A DNA stretch of 64,000 nt from Microcoleus sp. FACHB-68 (GTDB taxonomy: Bacteria; Cyanobacteriota; Cyanobacteriia; Cyanobacteriales; Oscillatoriaceae), in assembly GCF_014695715.1 (NCBI RefSeq), contig NZ_JACJOT010000017.1, positions 248,001 to 312,000 of the forward strand, given 5' to 3'. Below the pieces are notes generated by a model. It was not told where the DNA came from and searched no databases. It saw only the letters and a program-made list of their open reading frames with translations. A program made the position numbers and the translations under genes. Positions 1 to 64,000 of this stretch are shown in pieces. Position 1 is the stretch's first letter. The number at the start of each line of letters is the position of its first letter.

Positions 1-408
1 GACGCTCTTTTCTTTCTCGTATCCAGCCCCAATATAGTCGCCTGTTGTAGAACCAAAGTTGATATAGCCAACATTAAACTCCTGCATCTGTTTCCAGTAA
101 AATTGCCCTTGCCTCTTGAGGTCTTTGGGATCGACCAATCCTAATTCGAGGGCGTCGGTGTTGACTTTCGCTAACTGTTTAGCAGCGTTAAGGTAACTAC
201 TCAGGTGCTGCTCAACGCGAGAGCTAGCTTCATTTTGCAAGCGCAGTACCAACTCGTTGACGGCTTTTTGTCCGTTGCGAAACGAGAGATAGCCAACCAA
301 GCCGACAGCAGCAGTGATTTGCAGGAGGAAGGGAACGATCAAAACAGTTTGTAAAGAAGCCTGCAAAGGGAACTGGGCAATTAAGCGGTTCAATGACCGA
401 GTTAACAT
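1..408 (-). CDS. N-terminus of a membrane sensor protein (partial)
   Basis: This reading frame is open from an ATG at 408 to the left edge, giving the first 136 residues of a longer protein. A short cytoplasmic start is followed by one strong membrane segment at about residues 21-43. After it comes an extracytoplasmic region with an amphipathic helix (QNEASSRVEQHLSSYLNAAK) and the YIN-x-GS-x(4)-YIGAGYE stretch typical of double-Cache sensor domains in cyanobacterial histidine kinases, adenylate cyclases and chemoreceptors. The output domain lies outside the window, so its enzymatic class cannot be stated. It is read away from the rest of the window and shares no operon with any gene shown here. 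Confidence 0.75.
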   Translation of the reverse strand, partial: MLTRSLNRLIAQFPLQASLQTVLIVPFLLQITAAVGLVGYLSFRNGQKAVNELVLRLQNEASSRVEQHLSSYLNAAKQLAKVNTDALELGLVDPKDLKRQGQFYWKQMQEFNVGYINFGSTTGDYIGAGYEKEKSV

Positions 409-945
409 GGGCGAGCACTGCCATTTTGTTGAGTTACATAAGTCGGGTTAATTCCTCCGACCCCCTTATCGAGCTATAAATATTTTAGTGATTTTGTTAA
501 GCTCGATTGCTCTACGCAGGCTGTAGGGGATAGAGAAACCAATTTTTAGGCTTATAAAATGATGTTAGTGAAAGTGTAATGATTTAACTGGCCAGCCGTA
601 AGCACAGTATATCTGTCTTGCTGACGACGTGGTTTCTCTGCATCCTCGATTAAATATTGCCTACACCGACTACGCCTTGGTGACATAAAAGAAGCGCTGG
701 CAGCATTTGACAATCAGCCACAGAGGCTTGAAGGTCTGTGCGCTGTGATCGCCGATTGTCTATGCTAGGAATACCCGCCGGCTTATGATTGAGCGCAGTC
801 CGAATCTACAGTTTGTTAGGGTGTGGAGACGTTGCTCAGTCGTCGCCAAAGAACTTTAGATATTAGCCCAGAACTGCTGTGCCGGTCGGGGTTGTAGCGT
901 TGCAGCGCAACATTATATTCTCAAACTGGGATGCTGCCTTGCTCA
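409..945. other. Long spacer, apart from the possible TPR remnant
   Basis: The spacer lies between the divergent side of the sensor gene and the 3' end of the pentapeptide gene. Besides the TPR-like remnant at 623-768 I see no convincing gene. A short palindrome, GTTGCAGCGCAAC, lies near 898-910 and could be part of a terminator, but it has no T tract. Confidence 0.4.
623..768 (+). pseudogene. Possible decayed TPR-protein remnant
   Basis: Two overlapping frames resemble pieces of a tetratricopeptide repeat. One reads VVSLHPRLNIAYTDYAL and the next frame continues RLGDIKEALAAFDNQPQRLEG before a TAG stop. The pattern (GDIKEALAAFD) is TPR-like, but a frameshift lies between the pieces and no start or full-length gene is present. 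I infer a relic of a TPR gene; chance resemblance is possible. Confidence 0.3.
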
Positions 946-1479
946 TTAACTATCTTCTCGATACCCGTCAGGGCGAACCGTGGTGCTATCGAGGTAAGCG
1001 TCTGAGAAATCTACCATTCGGGCGCGGTAAAAATTGCAACCGGCTAGCCTTGCCTGTGTCAGCCTTGCACCTTCTAAATTGGCGCGGCTCAAATCTGCAT
1101 CGATCAAATTAGCCGAACCCAGATCCGCATTGTACAGGTTCGCTCCTTGCAAATTCGCTCCTGAAAGGTCAGCACCTTGCAAATTAGCGTAACGCAGATT
1201 CGCTCTACACAAATTCGCCCCCCGCAGGTTGGCTTCAGATAAATCGGCCTGATAAAGCTTAACGTCACTCAGTTCAGCCGCGTTGATTTCAGCAGCGTGC
1301 AGGTTGGCTTGGCTAAGATTGGCGTAAGGCAAATAGGTGCTTGTGAGATTGCTGCCGTTAAGGTTAATTCCTCGGAAGTCGGCTTCAAATAGATTAACCT
1401 CGCTTAAATCTATCCCGCTAAAGTCTCGTTTCCCTTCAGCGTACTGATCCTTTAACTCCTTTGCGTTTAGCTTTTGCAT
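946..1479 (-). CDS. Pentapeptide-repeat protein, cytoplasmic type
   Basis: The 177-residue protein is built almost wholly of A(D/N)LXX pentapeptides from about residue 22 to residue 160 (for example GANLCRANLRYANLQGADLS), which fold into a right-handed quadrilateral beta-helix. It has no signal peptide or membrane segment, unlike the two other pentapeptide proteins of the window (29871-30596 and 43141-43668). The first 20 residues (MQKLNAKELKDQYAEGKRDF) form the usual capping helix and are followed directly by repeats, which supports the ATG at 1479. No biochemical role can be assigned; members of this family act as protein-binding scaffolds or DNA mimics, but most cyanobacterial ones are uncharacterised. 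Confidence 0.85.
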   Translation of the reverse strand: MQKLNAKELKDQYAEGKRDFSGIDLSEVNLFEADFRGINLNGSNLTSTYLPYANLSQANLHAAEINAAELSDVKLYQADLSEANLRGANLCRANLRYANLQGADLSGANLQGANLYNADLGSANLIDADLSRANLEGARLTQARLAGCNFYRARMVDFSDAYLDSTTVRPDGYREDS

Positions 1480-1741
1480 ATCAACTGTTGGTTTTTATTG
1501 GGTGCCGGCATAAAGACTCAGAACTTGAGCGTGAAAATCTGCGTATTTATACTTAACCTGTTTACAATTGTTAAGGATTTGTAACGAAAAAGCGCTAGAT
1601 TTAATGTTTTCTTAAATGTTTGGGCACGTTACCATCGGCATTGACAGGGGGTGCCGGCCATAACTTCACCTGCCGGCCTGACACGTTTCGAGCTGAGAAT
1701 GTCAAGATCGAAGGCAAGGGAAAAAAATTTTAAAAGTATCT

Positions 1742-3265
1742 ATGCCCGAACTTAAAGTCTCTATCGCTCAGCATTACCACGAACGCACCAAATATGACCC
1801 GCAAACCCTAGCCAGCAAAAGTCATCAATTAGACTGGGAAAAACAGCCGGTGCCATTCAAGGAGTACAAGATCGGTACATCCTTCAACCTGAAGCCCTAC
1901 TTCAAAGCAGAGGTCAGCGATCCGGAGGGCAAGTGGTGGCAGCGTTTATCTCGATTACTCTTTTGCAGCTACGGTCTGACTGCTAAGATCCCAACGATGG
2001 CCGGCAGCCCCTTGTATCTGAGGGCCGCCCCTTCTGCCGGTGGCTTGTACCCAGCAGAAGTTTATCTCGTTTCTCGCGGCACCGGCCCGTTACCTGCCGG
2101 TCTCTACAACTACCAAACTCAGACTCATTCCCTCGTACATTTTTGGGATAACCATGTTTGGTCAGCCCTGCAAGCCGCTTGTTTCTGGCACCCAACCTTA
2201 GAAAACAGCCATCTAGCGATCATTACCACAGCCATTTTCTATCGCTCAGCTTGGCGCTATCAAGACCGGGCTTACCGGCGAATTTATTTAGACACTGGCC
2301 ATCTTCTCGGCAATATAGAACTCGCCAGCGCCCTCAGCGACTATCGTCCCCACTTAATCGGAGGATTTCACGATGAAGCGCTCAACCAACTGCTCTACCT
2401 CGATCCCGATCAAGAAGGCGCGATCACCGTTCTTGCCCTCGCCGACTTGCTAGACATTCAACAAAACCTGCCGGCAGCCAGAACAGCCCTACCCTCCGGC
2501 ACCCAAACCAGCTATCCCACCATCCCAGATGGGGCACTGCTGAACTATTTTCACGCCTGCACCGAGATCTCAGCAGATACCACCGGACCCCAAGGCTGGA
2601 AATTCACCTCCGATGAAGATCGAGAGCAAGACAAATACAACTTTCCCTTCTGCACCAAAGTTTCCACCGTCACCCCATCTCTTGTTTGGGGACACAACCT
2701 GGAAGGACTGGAAAGCACTATCTTGCGGCGTCGTTCTACCCGTGCTTACACAGGTTCCGAACTGACCCTAGAAGAACTCAAGGCGCTGTTAGATTTTACT
2801 TATCAACCCCAACATTACATCGACCAGGGATTAGATGGTCATCCAGACTATTTCGATCTGAACTTGATCGAGACATTTATTGCGGTTTCTGGAGTCGAAG
2901 GTTTAGAAGAAGGCTGCTACTATTACGCGCCAAAAATTCAAGAACTGCGTCAAGTTCGCTTTAAAAACTTCCGGCAAGAGTTGCACTTTCTCTGTTTAGG
3001 ACAAAACTTAGGAAGAGATGCGGGGGCCGTCGTCTTTCACACAGCAGACTTGAAAAATGCGATTGCTCAATATGGAGATCGCGTTTATCGCTATTTGCAC
3101 ATGGATGCCGGTCATTTGGGACAAAGGCTAAATTTAGCCGCCATCCACCTCGGTTTAGGTGTTAGCGGCATTGGGGGCTTTTTTGATGATCAAGTGAATG
3201 AAGTGTTGGGTATTCCAGCAGATGAGGCGGTTATTTATATCACCACCTTGGGGCGACCTAATTAA
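1742..3265 (+). CDS. SagB-type dehydrogenase, tandem nitroreductase fold
   Basis: The 507-residue protein has two nitroreductase-like halves. The N half contains RAAPSAGGLYP (94-104) and an LDTGHLLGN stretch near 183-191. The C half contains RRRSTRAYTG (329-338) and ends with DAGHLGQRLNLAAIHLGLG and the GGFFDDQVNEVLGI signature. FMN binding is expected from the family. SagB/ThcOx enzymes oxidise azolines to azoles in ribosomal peptide maturation, but no cyclodehydratase, precursor peptide or exporter is nearby, so the substrate is unknown. The duplicated form is common in cyanobacteria. The gene is monocistronic: the upstream gene is divergent and the next coding gene is on the other strand. 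The start ATG follows an A-rich stretch without a clear ribosome-binding site. Confidence 0.85.
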   Translation: MPELKVSIAQHYHERTKYDPQTLASKSHQLDWEKQPVPFKEYKIGTSFNLKPYFKAEVSDPEGKWWQRLSRLLFCSYGLTAKIPTMAGSPLYLRAAPSAGGLYPAEVYLVSRGTGPLPAGLYNYQTQTHSLVHFWDNHVWSALQAACFWHPTLENSHLAIITTAIFYRSAWRYQDRAYRRIYLDTGHLLGNIELASALSDYRPHLIGGFHDEALNQLLYLDPDQEGAITVLALADLLDIQQNLPAARTALPSGTQTSYPTIPDGALLNYFHACTEISADTTGPQGWKFTSDEDREQDKYNFPFCTKVSTVTPSLVWGHNLEGLESTILRRRSTRAYTGSELTLEELKALLDFTYQPQHYIDQGLDGHPDYFDLNLIETFIAVSGVEGLEEGCYYYAPKIQELRQVRFKNFRQELHFLCLGQNLGRDAGAVVFHTADLKNAIAQYGDRVYRYLHMDAGHLGQRLNLAAIHLGLGVSGIGGFFDDQVNEVLGIPADEAVIYITTLGRPN

Positions 3266-3334
3266 GGGGCATTGGGCATAGGGCATGGGGCATAGGGCAT
3301 GGGGCATCGGGCATGGGGCATCGGGCATGGGGCT
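3266..3334. repeat. GGGCAT heptamer-type short tandem repeat
   Basis: Starting at the stop codon of the SagB-type gene, about nine or ten copies of a degenerate 7-mer (GGGGCAT / GGGCATA / GGGCATC) stand in tandem. Such short tandemly repeated repetitive sequences are a hallmark of filamentous cyanobacterial genomes and usually sit in spacers. Both strands read open here only because of the simple repeat, and no protein is inferred. Confidence 0.9.
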
Positions 3335-3348
3335 AGGAGTAGGTTGGG

Positions 3349-3504
3349 TTGACGCAGGAACCTTCTGTTTCACAAGGAGAAGTTAATACCAATAACCGAA
3401 AGCAGTGTGCTACTGCTCACTATTTTGTCAATCTATATGCCCTCAAAAATGCCAAAAAAGTTGAAATCACCTTGAAGATTTTAGAGCGCGAAAGTGGGGC
3501 TTAA
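3349..3504 (+). pseudogene. Orphan 3' coding fragment or very small gene
   Basis: This 51-codon frame opens after an in-frame TAG inside the repeat and could begin at TTG 3349. Its last 30 residues (AHYFVNLYALKNAKKVEITL, then KILERESGA) have protein-like composition and end in TAA. There is no ribosome-binding site. It could be the 3' end of a gene whose 5' part was replaced by the repeat, or a chance frame. I do not recognise a family. Confidence 0.25.
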
Positions 3505-3530
3505 TATGAATGGTAAAAACAATAAGCATT

Positions 3531-4430
3531 TTAAGTTTTTGCAGCCTGATAAAATCTTTTTTCCCAGAATAGCCCTGTTGCAATTGCCACTTGTGAAAGA
3601 AAGAATAAGGCTGCTAAAAATGGCAGAGAATGCTGCGATGTTTGGGAAAATGGGTAAGTGAGCAAATTGCGATAAAAGGAGAGGGGTTGCCGACTTTTTT
3701 CTCCCATATCCTGTTGAGAGGAACGTTGGTGAAAACAGAAAGCGCCCCGCCCGTAGTTGAATTGCTGCCGCCAAAACTTGCTGAGTGTTAGGTCATGGGC
3801 GTGATAGACTTTGACTTCTGGAGCGTAGAGGGTGGGGTAGCCACAGTGCAGCCAGCGAGCACAAAATTCGCGATCCTCACCGGCAGCGAGGGGGAAGGTG
3901 GTATCAAAACCGTTTAGGGCGTGAAAAGAATCTGCCGGCAATGCAAAATTATTTGAGGTAAAAAAGCGTGCTTGCTCAGGGTTAGCATTGTAATAACTGT
4001 ATAGGTAATCAATAAGTAATTGACTGGCTGTTGAATATAAATTATCTGGAAGCGCGTTGAGCGTTTGACCCCCAATTAAACAGGTTGGTGCTGTGGCAAA
4101 TCTAGCTTCTAAAGTTTGCAGCCAATCTGGGGCGGCTGTGCAATCATCATCGGTGAAGACTAAGAACTTTCCTTTTGCCGCCATAGCGCCGGTGTTACGG
4201 GCTGTTGCCGGCCCTGCGTGGGGTTGGGTGAGGGGGATGATATTCAGCCGGTTTTGCAAGGGTGCAACCACCGTTTCTAAGGGGATTTCGCTGCCATCAT
4301 TCACCACAATCACCTCAAAGTGATTGCGGGGATAATCAAGCTGAGCAAAGGATTCGAGGCAGTTCGCCAATCTTTCTGGACGGGCGTAAGTAGGAACAAT
4401 AATTGAGAATAAAGGCTGCTTTTGTTCCAT
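3531..4430 (-). CDS. Family 2 glycosyltransferase
   Basis: The 299-residue GT2 enzyme starts with the nucleotide-sugar-binding strand FSIIVPTYARPERL (8-21) and the acidic pair in VVNDGS (42-47). The DXD-like metal site is FTDDDC (92-97), and the acceptor-side GEDREFCARW box suggests an inverting GT-A fold. A hydrophobic stretch near the C-terminus (LAALFFLSQVAIATGLFW) may attach it to the membrane. It is the last gene of a leftward glycan-synthesis run and lies 65 bp from the membrane protein upstream. The donor and acceptor sugars cannot be read from sequence. Confidence 0.88.
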   Translation of the reverse strand: MEQKQPLFSIIVPTYARPERLANCLESFAQLDYPRNHFEVIVVNDGSEIPLETVVAPLQNRLNIIPLTQPHAGPATARNTGAMAAKGKFLVFTDDDCTAAPDWLQTLEARFATAPTCLIGGQTLNALPDNLYSTASQLLIDYLYSYYNANPEQARFFTSNNFALPADSFHALNGFDTTFPLAAGEDREFCARWLHCGYPTLYAPEVKVYHAHDLTLSKFWRQQFNYGRGAFCFHQRSSQQDMGEKSRQPLSFYRNLLTYPFSQTSQHSLPFLAALFFLSQVAIATGLFWEKRFYQAAKT

Positions 4431-4495
4431 CAGATATCTCCCTTCTTGATTTGTATTTCACTCATCATTAATCATTTGGCAATAAAAGCATCGGC

Positions 4496-6727
4496 TCAAT
4501 TTAAACGATAGATCGCCGGCCCTCGATTTAGATTTGTGCCGAACCCTTGAATTAATGATTTTTCCGAATTTTGTAACCAGGCGATTGCTTTTTTATCCGC
4601 CGAATCTTCTTTTTGCAGAGGGCCGACTCCGAGAACAGTTATTCCGCGCTGCCGGAGATCATCCAGCACTTGAGCAGATTGTTCAAGATTAAAGGAAATA
4701 TGCCAAACTTTTCTGTCAAAGTTTTTTCCATAAAAAAGATAGCTACGCCTACTTAACGTATAAGCAAACTTTTCATTTTTATCAATATGAGTTTCCATAT
4801 ATTCATAAATGCCATTATACATTTCTGTTCGGGCATCATCTCGTTTTTCTCGCGCCACCCATGTAGCGCTAACGATTAAACACAGACAGATGGCAATAAA
4901 ACTTCGACGGTTGAGGAATTTAAAAAATCGCAGAAGGCGGCCTGATAATTCATTAAACTTTGATAGTTTAAATAAATTTAACCGGAGTAAATAAATGATG
5001 ACAGCAAACAGGATGAGATAAATAACTACACTCAAAATTTCTGGTGTGAGCGCTTTCATCGCAATAGCAGCCGTTTGAGCAGGATAAATTTTAAAATTAT
5101 CTAGTAGCTGATTTGCCGAACCTATAAGGACTTCGCTAAAAAATGCGTTCCTGATTGTGTCAAATATAGTAGTGCTAACAATGCCGGCAATCCCGCTAAT
5201 TACAACAATTAATGTAATAAATTCTTGCCGGCTTTGCCTGATAGTTGCGCTGACTGCTGCGGCGACACCCAGCAGACTGAAAAACGGAAAGCCATATCTT
5301 AAGTTATAACCTAGCAAAGCGCTTAATTGCCCGGATTCTTCACCACTGGTTCCCGAACTGTAGGGAGTATTCAAATAAAGTAATCCTGTGCCGATGACTA
5401 AGGTAATTAAATAGATAAAATTTTTGTTTGTTATTTTATGTTTACCCTTAATAAAACCAATTGGCAACAAAAGAACCTGCCACGACAGCGCTATAAATGG
5501 AATCTGCAATCTTACAATTAATTGTATACCTAGGGTTTGCCAGTGAGAGAGATTTGTTAGATCGAACTGAAAAGCAAGAGAACTTTTTTGTACTTCAGAT
5601 AAATTGATCAATCCTGGTAAAAGTGTAAGATTGGCACTAGCAATTTTGACTTGGTTAATTTGCTCGACATAGTTTTGGGTATACAGAAAGTTTTTAAAAT
5701 ACCAGAAACTGCCTAAAAAGGCTAAGCAAAAGATTCCTAACGCCAAGATAGAACGTGAATAATAATCTAATTTTATTTTTTCTACGTGAAAGTTTTTTAT
5801 TTCTAAGCTTAGAAACACGATGACTAAAATAGCTGCGTAAACAGGGCCAACAATTTTTATTCCTATGAGTAAACCTAAAGATGCTAGAAATAACGAAACT
5901 TCTGTTATAGAGCGGCTTTTATGGTAAGACAATATTAAATATAATCCCACCATAAAAACCGAAGTAAATGGCATATCTACATGGCTGGTATTAAGATGAT
6001 TGAGAATGAGGGGAAATGTGAGGACAAGAGATGACGCTGCCATTGCATAAATTCTGATTGCCCCAAGCTGAATGCTCAGAAGGTACACTGAAAGTCCTAG
6101 AAGCATCCAAGCAATGAGCATGGGAAAAGCAACCAAAAAATCCTCTCGAAATGGCATTAAAAATATCGTAGCGAGAAGGTGCCAATTAAAAGGATAGAAT
6201 CTGGCTTGTGGATGATCGAAAATCCAATTGCCGGCGGGATCTAAAAGCGTCAGTGAGCCGGTTTGATACCACCGACTTATTGCAGGGAGATGGAACCATA
6301 ACGAATCATAATCGGTGATGGGTATGGTTGCTACTCTTTCCAAAACAATAAATCCCACAAAAGAAAGTGTAGCAATGATGAGCAATTCTAGCTTATGCAG
6401 GGTTCTGCTAAATTTTAGTCGTTCTTTAAATGAATCGAATAAGTGAGATTTTATAAGATATACAACAAGAATTAATCCAGTTATAAAAATTAGCGTATCT
6501 AAAAAGATAACGTAACCAAGGGTCAATTTTTGTAAAATACCTAATAACAGAGCGAGACTGATTTTTATAAGAATCCAAGCAGTGATGACTATTAGTAAAA
6601 AATGAGAAATCGCAAAACTTTTTCTTTCTTTTTGATTGATGATAGCGAGGGAGAAGCCCAAAGGAAGTGGCGATCCAATAATAACCAAGAACAAAATCAA
6701 ATCCCACAGATGTTGTGCGATTAACAT
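4496..6727 (-). CDS. Polytopic membrane protein, GT-C/GT39-like
   Basis: This protein of about 743 residues has a dozen or more membrane helices followed by a soluble tail of about 110 residues. The first large outer loop carries ITDYDSLWFHLP with two acidic residues (about 139 and 141), the position of the catalytic Asp in GT-C enzymes such as mannosyltransferases and ArnT that use polyprenyl-linked donors. Assignment rests on topology and this loop rather than on a named signature. The frame is open to a TTG at 6736, but I prefer the ATG at 6727. It sits between a GT2 and another polytopic protein, so a lipid-linked sugar step of the same glycan pathway is likely. Confidence 0.7.
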   Translation of the reverse strand: MLIAQHLWDLILFLVIIGSPLPLGFSLAIINQKERKSFAISHFLLIVITAWILIKISLALLLGILQKLTLGYVIFLDTLIFITGLILVVYLIKSHLFDSFKERLKFSRTLHKLELLIIATLSFVGFIVLERVATIPITDYDSLWFHLPAISRWYQTGSLTLLDPAGNWIFDHPQARFYPFNWHLLATIFLMPFREDFLVAFPMLIAWMLLGLSVYLLSIQLGAIRIYAMAASSLVLTFPLILNHLNTSHVDMPFTSVFMVGLYLILSYHKSRSITEVSLFLASLGLLIGIKIVGPVYAAILVIVFLSLEIKNFHVEKIKLDYYSRSILALGIFCLAFLGSFWYFKNFLYTQNYVEQINQVKIASANLTLLPGLINLSEVQKSSLAFQFDLTNLSHWQTLGIQLIVRLQIPFIALSWQVLLLPIGFIKGKHKITNKNFIYLITLVIGTGLLYLNTPYSSGTSGEESGQLSALLGYNLRYGFPFFSLLGVAAAVSATIRQSRQEFITLIVVISGIAGIVSTTIFDTIRNAFFSEVLIGSANQLLDNFKIYPAQTAAIAMKALTPEILSVVIYLILFAVIIYLLRLNLFKLSKFNELSGRLLRFFKFLNRRSFIAICLCLIVSATWVAREKRDDARTEMYNGIYEYMETHIDKNEKFAYTLSRRSYLFYGKNFDRKVWHISFNLEQSAQVLDDLRQRGITVLGVGPLQKEDSADKKAIAWLQNSEKSLIQGFGTNLNRGPAIYRLN

Positions 6728-6951
6728 AACAGCCAAAATCGTTGTAAATTCTTACAAGCTAGTCTAACATTTTAGATAGCTGATCGTTCTAGGTAGATGT
6801 GCTGAAACCGAGCTTATAAAGGGCAAATCAATATTCAGAAACATAGTAAAATTCGTGTGGTAGGATACGTTGAGCTAGGTAATAAATAGACGCAAACCGG
6901 CAGGCAGCCCTAACGCTAATCGGGGAAAATTTTATCCTGATTTGGGAAGCA

Positions 6952-8685
6952 TTATTTTTTCTGAACAAATCCTGCTCCAATTCCCTTGGCTGGATCGCGA
7001 AGTTTTACAGTTTCTTCAAGTTGGAACGCACAAGGTAAATCTGCTGCCCAGCACAATTCACCCGGTTGTTTAGGAGATAAATAGAGGATATCGTTCGTTT
7101 GCTTTTGGACGAATTCAACTTTCGCTATTTGAGGCGGCCAAAGTAGTCTTTCTAACCCTCCCCGATGGATTGATAAAACAAGCGCAAAAGCGGATAAAAA
7201 TAAAGCAACTATCGGCTTGATTTTCGGTAAATTTCTTAAGTGATGGCCGAGAATCAATCGCTTTTCAAGGCGAAACAACCGATTACCCAAGTAATTGTTG
7301 CAACAAGCAGCTATTGTGAATGCCGGCAAAAGAATTAAATAGCCTAAGCCAAATCTGAAAAAAGGAGCTGTCATCATCAAAAATGCAATTCCCGATGCCG
7401 CCAATGCCAGTATCCAAAATTGCCGGGTAATTTGATTCTTTCTGAGGAGATTTACCCCGATTACGAGAGCACAGAAAGCTGAAATTGCAATTAGCAAACC
7501 CATGACTGCATTGAGCTTGTTAGATGTCAACCACTGCCACAACAACCACAGCCAAGAAGGGGCAGCCGGCGGAGGTTCTCCATACCAATTTGTCCAACCG
7601 TGAGTGCTTTCCGCAATCCGCTTAACTGCTTGTGCTGAGGGTGACCAAGGTAAATCCAAACACAGGAAAGTTGATGGATAAAGCGGGCATCCTGAAGTGA
7701 TAATTCCATAAAGCAACATCGGTGATAACAGCAACAAGCTGACTGTAGCGCCGATGAGAACTCGCCACAGACTTAACCCCCTGCAAAAAATATAATAAAG
7801 GCCGGATGCAAACAGCAGAGGGAGAGCGGTGAGCTTGATAGTAACCGCGCCGGCAGATAAAATTAAAGGAATCAGCTCAGCATCCCAAATCGAAGCTTTC
7901 CCGTCCTCTAAAGACGGCCTTTTTTGCTGATACACGATTAAAATAGCCCAGGCAACCACCGGCACAAGAAAAACCACCGGCAGATCAGGAGAAGGTGATA
8001 TCAAAATCACCGACATCAAATTATTTAACGCGACAATCGGCAGGAGAATTAATGACGAAACTATCACTAACCAATCGCTTATCTGTACCTTATTTTGGAA
8101 ACCATGTCCCAGACAGATCAAAAACTGCAATAAAGCGATGAGATACACAAAACCATTCGTAATCGCACTCGCCCGTGACTCTAAAATTTCAGCATTAAAA
8201 GGTGCAGTCAGCGCAAACCAAGAGGAAGCAAAACCCAACTGCTTAATCAGCAGAGCGATACCTGGAACTACGCCAAACTTAGATAACCATTGAATAGAAT
8301 TGTAATGATAAAGACCTGTATCGATCCACCTCATCTCTCTGGCAGTAAGTGCGGCGACGAGTACCTCTAAAGTCAAAAATCCTAAAATTAAATCTAAAGA
8401 TAACTTATAACGCAAAACACCCATTTCATTTCGGGTGCGCTTTGACAAAAGAGACAGCGAACAAATGCCGGCAGTAACGATGGCACCTGTTAGGGGAGAT
8501 AACGGAAAAACAAAAGCGGTTGCCAGCAGTGAAATTGAAAGAACAATGACTCCCAACCACACGGCAGCTAAGACACGATCACCCATTCGCTCAAAGCAAT
8601 CTGCTTTCAACAGATTGAGCAAAGCGGTGCCGATCACGCAGCAAGTAATCAGGAGAAAAGTCCAGACAAGAATGAAGTACAGCAT
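6952..8685 (-). CDS. Polytopic membrane protein, LIC_10190-like
   Basis: The 577-residue protein has about 12 predicted membrane segments and a soluble C-terminal end. The loop EMRWIDTGLYHYNSIQWL near residues 115-132 matches the conserved loop of the LIC_10190 family of uncharacterised integral membrane proteins found in surface-polysaccharide loci. Their topology resembles O-antigen ligases, polymerases and GT-C enzymes, and the acidic residue in WIDTGLYH takes the place of the GT-C catalytic residue. It is read in the same direction as the genes around it, and a 76-bp gap separates it from the large fusion protein upstream. The exact reaction is unknown. Confidence 0.7.
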   Translation of the reverse strand: MLYFILVWTFLLITCCVIGTALLNLLKADCFERMGDRVLAAVWLGVIVLSISLLATAFVFPLSPLTGAIVTAGICSLSLLSKRTRNEMGVLRYKLSLDLILGFLTLEVLVAALTAREMRWIDTGLYHYNSIQWLSKFGVVPGIALLIKQLGFASSWFALTAPFNAEILESRASAITNGFVYLIALLQFLICLGHGFQNKVQISDWLVIVSSLILLPIVALNNLMSVILISPSPDLPVVFLVPVVAWAILIVYQQKRPSLEDGKASIWDAELIPLILSAGAVTIKLTALPLLFASGLYYIFCRGLSLWRVLIGATVSLLLLSPMLLYGIITSGCPLYPSTFLCLDLPWSPSAQAVKRIAESTHGWTNWYGEPPPAAPSWLWLLWQWLTSNKLNAVMGLLIAISAFCALVIGVNLLRKNQITRQFWILALAASGIAFLMMTAPFFRFGLGYLILLPAFTIAACCNNYLGNRLFRLEKRLILGHHLRNLPKIKPIVALFLSAFALVLSIHRGGLERLLWPPQIAKVEFVQKQTNDILYLSPKQPGELCWAADLPCAFQLEETVKLRDPAKGIGAGFVQKK

Positions 8686-8761
8686 CAGGCAAACTCATCA
8701 AGTGAACGGACATTTTCTGACGGCAGTTGTTTCTAATTTTTTAGAGAAAACCGCAGCAGGA

Positions 8762-11700
8762 TTACAAACTGAGTTTAGCGACAAATTCGCGCAAATTATC
8801 AGCACCCGTCACCTCAACTCGCGGCAGATCAAGGAGTGAGTCACCAAACCGACTTAAACCTGATCGGCAAGATAAACCAAACGTATAGCCACAGGCACCC
8901 ATTAAGTGCCGCACAACCCGATCAGTGTCACCGTGCGGATAGGCAATCGTGTTAATCGCTTTCCCTAATTCCCGTTGCAGAATTGCCCGCGATCTCGCCC
9001 CTTCCCGAACGATTTCCTCTGGGTTTAGCGTTGTCAAAAGCTGGTGAGTTGCGGAATGAGAGGCAAACTCAACCCCCATTTCCTGAAGCCGGCGAATGTC
9101 TTCCCATCCCAGCAGGGGCAACTCCTCACCATAAATGCTATCCCAGCAATTGGTGCCGCCAACTCGATCCGCTACCAAAAAGACAATTGCTGAGAAACCG
9201 TACTGTTTCAGCAGCGGCCACGCATAAGTCAAAAAGTCAACATAACCGTCATCAAACGTAATGATAATTCCTCGACCGGCAAGGGGTTTTTTCGCCACCA
9301 TTGCTTTGCGCCACTCCTCTAACGTGACGCTATAGAACCCAGCATCGCGCAAGTAACGCAACTGTTCTTCAAATGCCTCCGGCGTGACTCGGTAGCGGGC
9401 ATTAGCCGCAGATCCGGTGGGCGCAACCCGATGGTACATCAAAATCGGTAGCCGCTCCGTCACGACTTTCCGCTCACCGTAACGGTTGGGAGAACCGCCC
9501 TCCCACAGCACATCACCGGCAACAGCCGGCGGTGGCGGCGTTGGTTGCGGGAGTTCAACGATTTCTGGGGTGGTTACTTTACCACCGGCATCATGCTGAA
9601 ATACCTGGATGCGGTATAAAGGCGTCCGCAATTCCTTCACCAGTTTCAGCGGCGGGGTACTGGCAAAGGTTTCCCCGATAAATTTTGCGCCAAAGGGGTG
9701 ATCCCAGTTATATCCCGTGCGATCTGGCTCATCAACCACGAGATTTGCGTGTGCCGTCAGGAAATAGCCCCCCGGTTCCAAGGCATCGGCAACCTTTCGC
9801 GCAAAGGTTCGTAACTCCTCTTTTCCACCGACATAGTAGAGGACTTCGCAGCACAAAATCAGCTCAAATTTGCCAGGAATGGCGTCTTTGCTTAAGTCAA
9901 GCTGCGTGAAACGAACATTTTCAAAGCCGGCACATCGTTCCGCCGCCCGATCCAGCGCCACTTGGGAAATATCTGCAGCCAAGAGACTGCCGGCGCGGGG
10001 CGCAAGTTGCACGGTAAAGTGACCCTCAGCACAAGCCAGTTCCAAGACCCGCTCAATTTTATCAGCCGGCAGCATTTCCAGCGTTTGCTCGTATTTCGTT
10101 TGTTCATACGGGCTGGTGTATTTCCAGGGATCAGGCTGTGTAGCAAACAGCGTCTCGAAATGTTTTCGCCCGTACACGTCTGCGCTGCTTAGAACCGGCA
10201 CTTGAGACTTGCCCTCGCTACCGGCAACAGGTGCCGGTGGCAGCCAAATTGCTTCGGGGGCATAGATCACGGGAGCCGGCATCCTTCCTTCAGACGCTTT
10301 AATCACCGGCTCACCAGCAATCGTTGCAGCCTCCACCAAATCCTGAAGGGTGCCGGCAGGAAGCATTGCGCGTCGGGAAACACTCGTCTCAATTGCCCCC
10401 GGATGGCGAGCAAAAACCGTGCCGGCATTACTCGCGCAAGTTTGCAGTAAAACGTCCTGTTTCTTGCTTGCCCTCTCTCCTGCTGCTGCCGCCAAGCGCT
10501 CTCGCAAGCTAGCCCCAGCGATTTTTCTGCCTAATATTCCCTCGCGCACAGCCGCATGGACAAGCTCAAACCCGCACTCGCACATCACGGCAACTCGCAC
10601 TTCTTGGGCGCGGAGAATCTTACCGTTGACGTTAACCGGCATCACACCCAGGGCAACGCCGCCCACGGTTGGCACAACTTGCAGTGGTTGATCGCTCACT
10701 GCAATATCCGGAAGCTCTTGACTGATCTCAACTGCGATTGGGCCGGCTGTCGCAGAGCGCTTCGGGGCGGCAGTCCAAGCCTTGGGAATTGCCAATTTAC
10801 CTGCCGGCAAATTTCGCACACCCGCCAAAAGTTCCTGGGCAAACACCCTCCAAATGCGGGGGTTGTAGAAGTGGGTTTCTGGCCAATCTGGACGCCCCCA
10901 CAGTTCTTGTAAGAAGACTATCCAACAAATACGATCATGCGCCGTTGCCCATAATGCCGGCTCGTCTGCGGGAAGTTCACTGGCAAGACAGAGGGAACCG
11001 CGCCAAAGTGAGGTGCCGGTGGCATCTCGCCGGATTGTGAGTTCGCGATATACCGTTTTCTGGAAAAAATGCTGGAGAATCGTCCAGGAAAACTCAGCCG
11101 CAATCGCATCACTCAAAACGTAGCTGAGAACCCACCCGTCACAGACTGGCAGTTCCAGGGTGCCGAGTTGCTCACCCTCTATTTCAACCGCACATTGCAG
11201 ACGTTCTGCTGCCGGTGGGGCGCTGATGTCTAAAATTGGCTCTGTTATTTCTACAAGGACTGCGTGAGTGGTGCCAATGGTCAGAGGGCGGGTAGCTTTT
11301 GAGTGTTCTAAGATTAGATTTTCCAGTCTTAGACTGACGTGACGCGCCAAGGCTCGAGCAAGTGACTGCGCCTCTAGTGCGCTGAGAAATTGCTGAATTC
11401 GCCCTTCCAAACGCGGCCACAATTCAACCCAGCCGGCAGCAGGAAGACAGTTTGGCAACAGCGCGGCTCTAAAAATGAACTGAGCAACCAGTTCTGGATC
11501 TAAACCGGGGCAGTGTTCCTGCGCCACATATTCCAGTAAATTCAACGGATCACCATCGCGCCCAAACGTCAAGCCGGCATTCCAGCAGAGGTAATTAAGT
11601 TTGGCCTTTGGAAGATCCTCTGCCGGCAACCCTGCTGCATAAGCGGCAGATGGGTTAGGAACGCGAGGATCGGGCGCGTGTCCGCGTGCAATCACACGTA

Positions 11701-12355
11701 AGCCGTCGTTGAATAGCTGGAGGTTGTTGGTAGAGGCTGAATCGGGCCGCATCCGGTACTGAGCCAGCGGTTCCGGAATCAGGCTGAAGTGAGCGCCGGT
11801 GCGGGCGATGCGCTGCCAGAGATCCCAGTCTTCGCAGGTTTTTAATGAAGGATCAAACCCACCCACACCGGCAACGATGGAGCGACGGACGATGCAGGCA
11901 TGGATGGCAAACACGTTATTGCCGGCCAGGGTGGCAAACATATTAACCGGCTTCCCAGATAATCCTTCATAGAAAAGGCTCCCATCCGAGGCAATCCGCG
12001 CCCATCCGCTGTAAACGGCATCTATGCTGGCATCAGAAATTAGCTCTTTTGTCAAGCGTTCAAGATGCTGGGGCAAAATCCAGTCATCCGCATCGAGAAA
12101 CAGCAGCCAGTCAGCACCGGCGTGTTCGATGCCGGTGTTTCTGGCAGCGCTGACACCTTGATTTGGCTGGCTGACAATGCGGATGCGGGAGTCTTCCTGG
12201 GCAAAACGGCTGACGATCTCAGAAGTTGTGTCCCTCGATCCGTCATCCACAACGATCGCCTCCCAGCCGGTGAAGCTTTGGGATTGAAGGGACTGGAGGG
12301 TTTCGGCAATGGTTGCTGCTGCATTGTGTGCCGGTATGACGACAGATACCTTCAT
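8762..12355 (-). CDS. GT2 + methyltransferase + polysaccharide deacetylase fusion
   Basis: This protein of about 1197 residues joins three enzyme modules. Residues 1-230 form a GT2 domain (VSVVIPAHNAAATIAETL, VVDDGS, DXD box FLDADDW). A poorly conserved linker of about 500 residues follows. Residues about 740-920 are a class I SAM methyltransferase of NodS-like type (PWKYTSPYEQTKYEQTL, then VLELACAEGHFT and CEVLYYV). Residues about 980-1195 are a NodB-homology deacetylase with ITFDDGY, SHSATH and AYPHGD metal and catalytic motifs. GGGAG upstream of ATG 12355 favours this start over 12379. The protein probably adds, methylates and N-deacetylates sugars of the locus glycan. Order, substrates and whether all domains are active are inference. 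Confidence 0.85.
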   Translation of the reverse strand: MKVSVVIPAHNAAATIAETLQSLQSQSFTGWEAIVVDDGSRDTTSEIVSRFAQEDSRIRIVSQPNQGVSAARNTGIEHAGADWLLFLDADDWILPQHLERLTKELISDASIDAVYSGWARIASDGSLFYEGLSGKPVNMFATLAGNNVFAIHACIVRRSIVAGVGGFDPSLKTCEDWDLWQRIARTGAHFSLIPEPLAQYRMRPDSASTNNLQLFNDGLRVIARGHAPDPRVPNPSAAYAAGLPAEDLPKAKLNYLCWNAGLTFGRDGDPLNLLEYVAQEHCPGLDPELVAQFIFRAALLPNCLPAAGWVELWPRLEGRIQQFLSALEAQSLARALARHVSLRLENLILEHSKATRPLTIGTTHAVLVEITEPILDISAPPAAERLQCAVEIEGEQLGTLELPVCDGWVLSYVLSDAIAAEFSWTILQHFFQKTVYRELTIRRDATGTSLWRGSLCLASELPADEPALWATAHDRICWIVFLQELWGRPDWPETHFYNPRIWRVFAQELLAGVRNLPAGKLAIPKAWTAAPKRSATAGPIAVEISQELPDIAVSDQPLQVVPTVGGVALGVMPVNVNGKILRAQEVRVAVMCECGFELVHAAVREGILGRKIAGASLRERLAAAAGERASKKQDVLLQTCASNAGTVFARHPGAIETSVSRRAMLPAGTLQDLVEAATIAGEPVIKASEGRMPAPVIYAPEAIWLPPAPVAGSEGKSQVPVLSSADVYGRKHFETLFATQPDPWKYTSPYEQTKYEQTLEMLPADKIERVLELACAEGHFTVQLAPRAGSLLAADISQVALDRAAERCAGFENVRFTQLDLSKDAIPGKFELILCCEVLYYVGGKEELRTFARKVADALEPGGYFLTAHANLVVDEPDRTGYNWDHPFGAKFIGETFASTPPLKLVKELRTPLYRIQVFQHDAGGKVTTPEIVELPQPTPPPPAVAGDVLWEGGSPNRYGERKVVTERLPILMYHRVAPTGSAANARYRVTPEAFEEQLRYLRDAGFYSVTLEEWRKAMVAKKPLAGRGIIITFDDGYVDFLTYAWPLLKQYGFSAIVFLVADRVGGTNCWDSIYGEELPLLGWEDIRRLQEMGVEFASHSATHQLLTTLNPEEIVREGARSRAILQRELGKAINTIAYPHGDTDRVVRHLMGACGYTFGLSCRSGLSRFGDSLLDLPRVEVTGADNLREFVAKLSL

Positions 12356-12392
12356 GAAATCTCCCTTTTGGGCTTCCAAAGTCTACTTGTGC

Positions 12393-12463
12393 TGAGTGGT
12401 GAGTGGTGAGTGGTGAGGGATAAGTTTCGTAGGGTGAGTTAGCGAAGCGTACCCACCGATTCA
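12393..12463. repeat. TGAGTGG heptamer repeat plus inverted GTAGGGTG/TACCCAC
   Basis: Three exact TGAGTGG heptamers and a degenerate fourth stand at 12393-12420. Just after them, at 12429-12463, a GTAGGGTG...GCGTACCCAC inverted arrangement resembles the short dispersed palindromes of cyanobacterial spacers. No gene is seen. Confidence 0.65.
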
Positions 12464-12550
12464 CTCCGCCCACCAAGGCTATAAAATTGAGTTCACCCTT
12501 GTCATTGTCAACTGATTGCCAATAAACAAGGGTGAAATAACGCCACAGGT

Positions 12551-14011
12551 CTAGCCCCTAGCCCCTGAAGCTGCCGGCTCTGCTAACTTACTACTTTTTT
12601 TACCGCGCTCTGTTGTGAAATCTTCATGGTAAGAGCGTTCGGTATTAACTTCCCACAAATCGTAACTTTCGCCCAAAATATTTTTGACAGCCAGCATTGC
12701 TGTCAACATTGAGTGATCTTGATTGTTATAGCGGTGCATCCCGTTGCGACCAACGGTTTGCAAGTTTTCAAAGGTCTCAAGGTAATTTTGGAGTGTTTGC
12801 AGATGCCGGCGATAATCACTGTCATAAACTGGGTAAGCTTTGGGTTGACGGATGATCGTTCCATCTTTCACATCACTCGCTTTTGCCAAACCCAAGGTTG
12901 CTAGCTCACGCGTCGCCAGCTCCAGCAGTTCTGCGTCAGACATTGTCCATAAACCATCGCCTTCAGTGCAGAAATATTCCATTCCCAAGCAAGTTTTACT
13001 GGCATCGGGAACCATTGCAGCGCTCCAATTCTTGAAGTTTTGAATGCGCCCAACTTTAACTTCTGGAGTATGGATGTAGATCCAGTTGTCGGGGAATAAG
13101 TCAGCCTGATCCACAACCAGTGCCACGATCAGAAAATCTCGATATTTGAGTGAGCGTGCTGCCTCAACAACTTCATCGGGTGGCAGAGGATCGAGCCGGT
13201 TGATCATAGCACTTACCGGCATTGTGGAAATAAATTGATCACCATAGAGTTCAACCTTTTCCCCATCCTTAATTGCGGTGACGCTCTTAATACGGTTGCC
13301 ATCACGCTGAAGCCGTACAATTGGGGTATTGAGATGGACACTTCCGCCTTTGTGTTCGACAGCTTCGGTAAATCGCTCCCACATCATCCCTGGTCCCAAG
13401 GCGGGGTAGTCAAATTCTTTAATCAGGGTTTTGGTGTCGTTGCTGCCAAAGAGCGCGTTCATTACTGCTGTTGTTAGGGAAAGTCCTTTGATGCGCTGTG
13501 CTGCCCAATCTGCTTGAATTTCATTGCAGGGAATCCCCCACACTTTTTCCGTATAAGTTTTAAAGAAGGTTTTGTAGAGACGTTCACCAAAACGATTGGT
13601 TACCCACTGCTCAAAGGTTTCTTCTTCAGGAAGTGGCTGAACTTTGACTTTAACGTAGCTCAATAAAATTAGCAGACTTTCAACAATCCCCAGATTCAGT
13701 AACGTATTGAAAACATCAAGGGGATAGTTGAAAAATTTGTTTTGATAATAAATCCGTGACAGACGAGGAACTTTGATGAACTCGTCTCCCAAAACTTCCT
13801 GCCAAAGTTGCTGCACTGCTTCAACCTTGGTATAAAAGCGATGGCCGCCAATATCGAATTTATAGTCTTTATAGGTTTCGGTTCGGGAGATGCCGCCGAC
13901 TTTGTCACCTTTCTCCAGCACAATCGGCTTGATGCCTTGCTTGACCAGTTCATAGGCAGCCGTTAAACCCGCTGGGCCGGCACCAATAATTACGACAGGG
14001 TGTTGCTCCAT
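12551..14011 (-). CDS. FAD-dependent oxidoreductase, UDP-galactopyranose mutase-like
   Basis: The 486-residue flavoprotein opens with a dinucleotide-binding fold, VVIIGAGPAGLTAAYEL (6-22), followed by VLEKGDKVGGISRT and the FDIGGHRFYTK box that binds the flavin in UDP-galactopyranose mutase and protoporphyrinogen-oxidase relatives. The C-terminal NGMHRYNNQDHSM segment is the usual second FAD contact. ATG 14011 has a good AGGAGA at the right distance. Within a glycan locus a role in furanose-sugar formation or sugar oxidation is plausible, but this subfamily is usually annotated only as NAD(P)/FAD-dependent oxidoreductase. It is flanked by glycosyltransferases on the same strand. Confidence 0.85.
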   Translation of the reverse strand: MEQHPVVIIGAGPAGLTAAYELVKQGIKPIVLEKGDKVGGISRTETYKDYKFDIGGHRFYTKVEAVQQLWQEVLGDEFIKVPRLSRIYYQNKFFNYPLDVFNTLLNLGIVESLLILLSYVKVKVQPLPEEETFEQWVTNRFGERLYKTFFKTYTEKVWGIPCNEIQADWAAQRIKGLSLTTAVMNALFGSNDTKTLIKEFDYPALGPGMMWERFTEAVEHKGGSVHLNTPIVRLQRDGNRIKSVTAIKDGEKVELYGDQFISTMPVSAMINRLDPLPPDEVVEAARSLKYRDFLIVALVVDQADLFPDNWIYIHTPEVKVGRIQNFKNWSAAMVPDASKTCLGMEYFCTEGDGLWTMSDAELLELATRELATLGLAKASDVKDGTIIRQPKAYPVYDSDYRRHLQTLQNYLETFENLQTVGRNGMHRYNNQDHSMLTAMLAVKNILGESYDLWEVNTERSYHEDFTTERGKKSSKLAEPAASGARG

Positions 14012-14067
14012 TAATATTTCTCCTGGCGTCTGTCAGGAGCAGACGATTTGATTAGGGGTTTTGGAAA

Positions 14068-15090
14068 TTAGGGTTTCAGGAAAACTAGCTTGGGAAATCT
14101 GCGCTCTTGAAAAAAGTGGCGCATAAAACCGATTGCAAAGGCTAGGCCGCTATAGAAGTAATAAAGCCAGTGCCAGGGAATGGTTTTGAGTGCAAACCTC
14201 AAACCCCGCTGATCCTTAAAGAAACGATAGAGCGGCGCGTTGAGAGTGAAAAGAGAAACCGCTAATAACCCAGCGATTAGCAGACAAGTAGATGACCAGG
14301 GCGCTCCGATTAAAGCGATTAAAAGCCCGTAAGTTAATACTACACTAATCCGGTTAGAGAGTTGCAGGTTTAAATCATTAACAATTTTGCTATCACGCAT
14401 CAACAATTCAGTCCAGGGAAGTGCGCGGTAGAAAAAGTCTGCTTTTAACATAGAAATCGGTTCCCACCGCTTTAAATGCTTAACTTGCAAGGGCTTGCAG
14501 AGCCGAATTCTGTAACCGGCTTCCTTGAGGCGATAGCCGAGTTCAATATCTTCAATGGTAGGCCGGCGATAGCTCTCATCAAAGCCACCCATTTCCAAGA
14601 AAATATCGCGGCGAATCGCTCCGCAAGCACCCCAGAAAGTTGAGGCTTCCTCACAGGCGGTTTGATGTGTGTAGTGGTGAAAAAGGTTTCTATACTGTGA
14701 AAGGAAGTTACCTGCGCCTGGAGCGTCATCATAAGAACCAATCAGCGCAGCGATGTGAGGTTCCCGCTTGAAAGCACTCTGCACGTAGCCAATGGCTTCA
14801 GGACAGATGGCAACATCAGCATCTACAAAAAAAAGAATCTCACCGTTTGCCGCACGCGCTCCCAAATTTCTCGCTCGCGCCGGCCCGCCCGGTGTGGGAA
14901 ATCTCAGCACCTTGGCACCAAATTCTTTAGCGACTAGCCAGGAGCCGTCTGTATCGCCATCTGCTACCACAATAATTTCAATGGGTTGAGGCATTGCTGC
15001 TGCCAAGTTCGATAAGCAACGCTGGAAATCTTGGCCTCCATTATAAACTGGAATAATTACCGAGACAGTCAACTCATGCGAAAAACCCAT
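14068..15090 (-). CDS. Family 2 glycosyltransferase with C-terminal membrane helices
   Basis: This is a GT2 enzyme of about 340 residues with TVSVIIPVYNGGQDFQRCL, the IIVVADGDTD box, a DXD-type site in FFVDADVAIC and the acceptor box RPTIEDIELGYRLKEAGY. Two to three hydrophobic segments follow after about residue 235, as in membrane-bound dolichol-phosphate-mannose-synthase-like transferases. The frame extends to a TTG at 15111, but AGAGGG lies nine bases before ATG 15090, which I prefer. It is the first gene of the leftward operon-like run ending at 3531. The next gene upstream is divergent. Confidence 0.87.
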   Translation of the reverse strand: MGFSHELTVSVIIPVYNGGQDFQRCLSNLAAAMPQPIEIIVVADGDTDGSWLVAKEFGAKVLRFPTPGGPARARNLGARAANGEILFFVDADVAICPEAIGYVQSAFKREPHIAALIGSYDDAPGAGNFLSQYRNLFHHYTHQTACEEASTFWGACGAIRRDIFLEMGGFDESYRRPTIEDIELGYRLKEAGYRIRLCKPLQVKHLKRWEPISMLKADFFYRALPWTELLMRDSKIVNDLNLQLSNRISVVLTYGLLIALIGAPWSSTCLLIAGLLAVSLFTLNAPLYRFFKDQRGLRFALKTIPWHWLYYFYSGLAFAIGFMRHFFQERRFPKLVFLKP

Positions 15091-15698
15091 TACCCAAATC
15101 CCTCTTTTCAAAACATATTACTGTAGGTTTTTGATGTAGCCTTAAAAGTATCTATAGTCGGCTACAACTGGTTGATAGAGCGCTTGTTCAGTTAGCTACT
15201 CTAGCATTTCCCATCTCCATCTCTGTAAAATTATCTCCTCCTTTTTTTTCTACAACTTAAGTTAAAAACAGCGCTGAGACAGCCGCCGCTGGACTCATGT
15301 GATTTTATGTTATTCCTTCCTTTAGGGGGATGCTGCAATTTTGGCAGAGCTTCACTGAATCTTCATTTTAAGTCCAGTGTTTTTAGGGAACTTGTAAAGT
15401 GACTACCACATCAGGCGCTTTCCTGCCATTATTTAGATTGATGCTGTACGGGGCGCAGAGGAGTCGAGCCGGCAGGCTCACCTAGGGCAGCCCCTGGTTT
15501 CCAGGCCACAACTACAGAGAGCGTTTCATTGACAAATAAACAAAGGTGTGCATTTAATTTAGCCAACAGGACGATGCGCTCTGTAGATTCGCGTAGCTGG
15601 AGATCGCCGGCAGCGGGGGTGAATTCAGCCAAAAACAGAGAACCAAAAAAGCATTTTAGAAAAAATCCTTGAGCAATACGCTTTCAAACAGAGCTATT
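15091..15698. other. Divergent promoter spacer of the glycan locus
   Basis: About 600 bp separate the leftward and rightward halves of the glycan locus and must hold promoters for both. I see T-rich tracts near 15237-15252 but no convincing -35/-10 pair. A 67-codon TTG-start frame on the minus strand (15429-15632) has no ribosome-binding site or recognisable family and is not called. Confidence 0.4.
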
Positions 15699-16883
15699 AT
15701 GTCCAATTCTGAGCTTCCTTTGGTTTCAGTGATTATCCCGGCTTATAATGCTGAGGCTTTTATTGAGGAAACCCTGAATTCTGTCCTCTCTCAAACTTAT
15801 AAAAATATTGAAGTTGTGGTGGTCGATGATGGTTCGCAAGACCGAACGGCTGACATTGTCAGAGCCATTATTCAAAAAGACGCTCGCGTTTCTTTATTTC
15901 AGCAAAGCAATGCCGGCGTCGCAGCAGCTCGCAACTTGGCCATTCAAAAATCTAGAGGAGAGTATATTGCACCAATCGATGCCGACGATATTTGGTATCC
16001 CCAAAATGTAGAAAAACAAGTGCAGTGCCTGTTAGAAGCCGGTTCCTCCGTCGGGGTGGTTTATGCCTGGTCATTAGACATTGATGAGAAAGGCTCACTT
16101 ACAGGTGGGTTTTACACCGCCCATGTAGAAGGAGAAGTTTACACCGCACTGCTGTATAAATACTTTTTAGGCAACGCTAGCTCCACTTTAATCCGCAAGG
16201 CTTGTTTTGATAAAGTCGGTGGCTACAACTGCAAATTAAAAGAACAGAACGCTCAAGGATGCGAAGATTGGGAGCTTTACCTACGCATCGCTGAGTTCTA
16301 TCAATTTCGAGTCGTGCCTGAGTTTCTTGTTGGATACCGCCAGATTGGCAATAGTATGTCTTGCAACGATGCAGTAATGGCTAAATCACATCTTTTACTT
16401 CTAGCAGAAGCCCAACACCGGCATCCAGAAATTCCTGCTAGTATTTACCAGTCGTCTACGAGTAACTTCTACTTGTACCTCGCCCGTCAAAGTAGCAGAG
16501 CCGGCAAACACGGCAGTGCGATCAATTGGCTTTACCAAGCCCTGCAACTAGATTTTCTCCGAACTATTTTAGCTCATAACCTGTATATCCTATTCATTAA
16601 AAGCCTGTTAAAGCTTATAACTCAGGCCGGCACCTCTCTAGTTTTTCCAGAGCGCCCTTCTCGGTTACAGTTCAAGCAGCAGTCTAATTCTCATCAGCCA
16701 GGGATGACACTTGGCGATGTCACTAGACGTATGAACATACACAAACACCTTCCCGCGCAGCTATATGAAAGGAGTCAGTTGAAAAAATTGTCTAAATCTT
16801 CAGAAAAATTGAAAGGAGTTTCCCCTCAAACAGTAAAGCCAAAAACGCTTGAGGCTTCCCTTCCACCTTCTGCCGAAGGGTGA
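15699..16883 (+). CDS. Family 2 glycosyltransferase
   Basis: The 394-residue GT2 enzyme has LVSVIIPAYNAEAFIEETL near its start, the VVVDDGSQDRT box, the IDADDIWYPQ metal site and a CEDWELYLRIAE acceptor box, the pattern of WaaV/WcaA-like transferases. Residues after about 290 form a basic, poorly conserved tail that is not part of the catalytic domain. The reading frame extends to a TTG at 15669. I prefer ATG 15699 because the core fold begins eight residues later. It starts the rightward half of the glycan locus and ends four bases before the ABC exporter start. Confidence 0.87.
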   Translation: MSNSELPLVSVIIPAYNAEAFIEETLNSVLSQTYKNIEVVVVDDGSQDRTADIVRAIIQKDARVSLFQQSNAGVAAARNLAIQKSRGEYIAPIDADDIWYPQNVEKQVQCLLEAGSSVGVVYAWSLDIDEKGSLTGGFYTAHVEGEVYTALLYKYFLGNASSTLIRKACFDKVGGYNCKLKEQNAQGCEDWELYLRIAEFYQFRVVPEFLVGYRQIGNSMSCNDAVMAKSHLLLLAEAQHRHPEIPASIYQSSTSNFYLYLARQSSRAGKHGSAINWLYQALQLDFLRTILAHNLYILFIKSLLKLITQAGTSLVFPERPSRLQFKQQSNSHQPGMTLGDVTRRMNIHKHLPAQLYERSQLKKLSKSSEKLKGVSPQTVKPKTLEASLPPSAEG

Positions 16884-16887
16884 AATC

Positions 16888-18681
16888 ATGAAAGAAGCAA
16901 AGACCATTAAAAAGTTACTGCCACTGCTGAAGCTCTACCCTTGGGCGATTCCAGCAATTGTTGCACTCGGTATTCTCTCTTCTCTGTCGGAAGGAATCGG
17001 GATTAGTTTATTTATTCCTTTTCTCCAAACGTTGGAGGGAGCCTCTTCTTCTGCAGAAAACAGTAATTCTTTAATCGGGTTTCTGAACCAAGTTTTTAAT
17101 CAAGTTCCGCCAAATTATCGCCTTTTACTTATTCCATTTTGCATTTTTGCAAGTATTGTTTTAAAAAATGCAATTTCCTATAGTAATGGAGTCCTTTTTT
17201 CTTGGCTAAATTCCCGAATCAGCCATCGGTTACGTTCTGGAATTTTCAAGCAGCTATTAACCGTTAGCTACAGTTTCTTAGAATCTAATGACTCTGGTAA
17301 ATTGATGAACACCTTGGCTTCCGAAACCTGGCAGACAAGTCGGGCATTAGGCGTCTTGGTTAGTCTCATTATTAGTGCCTGTACAATTTTAGTCTTTGTG
17401 ACGCTCCTGCTGCTTATTTCTTGGAAGCTAACGTTACTCGTTGGGGCGGTTATGTTCCTAATATCACTGATTATTCAGTTCGTAACGCGTCCGGTGAAGA
17501 TTTTAGGACAGCAGGCAGTGGAGGCGAATGCTAACCTTGCGATCCGAATGTGGGAAGGGTTAGCAGGGATGAGAGTCATTCGAGCGTTTGGTCGTGAATC
17601 TTATGAACAGGATCGTTTCGAGGGGGCTTCAAAACAGGTGCGGCGCACTTTTATGAAACTCGATATGGTTTCTGGGGTGGTGAATCCTTTTTATGAAATT
17701 CTATCGGCACTTTTGTTGCTGGGCATTCTAGGATTTGCCCTGGCTCAAGATCAGGCATCTATGCCAACCTTGCTGACTTTTATGTTTATTCTCTACCGGC
17801 TGCAACCTCAGGTGCAGCAATTAGATGGGGCGCGGGTTGGTCTGATTTCTTTAACCAGTGCGATAGACGAAGTGATGTCCTTGTTAGATCGTTCGGATAA
17901 ACCTTATATTCGCTCTGGCAAAGTTCCTTTTAAACGTCTAAATCAAGCCATCTGTTTTGAATCAGTTGCCTTTTATTACAACTCTGATGAAAAAGCGGCA
18001 GTTCAAGATATCTCGTTGATTATTCCCCAGGGAAAAACAACCGCTTTTGTTGGCCCTTCAGGAGCCGGTAAATCTACAATTATTAGCTTGCTCTGCCGGT
18101 TTTATGATGTTACGACCGGAGAAATTTATGTAGATGGGACTCCTTTACATCAGCTGGATCTCGCTGAATGGCGCAATAAAATTGCGATGGTGAGTCAAGA
18201 TGTGCATATTTTTAGTTCAACAATCCGAGAAAATATCGCCTATGGCCGGCTCGATGCAGGAGACGATGAAATTATAGAAGCAGCAAGACTCGCTAATGCC
18301 CATGAATTTATCACCCAACTGCCTGAAGGTTATAAAACTGAAGTTGGAGATCGGGGAATTCGCCTTTCTGGCGGACAGCGACAGCGAATTGCACTCGCCC
18401 GCGCCATTGTTCGCAACCCAGACATTCTGATTTTAGATGAAGCGACAAATGCCCTCGACAGTATTTCAGAACATTTGATTCAAGAGGCGCTGAATACCCT
18501 TAGTAAAAATCGCACCGTGATTGTGATTGCTCACCGCTTATCCACCATTGAACACGCCGATCAAATCGTTGTGATGGAAGAGGGACGCGTCGTTGAACAA
18601 GGCAATCTCCAGCATTTATTAAAACTCAACGGACTCTTTGCAAGGCTCTATCACCTGCAACACCGAAATTTGGCAACCTAA
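16888..18681 (+). CDS. ABC exporter, fused permease and ATPase (MsbA-like)
   Basis: The 597-residue half-transporter has an N-terminal six-helix permease and a C-terminal ATPase. The ATPase shows a Walker A (GPSGAGKST), an LSGGQRQRIALARA signature, a Walker B (DILILDEATNALD) and the switch His in VIAHRLST. It should dimerise and export a lipid, lipid-linked glycan or polysaccharide; HepA-like exporters of cyanobacterial envelope polysaccharide have this layout. The frame is open to 16849, but that part overlaps the previous gene. ATG 16888 has GAAGGG upstream and lies just after the previous stop, indicating translational coupling. Its place among glycosyltransferases suggests export of their product. 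Confidence 0.9.
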   Translation: MKEAKTIKKLLPLLKLYPWAIPAIVALGILSSLSEGIGISLFIPFLQTLEGASSSAENSNSLIGFLNQVFNQVPPNYRLLLIPFCIFASIVLKNAISYSNGVLFSWLNSRISHRLRSGIFKQLLTVSYSFLESNDSGKLMNTLASETWQTSRALGVLVSLIISACTILVFVTLLLLISWKLTLLVGAVMFLISLIIQFVTRPVKILGQQAVEANANLAIRMWEGLAGMRVIRAFGRESYEQDRFEGASKQVRRTFMKLDMVSGVVNPFYEILSALLLLGILGFALAQDQASMPTLLTFMFILYRLQPQVQQLDGARVGLISLTSAIDEVMSLLDRSDKPYIRSGKVPFKRLNQAICFESVAFYYNSDEKAAVQDISLIIPQGKTTAFVGPSGAGKSTIISLLCRFYDVTTGEIYVDGTPLHQLDLAEWRNKIAMVSQDVHIFSSTIRENIAYGRLDAGDDEIIEAARLANAHEFITQLPEGYKTEVGDRGIRLSGGQRQRIALARAIVRNPDILILDEATNALDSISEHLIQEALNTLSKNRTVIVIAHRLSTIEHADQIVVMEEGRVVEQGNLQHLLKLNGLFARLYHLQHRNLAT

Positions 18682-18702
18682 AAATACTTTTGCGATCTTC
18701 CT

Positions 18703-19926
18703 ATGCCCTACACGATTACCCAAATAGAAGTTACCCAACCCCTCCCCGATCTGGCGATTCCTGAAGGAGATACGGGCATTGCCCTGATTCTGCGGCGCAA
18801 AGATAAACCTATCGCTTTTTTAATGAAAGCGCTGCCGGAAAAAAGTGTGATCAGTTCTGAAGATTTAGCTCAAATCATCGCACAAGAAATCGGTACTAAG
18901 TTACTGGAAGAAAGTATCCGCGAGGAATTAATTACTCCAGTCGTTCCGGTCGCTCTTCCTTCATTAACGGTAGCGATTTGTACCAAGGATAGAACCGATA
19001 ATTTGACTCGATGCCTGGGTTCTTTACTCAAATTGCAGATACCGGGTTCAGAAGATTTGCCTCAATTTGAAGTTGTAGTCGTTGATAATGCCCCTTCTGA
19101 TGAACAAACAAAAGAATTGGTCGGCGCACTGCCCAGTGTGAGATATGTTCGAGAACCCAAACCGGGTTTAGATTTCGCTCGAAATCGCGCTTTGCAGGAA
19201 GCAACCGGCGAGTTTTTGGCTTTCCTTGATGATGATGTGGTTGTTGATCGTAAATGGCTGGATGGCTTGAGAGAAGCCCAGGCAGAAAATCCAGATGCTG
19301 CGGCTTTTACAGGGCTAGTGCTACCTTATGAGCTGGAGACAGAAGCTCAAATTTTGTTTGAATTAAGGGGGGGCTTTCGCCGGGGTTTTGAGAAAATTCG
19401 TTATGGGAAAATCTTACCGGCTAACCCCCTATATCCCTGCGGTTCAGGAATTTTTGGTGCAGGCTGCAATATGGCTTTTCGTCGGGAAGTTTTACTAGAA
19501 TTAGGCGGCTTTGATGATGCGCTGGATACGGGTGCGCCGCTGCCTGGGGGTGGGGATTTAGATATTTTCTATCGTGTCATTCGAGCCGGCTACCCTCTGG
19601 TTTATGAGCCTCAGTATGTGGTATATCACCAGCACCGCCGAGAAATTGAAAAACTACGCCGGCAATACTGGACTTGGGGTTTAGGATTTATGGCGTTTGT
19701 CGTGAAATCTTATCAAAGTGATCCCCTTCAACGTTCCCAATTCTTCCGGTTGATTATCTGGTGGTTTAAGTACCAGATGTGGCAAATAAAAGAACGGCTC
19801 AAGGGGCGAAATCCATTGCCGGTAGGAATGATTTTGGCGGAATTGTGGGGCGGGATTATTGGACTTTTGGGAGAATACCCCCGCTCTTTGAAGCGTATTG
19901 AGCAGATCCGGAGACAGTTCTCATGA
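18703..19926 (+). CDS. Family 2 glycosyltransferase with N-terminal accessory domain
   Basis: The 407-residue protein has a GT2 domain from about residue 88 (LTVAICTKDRTDNLTRCL, VVVDNAPSDE, metal site FLDDDVVVDRKW, acceptor box GGGDLDIFYRVIRAGY). The first 85 residues are a separate small domain, also found in more similar form in the genes at 19923 and 22170, whose role is unknown. The VDNAPS motif instead of VDDGS marks the same subfamily as those two. Its stop overlaps the next start in ATGA, so the genes are translationally coupled. Confidence 0.87.
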   Translation: MPYTITQIEVTQPLPDLAIPEGDTGIALILRRKDKPIAFLMKALPEKSVISSEDLAQIIAQEIGTKLLEESIREELITPVVPVALPSLTVAICTKDRTDNLTRCLGSLLKLQIPGSEDLPQFEVVVVDNAPSDEQTKELVGALPSVRYVREPKPGLDFARNRALQEATGEFLAFLDDDVVVDRKWLDGLREAQAENPDAAAFTGLVLPYELETEAQILFELRGGFRRGFEKIRYGKILPANPLYPCGSGIFGAGCNMAFRREVLLELGGFDDALDTGAPLPGGGDLDIFYRVIRAGYPLVYEPQYVVYHQHRREIEKLRRQYWTWGLGFMAFVVKSYQSDPLQRSQFFRLIIWWFKYQMWQIKERLKGRNPLPVGMILAELWGGIIGLLGEYPRSLKRIEQIRRQFS

Positions 19927-21206
19927 GCGCCTTTATCCCCTGGAAAGTTGTCCACATAGAGCTGAGTGAAAATATCCCCACGCTGCCGGCAGAACCCTGC
20001 TATCAAGGGCTTTATGTGGTGTTTTGGGGTCACGGCATCCCCCTGGGACATCAGGAAATTTTAGCAGATCAACTGCCAATGCCGGCCACAGAAGTCGCTA
20101 ATTTAGGAATGCAAACAATTGTGCCGGCAGTCGGGGATCTTTTGTTAGAAAAAGGCTTTAAAGCATCTTTGCCAGAACTTCCGAAACATTTGGTGAAAAA
20201 TATCTCACCCGATTTTCAGGAACTGATGTCATTGGAGCGACCTTTTGCTAAGCTAGAAGCGTGTTTTTCAGAGCCAAGTGAGGCTTCGGTTTCGGTTGTG
20301 ATTTGCACGCGAGAACGACCGGCTCAGCTTATACAATGTTTGAAATCGCTGCAAAATTTATCCCAACCACCCCAGGAAATTGTTGTTGTCGATAATGCCC
20401 CAACTTCTGAGGCGACTCGCGAAGCCGTGGCGCAAATCCCGAATGTTAAATATGTACGGGAACCCCGACCGGGTTTGAGTGTCGCGCGGAACACCGGCAT
20501 CCTTCATAGCACAGGTGATATTATCGCGTTTACGGATGATGATGTGAGGCTTCATCCAGAGTGGCTAACTCGATTGTTACGAGGTTTTGATCACCCGAAT
20601 GTTATGAGTGTAACGGGTTTAGTTTTGCCGGCAGAACTTGAAACCGAAGCGCAATTTATCTTTGAAAAAGGGTTAGGATATCTCAATAAAGGATACTTTA
20701 CGAAAACCTTTGACAGTCAGTTTTTTGAAGATATGAAATCTAAAGGTGTTCCCGCTTGGGAGGTGGGTGCCGGCGCAAATATGGCAATTCGTCGTAAAGC
20801 GTTCGATTTAGTCGGAAACTTTGACGAACGGTTAGGTGCCGGTGCTGCCGGCTGTAGTGAAGACTCTGAATTCTGGTATCGCCTGCTTGCGGAAGGTTGG
20901 GTGTGCCGGTATGAGCCGGCAGCTGCCGTTTACCATTACCACCGCAGCGATTCAAAAACTTTAAAACACCAGATGTATCACTATTGGCGCGGCTACGTTA
21001 CCGCCCTTTTAGTGCAGTTTGCCAGATACAAACACTGGGGAAACTTGCGTCGCTTATTCGTAAATTTGCCGATGTATTACGCCAGCCGGTTTGTCTACGG
21101 AACATTAAAAGGATTGAAATCTTTTAATCGGCTCCTGGTTTCCGGACTTTTTGGCGCTTTTGCTGGAGTAATTTTTTACTTTCAAAATCGCCAATTGCCT
21201 CGATAA
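19923..21206 (+). CDS. Family 2 glycosyltransferase, accessory N-domain, paralogue A
   Basis: The 427-residue protein has an N-terminal domain of about 115 residues (FIPWKVVHIELSENIPTLPA) followed by a GT2 domain (VSVVICTRERPAQLIQCL, VVVDNAPTSE, AFTDDDVRLHPEW, GCSEDSEFWYRLLAEGW). It is closely similar over its whole length to the gene at 22170, so the two arose by duplication and now flank a methyltransferase. Two weakly hydrophobic stretches near the C-terminus may touch the membrane. The start overlaps the stop of the preceding glycosyltransferase by four bases. Confidence 0.87.
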   Translation: MSAFIPWKVVHIELSENIPTLPAEPCYQGLYVVFWGHGIPLGHQEILADQLPMPATEVANLGMQTIVPAVGDLLLEKGFKASLPELPKHLVKNISPDFQELMSLERPFAKLEACFSEPSEASVSVVICTRERPAQLIQCLKSLQNLSQPPQEIVVVDNAPTSEATREAVAQIPNVKYVREPRPGLSVARNTGILHSTGDIIAFTDDDVRLHPEWLTRLLRGFDHPNVMSVTGLVLPAELETEAQFIFEKGLGYLNKGYFTKTFDSQFFEDMKSKGVPAWEVGAGANMAIRRKAFDLVGNFDERLGAGAAGCSEDSEFWYRLLAEGWVCRYEPAAAVYHYHRSDSKTLKHQMYHYWRGYVTALLVQFARYKHWGNLRRLFVNLPMYYASRFVYGTLKGLKSFNRLLVSGLFGAFAGVIFYFQNRQLPR

Positions 21207-21231
21207 ACCATCCTAAATTTAGGTAATAAAT

Positions 21232-22005
21232 ATGCAAACACTTTCTTCTCAAGCCCTACCTGCTTCCAAAGCCCAACTCGGCAAGTTTCTCTCCGGCAAT
21301 CCTTTTGGCCGGCCTTTAACGCAGGGATTTTTTTATCGGGAAAAAATGCGGGCAATTCACCGAATTGCGCCGGAACAACCGATGCAAGATATTTTAGAAG
21401 TAGGCGGCGGCGGCAGCGGTTTGACTGCCTGTTTATACCCGCAAGCACAAATTATTAATTTAGACCTCGATCCCAGCTACGCAGAGTCGCCGCCTAACCA
21501 GCAAGAACGGGTACGGTTTTTATGTGGAGATGCAACCAATCTTCCCTTTGAAGATTGCTCTTTTGATGCGGTGACAATGTTCGATGTTTTAGAACACATT
21601 CCCGACCATAAAAAGGCAGTGTTAGAGGCGCTACGAGTGCTGCGTCCGGGCGGTTTTATCCTCATCAGCACTCCCAACGAAAATTGGCGGTTTCCCTACT
21701 ATAAATTTATGCAACCTATCTGCCCGAAAGATACTGACGTCATGGCAGAATGGGGTCATGTCCGGCGAGGCTACACACTCGACGAACTCAAAGATTTAAT
21801 CGAGTTACCTTGTTTGGGTTCCGCGACATTTATCAATCCGCTGACTGTGCTGTGCCATGATGTTTCTTTTTCCCACTTATCACCTCGTCAGCGGGAATTC
21901 TTTTGTTTGTTACTCAGTCCGCTGACTTGGGCAAGTTACTTCCTACACAAGCCTGAAAGTGTCGGCACAGAAACCGCTTCTCTGTGGCAAAAACCAGAAA
22001 TGTAA
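21232..22005 (+). CDS. SAM-dependent methyltransferase, class I
   Basis: The 257-residue protein carries the motif I strand ILEVGGGGSGLTACLYP, the acidic end of strand 2 in IINLDLD, motif II/III DVLEHIPDHKKAVLEALRVL and the post-motif RPGGFILIST. The Methyltransf_11 type fits a small-molecule or sugar substrate. It sits between two duplicated glycosyltransferases in the same direction, 25 bp after the first. A role in methylating a sugar or lipid-linked glycan of the locus is inferred from context only. The longer C-terminal part (about 80 residues after the core) is probably the substrate cap. Confidence 0.85.
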   Translation: MQTLSSQALPASKAQLGKFLSGNPFGRPLTQGFFYREKMRAIHRIAPEQPMQDILEVGGGGSGLTACLYPQAQIINLDLDPSYAESPPNQQERVRFLCGDATNLPFEDCSFDAVTMFDVLEHIPDHKKAVLEALRVLRPGGFILISTPNENWRFPYYKFMQPICPKDTDVMAEWGHVRRGYTLDELKDLIELPCLGSATFINPLTVLCHDVSFSHLSPRQREFFCLLLSPLTWASYFLHKPESVGTETASLWQKPEM

Positions 22006-22169
22006 ATCGAAAATTTCAGCAAGACTTTGATGTTTATTGGCTAAAGCACGAATAAGCCCTAAGGAATCACTGATAATTTTAAGGGATAATTTTTGGATTT
22101 TTCTTGGCTGATTGAAAATTTCAAAATACTATCGCCACAATTTAACGTAGTTAAATAAAAGGAGATTTT

Positions 22170-23462
22170 GTGAGTATATTTGTACCCTGGAAAGTCTTAC
22201 ATCTAGAATTAAGTCAAGGCATCCCATTACTGCCGGCAACGCCTAATTATCAAGGTTTATACGTGGTGTTTTGGTGGCGCGGCATTCCCTTAGCGCATCA
22301 GGAAATTTTAGCGACTCAACTACCAATGCAGGCAACTCAACTAAAAAACATTATTCTGGAAAAAATTGCGCCAGCCTTGGGTGATCGCTTGTTGGAAAAA
22401 GGGTTTAAAGCACCTTTGCCGGATGTCTCGCCAAATCCTTTTCAAAATCAGCGTTCAAACCTTGAGGATTTAATTGCATTAGAACGCCCTCTCGAACAGT
22501 TAGAAAAACGCTTTTCTCAACCGGCATCTAGCTCAGTGTCTGTAATCATCTGTACCAGAGATCGGGCTGATCAATTAGTAAAATGCCTATTCGCCCTGAA
22601 AAATTTATCCACACCCCCAAAGGAAATCATTGTCGTTGATAATGCGCCGAGTTCAGACGCTACGCGCCAACTGGTTGCAGAGATGCCGGCAGTCCGGTAT
22701 GTGCTAGAACCTCAACCGGGTTTAAGCGTAGCGCGGAACACCGGCATCCGTCACAGTACAGGCGACATTATTGCATTTACTGATGATGATGTTGAAGTTC
22801 ATCCCGACTGGATCGCCCGCTTGCAGCAAGGTTTTTCTGATCCAAAAGTCATGGCAGTTACGGGTTTAGTGTTGCCGGCAGAACTTGAAACCGAATCACA
22901 ATTTATCTTTGAAAAAAATAACAGTTTTAGTCAGGGATACCGCGTCTTAACCTTTGACACCCAGTTTTTTGAAACAATGAAGCCTCTAGGCGTTCCCGTT
23001 TGGCGCATTGGTGCCGGCGCTAACATGGCATTGCGAAAAAAAGCCTTTGAACTCGTGGGAGACTTCGATGAACGCTTAGGCGCAGGGGCATCTGGATGCA
23101 GTGAAGATTCGGAATTCTGGTATCGCTTGCTTGCCGAAGGTTGGGTTTGCCGGTATGAGCCGGCAGCCGTCGTTTACCATTACCATCGCAGCGATTTAAA
23201 AGGACTGAAACATCAGATGTATCAATATATGCGGGGTCATGTGGCAGCCCTTTTAGTTCAATTTGCCAAATACAAACACTGGGGGAATTTGTATCGCCTA
23301 TTTGTGATATTGCCGAAATACTATGCCAAATTGTTTTTATCAGCTGTGTTGAAAGCTTCTATTCCTAAAATTAGGCAGGTAGTGGGAGAAATTTCTGCCT
23401 GTTTTTCCGGGATCATTTTTTACTTGCAAAACAGGTCTTTGATTAAACCTTTAAAAAACTGA
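22170..23462 (+). CDS. Family 2 glycosyltransferase, accessory N-domain, paralogue B
   Basis: This 430-residue protein starts at GTG 22170, which is preceded by AGGAG at a suitable distance. It has the same architecture as the gene at 19923: N-terminal domain (FVPWKVLHLELSQGIPLLPA), GT2 domain (VSVIICTRDRADQLVKCL, VVDNAPSSD, AFTDDDVEVHPDW, GCSEDSEFWYRLLAEGW) and a hydrophobic C-terminal tail. The long shared stretches, including LPAELETE-x-QFIFEK, show a recent duplication. A 164-bp spacer separates it from the methyltransferase gene, so it may have its own promoter. Confidence 0.87.
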   Translation: MSIFVPWKVLHLELSQGIPLLPATPNYQGLYVVFWWRGIPLAHQEILATQLPMQATQLKNIILEKIAPALGDRLLEKGFKAPLPDVSPNPFQNQRSNLEDLIALERPLEQLEKRFSQPASSSVSVIICTRDRADQLVKCLFALKNLSTPPKEIIVVDNAPSSDATRQLVAEMPAVRYVLEPQPGLSVARNTGIRHSTGDIIAFTDDDVEVHPDWIARLQQGFSDPKVMAVTGLVLPAELETESQFIFEKNNSFSQGYRVLTFDTQFFETMKPLGVPVWRIGAGANMALRKKAFELVGDFDERLGAGASGCSEDSEFWYRLLAEGWVCRYEPAAVVYHYHRSDLKGLKHQMYQYMRGHVAALLVQFAKYKHWGNLYRLFVILPKYYAKLFLSAVLKASIPKIRQVVGEISACFSGIIFYLQNRSLIKPLKN

Positions 23463-24278
23463 TCAATGACATCTCAAATCATCGCTTTGCTGCATCGGGG
23501 CGACCTGTCGAAGACTTTTTAGACAGCATCGGCGTGTCTTTTGAAGGGTTCTGCAACGAAATGACCGGCGGCTGGATGTTCGGCTACATTGATGCGCTCA
23601 AGCTGGCTGGGGGGCGGACGGTGCTTTTTTGCATTTCGGCGCGTGTACGCGAGGGGTGCAGCGCCATTTTGTGCCAAGAGTACGAGTACGCCCGCTTTGA
23701 CGCTTGTGTGCTGTTGGGGCAGTGGCTGCGGTTGCCGGTGTTTGCCACGCTTCAAGGGGGAGATTTTCAGATGAGCCGGTTTGAGAAACCGCTGCGCCCC
23801 TTGACGTTACGGGCTTGTGCCGGCTTGATCGTTGCAACGCAAACCGAGCGAGAGCGGATTTTGAGTCGTTATGGCATCTCGCCGGCAAAGGTGGTGCAAA
23901 TTTTCAACCCGCCGGATCTGGGAATGTGGGAGGCGATGGATCGCACGCAAGCGAGGGCGGCGCTTGGCATTCCCAGTGATGCTCAGGTGGTGGTGTGGCA
24001 TGGGCGTGTTGATATCCACCGCAAGGGGTTGGATGTTTTGCTGGAGGCGTGGAAGACAGTTTGCCGCTGGGGTGCCTGATATTTTTGAGGGGGGTGAGGC
24101 TGCCGGGGGGCTGGTGGTGCGGCGTGAGGATGCGAAGGCGCTGGCTTCTGCTTTGGCTGAGGTTTTGGATCGTCCTAATTGGAAGCGTGAGTTGGGCAGG
24201 CGTGCTCGTTGTCGGGTGGAAACTTGTTTTTCGCTTGAGGCGGTTGGCCGGCAGTTGTGTGATGTTATTTTTAGGTAG
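23447..24278 (+). pseudogene. Family 4 glycosyltransferase pseudogene with internal deletions
   Basis: A GT4-like frame can be followed from INDISNHRFAASGRPVEDFL at 23462 onward, but it has no start codon before GTG 23534 and overlaps the end of the previous gene. It runs through CQEYEYARFDACVLLGQWLR and FATLQGGDFQ to WHGRVDIHRKGLDVLLEAWK. At about 24057 the frame shifts and jumps straight to FAAGVPDIFEGGEAAGGLVV, which in intact GT4 enzymes follows the donor-binding E-x7-E region. About 100 residues of the C-domain are therefore missing, including the catalytic glutamates, and the N-domain also looks too short. The gene cannot be active. Its high GC content differs from neighbouring genes. 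Confidence 0.75.
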
Positions 24279-24280
24279 GA

Positions 24281-24412
24281 TTTTTTTAACCGCAGATGCA
24301 CGCAGATTAACGCAGATGGGTTGAGGGTTGGATGCAATTGAGGTGGGAGGGATGAAGATTTTTTTAACCACAGATGATAGCGCAGCGTGGCGCTAGCCAT
24401 ACACAGATGAAT
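24281..24412. repeat. Dispersed ACC(G/A)CAGAT repeat pair
   Basis: Two copies of a common cyanobacterial spacer repeat occur between convergent genes. One reads TTTTTTAACCGCAGATG, followed by CACGCAGATTAACGCAGAT (24281-24320). The other reads TTTTTTTAACCACAGATGAT and ends in CACAGATGAATTG (24358-24412). The same family appears as an inverted pair at 59199-59319. No gene is present. Confidence 0.7.
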
Positions 24413-24459
24413 TGTAGGTTTAGATGCGGTTGATAATTGGTTTTTAGGATTTTGAGTAT

Positions 24460-26712
24460 TTAGGGTTTGGCTTGTTCTTTTAGCCGCAAGACGCTGAATA
24501 TATTGGAAAATTCATCTGTCCATAATGGCACGTTTGCAGGTTTGGGAATGGGTTGCCAGCTCGGATCGTTGTTGAGTTTACCAAAGTCTTGCCGGCTGCG
24601 AGCGAACACTACCCAGTGAGAGGCTGATTTACCGGCTGCTTTTTCTGCCGGCGAAATATCTCTGTCTAATTGTCTTAGTGCGACTAAGTTTAAATTCTCC
24701 GCTAATTTCCCTAACACCGGCTCTAGGTTAATGTAACGGTTGGAAATGTTAATGACTAATAATCCCTGTGAGGTTAATTTACTAAAATAAAGCTGGATTG
24801 CTTCCCGTGTAACTAAATGAACGGGAATCGAATCGGAGCTGAAAGCATCCATAACAATGATATCGTAATAATTGTTGGGAGCTTCTAAAAATCGTAGCCT
24901 AGCATCTCCTAAAATCACTGAAAAAGGTGCTTTTGAATTAGCTAAAAATGTAAAATAATCAGCATTGCGAGCAAGCTTTTCTACGGCAGAATCTATTTCA
25001 TAAAAAGTCCATTCTTGACCGGGTTCTGAGTAAGCGGCTAGAGTGCCAATTCCAAGCCCTAAGACAGCAACTTTAGAAAGACGTTGTGCTGAATTTAAAG
25101 AATTGAAGGCTTGCCCCACCGGCCCGGAATTGTGATAATAGGTTAAAGATTCTTTTTTGCGTTCTGGATCGAGGCTTTGTTTGCCATGCAAGGTTGTGCC
25201 GTGCAAAAGACTGTGATACTCACTGTGTCTGTCTTGCACGACTCGGTTTACTCCAAAGAAACTGCGTTCAGTGTAGAGAACACCTCCTAAACTTCCTAGG
25301 GAAAACTGGCTTAACATAACAATTAAGATTAAACCGGCACCCAGGCGGATTTTCCCAATATTAAATGCGTAATAAATAACCAATAACAGGATAAAACTTA
25401 AAATAATTTCCAGTAAATTAGCTGTTAAATTTTGAAAATTAAGACCAATTAGCAAAGCGCCGATTAAAAGACCAAGGCTAATTAAGAAAATGTTTCGCCG
25501 GCTTGAATTAAGAACCGATAAATTTTTAATTTCATCTTCTTCTCGTTGCTTTTTAATTTCTTCAAAACCGGCATTCGGTAGCAGCAAGAGACTTAGCAGT
25601 AGCAGGAGGGGATATTCTAGAACCGTTGGAAATAGCAGAGGGGCGGCAATTGCGTTAAATAATCCCCCTAAAACACCGCCGAAGGATATCCAAAAATAGA
25701 AGCCGGTGAGATATTTGGCGCTTGGGCGGCTTCTGGCTAAGTTGCCATGAAATACACACGCTACTAGGAAAAATACCAGCAAATGTAAAGGCAGCAATAA
25801 CCAAAGCGGCTGAATTAATTTGAGTAAGGATAAGATAATTAAAGGTGCTAGTAATAAAGGTAAAAGCGTTACTAAGGTATTGTGAGGTAATACCGGCTTC
25901 CGGGCAAATGTTAAAATAAATGTCAATAAATAAAGGGCTAAAGGAACCGCCCATAACAGCGGAATTGCGGCTAAATCAGTTGTTAGGTAAGTGGTGACGC
26001 CTAAAAGTAAGCTGGAGGGAATAAAAGATAGCAATATCCATTGAATTTGTTGTTTTCTCGTCAACGTTTCGCCGGCAGTTTCAGCAGCAGATACAGATCC
26101 ATCGATTTCTAGTTCACCTTTTTTCGACTTCCCGACATAAACTGCACAGCTAACTGTTAGCAATAGAAGCATTCCATAACCGGCAGCCCATAGCCAGCTT
26201 TGACGAGTTAAAGAGAAGTTCGGTTCAATAAAAATTGGATAGCTTAACAGCCCTAACATACTGCCCAAATTACTGGCAGCATAAAGAAAATAAGGATCTG
26301 AACCGGCAGGATTATCGGTGCCGGCAAACCACTTTTGAATTAAAGGCGCACTGGTAGAAACAACAAAGAATGGCACTCCTACCGAGAAACCTAACAAAGC
26401 GAGTAACCAAGGAATCGGATTTGCCTCATGAGGTGGTAGCCAACCCGTTGCTAAAGTTATGGGTAAAAACGCAATCGGCAGCAACAGCAGGATAATATGA
26501 AAAATGGATTGCCGGCGCACTCCCAACCATTTTGTTGTTAAATGGGAATATCCGTAGCCGGCTAATAAAGTTGCTTGAAAAAAGAACTGGCAGGTATTCC
26601 AAACTGATGGAGAACCGCCTAACAGTGGCAAAATCATTTTAGCAACCATTAGTTGCACGCAGAAAAGCAGAAAAGCGCTAACAAACAGCGTTAAAGAAAA
26701 AAGAATTAACAT
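24460..26712 (-). CDS. Membrane-bound spermidine-synthase-like protein
   Basis: The 750-residue protein has about 12 to 14 membrane helices in its first 480 residues and a soluble C-terminal domain with the aminopropyltransferase fold. That domain shows VAVLGLGIGTLAAYS (glycine-rich nucleotide loop), FYEIDSAVEKLA and the stretch YDIIVMDAFSSDSIPVHL, where the catalytic Asp lies. Such SpeE-like domains fused to transporter-like membrane regions are widespread in bacteria, but most have no proven polyamine activity. It is convergent with the pseudogene to its left and has its own upstream spacer. Whether it makes or moves polyamines is not known from sequence. Confidence 0.82.
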   Translation of the reverse strand: MLILFSLTLFVSAFLLFCVQLMVAKMILPLLGGSPSVWNTCQFFFQATLLAGYGYSHLTTKWLGVRRQSIFHIILLLLPIAFLPITLATGWLPPHEANPIPWLLALLGFSVGVPFFVVSTSAPLIQKWFAGTDNPAGSDPYFLYAASNLGSMLGLLSYPIFIEPNFSLTRQSWLWAAGYGMLLLLTVSCAVYVGKSKKGELEIDGSVSAAETAGETLTRKQQIQWILLSFIPSSLLLGVTTYLTTDLAAIPLLWAVPLALYLLTFILTFARKPVLPHNTLVTLLPLLLAPLIILSLLKLIQPLWLLLPLHLLVFFLVACVFHGNLARSRPSAKYLTGFYFWISFGGVLGGLFNAIAAPLLFPTVLEYPLLLLLSLLLLPNAGFEEIKKQREEDEIKNLSVLNSSRRNIFLISLGLLIGALLIGLNFQNLTANLLEIILSFILLLVIYYAFNIGKIRLGAGLILIVMLSQFSLGSLGGVLYTERSFFGVNRVVQDRHSEYHSLLHGTTLHGKQSLDPERKKESLTYYHNSGPVGQAFNSLNSAQRLSKVAVLGLGIGTLAAYSEPGQEWTFYEIDSAVEKLARNADYFTFLANSKAPFSVILGDARLRFLEAPNNYYDIIVMDAFSSDSIPVHLVTREAIQLYFSKLTSQGLLVINISNRYINLEPVLGKLAENLNLVALRQLDRDISPAEKAAGKSASHWVVFARSRQDFGKLNNDPSWQPIPKPANVPLWTDEFSNIFSVLRLKEQAKP

Positions 26713-27310
26713 AAAAAACTTTATTTTTTATTTTTTCAATCCTGCTCGGATTGGCTGTCAATTGATCTTCCCGCCTACCTGGAAAACTTAAAAGTCCCGT
26801 TATTAAGGCGCGTTAGAAAATTTGTCTAAGCTGCATAAACTTTAGTTGGGCGCTGTAATTGCAGGCGAAGTCATGTCACGCCGGCTTTCTCCGGGACGAG
26901 AATTTACGTCATCGCCACTGCTAGTTGGATCGAGCAACAACAAAACTATCACAACCGCCGGCACCAATCGCATCTCACTTTACCTCACCACAATGGGAAT
27001 GCTCGATTGCCAACTGTAATCGTTAATTGCAAATACAGTTGTTTTGTATAATCCTTTCTTAAGGATCAAGATGCCCCAAAACCCTTAAGTGCTAGCGATA
27101 GGAGACTCCAAACCGGGGTAATTATTGCCTGAATTGCCGTGTAATGCTTGTCACCGGCATCAGCAGCAAACCGGCAATACAACCCTAGGAAGGCTATAAA
27201 ATTAAAGCCATAATGTTTGTGATCGGTTGGGCTTTCCTGCCGGCATCAGCAATTGCAGGCGAGTGAAACAGCGATCAGCAGGCACCGGCAGTGGGTGACA
27301 AGGAAGCAGT
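26713..27310. other. Spacer of about 600 bp
   Basis: The spacer lies between divergent genes. It contains the possible small minus-strand gene at 26842-26973, several GCCGGC words and no other structure I can support. Promoters for both flanking genes should be here but no clear consensus is visible. Confidence 0.4.
26842..26973 (-). CDS. Possible small exported or membrane peptide
   Basis: A 43-codon frame starts at ATG 26973 with GAGG nine bases upstream. It begins with a hydrophobic run, MRLVPAVVIVLLLLD, that could be a signal or membrane anchor, followed by a polar tail rich in Ser, Arg and Pro. The opposite strand is also open here, so this may be chance. No family is recognised. Confidence 0.3.
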   Translation of the reverse strand: MRLVPAVVIVLLLLDPTSSGDDVNSRPGESRRDMTSPAITAPN

Positions 27311-27991
27311 ATGGTTAAAAACACTAAAAAAAATGAGAGCAGCACGGGAGGATATCTGACTCTCGTGATCCCTATCGCCTTCGGCGTCGCTGCGATCCTG
27401 GCTGCGGGACGCATTTTTGTGCCTCTGGCGTTGGTAACCGGCATTGGCTGGGCGTTAAAGCGCTATTGGCTGCTACAACAAAACAAACTTGCTCAGCTCA
27501 ACGCGGTTTTTTACCGGCTGATTCAAGAAAATCAGGGACGCATTACCACCCTGGATTTGGCGATGAAGGCAAACGTTTCTGGCGCAGAAGCCCAAAGTTA
27601 TTTAGATGGGCGATCTAAAGAATTTTCTGCTCATTTTGAAGTCACCGATCAGGGAGGAATGTTGTATTTCTTTGAAACGGCGTTTCCCTCCGTAGCTGGG
27701 GAATCTCACACGTTGGTTGAACGCAAACCGCCGGTTTCAACGGTGCCGGCACAGCCCAAAATTTATTCCTCTAGCCCCACTCAGTCTTTCATTGCACAGT
27801 CTCAAAGCCGGCTTTCCTTGCCCGCGCCGATGACGCAAGCGGAACTCGCCCGACGCTTCAATGTTCACGCCAATACTGTCAGTAAATGGAAAAGCAAGCC
27901 GGAATTTTCTGACTGGAGTCGCGGCAAAGATCCTGCCGGCATCGCTTGGAAATATGAGCCAGAACAAAAACGGTTTTGTCCCCTGAGTTGA
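27311..27991 (+). CDS. Membrane-anchored protein with C-terminal helix-turn-helix
   Basis: The 226-residue protein has two adjacent hydrophobic segments (about 14-50: YLTLVIPIAFGVAAILAAG, then VPLALVTGIGWAL). A winged-helix-like region follows (LIQENQGRITTLDLAMKANV, about 74-110), then a Pro/Ser-rich linker, then a C-terminal helix-turn-helix stretch, TQAELARRFNVHANTVSKWK. It resembles hypothetical cyanobacterial proteins with DNA-binding-like modules behind a membrane anchor. No regulatory target can be inferred. ATG 27311 follows an AAGGAAG ribosome-binding site. Confidence 0.65.
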   Translation: MVKNTKKNESSTGGYLTLVIPIAFGVAAILAAGRIFVPLALVTGIGWALKRYWLLQQNKLAQLNAVFYRLIQENQGRITTLDLAMKANVSGAEAQSYLDGRSKEFSAHFEVTDQGGMLYFFETAFPSVAGESHTLVERKPPVSTVPAQPKIYSSSPTQSFIAQSQSRLSLPAPMTQAELARRFNVHANTVSKWKSKPEFSDWSRGKDPAGIAWKYEPEQKRFCPLS

Positions 27992-28095
27992 GCCGGCAAT
28001 CTGAAATCTCTGTTGATTTTGGTGTCGCGAAACTGTATTGAGTTTTGGGATTGTCACTTTAATCCTTAAACTCAAGAATCAACACAACTTACGGC

Positions 28096-29139
28096 ATGAC
28101 AATTAATCGCCGCTTTTTTCTCAAAACGTTTGGCTTAGCCATGCTGGCTTCACAGGTGCCGGCAGCCGCCCAAGATAACCCGCCCCCACCCGCCATCCTC
28201 AAACCCCCCCGCTTAAAAGCCGGTGATACGGTGGGATTGATTAACCCCGCCAGTTTCCTTGATCCGGAAGACATCGATTTTGTTAAAAAAGAGCTTGCAA
28301 AATTTGGGTTGAAAGTCAAGCCTGCTGCTCATGTGCGGGATCGTTATGGCTATTTGGGCGGCAAAGATGTGGATCGCGCAGCTGATGTGAATGCGATGTT
28401 TGCTGATACCTCGGTGAAAGCGTTGATTGCGATGCGGGGAGGCTGGGGAGGCAATCGGATTTTGCCGTTACTCGATTACGAACTAATCCGCCGGCATCCG
28501 AAAATTATTATTGGTTACAGCGATATCACCTCCCTGTTGCTGGCCATTTACGCCCGCAGTGGCCTTGTTACATTTCATGGGCCGGTGGGTACGTCGAGTT
28601 GGAATCCCTTTTCTGTGAATTGCTTCAAGCGCATTTTGTTTAACGGGGAAGCGATGATGCTGCGAAATGCCCCCAACACCGGCAGCCGAGGCAACCCACA
28701 ACCTCAAGTGCGCGTAACAACCCTGAGTGCCGGTAGAGCACGAGGTCAACTTGTGGGTGGTAATTTATCCGTCCTCACGGCGATGGTGGGTTCGCCTTAC
28801 CTGCCAGACTGGAAACAGAAAATTCTCTTTGTCGAAGAAATTGGCGAAGAAGTTTACCGCATCGACCGAATGCTGACGCAATTAAAATTGGCAGGGATTC
28901 TTAATCAAATTTCTGGGTTTATCTTTGGTCAATGTACCGATTGTGACCCAGAAGAACCCGATAAGTCACTGACATTGGGGCAAGTGTTGTCGGAACACAT
29001 CAAACCCCTGCGAATCCCCGCCTGGTACGGTTCGATGATTGGTCACATTCCCAATAAATTTACCTTGCCGGTGGGTGGGGAGGTGGAAATTGACGCCGGT
29101 ACTGGTACGATTCAGCTACTAGAGCCGGCAGTTGGGTAA
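28096..29139 (+). CDS. Peptidase S66, LD-carboxypeptidase family, exported
   Basis: The 347-residue protein begins with a twin-arginine-like signal (NRRFFLKTFGLAML) ending near AAAQ at residue 26. The mature part has the S66 fold with MRGGWGGNR, the nucleophile Ser142 in IGYSDITSLL, the acid Glu248 in FVEEIGEEVYRIDRML and His317 in IGHIPNKFTLPVGG. Members cut the LD-bond of murein tetrapeptides in the periplasm (LdcA) or inactivate microcin C (MccF). The export signal favours a cell-wall recycling or turnover role. It stands alone between a divergent and a same-strand gene with ordinary spacers. Confidence 0.88.
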   Translation: MTINRRFFLKTFGLAMLASQVPAAAQDNPPPPAILKPPRLKAGDTVGLINPASFLDPEDIDFVKKELAKFGLKVKPAAHVRDRYGYLGGKDVDRAADVNAMFADTSVKALIAMRGGWGGNRILPLLDYELIRRHPKIIIGYSDITSLLLAIYARSGLVTFHGPVGTSSWNPFSVNCFKRILFNGEAMMLRNAPNTGSRGNPQPQVRVTTLSAGRARGQLVGGNLSVLTAMVGSPYLPDWKQKILFVEEIGEEVYRIDRMLTQLKLAGILNQISGFIFGQCTDCDPEEPDKSLTLGQVLSEHIKPLRIPAWYGSMIGHIPNKFTLPVGGEVEIDAGTGTIQLLEPAVG

Positions 29140-29314
29140 TTAGCTGCAATGTGTTGAACTTGCGGGTGGCGCGGACTTCGTTAACAGATGCCACCGGATG
29201 CAAACAATCAACTTTCGGTTAGTGTCGTAACGATTTGATATTTTGGCAAGCCTGAGATACTCGAATTGTTAGTCGCTAGCACACAATAAATATGACACTA
29301 ACTGGAGGCCAGCC

Positions 29315-29725
29315 ATGAGCGAAGAGCAAAACGAAGTTCAGGAAGATAGCGCTAATTTACCTGAAGCGAGTTCTAATCAAGCAGAAGAAAGATTTTGGGG
29401 CAAAGTCACGGTTTTAGAAGAAGGGCCACGCTATCGGATTAATCAAATTGAGATTAAACCGGGTCATACGATGACGGCGCAAATTCACTATCATCGCAGC
29501 GAACACTGGATCGTTGTTTCCGGGACAGCCAAGGTGATCTGTGGGGATGAGGAAGTATTAGTGACTCAATACCGTTCTACCTACGTTCCTCAATGCACAC
29601 CTCACCGTGTGGAAAATCCAGGCGCAATTCCGGTGGTGATCATTGAAGTCCAAAACGGCGAATATCTGGGCGAGGATGACACAATCCGCCTTCCCAGTGA
29701 TGAGGCTGTTTCTGCGGGGACATAA
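29315..29725 (+). CDS. Cupin protein, mannose-6-phosphate isomerase type
   Basis: This is a 136-residue single-domain cupin. The core RFWGKVTVLEEGPRYRINQI, the metal-binding motif HYHRSEHWIVVSGTAKV (His-x-His...Glu) and the second motif PHRVENPG match the C-terminal cupin domain of bifunctional mannose-1-phosphate guanylyltransferase/mannose-6-phosphate isomerase enzymes. The nucleotidyltransferase half is absent, so it may be a free-standing isomerase-like cupin or a sugar-binding protein. The first 25 residues are acidic and likely disordered. ATG 29315 has GGAGG upstream. A strong hairpin terminator lies about 90 bp past the stop. Confidence 0.85.
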   Translation: MSEEQNEVQEDSANLPEASSNQAEERFWGKVTVLEEGPRYRINQIEIKPGHTMTAQIHYHRSEHWIVVSGTAKVICGDEEVLVTQYRSTYVPQCTPHRVENPGAIPVVIIEVQNGEYLGEDDTIRLPSDEAVSAGT

Positions 29726-29814
29726 GCTTGTTTGCGCTTAGCCAATCCTCCGCCTTTTCAGCCTGTAATGCTTGTATAAGTACAAGAAAAGCGTTTAAAG
29801 TATCGTGAAACATG

Positions 29815-29847
29815 AAATAGGAGCCGACCCGAATACGGCTCCTATTT
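29815..29847. terminator. Bidirectional intrinsic terminator
   Basis: A perfect 12-bp stem, AAATAGGAGCCG / CGGCTCCTATTT, with a nine-base loop lies between the convergent cupin and pentapeptide genes. T-rich sequence lies downstream on the plus strand and AT-rich sequence on the minus strand, so it could end transcription from both sides. Confidence 0.85.
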
Positions 29848-29870
29848 CTAAATTATTGATTTTTTAGAGA

Positions 29871-30596
29871 TTACTCTTGATGGCCTTTGACCAAGCTCAC
29901 GGAAGATTCTGCCGGCTCACTATGGGGCATCTTTGTATTTTGCAGCAACGCATTTCTGAGATCGACATTCGCCAAATTCGCCCCGGCAAGGTTTGCGCCG
30001 GATAAATCGGAACCTCTCAAATTTGCGCCGGCTAAGTTCGCCCCAGTCAAATCAGCATCCCGCAGATTAACGCCACTGACATCCATTGCGTACACGCTGC
30101 CACCCATCAGATTTGTGTTCCCCAGGTTGGCAACAGACTGGTGAGCCTTATTGAGGTTAGCGCCGGCAAGCTTGGCGCTTTCTAAATTTGCGCCAATCAG
30201 ATTCGTTTGTGTGAGGTTAGTATTCTTGAGGCTGGCAATCACCATGCCGGCCATGCTCAGGTTAGCATTGCTCAAATCCGCATCATCTAGATTGGCTCCA
30301 TGTAGTTTCGAGCCAATCAGTGTTGTTCCCTGCAGTTGCGCCCCCGTTAAATTCGCCTCATTTAAATTGGCTTCATTCAGGTTTGCACCGTTAAGGATCG
30401 TTCCCCTGAGATTGGCTTCTTTCAAATTCGCGCCTCGCAAGTCAACCCCTGCTAGCTGAATTCCGCTCAGATCGCACCTTTCACATTCATTCGTTTCAAG
30501 CAACTGTTTCAGGTGTGCCGCATTCTCAGCGTTAGCCGGCATTACGGTGCCGGTTGCGATCAGTAATATTGCGGTTGCCAAGATCCCAGGCTTCAT
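29871..30596 (-). CDS. Pentapeptide-repeat protein, exported
   Basis: This protein of 241 residues has an N-terminal signal peptide (KPGILATAILLIATGTVMPA, cut near NAEN) and a LLETNECERCDLSG stretch, followed by about 35 pentapeptides of the A(N/D)LXX type to residue 225. The same cysteine-pair motif follows the signal peptide of the protein at 43141-43668, so the two are paralogues and are expected in the periplasm or thylakoid lumen. The frame extends to 30638, but ATG 30596 preceded by GAGGGAGTGAAG is the better start. Function is unknown. Confidence 0.85.
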   Translation of the reverse strand: MKPGILATAILLIATGTVMPANAENAAHLKQLLETNECERCDLSGIQLAGVDLRGANLKEANLRGTILNGANLNEANLNEANLTGAQLQGTTLIGSKLHGANLDDADLSNANLSMAGMVIASLKNTNLTQTNLIGANLESAKLAGANLNKAHQSVANLGNTNLMGGSVYAMDVSGVNLRDADLTGANLAGANLRGSDLSGANLAGANLANVDLRNALLQNTKMPHSEPAESSVSLVKGHQE

Positions 30597-31018
30597 CTTC
30601 ACTCCCTCCACAAACTCACACTTAATACTATGAGTCATTTTGCGGTCGCGCCTGGTGATTGAAATCTCAGATCGATTGTGATGAAAACACCTACCGATAG
30701 TGATTTAAAACACTTTCAAAATATTTTTTATGTGCATTGACTTGTTCAACGCTCCTGCGCTCATTTTTACGTTAACTTTTGTGTCTAACTATGACTGCGG
30801 TATCTCACCCCTCTTCCCAATCGGCACCCAGCAATCCATCAGGAAACAGCAGGGATATGGCACAATATGTACATATTATTTTAGTTGTGTCAATAATAAG
30901 TTGCAAAAGTTAATAACCAGGTAAACGCCTTCACTTTGCGCTGTTGTAAATTTTTTAGCACCTAAATTTAAACCCTATCTCTCAATTTGCTAGAAGAATC
31001 CCCTGAGAAGTTACCCGC
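30597..31018. other. Spacer of about 420 bp
   Basis: The region lies upstream of the pentapeptide gene and downstream of the NTF2-like gene, and is AT-rich. A 64-codon plus-strand frame at 30730-30924 has low-complexity composition and no ribosome-binding site, so it is not called. I see no hairpin with a T tract. Confidence 0.4.
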
Positions 31019-31420
31019 CTATTCCGCACTGGGTTGAACGATCACACTGAGATACTCCCGGTAAGCGCAAATTTGGTTGCCGCGAACATCTAAAGATACC
31101 GCTGCCTGGTTGCTGTAAGGTTTTCCCCTGAGGCGTCCCTCAGAGTGAATCTCGAAAACAACCGTTGTGTCGTTACTCGTGACACGTTCCACTGTAACAG
31201 TCAGTCCTTCGCTAAACGCCTCAGAAACGTACTGGAAGAAAGCCGCCGCCCGTTCTTTGCCGGTGTTAACACCCTTATACAATCCTACCGGAAACCAAAA
31301 AGTAAAGTCTTCTGTGAGCGTATCTAAGAAGGGTTCCCAGTTGCCGGTTGCTAGTCCTTGAGAAAAGTATTGAAATGCCAGATTAGCAACGTCTAAAGTT
31401 TCTGGGTTTGCTGATGCCAT
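31019..31420 (-). CDS. NTF2-like / SnoaL-like protein
   Basis: The 133-residue protein has the cone-shaped alpha+beta fold pattern of the NTF2/ketosteroid-isomerase superfamily: helices (VANLAFQYFSQGLATGNWEP), LTEDFTFWFPVGLYKGVNTG, and strands (VTVERVTSNDTTVVFEIHSE, NQICAYREYLSVIVQ). Members of this group bind small hydrophobic ligands or act as isomerases, hydratases or binding modules. Nothing in the sequence selects among these. It is monocistronic and divergent from the DUF3598 gene. Confidence 0.75.
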   Translation of the reverse strand: MASANPETLDVANLAFQYFSQGLATGNWEPFLDTLTEDFTFWFPVGLYKGVNTGKERAAAFFQYVSEAFSEGLTVTVERVTSNDTTVVFEIHSEGRLRGKPYSNQAAVSLDVRGNQICAYREYLSVIVQPSAE

Positions 31421-31606
31421 GTTTCCTGTACCCGAAAATGTTATAAATTTTTACACTAACTCAATCCTAGCGGTTAAACTCACTCATCGGGTAACAAGCG
31501 AGATTTCTTCACAAAGCCAGTTAAACCAAGTGTGAGAACAATTCAATATGATCGACGCTTTTATGATAAAATTCTGAAAACTAAACAACCGTTTATTGAA
31601 ACAATC

Positions 31607-32353
31607 ATGCCAATGAACTTGAATCTTAAGAATTGGGAAAATTGTTGTAAATATCAAGCCGGCAGTTGGCACGGAACTTGGACAACCTATTCTCCAAGTT
31701 TGGAAATTTTAAAAGTTGTTAACGTTATTACCAGTTTAGAACTGAATCCAGAAGAAACTGAAATTCATCATATTAATTATTATACTTATGCTGATGGAAC
31801 TAAGGAAGAACAAGATTATGGCCGGTATACACAAGACAATTGCAGAGCGTCGCTTTTTTTAGAAAATACATTTTCATGGGGTATACAACAGCTAGAGGCT
31901 GGCTCAAGGCTTGTCATGGAAATAGGGTTCAGACATGAAAATCAGCGGACTCGTTTTGTGACAGCTTATGATGAGAGCCACACTTTGCAAAGAACGACTG
32001 TTATTCGGGAACAGCTATCGGTTCCTCCGAGTGAGCCGGCGCAACCCACTGTGGAAAACTTGAGCGGGGTTTGGCAAGGCAACAGCGTGAGCATAACGCC
32101 CGATTTACAAGTTTCTGAAGCGATTCCGATTCAATGGCAAGGATTCGATTCTTTGGGAGAACAAAATCAAGTTTTATTTTTTCCAGATGGGATTTCTTTA
32201 AGCTGTCCTCTCCAGCTAGAAATCGGCGAAACATTGGCAATTGCAGTGGGGTGGCTGCTCAATTCCACTGAACATCAACGGGTAATTCGCCAGTATGATC
32301 AGCATGGTAATTTTACAAGTATGGCGCTGGAAACATTGAGACGCGTCTCCTAA
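31607..32353 (+). CDS. DUF3598 family protein, lipocalin-like
   Basis: The protein of about 248 residues has the DUF3598 signature region AGSWHGTWTTYSPSLEIL near the N-terminus and a second repeat beginning with LSGVWQGNSVSITPDLQV. This suggests two lipocalin-like beta-barrel modules. The family is largely restricted to cyanobacteria and plastid-bearing eukaryotes and has no assigned reaction. A GTG-start extension to 31532 exists, but ATG 31607 (or 31613) fits the family start. It is transcribed alone, convergent with the NADAR gene. Confidence 0.8.
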   Translation: MPMNLNLKNWENCCKYQAGSWHGTWTTYSPSLEILKVVNVITSLELNPEETEIHHINYYTYADGTKEEQDYGRYTQDNCRASLFLENTFSWGIQQLEAGSRLVMEIGFRHENQRTRFVTAYDESHTLQRTTVIREQLSVPPSEPAQPTVENLSGVWQGNSVSITPDLQVSEAIPIQWQGFDSLGEQNQVLFFPDGISLSCPLQLEIGETLAIAVGWLLNSTEHQRVIRQYDQHGNFTSMALETLRRVS

Positions 32354-32393
32354 TTTGAATCATGAGTTTTCCATCTGTAACACAGAGGAAGAA

Positions 32394-32858
32394 TTAGACG
32401 GGGGCATCACTTTGTTCTTCAGTGTGTTCGCGCAAAATTTCTCGCACTTCTACTAGAATCTTTCCTAGCATATTTTTGCCACTACCATCAGCACCGCAAC
32501 CCCAATAATAGTCAATCGGAGAATTCTCGACAATTTCATCATCGCCGGTTGCTAAAAGAATTTCGCGGATGCCGGCATGAGTTTCAAATTTTTTTAATAC
32601 CGCTTTCCGCATAATCTCGTCTTTCACTTGTTCCCAATCCGGGCGCAGGGGACGTTTGCGTTCGCGTCCCATTTTTGCAGCATCTTTAGGTGCTTTTACT
32701 TGTCGAATTTCGTCAGCGTGGGGGGTGCCGGCAAATTTTTGGGCTTGAAAGTAATGCTCACTGGTTTGCCAATACGCACCGTCTAATTCAAAGCCGTGGG
32801 GCGAAAAGTTGGAGAAGCAGCCATATTGCTCACGAGTGCTGTAAAAGTAAATTGTCAT
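32394..32858 (-). CDS. NADAR domain protein, YbiA-like
   Basis: The 154-residue single-domain protein has the NADAR hallmarks: MTIYFYSTREQYGCFSNFSP near the start, the WQTSEHYFQAQKF helix, a PLRPDWEQVKDEIM stretch and the C-terminal WGCGADGSGKNMLGKILVEV. NADAR enzymes are N-glycosidases. E. coli YbiA-type members act on riboflavin-pathway intermediates, and others remove ADP-ribose from guanine in nucleic acid and can serve as antitoxins to DarT-like toxins. No ADP-ribosyltransferase partner is adjacent, so either role is possible. It is convergent with the DUF3598 gene. Confidence 0.88.
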   Translation of the reverse strand: MTIYFYSTREQYGCFSNFSPHGFELDGAYWQTSEHYFQAQKFAGTPHADEIRQVKAPKDAAKMGRERKRPLRPDWEQVKDEIMRKAVLKKFETHAGIREILLATGDDEIVENSPIDYYWGCGADGSGKNMLGKILVEVREILREHTEEQSDAPV

Positions 32859-32951
32859 TGGAAAAAATTCCTAATTACTGAATTTTTGGCTAGTTTTTGC
32901 AAAAGCTATTGATTGACAAGATCCCTAAAAAATAAACGATTTTAGCTTAAT

Positions 32952-34736
32952 TTAAAGGCAGTGATAAAGCCGGTATTTATAACCTGTAACCTTTGGCTTT
33001 GATTTAGAATCAAGCACACAGTTTTGTGATTCCACGCTAATAGGGGCGTTAAAATTTACAGCCCATAAATCCAAAGGGCGCGGCAGTTTCCTCAAGGTTC
33101 TGCTGAGGGTATCGGTAGCCGGCTTAGAATCATCCTCTTTGTGTGCCAGAAGAAATAGAGGCGAATTCACTGAAGGTTTTAATAAACCTTTGCTGCGTTT
33201 GAATTCCAAGGCTAATACCATCATCCCTCTGGTTTCAGCGTGAGTTTTATGAACCATCGCGATTAAAACCGGCACTTGAGAGGTTTTTTGAATGATAGGA
33301 ACCAAAAGATCGGCGCGTTTAGATTTTTGAAAGCCTAAATTTGAAACAACTGTTAAACTTCCTATCAAACCCATCAGTAAAATTATAGCCACTGTTTTCT
33401 TTCCCCCCATCAATGAGGAAGGGAGCAGGGGAAATGTACCCTTTTCCCGTCCTTCTGTCGTGTAATTATCCCAATAAACCGCAAGACTCGCTGCCAGGAA
33501 AACTATCACGGCAGGAAAGTAGAAAAAATGATAGCGAGCGGCTAGGGTTACATCAGCACCCACAACATAAGTTACACATAAAATTATGGCAATTGCTGCT
33601 AAAATAAATCCGCCTAAAACTTGAATGCTTAAACGAATCGCCGGCTGCTGAATTTGCCTTCTAATTCCCCGAATCAAAATTGGCGTTGCCCACAGAATAA
33701 AAATTACCAGGAGCAAACTAGAAGCAACGGTAATCGATAAATTTTGCCCTTCCACCGGCAGCAATGAAAGCATTGTGATGAACCAAGCCACAAGCCGAGC
33801 AATCGGTGCGAAGAAGTCATTCAACGGATTCGCTTCATAAATCCATTTTGTCAGCTCACTATCAGAAGCACCTTTCAACGCCGGCAACCAAACTAAGCAT
33901 CCGATGAGAGTGCCGGCGGCAGTGGCATAAATTCGCCGCCAGTATTTAGAGAGGAAAGGAGAAGGAGAATTTTCAGTTTGTAATTTTCTGTTAGAAATTT
34001 GCAAATCTGCCAGCCAAAATTTCAGCACAACTAAGGCTTCGGCAGCAAGGGTAAGCACGAAAAAGTAATGGACAGCAATTCCTAGACTGTTAACGACTAC
34101 CCAAGTTAATGCTATCGGAGCCGGCAGAACAATTTTATTTTGAATGTTTCGTATAGCAACCACGAAGCAACATAAAGACGCGATGATTAACAAAATTGTC
34201 AAAGTGTAATGTCGGGCTTCTTGAGCTAAATAGATGCCGTAGGGAGAAACTGCCATCATAGCTGCGGCAATTTGTCCAACTAAACGAGAGCGAAAAGCCA
34301 GCCATCCAAAGCCAAACATGGCAGGAATTGAGACGACTCCAAAAAGGGCACTCAGCGCTCGTCCCGCCCATAATGAAACCAATCCATTATCCGCAGGAAA
34401 TAGCTTTAACCACCAGTGAGTTAACGCAAAATAAACTGGGGGGTGGGTACTTTCTGTCATCAAATTGTGGATGACTTCACGGATGCCAAAGATGGGAGCC
34501 GGCTGTAAGGGTTGTAGAAGCCTATCAAGCGTGATTGCTTGCTCCACCGGCACGCTTTGCACACTGTTGCCCAAGCTAAATATTAGAGTCGCTAGCTCAA
34601 TGGTTGAAGGATTTTTCGAGGCTAAAAGGGTAAAGCGTAAACCGGCACCGATGGCAACCCACAACAAGATCAGCAGAAAATGCAGCCAGAAAACTCTATT
34701 CTTTTTAAATTTTAACGTTTCGTTTTGAATGATCAT
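32952..34736 (-). CDS. Family 39-like glycosyltransferase, membrane-bound
   Basis: The 594-residue integral membrane protein has about ten or more helices. The outer loop contains MTESTHPPVYFALTHWWLKL, the conserved loop of the PMT/ArnT-like GT39 clan in cyanobacteria and actinobacteria. These enzymes move a sugar from a polyprenyl-phosphate donor to lipid or protein on the outer face of the membrane. The soluble C-terminal part (after about residue 475) is a small domain. It is read in the same direction as, and 42 bp after, the membrane protein at 34779-35504, so the two may be co-transcribed. Confidence 0.75.
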   Translation of the reverse strand: MIIQNETLKFKKNRVFWLHFLLILLWVAIGAGLRFTLLASKNPSTIELATLIFSLGNSVQSVPVEQAITLDRLLQPLQPAPIFGIREVIHNLMTESTHPPVYFALTHWWLKLFPADNGLVSLWAGRALSALFGVVSIPAMFGFGWLAFRSRLVGQIAAAMMAVSPYGIYLAQEARHYTLTILLIIASLCCFVVAIRNIQNKIVLPAPIALTWVVVNSLGIAVHYFFVLTLAAEALVVLKFWLADLQISNRKLQTENSPSPFLSKYWRRIYATAAGTLIGCLVWLPALKGASDSELTKWIYEANPLNDFFAPIARLVAWFITMLSLLPVEGQNLSITVASSLLLVIFILWATPILIRGIRRQIQQPAIRLSIQVLGGFILAAIAIILCVTYVVGADVTLAARYHFFYFPAVIVFLAASLAVYWDNYTTEGREKGTFPLLPSSLMGGKKTVAIILLMGLIGSLTVVSNLGFQKSKRADLLVPIIQKTSQVPVLIAMVHKTHAETRGMMVLALEFKRSKGLLKPSVNSPLFLLAHKEDDSKPATDTLSRTLRKLPRPLDLWAVNFNAPISVESQNCVLDSKSKPKVTGYKYRLYHCL

Positions 34737-34778
34737 TGATTAATTGTTATTATTTGAGCGCACCCCAGAATGACCCGA

Positions 34779-35504
34779 TTATTTTCTCACTTGCCGCTTT
34801 GTTTCCTCCATAAAATCAAATCGCAGATCGAAATTTTTCAGATACAAGCGTATATAATCTAATAACGCATAAATAAACACAACAACCCCCGCCATTTCAA
34901 GAAATTCTTCCACGCAGGTGATTAGGGCATAGGTTAAATTATTTTTGCCATAGAAATCCGTGTAGTATCCTCCAATCATTTCCATGCCCAGTGCGCCGCC
35001 GATATACAGCCCGCCGGCAAGCAGAAATAAAATCATTGTTTGTTTGGGAAGATGTTTGATAAATTTATAGTAAGCCAGTCCAACAAGCCCGACAAATACG
35101 ATTGCAGGAATCACCCAAACGTAATAAAAGATTCCCCCAAGATTCAGAAACCGCCGCAAATCGGGAATAATCAAGATTTCATGAATACTAATGGCTTCAT
35201 CTAGAGAGAAAATTAAAAAAATGATAGATAAAGCTTTCCAGTGACGGAAGTAGCGATCACCGTCTATCTTTTTTGCTGAAGCAATGGTGGTAAGCAGAAG
35301 GGAACAAAAAATTAAGGTAAAAGAGGCGTACCAGGAAGGGTAATTTAGCTCTTTATCTAGGTTAAATAGCTTTAACCAATCTTCCCGATAGTTAAAACCG
35401 TACTTAGCAACCTGTACAGCAACACCGGCAACTGTAAAAAAGATGACGACGCTAGTCAGAATTTTGGTAATTTTCCTGGGAGAAACAGAGAGCGTGAATT
35501 GCAC
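34779..35504 (-). CDS. Seven-helix membrane protein of unknown function
   Basis: The 241-residue protein has about seven hydrophobic segments, with an acidic FSLDEAISIHE stretch between segments three and four and a conserved ISIHEILIIPDLR region. Its start is GTG 35504 with AGGTGA a few bases upstream. It resembles multi-helix proteins found beside GT39-like transferases. I cannot name a family. The neighbour 42 bp downstream suggests a shared role at the membrane. Confidence 0.6.
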   Translation of the reverse strand: MQFTLSVSPRKITKILTSVVIFFTVAGVAVQVAKYGFNYREDWLKLFNLDKELNYPSWYASFTLIFCSLLLTTIASAKKIDGDRYFRHWKALSIIFLIFSLDEAISIHEILIIPDLRRFLNLGGIFYYVWVIPAIVFVGLVGLAYYKFIKHLPKQTMILFLLAGGLYIGGALGMEMIGGYYTDFYGKNNLTYALITCVEEFLEMAGVVVFIYALLDYIRLYLKNFDLRFDFMEETKRQVRK

Positions 35505-35578
35505 GGAGAGTCACCTCGCACCCGTTAAAAACTAAAACTGAGAATTTTTCAATTTATCATTTTTAATTGCGTGCCGGC

Positions 35579-35899
35579 TCAACCTGTAATTTTATTTAGG
35601 TCGCCCTTAACAAGATGGCGCAACCGTGACCCTTGTTCTGGCTGGGCTTGCAAGCATTCTTGCGCTTGTTGCGCCATGTACGGCCCGGAAGCCAGTCTCT
35701 CCACACACCCTTGCTTGCCGCGCAAACAAACAGGGCCGGCTGGATCAACCACTGTATGACCCATCTCGCCGCCCATCCTATCGGCACTGCGCCAAGGCTG
35801 TCCATTAAGAATCCAACCACCTCCAATGCCGGCGCTGGCAGTGATATAAAACCCCGCAGCCAGCTTTGTGAACCCAAAATCAAGCGCTAGAAGTACCAC
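35579..35899 (-). pseudogene. ROK-family sugar kinase pseudogene with internal deletion
   Basis: The 106-codon frame starts with the phosphate-binding strand of ROK kinases (LLALDFGFTKLAAG, normally with FGGTK). It then jumps directly to TASAGIGGGWILNG and GEMGHTVVDPAGPVCLRGKQ, which contain the GEMGH and zinc-type CxCGxxGC features of the family, although one Cys of that motif is an Arg here. In intact ROK proteins about 100 residues separate these parts and about 130 more follow. The internal ATP and sugar-binding segments and most of the C-domain are missing. The gene is a relic. Confidence 0.8.
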
Positions 35900-36032
35900 A
35901 GAATTTCATTCTTTTTTGATAGCCGATCACTCAAGTCTAAAACGAACGGAACGCGACAAAAGCGAAGTCACTGATTACGATAGATTTAGGGCAAAATTTA
36001 TTTATTTAACCACTTGGGGCGCATTAATTTAA

Positions 36033-36749
36033 ATGAATCAAGCTGTTTTTCAATTTTATGCAGAACTGAATGATTTTTTGCCGGCAAACAAACGCCAGCA
36101 GAGTTTTGTTTATGAATTTACTGGACGCGTGGCGATTAAAGATACCATTGAATCCTTGGGCATTCCTCACTGTGAAGTCTCGCGCATTTTGGTGAATGGT
36201 GAGCCGGTTGACTTCTCCTATATTCTGCAATCAGGGGACGAATGCAGCGTTTATCCCATTTCCCTATCCAACGACAGAATCCAGTACCCGTCGCGCTTTG
36301 TTTTAGATGTTCACTTGGGAAAGCTGGCGGGTTATCTGCGGATGCTGGGGTTTGATACGCTGTATCGCAATGATTATGAGGATGAAGAATTAGCGAGGAT
36401 CTCTAGCAGTGAAGAACGAATTTTGCTCAGCAGAGATATTGGTTTGCTGAAGCGCAGCCTGGTGACTTATGGCTATTTTGTCCGGGAAACCAACCCCAAC
36501 CGGCAGTTAATTGAAGTGTTGCGACACTTTGACTTTTTTAAAGCGATCTCGCCTTATTGCCGGTGTTTGCATTGCAATGGATTATTAGAGCCGGTTGCCA
36601 AGGAAATAATAGTAGATAAGCTGCCGATTAAAACACGGCAAACATACAATGAGTTTCGCCAATGTTCCTCGTGCGGCCAAATTTTCTGGAAAGGAACCCA
36701 TTACCAGCGAATGCAGCAATTCATTGCGAATGTCCTTCAGGAAGGCTAG
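36033..36749 (+). CDS. Mut7-C RNase domain protein with ubiquitin-like N-domain
   Basis: The 238-residue protein has three parts. Residues 1-80 form a Mut7-C ubiquitin-like domain (FQFYAELNDFLPANKRQQ, ILVNGEPVDFSYILQSGDE). Residues about 88-170 are a PIN-like Mut7-C nuclease domain with FVLDVHLGKLAGYLRMLGFD and LLSRDIGLLKR acidic positions. The tail is a zinc ribbon with CRCLHC and CSSCG pairs. The family is a predicted RNase related to the C-terminal part of C. elegans Mut-7. The cellular RNA target is unknown. ATG 36033 has no strong ribosome-binding site. Confidence 0.88.
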   Translation: MNQAVFQFYAELNDFLPANKRQQSFVYEFTGRVAIKDTIESLGIPHCEVSRILVNGEPVDFSYILQSGDECSVYPISLSNDRIQYPSRFVLDVHLGKLAGYLRMLGFDTLYRNDYEDEELARISSSEERILLSRDIGLLKRSLVTYGYFVRETNPNRQLIEVLRHFDFFKAISPYCRCLHCNGLLEPVAKEIIVDKLPIKTRQTYNEFRQCSSCGQIFWKGTHYQRMQQFIANVLQEG

Positions 36750-37285
36750 CAGAATGAGGCGCTAGGGAAGGGAGATACAATAGCTTTATGCTACAAATCA
36801 ATATTAAATTAGTGATTTTAACCGGCACACTTATTCGTACATGGGGCGTGCATCTACCCTGGCTACCTGGGTTGGGATTATTTTTGTAATGACCCAAGCT
36901 TGTGTCACCCCACAAACGACCAGTGCAGAGATAATTAGCAGGACGTTGGAGAACCGAGTTATACTTTTCACCACGATCACCTCTATATTTTATTTTTTTA
37001 AGTAATTGATTGCGGGATTTGCGGATATCTACCCGATATAACAAAGAGTAGCAGCTTCAAACCCCTACGTGTATCTACTGAAAGGAATAAATAAAGGTGA
37101 AACTGCCGGCTGACTGATTGCCCAGTGCCGACCTATCTAAGCTTTTATTACTATAGCCTTCCTAAATCGGTTGTCATAACATGAGCTTGCAAGATGACCG
37201 AACACCAGAGCAACATCATGACAACCCACGTGGGAGAATTGCAGAAAAAGTGGAGAGGATAAAAAGCGGTTTCTTGTTTCCTTAT
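36750..37285. other. Spacer downstream of the Argonaute fusion
   Basis: About 540 bp between convergent genes. Apart from the likely small membrane protein at 36831-36974, I see only a short ACTATAGCCTTCCTAAATC stretch near 37150 that resembles the borders of small mobile elements. No transposase or clear inverted repeat is present. Confidence 0.35.
36831..36974 (-). CDS. Small single-helix membrane protein
   Basis: A 47-residue frame starts at GTG 36974 (a second GTG follows at 36971), with AGAGG five bases upstream. After a short basic start (KSITRF) comes one membrane segment (SNVLLIISALVVCGVTQAWV) and a short polar tail. The layout of strong ribosome-binding site, positive-inside start and one helix is typical of real small membrane proteins. 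No family name is recognised. Confidence 0.45.
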   Translation of the reverse strand: MVKSITRFSNVLLIISALVVCGVTQAWVITKIIPTQVARVDARPMYE

Positions 37286-40200
37286 TTAAATAAACCAGGG
37301 TGTTTTTTCGAGAATTGGATGTAAATGAAAGGGTTGCTCTTGTCTGAGAAAAGCTGCTGTAAGGTAGGCAATATCTCCAGCATATTTAGTCGTGATAGGT
37401 TCAGCACATAGCGAATCAGTAGATCCCCAATTAAGTTTAGTCAGACTCAGAACTTGAACCGCTAATGCTTTCAGGTCTGGGTCTGAATTTGGGGTTCCTA
37501 ATGGTCGTTCCGTTCTAACATTAATCTCAAGCATCTGAGGAGTTCCCAGTGCCTTCCTATAAGGGTTGTAGCCTGTAGTAGAAAGATAAATTTGATGTGG
37601 AGAGGCAATTACATAGCTACCCCGACTTAGGCTGCCATCAGTTTCAGGGCGACTATCATAGAGCCTAACATTGTGGTTCATATTGAGCCAGACAAATGTA
37701 TAAGTTCCGTCTGGGCGCACACTCCGGGCAGCATCTAAAATTGCCTTCTGGTCTTCCCGTGAGAATTTAGCGGAATAGTGAAAATAAATGCTTGGAGTTT
37801 CAGACAGAGTAAGACGGGACAAGGTTTGCTTAATTAACGTTTTAAAATACTTTTTTCGCTCATCATAAGCAAAGGTTTCTGTATTACCGGAATAAAACTC
37901 CCATCTTCCATACTGGTTGAAAACGTTGGCATAGCCCATCAAGCGCTCAGATCCACGTCGTCCATTCTGCGTATATGAAAGACCTACAAAAAAGTCTGCA
38001 TCAGGAATTGCATCTGGTAAAACCCAAGGTGTCACACCACACTTGGCGACGATATTTAAAGCTAAATTCAAGTCTTTCCAGTCAGGATTTTGGATGGTTG
38101 GTGTATCAACCATTTGACAAGGAATACCCTTTTCAAGCAAGAATCGTTTGATTCGGTAGTAAGGTGAGCTTTCATCATCTGCTGCATAACCCTTTTCAGG
38201 GGTATATACAAGAAATATACGACTTAAATCTTCGTCTCCACCCCATTCGGGATGTTCGCTAACTAAGCGTTTGCATTCTTCAATAGTATGAATTAATGAA
38301 GGAGGAGTAATAATTGAATTATAGGTAAACCGCGTACTAAAAGTTCTTTCTGAGCCTCTGTACTTATATTTACCCGCTTTCAATCTATCAATCAAAGCTG
38401 CCATATCTTCACGTAACTCAGGGGAACAGATTGGAATAATTTCTATATTTTTTCGATGCTTATCATAAGCCCCAAACTTGGTGATTCCTTCCCGGATGTC
38501 TGTCGATTCCTGATGGCGATAAAATTCAACACTTGGTTCAGGTAAGCTATAAACTTGGAAGGGATTTGCAGACTCCCTCTGCCTGGATAGGGGAACGAAA
38601 CTTGGCTGGAGTTTAATACGCATCCCATTTAAAATTAATGGGAATACCGCCTGACTCATCTCTGTAGCTAACGCCTGTATCTTTTCAGCACGTATTTTTG
38701 CTGCATTGGGTTCAGAAGCTAAACTATGTTGTTTGATGGCTCGATTTAGGTCAAACTTAATACCATGTTGCTCTAAAATTTGCTCAAGTAATGATTGATG
38801 TAAATTAGGAATGACCTTGTTATTAGGAAGTTGTTCTTCCTGCTTAAAATCAGATAAATATATTTTAGTCCATTCATTGTCTACTGAGATAATTTTGCCG
38901 AATTGCCAACCGTTCCAGTTAACTATAGCTATTTTGTCAATGAACTCGTTAAAATTAAATTCAGTCAAGAGAGCCGATAGATAATTAACATTCTTTACTT
39001 GTAGGTTGTAATCAATACAAAAGTAGAATTTACCCCAATACTGCCGTAACTGAAAGGAATATGCAGGATATAATTTGACAAATTTATCAACAGCCTTAGA
39101 TAAGGAGATATTAACCCCTTGACGGTGTGCTATCAGCCTGCTGAATTTAAAGCTATCGATATACCAACCATTAGCTAGAAGGGCATCCTTGAGAGCCATC
39201 ATGATATCTTGATACCGATGATTTAAGTAATCAATATCAGGATTATGCCCTTCTTCTAATATAAAAGTCAGAGGAAATAAATTAGAGAACTCAGTAGATG
39301 GTAGTGCAGAAGTTGCTTGAAGTGCTGCTTCCCGTTCAGTTGAATTATTGACTAAGATAACGGTAGTTTGAGACTGGCTAACTGTATATTTAGGAGCTGG
39401 CAAGTTCAGCTTAGTCATTTCATCACGCATTCCCTTAGTGCCTTCACTGAGCGCTCTGACAAATACAGCACCCCGCTCATCGCGCATCATTTTCAACCAC
39501 TCAAATAGCTTGGGGTTGGGTGGAGTAGAATTGAGGATTGTAGTATCAAGCGAGAACCACTCAGGAACATCACGATCTCTCTGTTGAAGACGACCTGAAT
39601 TGCGAACAATAAAAGCATCCTTGTAGGATTCACATTCAATTGGCCGTCCAATCGCATAGTCGCGGTGAGCCACAGCATTGACAATTGCTTCATCAACGGC
39701 AATATAAGGATACTCTGGTTCTTCAATAAAACCCCCACCTTCAGGATTTCGTTTTTGGTAGAGCTTGAAAAAACCAGACTCTTTAAAGAAAGTTCTTATA
39801 TCGCGGATTTGTTTAGTTATTGAACCGCTAAACTTTTTCTCAAAAGTTGGTAATCCACGAGTATTTATGTTTTCAGAAGTCGTTTCAAAGCGCAGCAATC
39901 GAATGTAAGATGCTGCCATAACTCTCTGTGGATTTGACGCAAAAAAGAGCAAACCTGCATTTGTAAAAGTGTATCCCGATCCATCTCGCTCTAAAGCTCC
40001 AATTTGATATAGAAGTTCTTCATCACTGTAGTCATAGTGACTTTCTGATAAAAATCCCCGACGGAATTCTTGCAATACAGCTTGGTCTAGATCCCTCTGG
40101 TCGTAAGTGCAGCAGTAGGCTTGCTCAAAATCAACAATTTTCTTATCCCGTTTTAACTGTTCTCGTTGATCATGAGTTAGAAAAATATTTTGGGAACCTT

Positions 40201-40657
40201 GTCTTCTCCAAGCATCGGGAGAATTTCCTATTGTTTCACAGATTCTCTGGGCTGTATAGGGGACGTAGATCAGACAAATTTTATCAGGAGTACCAGAGTC
40301 ATTTTGGCAATCAAAAAATTTAGCTTGAGCCGCTTGATTGCACAACATCTCATTGAAGTTAGTCAGTCTACTTCTCTGTGAGTCTTCAAGATGGCTGATT
40401 CCTTTAACATCACCTTTTGTAGAGATGCCAATAACTAAAAGACTACCAGATTTATTCGTATTTGCAAAAGCAGAAATGCACTCCGAAATCTGCTTCACAA
40501 CCTGCTTTAGCTCGGAGGAACTAATATGACCATTTGTTCCAACTCGTCCTGCTTCCTTTCGATCAAAATACTGACCTTCAAAGTCTGTATCATCTGGTGC
40601 TGTCAAAAAGCTCCAGTGCTTGTCAGGGTATTCAAACACTTCTCTAGGGTCAGGCAT
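37286..40657 (-). CDS. AlbA/Schlafen-type domain fused to Argonaute MID-PIWI
   Basis: The 1123-residue protein starts with an AlbA_2/Schlafen-like domain (about 25-135: DTDFEGQYFDRKEA, then GSLLVIGISTKGDVKGI at 71-87). It continues into a RecG/HATPase_c_4-like region with DEAIVNAVAHRDY (322-334) and NSGRL (353-357). A central part of about 400 residues has no clear motif. MID-like sequence follows: YYRIKRFLLEKGIPCQMVD (833-851) and KCGVTPWVL keep the Y-K-Q-K guide-5'-phosphate pattern. PIWI ends with LTKLNWGSTDSL and ITTKYAGDIAYL. Two PIWI catalytic acids seem replaced (VGLSYT at 891-896; FHYSAKF at 959-965), so cleavage by PIWI is unlikely. A guided sensor that triggers the AlbA-type part is my inference. 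There is no GCCGGC and no ribosome-binding site, and the gene stands alone. Confidence 0.85.
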   Translation of the reverse strand: MPDPREVFEYPDKHWSFLTAPDDTDFEGQYFDRKEAGRVGTNGHISSSELKQVVKQISECISAFANTNKSGSLLVIGISTKGDVKGISHLEDSQRSRLTNFNEMLCNQAAQAKFFDCQNDSGTPDKICLIYVPYTAQRICETIGNSPDAWRRQGSQNIFLTHDQREQLKRDKKIVDFEQAYCCTYDQRDLDQAVLQEFRRGFLSESHYDYSDEELLYQIGALERDGSGYTFTNAGLLFFASNPQRVMAASYIRLLRFETTSENINTRGLPTFEKKFSGSITKQIRDIRTFFKESGFFKLYQKRNPEGGGFIEEPEYPYIAVDEAIVNAVAHRDYAIGRPIECESYKDAFIVRNSGRLQQRDRDVPEWFSLDTTILNSTPPNPKLFEWLKMMRDERGAVFVRALSEGTKGMRDEMTKLNLPAPKYTVSQSQTTVILVNNSTEREAALQATSALPSTEFSNLFPLTFILEEGHNPDIDYLNHRYQDIMMALKDALLANGWYIDSFKFSRLIAHRQGVNISLSKAVDKFVKLYPAYSFQLRQYWGKFYFCIDYNLQVKNVNYLSALLTEFNFNEFIDKIAIVNWNGWQFGKIISVDNEWTKIYLSDFKQEEQLPNNKVIPNLHQSLLEQILEQHGIKFDLNRAIKQHSLASEPNAAKIRAEKIQALATEMSQAVFPLILNGMRIKLQPSFVPLSRQRESANPFQVYSLPEPSVEFYRHQESTDIREGITKFGAYDKHRKNIEIIPICSPELREDMAALIDRLKAGKYKYRGSERTFSTRFTYNSIITPPSLIHTIEECKRLVSEHPEWGGDEDLSRIFLVYTPEKGYAADDESSPYYRIKRFLLEKGIPCQMVDTPTIQNPDWKDLNLALNIVAKCGVTPWVLPDAIPDADFFVGLSYTQNGRRGSERLMGYANVFNQYGRWEFYSGNTETFAYDERKKYFKTLIKQTLSRLTLSETPSIYFHYSAKFSREDQKAILDAARSVRPDGTYTFVWLNMNHNVRLYDSRPETDGSLSRGSYVIASPHQIYLSTTGYNPYRKALGTPQMLEINVRTERPLGTPNSDPDLKALAVQVLSLTKLNWGSTDSLCAEPITTKYAGDIAYLTAAFLRQEQPFHLHPILEKTPWFI

Positions 40658-40840
40658 TGTTGAAGCTTAAGAGTTTAAAATTAAGCGATCTAGTAGTTTC
40701 CTATTGTAGCTATGCAGCCCAGTCTTTGCCTGGTAGTTCGGCTTATTTGGGTCAAAATAAGTGGAAAGATTATTAGGTATTGTCGCTTATGACTGCGGTC
40801 AAAGTGTCTTTTAACCTCAATAGCTGCGCTAATAGCCTGT

Positions 40841-40983
40841 TCACGTTGGCAAGTACAAGCCTGAACTTTCCTCTGGACGGCCATGAAGGTATCGCCCAGT
40901 CACCGCAACGTTAGAATGACCAAGGGTAACCTGCGCCAAGTGAACCTTTGCCCCCGTTCTAGAGCATGACCAGCGATAAGAGT
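40841..40983 (-). pseudogene. Tyrosine recombinase 3' remnant
   Basis: Minus-strand frames encode the last part of an XerC/D-like integrase: GHALERG in one frame and, after a one-base shift, AKVHLAQVTLGHSNVAVTGR, then YLHGRPEESS and a TGA stop. LGHSNVAVTGRYLH carries the conserved LGH...T-x-x-Y block with the catalytic His and Tyr. An in-frame stop precedes the fragment, so about 90 percent of the gene is gone. It lies 183 bp upstream of the Argonaute fusion start and marks a past mobile-element insertion. Confidence 0.75.
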
Positions 40984-41040
40984 TTATTCCCTACTGTACC
41001 CAACCCACATCATTTCGACGCACTCCCGGTTAATTTAACT

Positions 41041-41772
41041 TCAAATTGTTAAGTTATATGAAGCTTCAACGCGTGCGGACGCAGACAGATTTGGGTTAAC
41101 TACACGCAAAAGCTGATTACCGCCGCGCTGAAACTCATAAGCAACTTGCTGAATTTCTAACTCATATCCTTGGCTTTTGAGTTCACGCATTGCCGGCAGC
41201 AACAGTGGGGAAACTTCCCCGGATAGATTCAAAATCGGAAAAATCCGCACCTGGGAAGCAACTCTGCACAATTGGGTAATGGCTTCAATATGAAAAATTT
41301 GAGAAAGATGATCCGAGTAAGTAAATAGCAAATGAGAACACAGCGCTAAATCAAATTCGCCTGTCTTGAAGGGCAAAACCGGCAATTCCCCAAACACATA
41401 GCGTCCTGTCTGCAAACCAGAAGAAAAATCTAACAAAAACTGCTGCATTGCCGCCATTCTCACCTGAGCTAAGTGTGCCGGCGACTGGATATCTTGCCAA
41501 ACGTAGCTATCTCGATTTGCCTCAACTCCCGCCATAATCGCCGGATAAGTTTCCTCAATGCGTCGAGAAATTTCTTCGCCCGTAAACTGATAAATTGGAT
41601 CACAGGAAATTACGCTGTAGCCTTTGCCGGCCATTTCAGCATTAAAACTCGCAGGGCCGGCAGCACAATCGAGAATTTTTAATCGCAGATCATCAGGAGT
41701 TAGGTTAAACATCCTGATGTATTCATCAAGCGATCGCCCCCAAGGAACGACCTTTTCCAGCTTTAATCCCAT
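41041..41772 (-). CDS. SAM-dependent methyltransferase
   Basis: The 243-residue protein has motif I in LKILDCAAGPASFNAEMAGK, the strand-2 acid in YSVISCDPIY and a motif II/III region DLALCSHLLFTYSDHL. The N-terminal LEKVVPWGRSLDEYIRMF is typical of a cyanobacterial subfamily without a proven substrate. ATG 41772 follows AGGAGAAGGTG. It is 75 bp downstream of aroF on the same strand and may be co-transcribed with it, but a link to aromatic biosynthesis is not evident. Confidence 0.82.
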   Translation of the reverse strand: MGLKLEKVVPWGRSLDEYIRMFNLTPDDLRLKILDCAAGPASFNAEMAGKGYSVISCDPIYQFTGEEISRRIEETYPAIMAGVEANRDSYVWQDIQSPAHLAQVRMAAMQQFLLDFSSGLQTGRYVFGELPVLPFKTGEFDLALCSHLLFTYSDHLSQIFHIEAITQLCRVASQVRIFPILNLSGEVSPLLLPAMRELKSQGYELEIQQVAYEFQRGGNQLLRVVNPNLSASARVEASYNLTI

Positions 41773-41847
41773 CACCTTCTCCTGTCGAATGATTCGGGCG
41801 AAAACTTGTCTTGATTTTCAACAAGATTCGCCCCAATCAAGAAATTG

Positions 41848-42705
41848 CTACGCCACCGATAATTGCCGGTGACTTTTGGACGTTGGCACGCGCCGGCCCA
41901 CTGCCGCAGCAATCGGCCTTAAACCGTGAACTAAATCCACCATGTCTTGCAAAGAAAGCGCCTGTCTGGCATCGGAAACCGACTCTTCCGGTTGCGGGTG
42001 ACACTCGATCATCAAGCCATCTGCACCTGCGGCAACTGCTGCTTTTGCCAACGCTGCAACCAATTCCCGCTTGCCGGCGGCATGAGACGGATCAACGATC
42101 ACCGGCAAATGCGTGATCTGCTTCAACGCCACCACTGCTCCCAAATCCAGTACATTTCTGGTGTAATTGTCGAAACTGCGAATCCCGCGTTCGCACAACA
42201 CCACATCCGGGTTGCCGTGGCTGAGGATATATTCTGCCGCCATCACGAACTCTTCAATGGTTGCCGCCAACCCGCGCTTGAGGATCACCGGCTTGCCGGC
42301 ACTCCCCACCGCTTTCAGCAAATCGAAGTTTTGCATATTGCGGCTACCAATTTGCAACATATCCGCGTGTTCCACAATGCCTTCAATTTGGCTGATAGAC
42401 ATCACCTCAGTCACCACCGGCACACCATAGCGCTGGCTAACTGCCGATAAAATATTTAACCCCGCATCTCCCATGCCTTGGAAAGCGTAAGGGGAGGTGC
42501 GGGGTTTGTAGACGCCACCGCGCAAAACCTGAACCGGCGCGTCGGCTAAATGACTGGCCACTTGCTCCATCTGTTCTAAACTTTCGACAGCGCAAGGGCC
42601 ACCAATAATTAAGAGATCGTGGCCTCCAACAGTGGCGTGATCCGAGATACGGATAGCGGTTTGGTGTTCGGTGTGAGACTTGGATACGAGTTTGGCGCTT
42701 AACAT
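41848..42705 (-). CDS. aroF: 3-deoxy-7-phosphoheptulonate synthase (DAHP synthase)
   Basis: The 285-residue enzyme joins phosphoenolpyruvate and erythrose 4-phosphate in the first step of the shikimate pathway. It shows IIGGPCAVESLEQM, the KPRTSPYAFQGMG loop, the metal and substrate residues in LQIGSRNMQN and GKPVILKRGL, and CERGIRSFDNYTRN, VDPSHAAGKR and ECHPQPEES. It is the KDO8P-synthase-like type without an N-terminal ACT or ferredoxin-like domain, so feedback control by that route is not expected. ATG 42705 has AAGGAACG upstream. The preceding leader holds two aromatic leader peptides and two terminators (42738-43011), which indicates transcriptional control by aromatic amino acids. Confidence 0.93.
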   Translation of the reverse strand: MLSAKLVSKSHTEHQTAIRISDHATVGGHDLLIIGGPCAVESLEQMEQVASHLADAPVQVLRGGVYKPRTSPYAFQGMGDAGLNILSAVSQRYGVPVVTEVMSISQIEGIVEHADMLQIGSRNMQNFDLLKAVGSAGKPVILKRGLAATIEEFVMAAEYILSHGNPDVVLCERGIRSFDNYTRNVLDLGAVVALKQITHLPVIVDPSHAAGKRELVAALAKAAVAAGADGLMIECHPQPEESVSDARQALSLQDMVDLVHGLRPIAAAVGRRVPTSKSHRQLSVA

Positions 42706-42737
42706 GGGGTGCGTTCCTTAGAAAAAAATGAGGTTAA

Positions 42738-42771
42738 CAAAAAACCCGGAACCTTTTGAGAGTTCCGGGTT
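42738..42771 (-). terminator. aroF leader terminator 2
   Basis: On the minus strand a perfect 10-bp stem, AACCCGGAAC / GTTCCGGGTT, with a nine-base loop is followed directly by a U tract. It lies about 30 bases before the aroF start, so it can only be useful as an attenuator that is sometimes bypassed. Its 5' arm overlaps the antiterminator partner at 42760-42770. Confidence 0.9.
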
Positions 42772-42809
42772 GAGGCGACAAGTGACATGGCCATACTTAC
42801 CCAGAACTC
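42760..42809 (-). promoter_or_regulatory. aroF antiterminator 2
   Basis: The segment GAGTTCTGGGT (42799-42809), inside the last codons and stop of leader peptide 2, can pair over 11 bp (one U-G) with ACCCGGAACTC (42760-42770), which carries the 5' arm of terminator 2. The two pairings exclude each other. A ribosome that reaches the stop covers the first segment and allows termination; a ribosome stalled at upstream aromatic codons leaves it free. Confidence 0.8.
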
Positions 42810-42862
42810 TGACTGAGCCAAAAGTAAAAACCAAAAAACCAGCTATAGCCTTGAGAAATCAC
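42797..42862 (-). CDS. Aromatic leader peptide 2 (attenuator)
   Basis: A 21-codon frame starts at GTG 42862 with AGGAAAAGG at ideal distance and ends at TAA. Its middle, GYSWFFGFYFW, contains eight aromatic codons (two Tyr, two Trp, four Phe) in the 21-residue peptide. It precedes antiterminator 2 and terminator 2 and is read in the direction of aroF. The composition and placement are those of amino-acid biosynthetic leader peptides, so it should sense charged tRNA-Phe, tRNA-Tyr and tRNA-Trp. Confidence 0.85.
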   Translation of the reverse strand: MISQGYSWFFGFYFWLSQSSG

Positions 42863-42893
42863 TTGTTTTGCCTTTTCCTAAATAGTCCTAAAA

Positions 42894-42924
42894 ACAAAAA
42901 AACCGCAGCGTTTGTTCTGCGGTT
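42894..42924 (-). terminator. aroF leader terminator 1
   Basis: On the minus strand an 8-bp perfect stem, AACCGCAG / CTGCGGTT, with an eight-base loop is followed by a run of seven U residues. It lies after leader peptide 1 and before leader peptide 2. Four bases of its 5' arm (42921-42924) are shared with the antiterminator pairing. Confidence 0.88.
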
Positions 42925-42967
42925 CACCTGGTAGCCATTACGAAACTGGCCTCACTCCAAGTGAACC
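42921..42967 (-). promoter_or_regulatory. aroF antiterminator 1
   Basis: GGTTCACTTGG (42957-42967), covering the last codons of leader peptide 1, can form an 11-bp helix (one G-U) with CCAGGTGAACC (42921-42931). That helix takes up the AACC start of terminator 1. The design is the same as at antiterminator 2: the ribosome position on the leader peptide decides which helix forms. Confidence 0.8.
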
Positions 42968-43011
42968 TGCGTAAACCACCAAAAATAAAAATAAGAGGTG
43001 CCGGTGAACAT
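42952..43011 (-). CDS. Aromatic leader peptide 1 (attenuator)
   Basis: A 19-residue frame (MFTGTSYFYFWWFTQVHLE) starts at ATG 43011 and ends at TGA. Seven consecutive aromatic codons (Tyr-Phe-Tyr-Phe-Trp-Trp-Phe) stand just before the antiterminator segment. There is no clear ribosome-binding site, but the ATG lies about 40 bases from the predicted transcription start. The second, similar device follows within 100 bases. Confidence 0.83.
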   Translation of the reverse strand: MFTGTSYFYFWWFTQVHLE

Positions 43012-43060
43012 TTTTATAACGCGCTGAGGTTGAAGATTGCTTAGATGCCTATGATTCCTG

Positions 43061-43089
43061 AGCTTAACAAAGGGTTCCCACAATGTCAA
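43061..43089 (-). promoter_or_regulatory. Predicted sigma-70-type promoter of the aroF leader
   Basis: TTGACA (43084-43089) and TAAGCT (43061-43066) are spaced by exactly 17 bases on the minus strand. Start of transcription is expected near 43054, giving a leader of about 350 nt before aroF. The -35 box is perfect and the -10 box is weak. Confidence 0.65.
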
Positions 43090-43140
43090 CCCCCAAAAGT
43101 TGAACACCAGCAACCTTGTACGGTGCGTGCCTCACGCAGC

Positions 43141-43668
43141 CTACTCTGACACCTTGCCATCTGGCATCGTCGCACCACTGAAGTTGACAGCACTCAAAAC
43201 CGTCCCCGTGAAATTCGCACCCGTCAAATTCGCACCACTTAAGTTAGCAGCACTCATATCTGCATTCGTCAAATTGGCATTACTCAAATCGCTACTCACC
43301 ATATTTGCCACCATCAACAAGGCTTTTTGCAGATCCGCACCAGTTAGATTCGCATTCGTCAAATTCGTCGCATTTAAATCGGCACCTGTTAAGTTAGCAC
43401 CGCTCAAATTAGCAGCATTCAGTTTAGCTGCAAACAAAGCGGCACCGCTCAAGTTAGCACCACTCAAGTTGGCAGCACTCAGCTTGGCAGCACGCAAATC
43501 AGCACCCTTCAAGTCGGCACCCCTCAAGTCAGCATTACTCAAGTCGCACTTCGCACATTGTTTCGTTTCGAGTAATGTTTTAACGTCCTCTGGGTTGGCG
43601 GCTTGGGATGGAGTTGCGAGTAAGAGGGAAAGCAGACTGACAGCGAGCGTTAAAATCCTGAGTTTCAT
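43141..43668 (-). CDS. Pentapeptide-repeat protein, exported
   Basis: The 175-residue protein starts with a signal peptide (KLRILTLAVSLLSLLLATPS, cut near QAAN) followed by LLETKQCAKCDLSNADLRGA and about 23 pentapeptides. The CxxC pair with its LLET lead is shared with the protein at 29871-30596. GTG 43674 also opens the frame, but ATG 43668 with AAGGTGTGAAG upstream is preferred; the paralogue has the same GTGAAGATG context. It lies upstream of the aroF leader on the same strand, and the aroF promoter lies between them. Function is unknown; location should be periplasmic or lumenal. Confidence 0.83.
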   Translation of the reverse strand: MKLRILTLAVSLLSLLLATPSQAANPEDVKTLLETKQCAKCDLSNADLRGADLKGADLRAAKLSAANLSGANLSGAALFAAKLNAANLSGANLTGADLNATNLTNANLTGADLQKALLMVANMVSSDLSNANLTNADMSAANLSGANLTGANFTGTVLSAVNFSGATMPDGKVSE

Positions 43669-43811
43669 CTTCACACCTTTAGACTTTTCTTAATTAGAGG
43701 AAATAGCGATTCTTTATCTTCGCAATTGAGTGCTAACGTCGTGTAAAACTCAAGCGATGTTCCTGTGCCGGCTACCTTCCTGAGTCAGAATGGAATAACT
43801 TTATCTCTTGC

Positions 43812-44924
43812 TTAAGTGGGAATTGCCGGACGCCAGCCATTTTGAAAGCGCAGCCAATCTTCTTTCAAGGCTTTGGGTGCGGGGTTATTGGTATCGTAAA
43901 CCACAATCACATTGGTGAGATTCCGTCCAGGTTGCAGCAAAATTTCTCCATTATAAGCTAAAGCTTCCGATGCGCCTCCATCCAAATTCATCGCCTCACT
44001 ACAGCCAATCGCTTTCATAATTTCCGCTTCTTCTTTCAAAGAAAGACTCGCCAAAAAACTAATTAAAAATAGCTTTTGTCGGCTCTCAGAAAACCCTAGT
44101 GCCGTGCGATATCCAACATCTAAAACATGAGGATCTGTGAAGCCTTCTAACTTCGGTGAAAGCCAGATTTTCCCCTGTTTCAATAATCTTGGCCCACAAG
44201 TTAGAGAAAACCAGTGCTGGTTCCACTCTGGTTTGCCTTCTGCGCGTGCAGTGATCATTTCGGGTTCATTGTTGGCTTTAATCCCCAAAGTCGTGCCAAA
44301 GTTTTCCCACCGGCTGTATTTGACAAACTTGCCGCCGGCTACCATATTCCCCATCACACGCTTCTGATCATCCTTACTAAAAAAGGTGCCATTCACAATC
44401 ACAGCCGCCTGATGCCGGCTCACAAACTTCTCAAAAGCTTCATCGCCGGTTGAAAGCGCTGCCGTGTTAGCAGCTTTCGCATCATTCGCTAAACCAATTG
44501 TCAAGAAAGTTTCAGGATCATTCAAATCAATGGTTGTTTGATAAAAAGAGACGTCATTGATAGTATTTTGGATAACTTCTACAGGTTTTCCTTTCTTCGT
44601 TGAAGCCGTAAATTTAGGAGTGGGAGAAGGTTTAACCGGCTTCTGAGTTGGACTTGCTTTAGGAACGGGTGCATTCGGTAAAGGTTTCTGAGTTGGACTT
44701 GTTTGAGAAATTGGTGCATTGGGTAAAGGCTTTTCTGCAACATTTTCTTGGTACGCCTCTAAAGCTTTTTCCTTTAAATAACCCAAAAATGTGATAAAAT
44801 TAGAACGGTTTTGAGATACCGAAAAATACTGGTGTAAAAATCTAGCCGTTGCGATTCCGATAATAAACAAAAAGGAACGGCGCATCAAAGTCGCGCACCC
44901 ATCGGGTTCTTTTGTTTTAGGCAT
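43812..44924 (-). CDS. Phosphodiester glycosidase (NAGPA domain) protein
   Basis: The protein of about 370 residues has an N-terminal membrane anchor (RRSFLFIIGIATARFLHQYF), a Pro/Ser/Thr-rich linker with two near-repeats (PLPNAPISQTSPTQK and PLPNAPVPKASPTQK) and a C-terminal NAGPA domain. That domain includes AAVIVNGTFFSKDD, DVGYRTALGFSES and CSEAMNLDGGASEALAYNG. The family is related to the enzyme that uncovers mannose 6-phosphate. Bacterial members act on extracellular phosphodiester-linked sugars. A longer frame starts at 44972, inside a hairpin. ATG 44924 is preferred. It follows the dehydratase gene on the same strand. Confidence 0.82.
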   Translation of the reverse strand: MPKTKEPDGCATLMRRSFLFIIGIATARFLHQYFSVSQNRSNFITFLGYLKEKALEAYQENVAEKPLPNAPISQTSPTQKPLPNAPVPKASPTQKPVKPSPTPKFTASTKKGKPVEVIQNTINDVSFYQTTIDLNDPETFLTIGLANDAKAANTAALSTGDEAFEKFVSRHQAAVIVNGTFFSKDDQKRVMGNMVAGGKFVKYSRWENFGTTLGIKANNEPEMITARAEGKPEWNQHWFSLTCGPRLLKQGKIWLSPKLEGFTDPHVLDVGYRTALGFSESRQKLFLISFLASLSLKEEAEIMKAIGCSEAMNLDGGASEALAYNGEILLQPGRNLTNVIVVYDTNNPAPKALKEDWLRFQNGWRPAIPT

Positions 44925-44973
44925 TGTTAGTTCTTCTCTCTGAAAAATTTTTATCTGAGAAAATTTCAGCATC

Positions 44974-45022
44974 TTTGAGTTTTGAGAAAGCTATCTTTTA
45001 CTAAGGTTTCCCAAAACTCAAG
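44974..45022. repeat. Imperfect hairpin between dehydratase and NAGPA genes
   Basis: TTTGAGTTTTGAGAAA (44974-44989) and TTTCCCAAAACTCAAG (45007-45022) can form a stem of about 15 bp with one or two non-canonical pairs. It has no T tract on either side. It may slow or process the transcript between the two same-strand genes, or be a relic of a small mobile repeat. Confidence 0.55.
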
Positions 45023-45035
45023 ATTAACCTAACAT

Positions 45036-46019
45036 TTAAATAAAATTTTTCAAAGATTTTAAATCGACATTCCCACCGCTAATAATCACGCCAATTTTTG
45101 CATCTGTAGCGCTAACCACACCTTCGAGTAAAGCGGCTGCTGCTAAAGTTCCGGTGGGTTCTACGACAATTTTCATCCGTTGCCACAAAAAAAACATCGT
45201 GTTAAGAATGGCTGCTTCGGAGACGGTTACCATATCGTGAACATAATGCAACACTAACGGAAACGTTAGCTTGCCAAGATAAGGTGTACGCGCACCATCT
45301 GCAATCGTATTGGGATTATGTACAGTTTGCAAAGTTTTGCTATGAAATGATCGCGTTGCATCATCCGCAACTGCCGGCTCCACTCCAATTATCCGACAAT
45401 TTGGAGAAAGATGATTTGCCGCAATCGCGCAACCGGAAAGCAACCCACCGCCACCACAGCAAACTAATAGCAAATCTAGTTCACCGACTTCTTCAATGAG
45501 TTCTTTTGCCGCTGTCCCTTGTCCCGCAATCACATCAGGATAATCATAAGGGGGAATAATCGTTAAACCTCGCTCACCGGCTATTTTTTCAGCAAGTTCT
45601 TCGCGCTTTGTTTCTTGCCGGCAATATAAAATAACCTCTGCACCATAGCCACGAGTTGCGATTTGTTTAACTGCCGGCGCATCATCTGGCATGACAATTG
45701 TTGTGGCAATTCCTAATAATTGACCACTGAGTGCGATCGCTTGAGCATGATTCCCAGATGAAAATGTTAAGACACCTTTTTGCTTTTGCTCTTTTGACAA
45801 ATTTGCCAAGGCATTGTAAGCGCCACGAAACTTAAAAGAGCCGGTGCGCTGGAAATTTTCACACTTGAAAAATACTTGACTTTGAATGCGCTGGTTAACC
45901 GTTGTGGAAGTCATCACCGGCGTCTGATGAGCAATGCCGGCTAGTCGCATTGCCGCCGCCTCCACATCAGCATAAGAAACCTGCAAGTCGGTAGCATTAT
46001 TTGTCTGTAAATTGCTCAT
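45036..46019 (-). CDS. PLP-dependent threonine/serine dehydratase
   Basis: This is a 327-residue fold-type II PLP enzyme. The Schiff-base Lys lies in GSFKFRGAYNAL, the phosphate-binding and Asn-ring contacts in FSSGNHAQAIALSGQLLG, the glycine loop is CCGGGGLLSGCAI, and the C-terminal SGGN contacts the pyridine. It has no regulatory ACT-like C-domain, so it fits the catabolic threonine dehydratase, serine racemase or threo-3-hydroxyaspartate dehydratase group rather than biosynthetic IlvA. It frees ammonia and a 2-oxo acid from hydroxyamino acids. It precedes the NAGPA gene on the same strand. Confidence 0.88.
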   Translation of the reverse strand: MSNLQTNNATDLQVSYADVEAAAMRLAGIAHQTPVMTSTTVNQRIQSQVFFKCENFQRTGSFKFRGAYNALANLSKEQKQKGVLTFSSGNHAQAIALSGQLLGIATTIVMPDDAPAVKQIATRGYGAEVILYCRQETKREELAEKIAGERGLTIIPPYDYPDVIAGQGTAAKELIEEVGELDLLLVCCGGGGLLSGCAIAANHLSPNCRIIGVEPAVADDATRSFHSKTLQTVHNPNTIADGARTPYLGKLTFPLVLHYVHDMVTVSEAAILNTMFFLWQRMKIVVEPTGTLAAAALLEGVVSATDAKIGVIISGGNVDLKSLKNFI

Positions 46020-46089
46020 ATCAATTTAAAATTTATCTGGTGCAATTCATAAAAACGCAGATAAAATTCCTGCGGATTTCTGGCCCCCC

Positions 46090-46515
46090 TCAACTTGCAG
46101 AAGTGGGTGTCTGCAATTGCTCAAAAGCCTCGATTAAAACAGTAGGAATCGCTTTCGGACGCATTGTTTTTGCATCTACCCAAACCCACAGCACCTCTGC
46201 AGTTACGAGCAAATCTGCTTCCCCCTGCTTGCGAATTTCATAATGCCGGTGACAACGGGGGCCACGCATATTTTCTAACCAAGTCGTCACGATTAAAACA
46301 TCACCGGCAGATGCCGGCCTGAGATATTCCATCGCAATGCGCCGCATCACAAAAACGCCGCCTAATTCAGTATAACGAGCGACCCCATAGCCGATATGTT
46401 CTGAATGTTCAATCGCGGCTTGTTCTAGATAATGCTGGTAAATCGCATTGTTAACGTGGCCGAGTGCATCCATTTCATAATATCGCACCCGAATTTGTGT
46501 CTGGAATCGTTGCAT
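46090..46515 (-). CDS. Acyl-CoA thioesterase, hotdog fold (4HBT family)
   Basis: The 141-residue hotdog protein has the 4-hydroxybenzoyl-CoA thioesterase motif VRYYEMDALGHVNNAIYQHYLEQA, with the catalytic Asp and the HVNN turn, and the long helix ending in EHIGYG. It hydrolyses acyl-CoA or acyl-ACP thioesters. In cyanobacteria related enzymes act in phylloquinone synthesis (DHNA-CoA thioesterase), but I cannot assign that role from sequence alone. ATG 46515 has an AGAGAG-type ribosome-binding site and is preferred over 46533. It lies 71 bp from the dehydratase gene on the same strand. Confidence 0.87.
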   Translation of the reverse strand: MQRFQTQIRVRYYEMDALGHVNNAIYQHYLEQAAIEHSEHIGYGVARYTELGGVFVMRRIAMEYLRPASAGDVLIVTTWLENMRGPRCHRHYEIRKQGEADLLVTAEVLWVWVDAKTMRPKAIPTVLIEAFEQLQTPTSAS

Positions 46516-46913
46516 AATTTTCTCTCTAATCATTTGACGTTGATATGCCGGCTTGAAATAAATATACTATACATGATATATTTGTAACTTACCCGATGAG
46601 TGAACGAAACTCACCGGCACGTTTATAATCATGGGATGCTTCCTCTAGATACCGTTCAAATTCTAAAAGACCAAGCCTTAGAAAGTATGGCTTGGGTGCA
46701 TCTCATTTTGGCAAAAATATGAAAGTGGGAGCATCTTGCTCCCAGGAATGACTTGATTCTTATCCCTTCGCTTCCCTGAGGATCACAATGGCAAGATTTC
46801 AGGCACTCTCTCAAAACATCAAATCTTATTCAAAATTCAACCCATTCAACTTTATAAAGTGAATAAGTAATTATTAGGGAAAGCAAATCTAGCGTCTAAA
46901 ATAAGAAAATTCT
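46516..46913. other. Divergent spacer with two small hairpins
   Basis: The spacer holds the promoter regions of the thioesterase and CHAT genes. A CCAAGCC / GGCTTGG stem (46671-46697) is followed by a perfect TGGGAGCA-TCT-TGCTCCCA stem (46726-46744). Neither has a T tract. The second resembles short dispersed palindromes of cyanobacteria. No other gene is seen. Confidence 0.5.
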
Positions 46914-49889
46914 ATGTCCGCTTCTGCTATGGACGAACAACGCATCCAGGCTTATCTCTCCCTGATTCAAGAATTGCTCAGTTGCTCCAGTGAGGAAGAA
47001 AACCAAATTCTGAACCAACACCCCGAACTCATTGATCAGGGGTTGGTGCAGGTGTGCCTACTGGTGGCACAACAGTTGCAAGGGGAAAGGAGGGAAAACG
47101 AGGCGGAGTTTCTGCTCAACCTTGGGCAACAGGTGACGGAATATCTCAACTCTCAAGCGTCACCCGCTTCTGCGATGGACGAACAACGCATCCAGGCTTA
47201 TCTGTCCCTGATTCAAGAATTGCTCAGTTGCCCCAGTGAGGAAGAAAACCAAATCCTCAACCAACACGCTGAACTGATTGATGAGGGGTTGGTGCAGGTG
47301 TGCCAACGGGTGGCACAACAGTTGCAAGGGGAAGGGAGGGAAAACGAGGCGGAGTTTCTGCTCAACCTTGGGCAACAGGTGGCGGAATCTCTCAACTCTC
47401 AAGCGTCTGGGGGTAAAGGTGCCCCTAGCGAAACCCAACCCAACGCCACACCAGAAGACTATCTCAGGTTTTTAATGGCGGTGTTGCAAGCAGTGGCTGA
47501 AAGCGAGAACGATCCACAAGTAGTTTATCCTATCTTAGAACAACATCAAGATAAACTCGATTTAACCTTTGCAAAGATTGTTCAACTGTGGTTTAAGTCT
47601 GAACTTGACCCGAATAATTCTGAGCAAAATCAATTTTTGGCAGCAATATTGAACATTCTTGCTGTTGATATTAGTGACTTTCCGTTAGGGAATCGGGCGA
47701 ATAACCTTGAAATTGCCATCGCCTGCTACCAAGTGGCTTTACAAGTCTATACCCGCCAAGCCTTTCCCCAAGATTGGGCAGGCACCCAAAATAATCTGGG
47801 AAATGCCTACCTTGAGCGCATCCAAGGGGAGCAGGCAGAGAATCTCGAACTTGCCATCGCCTGCTACCAAGCGGCTTTACAAGTGCATACCCGCCAAGCC
47901 TTTCCCCAAGATTGGGCAATGACCCAAAATAATCTGGGAAATGCCTACCTTGAGCGCATTCAAGGGGAGCGGGCAGAGAATCTCGAAATTGCCATCGCCT
48001 GCTACCAAGCGGCTTTACAAGTGCATACCCGCCAAGCCTCTCCCCAAGATTGGGCAGGCACCCAAAATAATCTGGGAAATGCCTACCGTGAGCGCATTCA
48101 AGGGGAGCGGGCAGAGAATCTCGAACTTGCCATCGCCTGCTACCAAGCGGCTTTACAAGTGCGTACCCGCCAAGCCTTTCCCAAAGACCACACCGAAACT
48201 CTTAATAACTTAGGCTTTACCTATCAAGATCAATCTATCCACTACATTTACATTAGCCACTCCGCCCAGAAACAAACCGCCTTGGAAAACGCCTACAGAA
48301 CCTTTGCCCAAGCCATTGATAGCGTCGAACACTTGCGCGGTGAAATCACCTCTGGCGACGAAGCCAAACGTAAACTCAATGAAGAATGGAATAAACTCTA
48401 TCGGGGCATGGTGAAAGTTTGCCTAGAACTGGGTAACAATAGCGCCGCCATTGAATACGCGGATCGCAGTAAAGCCCGCAACCTCGTAGAACTGATCGCT
48501 ACCCGCGCTGCCTACCCCGAAGGCATCTCGCTTCAAGTCCGCCAACGCTTGCAACAACTTCCCTTAGAGATTGAGGAAGAAAACCGCCGCCTTGCCCAAG
48601 ATCCCAACCCCGACTACACCCAAATCACCCAACTGCGGCAAGAAGTCCAAGAAAAATCCCCCTACAAACCCTTGGAATTTCAGCAAATCCAATCCCTCCT
48701 CGACCAAGAAACCGCAATCCTTGAATGGTATGTCTTGGGCGACAAATTCCTCACCTTCATCCTCACCCCTCAAACTCTCCACTTTTGGCAATCGACCCCA
48801 GAAGACCTCAACAACCTCTTTGACTGGGTTAGCGAATACCTCGCAGACTACCAAAGAAACAAAACCCAATGGCAAAACCGGCTTTCTCAACGTCTAGAAG
48901 CCCTCGCCCAAATCCTTCACCTTGACGACATCTTACACAGCCTCTTTGACAAATTCCCCACCTGCAAAAAACTCATTCTCATTCCCCATTTTTTCCTGCA
49001 CCTGTTCCCCATCCATGCCTTACCCGTCCATCTCCCCTCGCCCTCTGAAATTGAGGGCAAACCTCTACAAGAATGGTTCCCCAACGGAGTCAGCTACGCC
49101 CCCAGTTGCCAACTGCTGCAACAAGCGCAAAACCGGCAACGCCCCGACTTTAACCAACTGTTTGCCATCCAAAACCCCACCCAAGACCTCGCTTTCACCG
49201 ATATCGAAGTGGAAGCGATTCAAAGCTACTTCAATCCTCACCACATCCTCAAACATGACAAAGCCGAAAAAACCGCCCTCAACCTAAATAATGCTCACTG
49301 TACCCATTTCGCCTGTCACGGCTACTTCAACTTAAACGATCCCCTCAAATCTGCCCTCCTGCTTGCCAACAGTGAATTTTTGCCGCCTCCACCCGACGAG
49401 GATCAAACCCGCTATATCCCGCTACAAAACGGAAACCTACTCGACTTAGGCAAATGCCTCACCTTAGAAGATATCTTGCGACTCGACCTGAGAAACTGCC
49501 GGCTTGTGACCCTTTCCGCCTGCGAAACCGGCATCACAGACTTCACCTCCATCAGTGATGAATATATCGGCTTACCCAGTGGCTTTATCCTGGCCGGTTC
49601 CCCTAACGTCGTGAGTTCCCTTTGGGCTGTCAATGACCTCTCTACAGCCCTGCTAATGATTCGTTTTTACGAAAACCTCAAAAATGGCGCAACCGTCCCC
49701 CTCGCCCTCCAACACGCCCAAATCTGGCTGCGAAATGCTACCGCCGAGACATTGCAGCAGTGGTCTAGTCAACTAACCTTGCGCTCCACCCATCAAAGAC
49801 AGTTTCGCCGGTTTAGTACAATGGACTCAACAGCAAAACCCTTTGCCTCGCCTTACTATTGGGCGGGGTTCTGTGCGATTGGGGCGTAG
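46914..49889 (+). CDS. TPR-CHAT caspase-like protease
   Basis: The 991-residue protein starts with two almost identical 82-residue modules (DEQRIQAYLSLIQELLSC...NLGQQV) at residues 6-169. A YLRFLMAVLQAVAE region that precedes TPRs in many cyanobacterial CHAT proteins follows, then four near-identical 42-residue TPR units (about 262-430; NLELAIACYQAALQVHTRQA). The C-terminal CHAT domain has the caspase dyad, His802 in THFACHGYFN and Cys870 in TLSACETGIT, followed by GLPSGFILAGSPNVVSSLWA. It should be an active Cys protease with TPR sensing or partner binding. It heads a tight cassette with the small protein 11 bp downstream and the membrane protein after it. Confidence 0.92.
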   Translation: MSASAMDEQRIQAYLSLIQELLSCSSEEENQILNQHPELIDQGLVQVCLLVAQQLQGERRENEAEFLLNLGQQVTEYLNSQASPASAMDEQRIQAYLSLIQELLSCPSEEENQILNQHAELIDEGLVQVCQRVAQQLQGEGRENEAEFLLNLGQQVAESLNSQASGGKGAPSETQPNATPEDYLRFLMAVLQAVAESENDPQVVYPILEQHQDKLDLTFAKIVQLWFKSELDPNNSEQNQFLAAILNILAVDISDFPLGNRANNLEIAIACYQVALQVYTRQAFPQDWAGTQNNLGNAYLERIQGEQAENLELAIACYQAALQVHTRQAFPQDWAMTQNNLGNAYLERIQGERAENLEIAIACYQAALQVHTRQASPQDWAGTQNNLGNAYRERIQGERAENLELAIACYQAALQVRTRQAFPKDHTETLNNLGFTYQDQSIHYIYISHSAQKQTALENAYRTFAQAIDSVEHLRGEITSGDEAKRKLNEEWNKLYRGMVKVCLELGNNSAAIEYADRSKARNLVELIATRAAYPEGISLQVRQRLQQLPLEIEEENRRLAQDPNPDYTQITQLRQEVQEKSPYKPLEFQQIQSLLDQETAILEWYVLGDKFLTFILTPQTLHFWQSTPEDLNNLFDWVSEYLADYQRNKTQWQNRLSQRLEALAQILHLDDILHSLFDKFPTCKKLILIPHFFLHLFPIHALPVHLPSPSEIEGKPLQEWFPNGVSYAPSCQLLQQAQNRQRPDFNQLFAIQNPTQDLAFTDIEVEAIQSYFNPHHILKHDKAEKTALNLNNAHCTHFACHGYFNLNDPLKSALLLANSEFLPPPPDEDQTRYIPLQNGNLLDLGKCLTLEDILRLDLRNCRLVTLSACETGITDFTSISDEYIGLPSGFILAGSPNVVSSLWAVNDLSTALLMIRFYENLKNGATVPLALQHAQIWLRNATAETLQQWSSQLTLRSTHQRQFRRFSTMDSTAKPFASPYYWAGFCAIGA
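46923..47408 (+). repeat. 246-bp tandem duplication inside the CHAT gene
   Basis: The 82-codon unit starting near 46923 is repeated from 47169 with only a few base changes. This is a recent in-frame duplication of an N-terminal helical module. A further set of 126-bp TPR repeats lies at about 47700-48180 with similar near-identity. Confidence 0.9.
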
Positions 49890-49899
49890 GAGTACAACA

Positions 49900-50226
49900 A
49901 TGAGACTCGAAGACCAAACAATTCAAGATTTTATCACTTTGGTAGAGACACAATGGCCTTTGTTCGCGGAGTGCCAAGGAGAACTGGAACAACTGCAGAC
50001 GAGTTTGCCCTCGGATAGGGAGGGAATGTCTGATGCGATCATAGATTGGTGTGAATCTCACCCCGCGATTCTTGATGCGATGGATGCCATGTCTGAACAA
50101 CAGCAGCGTGATCGCGTTCCGGGAAGCCACGGCCATGCGCCACCGCCACCTGACCCAAAAGTTTACCAAGAAATGCTGGACAATGAAATCCGCCGCAACC
50201 AATCTTCCTCTAAGACCAAGCCATGA
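49900..50226 (+). CDS. Small acidic protein in the CHAT cassette
   Basis: The 108-residue protein starts at ATG 49900, 11 bp after the CHAT stop, and ends in an ATGA overlap with the next start. Its first 70 residues are acidic and helical (RLEDQTIQDFITLVETQWPL, then LEQLQTSL). A Pro/His linker (SHGHAPPPPDPK) and a polar tail follow. I recognise no family. The tight spacing says it works with the CHAT protease and the membrane protein, perhaps as adaptor, substrate or inhibitor. Confidence 0.7.
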   Translation: MRLEDQTIQDFITLVETQWPLFAECQGELEQLQTSLPSDREGMSDAIIDWCESHPAILDAMDAMSEQQQRDRVPGSHGHAPPPPDPKVYQEMLDNEIRRNQSSSKTKP

Positions 50227-51671
50227 CCGAGCATTCCCTGCCGACACAGGTGGAAAATCCCAAACTCACTTTGTATGCCTTCCACCTATGCCACGATATT
50301 GCCACGGATGAAGGGAAACGGGTAGAAGATAGCGAGCACCTATGGCAGACTTTCGAGACACTAGGGCAAGCGTTAGGAATTGAATCCCTCGCCACCTGCC
50401 GCTACTGGCTCAACCTCCCGGAAAATGGCGGAATGGTTCCATTTCGAGAACTACTTTCTGAGGAAATTGGCCGGTGCTTGCGTTTTCCCATTCCCTTTGC
50501 GGAAACTCAGCCGGTGACTCCCCAATGCCGCCGGAATGGGGAACTTTACGCCTTGCAACTCCACGATACCTACGCCGCCGATCTTACCTTTCGCTACACC
50601 GGCATCGTCTCTATTGACCAACTTACTGACCTCAATCCCCACGGCAAACTACTTTCCAATCAGATTCAACCTTCCCTCGGACAAACGTTAGTTCTGTTTG
50701 CCAAACCTGTCAGTAATGGGGAATTTCTTCAAACCGAATCACTCAAGTTATTGGCTGAAAATTGTGTAACGGCGTTACTGAAAGAGGCTGACAAAAATTT
50801 GCCGAGTCCAGTCTATATTGCTGAAGGCAAACTCTTAGGTAGCCCAATTTTTGAATATGACAATTTTGCAGAAGACCCGGCGCAATCTTGCCACATTCTT
50901 ATCTGGCTAAATTGTCATGACGACACGGCAAAACTTGAAGCAGACGCAGGCTATTATCATTCTCTGTTTAATTTGTTATGCTGCCGCCACAAAATGCGTT
51001 TTAGCTACCACCAAGCCCGTGAGCGCAACCGAGATGCCAGAGCGATTTCTAATCAATTAGAAAATAAAGTAAAGGCGTTAGAAAATTTACCAGGAAATGT
51101 CTCAGAGCGGTTAAATGTTCTGAAGCAATCTTTTTTAGAAACGACTCCAAAAACATTTATATATTCGAGTTATCTTCGGGATATTGAAGACCATCGCACA
51201 GCGATCATTACAAACTTTAAAAATTATAATACAGCGCTCAAACAATTAAACAAAATTGAAGGAGAAAATGAGTTAAGCTTTTTACAATCATTTGACAATC
51301 AGTCTAGGAAATATCTCGCACAAATCCGCACTGACCTCAATTATTTAAAGCCTGGGGAAACCCTCTTTGGTCATTGTATTGCCACCATGCGCGGTATTGT
51401 CGAAGTTGAACAAGCGGAGATGAATGATAAACGTCAGCAAGCCGACAAAGACTTACAAGATCACATTCAAGGAATCGGGGTGGGAATAGCTGCCGGCGCG
51501 ATTGTTGCCTCAAATACTGGTTTAATTACCCAACCTTGGAAAATGCCTTGGTCAAACCAACGCAGTTCAATACCTCATCCGTTTTTCATCGCCTTGTGCT
51601 TGAGTGTACTGTGCTCTTGGGGAGCTTGGCAGATAGCAAAACAGCGGATTAAGAAAAGGAGATTCAACTAA
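50223..51671 (+). CDS. Membrane-anchored protein of the CHAT cassette
   Basis: The 482-residue protein has a soluble N-part (1-250), a long helical, coiled-coil-like part (about 265-410: NQLENKVKALENLPGNVSER, and others) and two C-terminal hydrophobic segments (about 418-436, GIGVGIAAGAIVASNTGLI, and 456-474, FFIALCLSVLCSWGAWQIA) before a basic end. It is translationally coupled to the small protein upstream by a four-base overlap. I know no named family. A protease-cleavable membrane effector or a signalling partner of the CHAT protease is inferred from gene order only. Confidence 0.7.
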   Translation: MTEHSLPTQVENPKLTLYAFHLCHDIATDEGKRVEDSEHLWQTFETLGQALGIESLATCRYWLNLPENGGMVPFRELLSEEIGRCLRFPIPFAETQPVTPQCRRNGELYALQLHDTYAADLTFRYTGIVSIDQLTDLNPHGKLLSNQIQPSLGQTLVLFAKPVSNGEFLQTESLKLLAENCVTALLKEADKNLPSPVYIAEGKLLGSPIFEYDNFAEDPAQSCHILIWLNCHDDTAKLEADAGYYHSLFNLLCCRHKMRFSYHQARERNRDARAISNQLENKVKALENLPGNVSERLNVLKQSFLETTPKTFIYSSYLRDIEDHRTAIITNFKNYNTALKQLNKIEGENELSFLQSFDNQSRKYLAQIRTDLNYLKPGETLFGHCIATMRGIVEVEQAEMNDKRQQADKDLQDHIQGIGVGIAAGAIVASNTGLITQPWKMPWSNQRSSIPHPFFIALCLSVLCSWGAWQIAKQRIKKRRFN

Positions 51672-51763
51672 ATCGATGTGTTTAACTATTCTTGTGATCA
51701 GCCTGAATCTGCTTGTGTTAAATTATATTAAATCCTCTTATTACTTGAAAATTCAGAAAATAG

Positions 51764-51994
51764 ATGAAAGCTGAAAACTATCCATTTGCCAGAGAATTGA
51801 TTGTGGACACCGAAGGTCATATCCGGAAGGTTGTTATTGACTTCAACGATTATCAGCGTCTTCTCGAAGCTATTGAGGATGAGGGATTAATCCGTGCCAT
51901 GATGGAAGTCAAAGACGAAACTCCGCTAACTTTGGATGAAGCACTAGCAGAGCTTGAGAAAGAGTTAATACACTGTATCAACCAAGCTTTTTGA
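51764..51994 (+). CDS. Type II antitoxin-like protein
   Basis: The 76-residue protein has the Phd/RelB-like antitoxin pattern: a beta strand (ELIVDTEGHIRKVVIDFNDY), then a helix (QRLLEAIEDEGLIRAMMEVK) and an acidic tail (TLDEALAELEKEL). These antitoxins bind DNA with their N-part and wrap the toxin with the C-tail. The toxin partner downstream is broken, so the pair is decayed and the antitoxin may be free or unneeded. It lies 92 bp after the CHAT cassette. Confidence 0.75.
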   Translation: MKAENYPFARELIVDTEGHIRKVVIDFNDYQRLLEAIEDEGLIRAMMEVKDETPLTLDEALAELEKELIHCINQAF

Positions 51995-52232
51995 AAGACA
52001 TCAAGGCTCTCAAAAGTACGCAGGCTTTTGAGGCTATTAAAACTCTGGTCTTTGAAGAAATTCCTAATACCCCAGGTTTTGAAGAAATCAGAAACTTGAA
52101 AAGTTAAAGGGATATGAGGATGGTTATCGAATTCGGGTGGGTGACTATCGTATTGGTTTCACATTTGATGGTTAAACCATTATTTTTTACCGCGTCCTAC
52201 ATCCTAGAGAGTTTTATACCTACTTTCCCTAA
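51964..52232 (+). pseudogene. RelE/ParE-type toxin pseudogene
   Basis: Downstream of, and overlapping, the antitoxin gene, broken frames spell a RelE-like toxin: LYQPSFLKDIKALKSTQAFE, then a stop after RNLKS. After a frameshift comes KLKGYEDGYRIRVGDYRIGF, then a TAA inside FDG*TIIFYRVLHPREFYTY. The conserved YRIRVGDYRIGF and RVLHPREFY parts match the family active-site region. No start codon is left and at least one frameshift and one nonsense codon are present, so no toxin can be made. Confidence 0.8.
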
Positions 52233-52358
52233 AAGTATATTTATACAAGAAAACTTAAGGTAGCTAGGAGATAAGCTATTTATAGGCTGCTTGTGCTTGG
52301 TATAGCAGCAGTTTAACGTGATAGGAGCCGATAAAAAGGTCAAACGCCTCCCTACACT

Positions 52359-54836
52359 TTATCCCAACTCCCCAGCAACATAATCTTTAACAGCCGGCGC
52401 AGAATTCAACCGCAACACCTCACCGGCAATCGCTTGTGCCTCCCCCATCGTCAAACGTGAAATCGCTGCCTTCACAGTAGAAATCACCGGCACACTCACA
52501 CTCAACTCATCCACCCCCAACCCTAACAAAACCGGCACCGCCAAGGGAGATGACGCCAACTCACCGCACACCCCCACCCAGATGCCGGCATGATGCGCCG
52601 CTGCAATTGTTTGCGCGATCATCCACAACACTGCCGGCTCAAAAGCATCCGCAAGCCTTGCCACCTTGGGATTTGTGCGATCCGCTGCCATGACATACTG
52701 GCTCAAATCATTTGTGCCAATACTGAAAAAATCCACCTCCGCAGCCAGTTGATCCGCCATTACCACCGCCGCCGGCACTTCCACCATCATTCCCACTTCC
52801 ATTGCTTGATTAAAAGGAATGCCAGTAGATCGCAACTGTGCCGCAGCGGTGGCTAAAATCTCCTTAGCCGCTTGAATTTCCCGCACACAGCTAATCATGG
52901 GAAACATCACCTTGATGGGATGCCGGTGACTCACTCGCAAAATTGCCCGTAGCTGAGTTATCAGCAAATCCGGATAATCTAGCAGCAAACGAATTCCCCG
53001 CCATCCCAAAAAAGGATTGGCTTCTTGCCCTAAATTCAAATAAGACACCGGCTTATCTCCACCAATATCCAGGGTGCGAATAATCAGAGGATGGGGTGCT
53101 AAACTCTCTGCAATTGCCTCATATATCTGCACCTGTTCCTCCTCAGTCGGAGCGATCGCTTTATCCAAATAAAGAAACTCACTTCGCAACAATCCCACCC
53201 CCTCAGCACCGGCAGCAAGAGCGCTTTTCGCATCAGCAAGCCCACAAACATTTGCCATCACTCGGATCTGATGTCCGTCGCGGGTAACTGCCGGCTGCTG
53301 TGCCACCTCTGCCAATTCCCGCCTCAGCGCCTCCAGACTCTCCCGTTTCCCTTGCAATTCCCGCAACAGATCCGCGTCAGGTTCCACCCACACCTGTCCC
53401 GTTTCCCCATCCAACGCAATCACCGTGCCATTTTCCAAGCGCAACAACTGTGCATCTACGCCCATCACAGCCGGAATGCCTAGAGATCGTGCCAAAATCG
53501 CACTGTGAGACGTTGTACTGCCAGAAACAGTACAAATGCCTAACACTTGAGTTAAATCTAACTGTGCGGTTTCCGAAGGACTTAAATCAGTTGCGATTAG
53601 AATTGCCGGCGCTTTCAAATCAATGGCTGTAGATACCTCGCCGGCAAGCAATTGCAAAACGCGCCGGCTCACATCTGTCACATCCGCCGATCTTGCCTGT
53701 AAATAAGCGTCTTCCAGCGTTTCGTAAGCCGCCACTATCTCATCAATCGCCGCTTTCCACGCAGCCGCAGCACTCAAATTTCCCTCAAAAATTCCCTTTC
53801 GCGTCGCGGCTAAAATTGCTGGATCTTCCAAGTACAGCAGATGCGCGTCAAAAATTGCTGCATTCGCCTCCCCCGCTTGGGCGACTGCCTTTTGGCGGAG
53901 ATTTTGAATTTGATCCTGAGCGGTTTGAATTGCTGTCTGTAACTGCTCCCATTCGGTTTCAGAATTTTCTGCGTACTGCGTCTGTACTTGCGGAACCGCA
54001 GCGTGGTATAAAATAACCGGCCCAATGGCAATACCTTTTGATGCCGGTATGCCAGAAAGTTTGCCCGATGTGACAATATTGGGCGTTGCAACTTGTTTTG
54101 GCTGGTGAACTTCCTCACCAAAGTTCGCTTCAACCAGGGCTTGCAAAGCTGCCAAAGCATCTGTTGCATCAGATCCATCTGCGGAGATTGCAATCATTTG
54201 CCCCTGACGCACACTTAACGTGATCACCTGATTGATACTCTTGGCATTCACCGGCACACTCGATGCAGTCACATTTCGCACGCTAATCTTAGACGCAAAC
54301 CGGCAAGCTGTGGCAACAAATTTCGCAGCAGGGCGGGCGTGCAAACCCATCGGATTTTTAACCGTAAGTTGCACTTCACTCGCTCCCGGTTTTGCCTCAT
54401 TTGTCACAACCTCTAAGTGACTGATGTCCAAAGACAACTGCGCCGCCTTTGCCCCTAGCGCCCCCCGCGCTTCAGCCATCACTTGCTCAATATCCGCGCC
54501 GGCAGATGCCTGAACCATTGCGGCGATCGTTCCCTCAACCAACGGCGCTTCGCACAATTTCACTTTGGATCTGCGATCTTCTGGCAGAAATTCCAAAGCC
54601 ATTTCTGCACTCATCACCGCACTACCCAGATCCATCAAAACCACAACGCCACTGTCACTGTAAACAGACTCGATCGCCTCATACACTTGCATCACATCCG
54701 TGCCAAAGGGATTTTCCGCATCATCCATGCCGGCGGCTATGGCACTTTTCACATCCCCTTGAACCATTTGCAGCGCCAGTTCCCGCACTCCCTCTGCCAG
54801 CTTCGCACTGTGAGACACAATCACAATTCCAACCAT
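52359..54836 (-). CDS. DhaM-HPr-enzyme I phosphotransferase fusion
   Basis: The 825-residue protein joins three PTS phosphocarriers. Residues 1-130 are an EIIA-Man-like DhaM domain with phosphorylatable His9 (VIVSHSAKLAEG). Residues about 153-245 are HPr with His166 (NPMGLHARPAAKF). Residues about 262-825 are enzyme I with His444 in GSTTSHSAILARSLG and a PEP-binding C-domain (GVCGELASSPLAVPVLLGLG). PEP phosphate passes through these to the ADP of DhaL in PTS-dependent dihydroxyacetone kinases. DhaK and DhaL are not in the window. It stands alone on its strand, with the aminotransferase gene divergent. Confidence 0.9.
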   Translation of the reverse strand: MVGIVIVSHSAKLAEGVRELALQMVQGDVKSAIAAGMDDAENPFGTDVMQVYEAIESVYSDSGVVVLMDLGSAVMSAEMALEFLPEDRRSKVKLCEAPLVEGTIAAMVQASAGADIEQVMAEARGALGAKAAQLSLDISHLEVVTNEAKPGASEVQLTVKNPMGLHARPAAKFVATACRFASKISVRNVTASSVPVNAKSINQVITLSVRQGQMIAISADGSDATDALAALQALVEANFGEEVHQPKQVATPNIVTSGKLSGIPASKGIAIGPVILYHAAVPQVQTQYAENSETEWEQLQTAIQTAQDQIQNLRQKAVAQAGEANAAIFDAHLLYLEDPAILAATRKGIFEGNLSAAAAWKAAIDEIVAAYETLEDAYLQARSADVTDVSRRVLQLLAGEVSTAIDLKAPAILIATDLSPSETAQLDLTQVLGICTVSGSTTSHSAILARSLGIPAVMGVDAQLLRLENGTVIALDGETGQVWVEPDADLLRELQGKRESLEALRRELAEVAQQPAVTRDGHQIRVMANVCGLADAKSALAAGAEGVGLLRSEFLYLDKAIAPTEEEQVQIYEAIAESLAPHPLIIRTLDIGGDKPVSYLNLGQEANPFLGWRGIRLLLDYPDLLITQLRAILRVSHRHPIKVMFPMISCVREIQAAKEILATAAAQLRSTGIPFNQAMEVGMMVEVPAAVVMADQLAAEVDFFSIGTNDLSQYVMAADRTNPKVARLADAFEPAVLWMIAQTIAAAHHAGIWVGVCGELASSPLAVPVLLGLGVDELSVSVPVISTVKAAISRLTMGEAQAIAGEVLRLNSAPAVKDYVAGELG

Positions 54837-54894
54837 TGTTCATGCCTTTTTAAAGGAATCGCTTAAATCTGACATCGTCACCTCATTTTCAACC

Positions 54895-55050
54895 CGTAGG
54901 TTGGGTTTATCAACCCAACAAAATCTTTGGGCAAAGTTGGTAAACCCAACAAAATCTTTGGGCGGTATGAAACGAAGGGTTCGCGTTGCTTTACCCAATG
55001 AGCAATCGATAAATGTTGGGTGTCGCTTTGCTCTACCCAACCTACAGCTA
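54895..55050. repeat. MITE-like inverted repeat, TAGGTTGGGT type
   Basis: A spacer element begins with TAGGTTGGGTTTATCAACCC and ends with CTCTACCCAACCTACAGCTA, so its ends are inverted copies of TAGGTTGGGT. Inside it, AACAAAATCTTTGGGC is repeated directly. It codes for no protein. Such elements are dispersed in cyanobacterial genomes; a fragment of the same word lies at 3341. Confidence 0.75.
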
Positions 55051-55163
55051 GATAGAAAACTTATCCCAATTGTAGGGGAAAAATGCCCTTGAACCGGCAC
55101 CCAATATCTGCCACGATTGACTAGCGCTGTGTACGCTTTCTCTATTCATCCTCTTTAACATTG

Positions 55164-56333
55164 ATGTACTCTGAAAATCCTCGAATGCAGGCTGTGCAGT
55201 CTCCGATTATTCCCGTTGTGGGAGAACTCATTCGCGCTTATCCCGGAACGATTTCTTTAGGACAGGGTGTTGTGTATTACGCGCCGCCGGCAGCCGCTTT
55301 CGAGCAAATTCCTCAATTTCTGGCAGATCCAGAGAATCATAAATACAAACCTGTGGCAGGAATTCCCCCGTTACTTGATGCAATTGCTGCAAAACTTAAG
55401 GGTGAAAATGGCATTGACATTAACGCTCAATGCTGCCTTGTGGTGACTGCCGGCAGCAATATGGGATTTATGAATGCAATTCTCGCTATTACATCTCCCG
55501 GCGACGAAATTATTATTCAAACGCCTTATTATTTTAACCATGAAATGGCGATTACGATGGCAAGCTGCGTGCCAGTGCCGGTTGCCACGGATGAAAATTA
55601 TCAATTGCGTTTAGATGCGATTGAGCAAGCAATTACAGAGAAAACCCGCGCCATTGTTACCATTTCCCCTAACAATCCTACAGGAGCTGTGTATCCTCCA
55701 GAAGCGCTGCGTGCTGTGAATGAAATTTGCTGCCGGCATGGTATTTATCACATCAGTGATGAAGCGTATGAATATTTCACATACAATGAAGTCAAGCATT
55801 TTTCTCCCGGCTCCATTCCCAAAAGCAACGCCCATACGATTTCGCTTTATTCCCTCTCTAAAGCTTATGGGTTTGCTTCGTGGCGCATTGGGTATATGGT
55901 CATTCCAGAACATTTGCTTGTTTCAGTTAAAAAAATTCAAGATACTATTTTGATTTGTCCGCCGGTTATTTCCCAGTACGCGGCTGTGGGAGTGTTGCAA
56001 ATCGGAGCCGGCTACTGTTATGAAAAGCTCCGTACTATTACTGAAGTTCGAGAAATTGTTCTGGCAAAACTCAGCACTATCTCTGATGTATGCACGGTGC
56101 CATCCGCCGAGGGTGCTTTCTATTTTCTGCTCAAAATTCACACTCAGCAGAGTGATATGGAGTTAGTCGAACGTTTAATTCGCGAACATGGTGTGGCGGT
56201 GATTCCAGGTACAACGTTTGGCATAGAGGATGGGTGCTACTTACGGGTTGCCTATGGTGCGCTGCAACAGAAAACTGCATTTGAAGGCATTACACGCTTG
56301 GTGGACGGTTTGCGAGTAATTTTAAGCGCCTAA
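55164..56333 (+). CDS. Class I/II PLP-dependent aminotransferase
   Basis: The 389-residue fold-type I enzyme has the phosphate loop VTAGSNMGFMN (94-104), Asn and Asp contacts in SPNNPTG (168-174) and SDEAYEYF, the Schiff-base Lys233 in SLSKAYGFASWRIGYM and the substrate Arg near the C-terminus (YLRVAYG). It matches aspartate/aromatic/alanine-type aminotransferases, but the amino donor cannot be fixed. A TTG precedes ATG 55164; the ATG is taken as start. The gene is divergent from the phosphotransferase fusion and is separated from it by the MITE-like repeat. Confidence 0.88.
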   Translation: MYSENPRMQAVQSPIIPVVGELIRAYPGTISLGQGVVYYAPPAAAFEQIPQFLADPENHKYKPVAGIPPLLDAIAAKLKGENGIDINAQCCLVVTAGSNMGFMNAILAITSPGDEIIIQTPYYFNHEMAITMASCVPVPVATDENYQLRLDAIEQAITEKTRAIVTISPNNPTGAVYPPEALRAVNEICCRHGIYHISDEAYEYFTYNEVKHFSPGSIPKSNAHTISLYSLSKAYGFASWRIGYMVIPEHLLVSVKKIQDTILICPPVISQYAAVGVLQIGAGYCYEKLRTITEVREIVLAKLSTISDVCTVPSAEGAFYFLLKIHTQQSDMELVERLIREHGVAVIPGTTFGIEDGCYLRVAYGALQQKTAFEGITRLVDGLRVILSA

Positions 56334-56812
56334 AGCTGGAAAGACTGAAGTGCCGGCGTAAGGCGTGAAAACACTGGAAATGTACCACTTCAACCTCAAC
56401 AAGTAGGAGAGTGCCAGTTGGCAAACTGTCTATTCTTTGTCAAGCCTAAACTCCTATCGGCAACCTTAGAAGATATAGCCTGTCTGGATGTGCGTTTGCG
56501 TGAAGCCGGCTGCCACTTGAACGTTTTTCACCGAATAGGCTTGTGGCACAGTAATGATCCTTCAGTTCTTCAAACTTTTATATATTAAAAGGGTCGAGTT
56601 AAATCACCGCCGAATCCAATTCCTAGCCTTCTTGAAGTGAGTTAAAAAGAGTAATCAAAAAGCCGTAGAATTGAATAAATTCAATAAAACTCTACAGCCT
56701 TTGAGCAATTCCTTTAACTTGAATGAGCTAGAAATTTACAGGAAACCGATTTGACGGGAAAAATTTACTCACTTTCTCCGTAAAAATACCAACTTTAATC
56801 AGGGCACAGAAA
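56334..56812. other. Spacer with a possible small gene and an imperfect hairpin
   Basis: Besides the 56-codon frame at 56418-56588, the spacer has an imperfect hairpin near 56660-56700, where ATTGAA-TAAA-TTCAAT forms the tip and AGCCGTAGA / TCTACAGCC the base. It could end transcription of the upstream genes, but the T tract is poor. Confidence 0.4.
56418..56588 (+). CDS. Possible small protein with strong ribosome-binding site
   Basis: A 56-residue frame starts at TTG 56418, preceded by AGGAGAG at a suitable distance, and ends at TAA. Its sequence (ANCLFFVKPKLLSATLEDIA, and HRIGLWHSNDP) has normal protein composition with three Cys. No family is recognised. The site and composition support it; the non-ATG start and lack of homologues in memory keep confidence low. 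Confidence 0.35.
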   Translation: MANCLFFVKPKLLSATLEDIACLDVRLREAGCHLNVFHRIGLWHSNDPSVLQTFIY

Positions 56813-57115
56813 ATGTTTAACCTTTCTAAGCTATTCGCTCCACATCCACAAGATACAGACTCCAACTCTGGGCTAGATACAGTAGACTCTTCCAATTCTG
56901 ATATCAGAAATTTCTTGGGTTCAGCCGGCGCGGAAGCCACCGTTGATGAAATAATCGAAGGCCCAAGTAAGAAAAAAGGGCGGGTGTATTTTCAAGGAAC
57001 TTGGTGGCCGGCTGTGTGTACAGTGGAAGCCGTTTTAAATCCTGGAGAAGTTGTTAAGGTTGTTGGCATTGATCGCATCACTCTGCTAGTTGAACCATTC
57101 ATTGACAGTGAATAG
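56813..57115 (+). CDS. NfeD-like OB-fold protein
   Basis: The 100-residue protein has a disordered N-terminal half and a C-terminal OB-fold of NfeD type: KGRVYFQGTWWPAVCTVEAV, then NPGEVVKVVGIDRITLLVEP. The NfeD family has membrane helices and a protease domain in its long forms; this short form has only the soluble fold, which in other bacteria interacts with stomatin-like proteins. No stomatin gene is nearby. ATG 56813 is the only reasonable start. Confidence 0.78.
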   Translation: MFNLSKLFAPHPQDTDSNSGLDTVDSSNSDIRNFLGSAGAEATVDEIIEGPSKKKGRVYFQGTWWPAVCTVEAVLNPGEVVKVVGIDRITLLVEPFIDSE

Positions 57116-57168
57116 TCTTCTGGTTAGCCGGCTTAAAGTCATCAAAAATAGATTCTTACCTAAGACTG

Positions 57169-57444
57169 ATGTCCGGTTCACCAATAACCCTAATACTTGT
57201 CAAAGAACTTGATCCGGTGGCGAAAATGGTTTCTAACCCACAGAACGAGCCAGGATTTCTCACTCCAGATGCGGGACCCGATACTTCTCGCGCTAGCTAC
57301 TCCGATGCGCTAAATCCTGACCGGAATGATTCCAGTCACGATGATGAAAATGTAGATGTTCCGGTTCCTGAACCTTCAGGAACCGCTGACAACCCAAACG
57401 TTGTTGATCGTCAGATTAATATTACTAATCGCAGCGCCGGCTGA
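57169..57444 (+). CDS. Hypothetical small acidic protein
   Basis: A 91-codon frame starts 53 bp after the NfeD-like gene on the same strand. The product is rich in Asp, Asn, Pro and Ser (for example DRNDSSHDDENVDVPVPEPS) and is probably disordered. There is no clear ribosome-binding site and no recognised family. It may be co-transcribed with the NfeD-like gene; chance is not excluded. Confidence 0.4.
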   Translation: MSGSPITLILVKELDPVAKMVSNPQNEPGFLTPDAGPDTSRASYSDALNPDRNDSSHDDENVDVPVPEPSGTADNPNVVDRQINITNRSAG

Positions 57445-57583
57445 CAGATGAACCCATCACGCCCCATTTTTTGTAGGTTTATTAAGGCCGGCATTAATTG
57501 CCTAATTTTTCTCTGAGTTTTAATCGCATTACGATTTCTTCTGTTTAAATAAACCGCTGCTAACAACTGAACTATAGAACCGT

Positions 57584-58219
57584 TTATTTTAAATGATCTG
57601 GGATAGTTTCAGGCACAACCCAGTAGAAAAGAACGTGCTTACGATCCCCATTGTCAACGATCACGACCCGATCCGGTTTCCAGTCACCCATATCGAAGCT
57701 GTGAGACACAATGCGAGTGCCTGGTTTTAGTTCTTTCAGTAACTTAGGGCGAAGCTTCAAATTTACACTCCGAAGCAGGTAAAGCGTCACAACGGTTGCC
57801 TTACTTAAGTCAGCCTTAAATAAATCTTGTTGTAAAAACTGAACGCGATCCGTTACCCCAGCTTTTTGAGCATTATTAAAAGCTTCTTGAATTAGTTTCG
57901 GATTAATATCAATTCCAACGCCTTGAGTGCCGAATTTTTGGGCTGCTGTAATCACGATCCGACCATCGCCACTACCGAGATCGTAGAGGAAATCATTGCC
58001 TGTGACCCCCGCCACGTTAAGCATTTCTTCTACAACCTTAGAAGGGGTTGGCACATAAGGCACATCAGAGAGCTTTTCTTGGGGTTGAGTAACGGGTGCG
58101 GCATTCTGAACTTGAAACTGTTCAGCAGTAACTTTTATTTGTTGAGTATGTGCAGCTCCCCCTAAGCCGGCAATACTAATAGAGGCAACTATCGAAAGTA
58201 GTATTTGTTGTAATTGCAT
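57584..58219 (-). CDS. Exported SAM-dependent methyltransferase-like protein
   Basis: The 211-residue protein begins with a signal peptide (QLQQILLSIVASISIAGLGG) followed by a class I methyltransferase domain. Motif I is DFLYDLGSGDGRIVITAAQK, strand 2 VGIDINPK, the middle motif FLQQDLFKADLSKATVVTLY, and a FYWVVP end. The domain resembles histone-lysine or protein methyltransferases of the DOT1-like/PrmA clan. SAM is cytoplasmic, so either the N-terminus acts as membrane anchor facing inward or the domain is non-catalytic in the periplasm. AGGAG lies about ten bases before ATG 58219. Confidence 0.83.
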   Translation of the reverse strand: MQLQQILLSIVASISIAGLGGAAHTQQIKVTAEQFQVQNAAPVTQPQEKLSDVPYVPTPSKVVEEMLNVAGVTGNDFLYDLGSGDGRIVITAAQKFGTQGVGIDINPKLIQEAFNNAQKAGVTDRVQFLQQDLFKADLSKATVVTLYLLRSVNLKLRPKLLKELKPGTRIVSHSFDMGDWKPDRVVIVDNGDRKHVLFYWVVPETIPDHLK

Positions 58220-58457
58220 GGTACATTTTCTCCTGGTAAAGAAGGAGCAAGACTCTTGAATAAACGGTTTCGTGCGATTTAGCAGAAGTCTTCGTGTATT
58301 GATACGGTTATCGGCAACTTTAGTGCGATTAAAATCACAATAATACTATGAACCCGATCACACTCCTATATTCCTTTAGTCACTAGACAGCATTTTTTTT
58401 TGGTATAGAATACCCTGTATGGGTGAATGTTTTAAGGTCTTTTAGGAGTGCATCGAA

Positions 58458-58574
58458 ATGACTACAACAACAACCAAAACTACAACCAACAATCCAATAT
58501 TGCGCCAAAACCCTTTTACCACTTATCGTGACCCCAAAACGGGTCGGTGGGTGGTAGTGACGCCTCCAAAGTGA
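58458..58574 (+). CDS. Small conserved-looking protein with NPFTTYRDPKTGRWVV motif
   Basis: A 38-residue frame starts at ATG 58458 with AGGAG nine bases upstream. After a Thr-rich head (TTTTTKTTTNN) it reads ILRQNPFTTYRDPKTGRWVV and ends in TPPK. The composition and strong site indicate a real gene. I believe short cyanobacterial proteins with the same NPFTTYRDP-x-TGRW core occur elsewhere, but cannot verify this. A terminator follows about 110 bp downstream. Function is unknown. Confidence 0.6.
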   Translation: MTTTTTKTTTNNPILRQNPFTTYRDPKTGRWVVVTPPK

Positions 58575-58682
58575 GGCAGGCAGTCCATTATTAATTATTC
58601 TGGTGCTACAGCTAAGCCGGCTCAATCTAGCCACAGCAAGCAAGCCGTACATTATAAACCAGACAATACAAATGTTTCGTAA

Positions 58683-58717
58683 CCGCCGGCTACTCTGTGA
58701 CGCCGGCGGCATTTTTA
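58683..58717 (+). terminator. Intrinsic terminator
   Basis: A perfect 8-bp GC-rich stem, CCGCCGGC / GCCGGCGG, with an 11-base loop is followed by CATTTTTATT on the plus strand. It most likely ends the transcript of the small gene at 58458. Confidence 0.8.
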
Positions 58718-58906
58718 TTGGGTGTGCCACCCCTCAGCATAGGCAATTGTATTGCAATAGGCAGTGCCGGTGAAAAAAACTGCTGATTTTGATAGCATTC
58801 AACTGCTCGTACCAGTTGTTGTAAAAAAGATTAACGGCAGGTTAGAGTGCCTCACTTTCTATTAAAATTAAAAAGAATACAATTACGGCTTGGGTCAACA
58901 CAAATT

Positions 58907-59116
58907 ATGAAGAAAAATGAGAATATAATTAGGCTCAATCAGTTTTTAAAATGGCAAGGAATCGCAGAGACTGGTGGGCAAGCAAAGCTAATGGTTCAAG
59001 GCGGAGAAGTTTTAGTTAACGGCATCATTGAAACCAGACGCGGACGGCAATTAGTATCAGGTGATCTCGTTACCGTTGGGGGTGAAACTTTTGAAGTTGA
59101 TTTAAACAATGCCTGA
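58907..59116 (+). CDS. S4-domain RNA-binding protein
   Basis: The 69-residue protein is a single S4 domain of YaaA/YbcJ type: IRLNQFLKWQGIAETGGQAK, LMVQGGEVLVNGIIETRRGR, then QLVSGDLVTVGGETFEV. These small proteins bind RNA, often ribosomal, with the basic face around the R-x-G-R segment. A GTG-start extension to 58847 exists, but ATG 58907 begins the domain correctly. The gene stands alone between a terminator and an inverted repeat. Confidence 0.87.
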   Translation: MKKNENIIRLNQFLKWQGIAETGGQAKLMVQGGEVLVNGIIETRRGRQLVSGDLVTVGGETFEVDLNNA

Positions 59117-59198
59117 TATTTTATAATAATTTTATGCCGGCAGCCGGTTATTGAAGTCTTAAATTATTCTAGGACAGTTTTAAATTTCAAAGATATAA

Positions 59199-59319
59199 AA
59201 CCACAGATAAACAAACAGTGCCGATCACATCACCCACAAGGAAATTCTGTGATCGGCGGGATTTGATGTTGAGGCAGAAGCCTACAAAAAAGTTAATTTA
59301 TCTGTGTTTATCTGTGGTT
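59199..59319. repeat. Inverted ACCACAGATAAACA repeat with inner stem
   Basis: AACCACAGATAAACA (59199-59213) is the exact inverse of TGTTTATCTGTGGTT (59305-59319). Inside lies GCCGATCACA / TGTGATCGGC, a perfect 10-bp inner stem. The whole element can fold on itself and lies between convergent genes. It belongs to the same family as 24281-24412 and looks like a small non-autonomous mobile repeat. No coding capacity is seen. Confidence 0.75.
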
Positions 59320-59354
59320 AAAGACAAAACATTTTACCCTGTCAAACCCTAGAT

Positions 59355-62318
59355 TCACAGAGTAAGAGACACTCGCTTAGCCTCTAGCGGTTTAGAGAAA
59401 AAATATCCCTGCCCGAACTCACATTGCAGGGCTTTTAACTGAGTTAATTGCTCCAGTGTTTCCACTCCTTCTGCGATCGCATTTATTCCTAGATTTTTCG
59501 CTAGAAGTACAATTGTCCGAACAATCTCTAAACTTTCATCATCCACCATCATTTGCTTCACAAAAGAGCGGTCGATTTTCAAAGCATCAATCGGAAAGCG
59601 GCGCAAATAGCTCAAAGATGAATAGCCGGTGCCGAAGTCATCCATATATAGCTGAACACCCAGCTTTCTTAGCTTCCAGAGCATCGCCGATGCAGATTCG
59701 ACATTTTCCATAATCGCGCTTTCAGTAATTTCTAACTTCAAATTACTTGCATCCAATTCCGTTTCCTTAAGGATTTTAGCGATTTGTTCTACTAAATTTG
59801 GTTGAGAAAACTGTTTGCCGGAAAGATTTACACTGACACTTAAACTTTGGTGATTTGGAAATTCTAACTGCCAAGCGCGAAGTTGGTAGCAAGCTTTGCG
59901 GAGTACCCACCAGCCAATTAAATTGATCAGTCCAGTTTCTTCAGCCAAAGGAATAAATTCACCGGGAGAAATTAAGCCCCGCTCTGGATGCCGCCAACGC
60001 ACCAGCGCTTCAAAACCAGTAATTCGCTCAGTTGCTAAAGATACGATTGGTTGATAGTAAACTTCAAATTCCTGACGCTCAATTGCTCGTCGCAAATCGG
60101 TTTCTAATTGCAACAAAGCCACCGCACGGGCGTGCATATTTTTATCAAAAACTTCATGACGCGCTTTCCCCAGTGCTTTCGCTCGATACATCGCTATATC
60201 AGCATCGCGCAGGATATCTTCAGGCTGGTTATAGCCTGTTGAACTCAAGGCAATGCCAATGCTGACTGTGGTAAAGACTTCATCTGTGTCTAACTTCAGC
60301 GGCAGCGTTAGTTCCTTATGGATGCGCTCAGCAATATGGATGGCATCAGCAACCCCTTTAATATCTTCCAACAAAATAGCAAATTCATCTCCCCCCAGAC
60401 GTGCCACAGTATCGCCACTTCGCAGACTTGCCTCTAATCTTTTAGCGCTTTCTAGGAGCATTTTGTCGCCGGCAAGATGTCCTAAACTGTCGTTAACATT
60501 TTTAAAGCGATCCAGATCCAAGAAAAGAACGGCAAATAAATAATTTTCAGATCGCTTGGCACGCTCAAACGCACGCTCTAGGCGTTCCATAAACAAAGCG
60601 CGATTAGGCAAATTCGTGAGCGCATCGTAAAATGCATTGTGCAGCAGTTGTTCTTCAACTTGCTTGCGCTCAGTAATATCTGTTTGAATCCCGACGAAAT
60701 GAGTTAAAGTGCCGCTTGCATCATAAATCGGTGAAATATGCAACTCATTCCAGAACCGGCTGCCATCCTTGCGGTAGTTGCGTAAGACGACGCTGGTGCT
60801 TTTTCCTTCTTTCAAGGCAGCACGCATTTCCTCTAAAGCCGGCTGATTGTTGTCATTTCCTTGCAAAAACCGGCAGTTGCGTCCAATGACTTCTGCGCCG
60901 CTGTAACCCGTGATCCGCTCGAAGGCAGGATTAACATAGATAACCGGCAAATCAGGCAATCTAGCATCAACGATGACAATGCCATTACTGCTAGCGGCGA
61001 TAGCACGATCACGCAGTCGTGAAATTTCCTCTGCTTGTTGGCGTTCTGTAACATCGCGAATCACGAGCACCCAGTCACTCGCTTGAGAACCGGCTTTCAC
61101 GCTGAGGGGTTGCGCCACGATCTCAAATACTGAGCGTGTTGCACCCTCTAGCACCACTTCATGAAAGCTAATTTCTTTGGGATTTGGCTGTAGCAATTTC
61201 TCCAGCGATTGCGATCCTAAGTGAGTGAGTGGATCGCCAACACTTGTAGTTGTCAGCAATGTCAGGTATTTCCGAGCGGTTGGGTTAGCCAAAACGATAC
61301 GTCTGCCGGCATCCAGTAGCAGCACGCCTTCAGGCAAATTTTCCACCAAACTTTCTAAATGTTGTTGCTCTGCTGCCAGGAGTGTCCGCAACCGCTGAAT
61401 CGAGAGGGAAGCTTGAGTGGCAACCGTGTACAGCAGTCTGACTTGATCTTCGGTAAATGCGCCTTCGGCTTGTGCGCCAACAAAGAGCAACCCCACAACT
61501 TCGTTATTATCGGCATCAATAATTGGGACTTGGAAAGACGAACCCAAAGCACTCAGGGGTTTTCGTGTGGCATCAAATGTGTCTGAGTGCAGCGCTATGA
61601 TGGCGCATGATTGTTCTTCTCCTTGGGTTTTGTTCCCTGTCATGCGGGTAAAGGTTTTGAACAGACGCTTTTGAATCTGCTCATGAATTGCCGGCTCGAT
61701 CTGGCAAGTTGGCTGCATGAAAAAATGGCACAAGCCGTCGGCGCTCAAGATGCTCGCAGAAATATCATGAGGCACCGCGCGGTAAAGGTGCGCCAGCATC
61801 AGACGAACCAGTTCTTCGTAGTTGAGGGTGTAAGCCAGTTGCCGGGAAAGCTCGTAGAGTAGCTCAAACTTGCGTGCTCGCTTTTCGGCTAATTCTAACT
61901 GTAGGGCTTGCTGTTCGATTTCTGTAAGCAACTGCTGCCGGGTGATGGCGCAATGGATGGAATGAATTAGCTCAGTTTCATCAAAGGGGTGCGCGAGATT
62001 ACAAGCTTGAGTATCTATTTCACCTGTGTTGAGGAAGTTTTGTCCCTCATTTTTTTCTGTAAGCATAATAATGGGGATTTTTAAAGTGTGAGCATGAGTT
62101 TTGAGCCGGCAGCTCAATTCCCACATAGTTAGCAAACAGAGATCTAGCAAAATTACGTCAATGCCGCCTTTCGCTAAACGCTCTATCCCTATTTCTATGT
62201 GATCAATGTCCAGCAGTTCGACGTGAACGGCAGCAAAATTGGCTAAAGCATTTTTTATGAAGCTGGCATCTTCCAAGTGATTTTTAATGACTAAGACGTT
62301 GAGAGGCGGATCTTTCAC
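59355..62318 (-). CDS. REC-GAF-PAS-PAS-GGDEF-EAL cyclic-di-GMP protein
   Basis: The 987-residue protein starts at GTG 62318 after GGGGGA. It has an N-terminal receiver-like domain (about 1-125; LNVLVIKNHLEDASFI, VILLDLCLL), a GAF domain (about 165-310), two PAS domains (about 320-430; 445-560 with NPAFERITGYSGAEVIGRNC as in LOV/PAS-type folds), a GGDEF domain with intact RLGGDEFAILLED and an EAL domain with FEALVRW, DDFGTGYSSLSYL and KIDRSFVK. Both catalytic motifs look complete, so it could make or break c-di-GMP in response to redox, light or ligand signals. The PAS has NCRFLQG where flavin LOV domains have the reactive Cys, so blue-light sensing is possible. Confidence 0.92.
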   Translation of the reverse strand: MKDPPLNVLVIKNHLEDASFIKNALANFAAVHVELLDIDHIEIGIERLAKGGIDVILLDLCLLTMWELSCRLKTHAHTLKIPIIMLTEKNEGQNFLNTGEIDTQACNLAHPFDETELIHSIHCAITRQQLLTEIEQQALQLELAEKRARKFELLYELSRQLAYTLNYEELVRLMLAHLYRAVPHDISASILSADGLCHFFMQPTCQIEPAIHEQIQKRLFKTFTRMTGNKTQGEEQSCAIIALHSDTFDATRKPLSALGSSFQVPIIDADNNEVVGLLFVGAQAEGAFTEDQVRLLYTVATQASLSIQRLRTLLAAEQQHLESLVENLPEGVLLLDAGRRIVLANPTARKYLTLLTTTSVGDPLTHLGSQSLEKLLQPNPKEISFHEVVLEGATRSVFEIVAQPLSVKAGSQASDWVLVIRDVTERQQAEEISRLRDRAIAASSNGIVIVDARLPDLPVIYVNPAFERITGYSGAEVIGRNCRFLQGNDNNQPALEEMRAALKEGKSTSVVLRNYRKDGSRFWNELHISPIYDASGTLTHFVGIQTDITERKQVEEQLLHNAFYDALTNLPNRALFMERLERAFERAKRSENYLFAVLFLDLDRFKNVNDSLGHLAGDKMLLESAKRLEASLRSGDTVARLGGDEFAILLEDIKGVADAIHIAERIHKELTLPLKLDTDEVFTTVSIGIALSSTGYNQPEDILRDADIAMYRAKALGKARHEVFDKNMHARAVALLQLETDLRRAIERQEFEVYYQPIVSLATERITGFEALVRWRHPERGLISPGEFIPLAEETGLINLIGWWVLRKACYQLRAWQLEFPNHQSLSVSVNLSGKQFSQPNLVEQIAKILKETELDASNLKLEITESAIMENVESASAMLWKLRKLGVQLYMDDFGTGYSSLSYLRRFPIDALKIDRSFVKQMMVDDESLEIVRTIVLLAKNLGINAIAEGVETLEQLTQLKALQCEFGQGYFFSKPLEAKRVSLTL

Positions 62319-62569
62319 GTCGTATCCCCCGCTAGCATTGTGAGATTTTAATTAAATTTTAATATTTAATTAAATTTTCATTATCGGTGGGTCTACCTTG
62401 TGACGAGCTGAACCGCATCAACGTCTATAAATATTTTTAACTATCTTTAGTATTGCTCGATACAGTTAGGCAACACCAGCGTGTATACCCTGAGATAGAG
62501 AGTGCCGGCTGGGAGAGCGATTAGACTCTGTAGCGTCGCACTCCCTGAGTTTATCCCCTTTTGAGTTTT
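62319..62569. other. Spacer between c-di-GMP gene and KaiC-like gene
   Basis: The spacer is AT-rich near 62340-62385 and has no gene. I see no clear terminator. The two flanking genes have the same direction and could be linked in one transcript. Confidence 0.4.
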
Positions 62570-64000
62570 CTATTTGTCACCATAGAAGTTTTCCTGCACC
62601 ACCACTCCCTTGCCGGCGCGGATCGTGTAAGGGAAGGGACGAGTATCGGCGATCGTGCCTCTGGCTTTACGCACTTGCAGCGCCCGAAAGCCCTGTCCTG
62701 CCTGACCCATTTCTCCCCAGTTCGGGATATAAACATCCAAGACGGTATCGTAACTGTTGAGCAGGCTATAGAGGACGTTCTCATCCAAAGTTTTGATCAG
62801 GATCGTATCGAGCAAAGCTACATCCAGCCGGCGCAACAGGCGGTTTTTACGTTCGATAAAGCTAATGAAATCGTTAATTTTGTACTGGATAGCTAGGGGG
62901 GTGAGAGAGTCGATGATCAACCGGCACGGTTTAGGGATCAATCGCAGATGCCGCTCGATATCGTAGAGAAAGCGATCCATATCCGTCAGATCAATAAAGT
63001 CTTCACCGGCAGTTGCATGAGTATCTAAAATCCGCAAATGCCCTGACTCTAGGTAGGACTCTATGTTGCTGCCGAATACTTCCATTTGTGGACGCAGCAG
63101 ATAAGCCGGTGCATCGGTGGTGAGATAAAGGACGCTTTCCCCCAATCTCAGTCCTTCCATCGCAAATTGCTGCGTGAGGGTGGTTTTGCCCACGCCTTGA
63201 TCCCCACGCACTAACCATGCAGAACCGTACAGGATGCCGGTTGGCACAATTGCTTTTAAAGGAGAAAATGTCAGTGCCTGGGGCGCTGTTGTCTCGGTTG
63301 CCCCCGCTTCCATCACTGAGAGGAAAAAAACTTCTAAACCTTGTTTTCTAATTTCCATGCGGTGACGACCGGCAACGTGATCGCTGGCACGCATCTTGTA
63401 AACTTCGAGATAGCGTTTGCGCTGCAAACCGAGGATCTCTGTTGAAAGGATAATTGTGCCGTCGAGAACCGTTTCTTCTACACCAAAACGAGACAGCCGG
63501 TGAGCGTCGCCGGCTGGAATATTAGAAATCAGCAACCCCACAGCACCGGCACGCTGCACCAGAGTTGCCACTTGGAAGGTTTTCTCTCGCTGCACTCCCA
63601 AATCTTTGACTTTATGCAGGAACACCGAAAAGGAATCCATCACTATGCGAGCCGGTTGAAAGCGCTCAACCTCCTGCACCATCAACTCTAAGTGTTCCTC
63701 TACCCGAATATCAGTTTGGGCAATAAATACAATGCGTAACAAACCCTTGGCTTCCAACTCTTTCGAGTTCCAGCCGAAACCTTGGGCAATTTGGTGCAGA
63801 CGAGCGGCAGTTTCTTCAAAAGAAATGATCAGCCCCTTTTCTCCCTGTTGAGCACCATGAATTAAGAACTGCAAAGCGAGAGTTGTCTTGCCGGTTCCCG
63901 AAACGCCAGAGAGCAGGATAGAGCGCCCGCCGGGGATACCGCCTCGCAAAATAGCGTCTAACCCCGCAATGCCGGTGGAAATTTCCTGCTTTTCCGCTTC
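62570..64000 (-). CDS. KaiC-like two-domain RecA-type ATPase (partial)
   Basis: The frame is open from the right edge to a stop at 62570, giving at least 476 residues without the true start. It holds two KaiC/RadA-like domains: the first with Walker A GVSGTGKTTLALQF and a FEETAARLHQIAQGFGW catalytic region, the second with GDQGVGKTTLTQQFAMEGLR and LYLTTDAPAYLL. The lead-in EISTGIAGLDAILRGGIPGG is the standard start of the first domain, so only a short N-terminus is missing. KaiC-like proteins outside kaiABC often act in signalling with response regulators or histidine kinases; the c-di-GMP protein follows it on the same strand. A circadian role is not implied. Confidence 0.88.
   Translation of the reverse strand, partial: EAEKQEISTGIAGLDAILRGGIPGGRSILLSGVSGTGKTTLALQFLIHGAQQGEKGLIISFEETAARLHQIAQGFGWNSKELEAKGLLRIVFIAQTDIRVEEHLELMVQEVERFQPARIVMDSFSVFLHKVKDLGVQREKTFQVATLVQRAGAVGLLISNIPAGDAHRLSRFGVEETVLDGTIILSTEILGLQRKRYLEVYKMRASDHVAGRHRMEIRKQGLEVFFLSVMEAGATETTAPQALTFSPLKAIVPTGILYGSAWLVRGDQGVGKTTLTQQFAMEGLRLGESVLYLTTDAPAYLLRPQMEVFGSNIESYLESGHLRILDTHATAGEDFIDLTDMDRFLYDIERHLRLIPKPCRLIIDSLTPLAIQYKINDFISFIERKNRLLRRLDVALLDTILIKTLDENVLYSLLNSYDTVLDVYIPNWGEMGQAGQGFRALQVRKARGTIADTRPFPYTIRAGKGVVVQENFYGDK

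Follow-up and report, generated by a model that had tools for sequence, protein, structure and literature searches.

In the leader RNA of aroF in Microcoleus sp. FACHB-68, two complete attenuators of transcription, each of the ribosome-mediated kind, very probably follow one another, and both would read codons for Phe, Tyr and Trp. The locus lies in a window of 64,000 nucleotides (contig NZ_JACJOT010000017.1 of assembly GCF_014695715.1, positions 248,001 to 312,000), whose own numbering is used throughout. An initial annotation had proposed a doubled aromatic attenuator at this position, and the codon make-up of the leaders, the antiterminators and the codon-to-arm spacing fit tandem ribosome-mediated attenuation. 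This reading is built on coding constraint in the leaders, terminators, antiterminators, fixed spacing, a promoter-like site and conservation, all of which are observed in the sequence and by comparison with relatives. The antiterminator helices and the promoter-like site were absent from the initial annotation and were found here.

The controlled gene, aroF (41848..42705, minus strand), specifies a DAHP synthase of 285 residues, which matches the TIGR01361 profile above its cut-off (E 3.1e-108). It is separated by 435 nt from the next gene, and both leader/terminator units sit in this gap, where the minus-strand order is promoter-like site, leader 1, terminator 1, leader 2, terminator 2 and aroF. 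Leader frame 1 (MFTGTSYFYFWWFTQVHLE, 42952..43011, minus strand) runs from ATG to TGA and has no clear Shine-Dalgarno sequence. Leader frame 2 (MISQGYSWFFGFYFWLSQSSG, 42797..42862, minus strand) has a GTG start preceded by AGGAAAAGG and a TAA stop. Both frames lie where the initial annotation had placed them, with seven consecutive aromatic codons in leader 1 (Y-F-Y-F-W-W-F) and eight aromatic residues among the 21 of leader 2, as it had described. Its statement that each leader contains all three aromatic residues is true of the window, and it also holds for the last 22 codons in 99 of the 102 loci in which both leaders could be read. Just 3′ of aroF, a 244-residue frame (41041-41775, minus strand) has no Pfam or NCBIfam match.

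Chance is not a sensible explanation for the leader pair, given that both units are present at 105 of 114 non-identical aroF loci. When the 435-nt region was shuffled with its dinucleotide composition preserved, one frame with at least seven aromatic codons in 11 arose in 96 of 5000 shuffles, two such frames arose in 2, and seven aromatic codons in a row arose in none. A chance origin is rejected on these shuffles together with conservation.

Comparison of the leaders indicates that the coded residues are selected. Leader 1 has the core Y-F-Y-F-W with exchange of F and Y, and Trp is present in 85 of 87 distinct leader DNAs, while the core of leader 2 over 96 distinct leader DNAs is W-F-Y-G-F-Y-F-W. 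In core codons of the F/Y type, C occurs at the first base in 0 of 354 (leader 1) and 4 of 486 (leader 2) and at the third base in 60 of 354 and 116 of 486; the rarity of C at base 1 relative to base 3 is expected if the coded residue is under selection. The codon tables of leader 2 include that of one locus, L129, read in the wrong frame. The share of Phe codons that are TTT is 0.87 in leader 1 and 0.86 in leader 2, taken over the window and its relatives, versus 0.29 in aroF. For the distance between the last in-frame TGG and the antiterminator arm, leader 1 has exactly 11 nt (100 of 104 sequences) and leader 2 has 12 nt (101 of 109). More variation (F, Y, R, H, Q or C) is seen in leader 1 at the codon that follows Trp, which sits at the margin of the predicted sensing zone. 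By both sequence and coding constraint, the frames thus show the clustering of end-product codons in a short frame that belongs to ribosome-mediated attenuators.

Some leaders depart from the common form. Three leaders (leader 1 in L014 and in L079, leader 2 in L007) stop early, immediately ahead of the arm, and retain the RNA arms. In L131 the arm is in another frame than usual, and leader 2 of L129 has a different core, NFYFWFFYWF, with no stop codon near the arm. Among the 96 distinct DNAs, leader 2 also has Gly between its aromatic blocks in 66 (Ser in 16), and after them Pro in 67 and Arg in 69; these conserved residues have no role in the simple model. The same is true of a mostly conserved GTCATG-like stretch after the leader 2 stop; residues and stretch together occupy 42781-42862 in the window and recur in relatives.

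In both units an intrinsic terminator lies between the leader frame and the gene, as the initial annotation had stated. Terminator 1 (42890..42925, minus strand) consists of GAACCGCAG, a loop and CTGCGGTTT (42925-42900) with a T-rich tail, and terminator 2 (42739..42771, minus strand) of AACCCGGAACT, a loop and GGTTCCGGGTT (42771-42743) with a T tract; the T tracts lie at about 42890-42899 and 42739-42742, respectively. Both were identified by a terminator scan, covariation and folding. The hairpins of the window have energies of -13.5 and -17.3 kcal/mol for units 1 and 2, and 4 and 1 of 200 shuffles were as stable. In classical attenuators, the terminator and the antiterminator share an arm. 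Antiterminator 1 is an 11-bp helix in which GGTTCACTTGG, the last codons of leader 1 (42957..42967), pairs with CCAGGTGAACC (42921..42931), of which GAACC is common to terminator 1; arm comparison, RNAalifold and covariation all identify it. Antiterminator 2, identified by covariation, is a 10-bp helix between AGTTCTGGGT (42799..42808), formed by the last codons of leader 2 plus base 1 of the stop codon, and ACCCGGAACT (42761..42770), which is the 5′ arm of terminator 2. All four arms are on the minus strand. Because the antiterminator 3′ arms overlap the 5′ arms of the terminators, formation of either antiterminator precludes its own terminator. Both units therefore have a mutually exclusive antiterminator that uses the terminator 5′ arm, for which covariation is strong in unit 1 and weaker in unit 2.

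Covariation was assessed in alignments of 37 of 104 unit 1 sequences and 42 of 109 unit 2 sequences with similarity below 0.88; L007, L129 and L131 had been removed from 45 picks for unit 2, and L129, L130 and L131 were excluded from its arm statistics. For antiterminator 1, 94.8% of cells are paired and 34 cells carry a double change, where shuffles average 10.7 and none of 500 reaches that number; pairing falls to 27-53% when the helix is slid by 1-3 columns, and RNAalifold predicts the helix unprompted from the 37 sequences. Terminator 2 is similarly well supported, with 95.7% of cells paired and 22 double-change cells versus 5.1 in shuffles (0 of 500 as high). Antiterminator 2 has 92.4% of cells paired, a double change in 14 cells (3.3 in shuffles, with none of 500 reaching 14) and a covariation score of 0.212 versus at most 0.108 for slid versions. 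It is unexceptional on two of five measures, namely the number of pairs with a double change (36 of 500 shuffles as high) and the number of pair types (213 of 500); slid by +2 and +3 columns it has 12 and 11 double-change cells versus 14 unslid, and from the unit 2 alignment RNAalifold predicts the terminator but not the antiterminator. Terminator 1 is 99.4% paired with only 6 double-change cells and a covariation score of 0.077 versus 0.089 when slid by -1; its pair types and slid scores are unexceptional because it hardly varies. Sliding any of the four helices lowers pairing to 14-61%. Covariation is thus strong for antiterminator 1 and terminator 2 and weaker for antiterminator 2.

Simulated folding in the presence of a ribosome provides a prediction of where each unit would switch. 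The folded RNA ended just before the terminator 3′ arm, and the ribosome was given an edge 13 nt away from base 1 of its A-site codon; L012 was excluded from the unit 1 set and L129 and L131 from the unit 2 set, here and in the full-length folds below. With the A-site 8-14 codons before the stop, at the Trp codon or upstream of it, 102-103 of 103 loci form antiterminator 1; at 7 codons 84 of 103 do so, and at 0-6 codons 0-1 of 103. Antiterminator 2 forms in 104-106 of 107 loci at 6-14 codons before the stop and in 0-1 of 107 at 0-5, and the last aromatic codon of leader 2 is 7 codons before its stop. Footprint edges of 10-16 nt shift the switch point by about one codon either way. In both units the predicted switch therefore lies no more than about one codon from where the aromatic run ends, and in the computed geometry a ribosome at the sensor codons would free the arm while one at the stop codon would cover it.

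Minimum-energy folds of the full-length RNA give a different picture for the two units. In unit 1 the antiterminator is obtained in 70-102 of 103 loci at 8-16 codons before the stop (72-102 at 8-12 codons) and the terminator in 95-103 of 103 at 0-7 codons; in the window, the terminator is again the minimum-energy fold of this unit at 13 or more codons before the stop. In unit 2 the antiterminator is obtained in only 15-51 of 107 loci at 7-14 codons, and for the window each of the 17 ribosome positions tried gives the terminator as the fold of lowest energy. Across loci, antiterminator 2 can be enforced at a median cost of 0.8-2.1 kcal/mol. Final-state energies thus favour the terminator in unit 2 of the window, which counts against the model, and antitermination in unit 2 would have to depend on the order of folding during transcription.

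A promoter-like site precedes leader 1 in the window, where TTGACA (43089-43084) is followed after 17 nt by TAAGCT (43066-43061; whole site 43061..43089, minus strand, by motif match). The initial annotation had noted that transcription starting downstream of the leaders would speak against attenuation; at the sequence level, a putative promoter stands before leader 1 in most loci. When the best TTGACA-N16-18-TAnnnT match was taken within 120 nt before leader 1, it reached at least 9 of 12 positions in 81 of 101 distinct loci, versus 13% of mononucleotide shuffles, and among the 99 loci scoring at least 8 the -10 element ends 38-50 nt before the leader 1 start codon in 75. A separate, generic promoter scan does not list the site of the window because its -10 hexamer is poor, TAAGCT matching at only three of six positions.

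From these features we infer leader translation, ribosome stalling, termination efficiency, the physiological response from charged tRNA to read-through, and a reason for the doubling, in the following way. RNA polymerase would start about 40 nt before leader 1. With Phe-, Tyr- and Trp-tRNAs charged, the ribosome would reach the end of leader 1 and cover the 5′ arm of antiterminator 1, upon which terminator 1 would fold and transcription stop. If any of the three charged tRNAs ran short, the ribosome would stall in the aromatic run and leave the arm free, the antiterminator would take the terminator 5′ arm, and the polymerase would proceed to unit 2. There the same decision would be repeated, and aroF would be made only if both units permitted passage. 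Because the amino acids sensed are the same in both units, doubling should bring in no further signal; the effects of two terminations should instead be multiplied, which could provide a lower leak and a steeper response. No separate 1:2 pause hairpin was identified in the leader, and the predicted default without translation is thus read-through during transcription.

Both units are widely conserved with this AroF. Relatives were collected from 60 genomes (the window's own included), from 80 of 391 named loci that encode relatives and from 23 loci of a phylum sample, giving 122 loci with an AroF of this clade; removal of 8 with an identical last 350 nt left 114, among which near-copies remain. 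Unit 1 is found in 106 of the 114, with 9-11 of its 11 arm pairs, and unit 2 in 110, of which 109 were found by script with 7-10 of 10 arm pairs and one, L082, was counted by hand (leader MLAKNWFYGFYFFYARGSP, other arms, model score 29 bits). Beside the loci with both units, six have one unit, and in three (L066, L075 and L097, with less than 115 nt) the upstream sequence is too short. The aromatic codons and the terminators are kept among relatives, which was the check that the initial annotation had proposed. Carriers include records named Nostoc, Anabaena, Calothrix, Scytonema, Trichodesmium, Microcoleus, Lyngbya, Laspinema, Oculatella and Leptolyngbya, and the codons, arms and spacing are conserved in genomes of 11 families, four of them outside the order of the window.

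The single-unit loci, 6 of the 111 with enough upstream sequence, indicate that one unit can do. L015, L018, L019, L044 and L131 have unit 2 only, L044 being judged on 403 nt, and L017 has unit 1 only. A tree built from 92 AroF sequences and 4 paralogs, from which L131 is absent, puts them in three places: L015; L044; and L017 together with L018 and L019 (support 93/89). Because the single-unit loci are scattered, and L017 and its neighbors L018 and L019 lack different units, the pair looks ancestral, with either unit occasionally lost. The idea that one unit arose recently as a copy of the other was considered and not kept, as unit 2 reaches only 18-20 bits with model 1 (E 0.07-0.21); the aromatic codons alone may suffice to explain this weak score.

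Covariance models of both units, run on 292 genomes of the phylum, point to the same tight association, several of the scanned genomes having also supplied sequences to the models. The scan passed 12-13 first-look candidates per genome through strict filters, and further weak sites are possible. The unit 1 model matched 29 genomes once each, namely 28 of the 29 that carry this AroF (E < 1e-110) and one other, G084; the unit 2 model matched 28 genomes once each, all within the 29. Both units were matched in 27 of the 29, with G181 lacking unit 1 and G034 lacking unit 2, and the matches adjoin the listed aroF positions.

Three other explanations of this arrangement have to be weighed against codon-sensing attenuators in series. 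The leaders could be arrest peptides, in which the ribosome is stalled by the nascent chain and a ligand, such as an aromatic amino acid in free form, rather than by a shortage of charged tRNA; TnaC provides a precedent for such arrest. The Gly, Pro and Arg residues that leader 2 keeps in distinct DNAs would suit a selected peptide, but F and Y, and occasionally W, interchange at core positions, early stops precede the arm in L014, L079 and L007 with the arms kept, the arm of L131 is in a different frame and the core of L129 is another sequence altogether. These natural variants alter the peptide and retain the aromatic codons and arms, which favours codon sensing, and the exact identity of the peptide looks less important than aromatic codons plus an arm. 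We consider arrest peptides unlikely. It is highly improbable that sensing lies outside the frames and that an RNA-binding protein or a metabolite-binding RNA controls the terminators and antiterminators: an RNA with two states could equally serve a riboswitch or a TRAP-like protein, but the aromatic codons are under coding constraint, their spacing to the arm is fixed, and neither positions 41800-43900 of the window nor four relatives gave an Rfam match at gathering score. That search included the T-box and the other Rfam families, and identity with a known Rfam family is rejected on its result.

A further alternative accepts attenuation and holds that only one unit functions, the other being a relic or a back-up of no consequence. 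The single-unit loci described above are in its favour, as is the prediction that unit 2 of the window would terminate regardless of the ribosome if final stability decided the outcome. Against it, the codons, arms and spacing of both units are kept over the whole collection, and the positions of L015 and L044, apart from each other, and of L017, grouped with L018 and L019 but without the other unit, point to occasional loss of either unit. We therefore regard a single working unit as quite unlikely and prefer two functional attenuators.

The units appear to be specific to this aroF. A second DAHP synthase in the genome is of the AroFGH type (TIGR00034, 486 bits) and the type II family PF01474 has no match there, so the attenuated enzyme is one of two DAHP synthases found. 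About 500-600 nt upstream of the second DAHP synthase, of three trpE-family matches (one above the cut-off) and of pheA were inspected and scanned with both models, and neither unit was found at any of these genes. For these genes, use of the same units is rejected, as only loosely aromatic frames occur there (L135, L138 and L140, with five aromatic residues in the last 22, and no unit). Likewise, 11 loci of paralogous long DAHP synthases have no unit; under a looser filter, aromatic frames occur at two of the 11 (L023 and L027), again with no unit. Over all these paralogous and other aromatic loci, the models gave no more than one chance-level match (L028, E 0.64).

Ribosome-mediated attenuation is a known kind of control, and E. 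coli trp, pheA and pheST are governed by charged tRNA through a short leader rich in end-product codons, as described in the available part of PMC11802643. The cyanobacterial leaders resemble these in their end-product codons and in the arm common to terminator and antiterminator; unlike the E. coli systems, with one leader and one amino acid, there are two leaders, each with Phe, Tyr and Trp. A counterpart by gene is aroR-aroF of Corynebacterium glutamicum, in which, according to the accessible portions of PMC4046766 and PMC11802643, a leader with Phe-Tyr-Phe precedes a DAHP synthase gene whose transcription rises when Phe is limiting. It is likewise an aromatic leader peptide before a DAHP synthase gene, but by that description a single one, with Phe-Tyr-Phe only and in another phylum. 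In the sections available of PMC8632094, the uORFC-13-1 motif of Acholeplasma is a predicted Phe-coding leader frame beside a terminator upstream of aroF, and attenuation of E. coli aroF is said to have been hypothesised once; the motif shares an aromatic-coding frame and a terminator before aroF with the units described here, but is given there as one frame with at least one Phe codon, from Acholeplasma and environmental sequences only.

Doubling also has precedents of other sorts. The Salmonella mgtCBR leader RNA contains two leader frames, each an attenuator, and is called a singular example in the text available from PMC3641672, which also cites the tandem riboswitches of B. clausii metE, with two terminators and different signals. 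mgtCBR is alike in having two attenuator leader frames in one leader RNA; as described in that text, it differs in sensing different signals (ATP and proline) through stem-loops unlike intrinsic terminators, whereas each unit here has an intrinsic terminator and both hold codons for the same three amino acids, in the window and in 99 of 102 loci. In ermB, two leader peptides, ErmBL and ErmBL2, likewise serve one signal (PMC8274638, in the part available), but that system is translational attenuation answering an antibiotic, and here two transcription terminators would answer amino acids.

In cyanobacteria, a 2016 paper found no reliable data for attenuation, and the amino-acid attenuators covered in the available text of a 2013 survey of Rfam motifs were the His, Leu, Thr and Trp leaders only. 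Full-text searches of open-licence papers in PubMed Central gave no account of a leader-peptide attenuator before cyanobacterial aroF, though an earlier description is possible, and the available portions of PMC7693272 and PMC7997468 contain nothing on attenuation of cyanobacterial DAHP synthase. Within the papers searched, the doubled, same-signal, three-amino-acid arrangement and its cyanobacterial host appear new. On balance, we think it probable that this is the first clear case of amino-acid attenuation in cyanobacteria and the first of two complete leader-peptide attenuators of the same specificity, each with its own terminator, in series, forming an old, clade-wide OR-sensor of Phe, Tyr and Trp starvation. 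If so, one entry enzyme of the shikimate pathway would be under a sharpened sensor of this kind, and two stacked sensors of the same signal would constitute a simple natural experiment in sharpening a genetic switch. The conserved codons, arms and spacing across 11 families make the question directly testable, and aroF, as the entry step to aromatic compounds, is a target of metabolic engineering.

Three further records carry traces of the arrangement. In G084 (L134, 2170-1805, minus strand), leader 1 and its arms run, after a deletion, into a fragment of aroF, which by its sequence is a decayed aroF with an attenuator relic. The L082 record, titled Candidatus Obscuribacter, has an AroF of this clade preceded by unit 1 and by a unit 2 that diverges from the others, and would be either a transfer or a misplaced contig. 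In G095 (C1:3292628-3293473), a match to aroF contains two in-frame stops, and both attenuator models match upstream of it.
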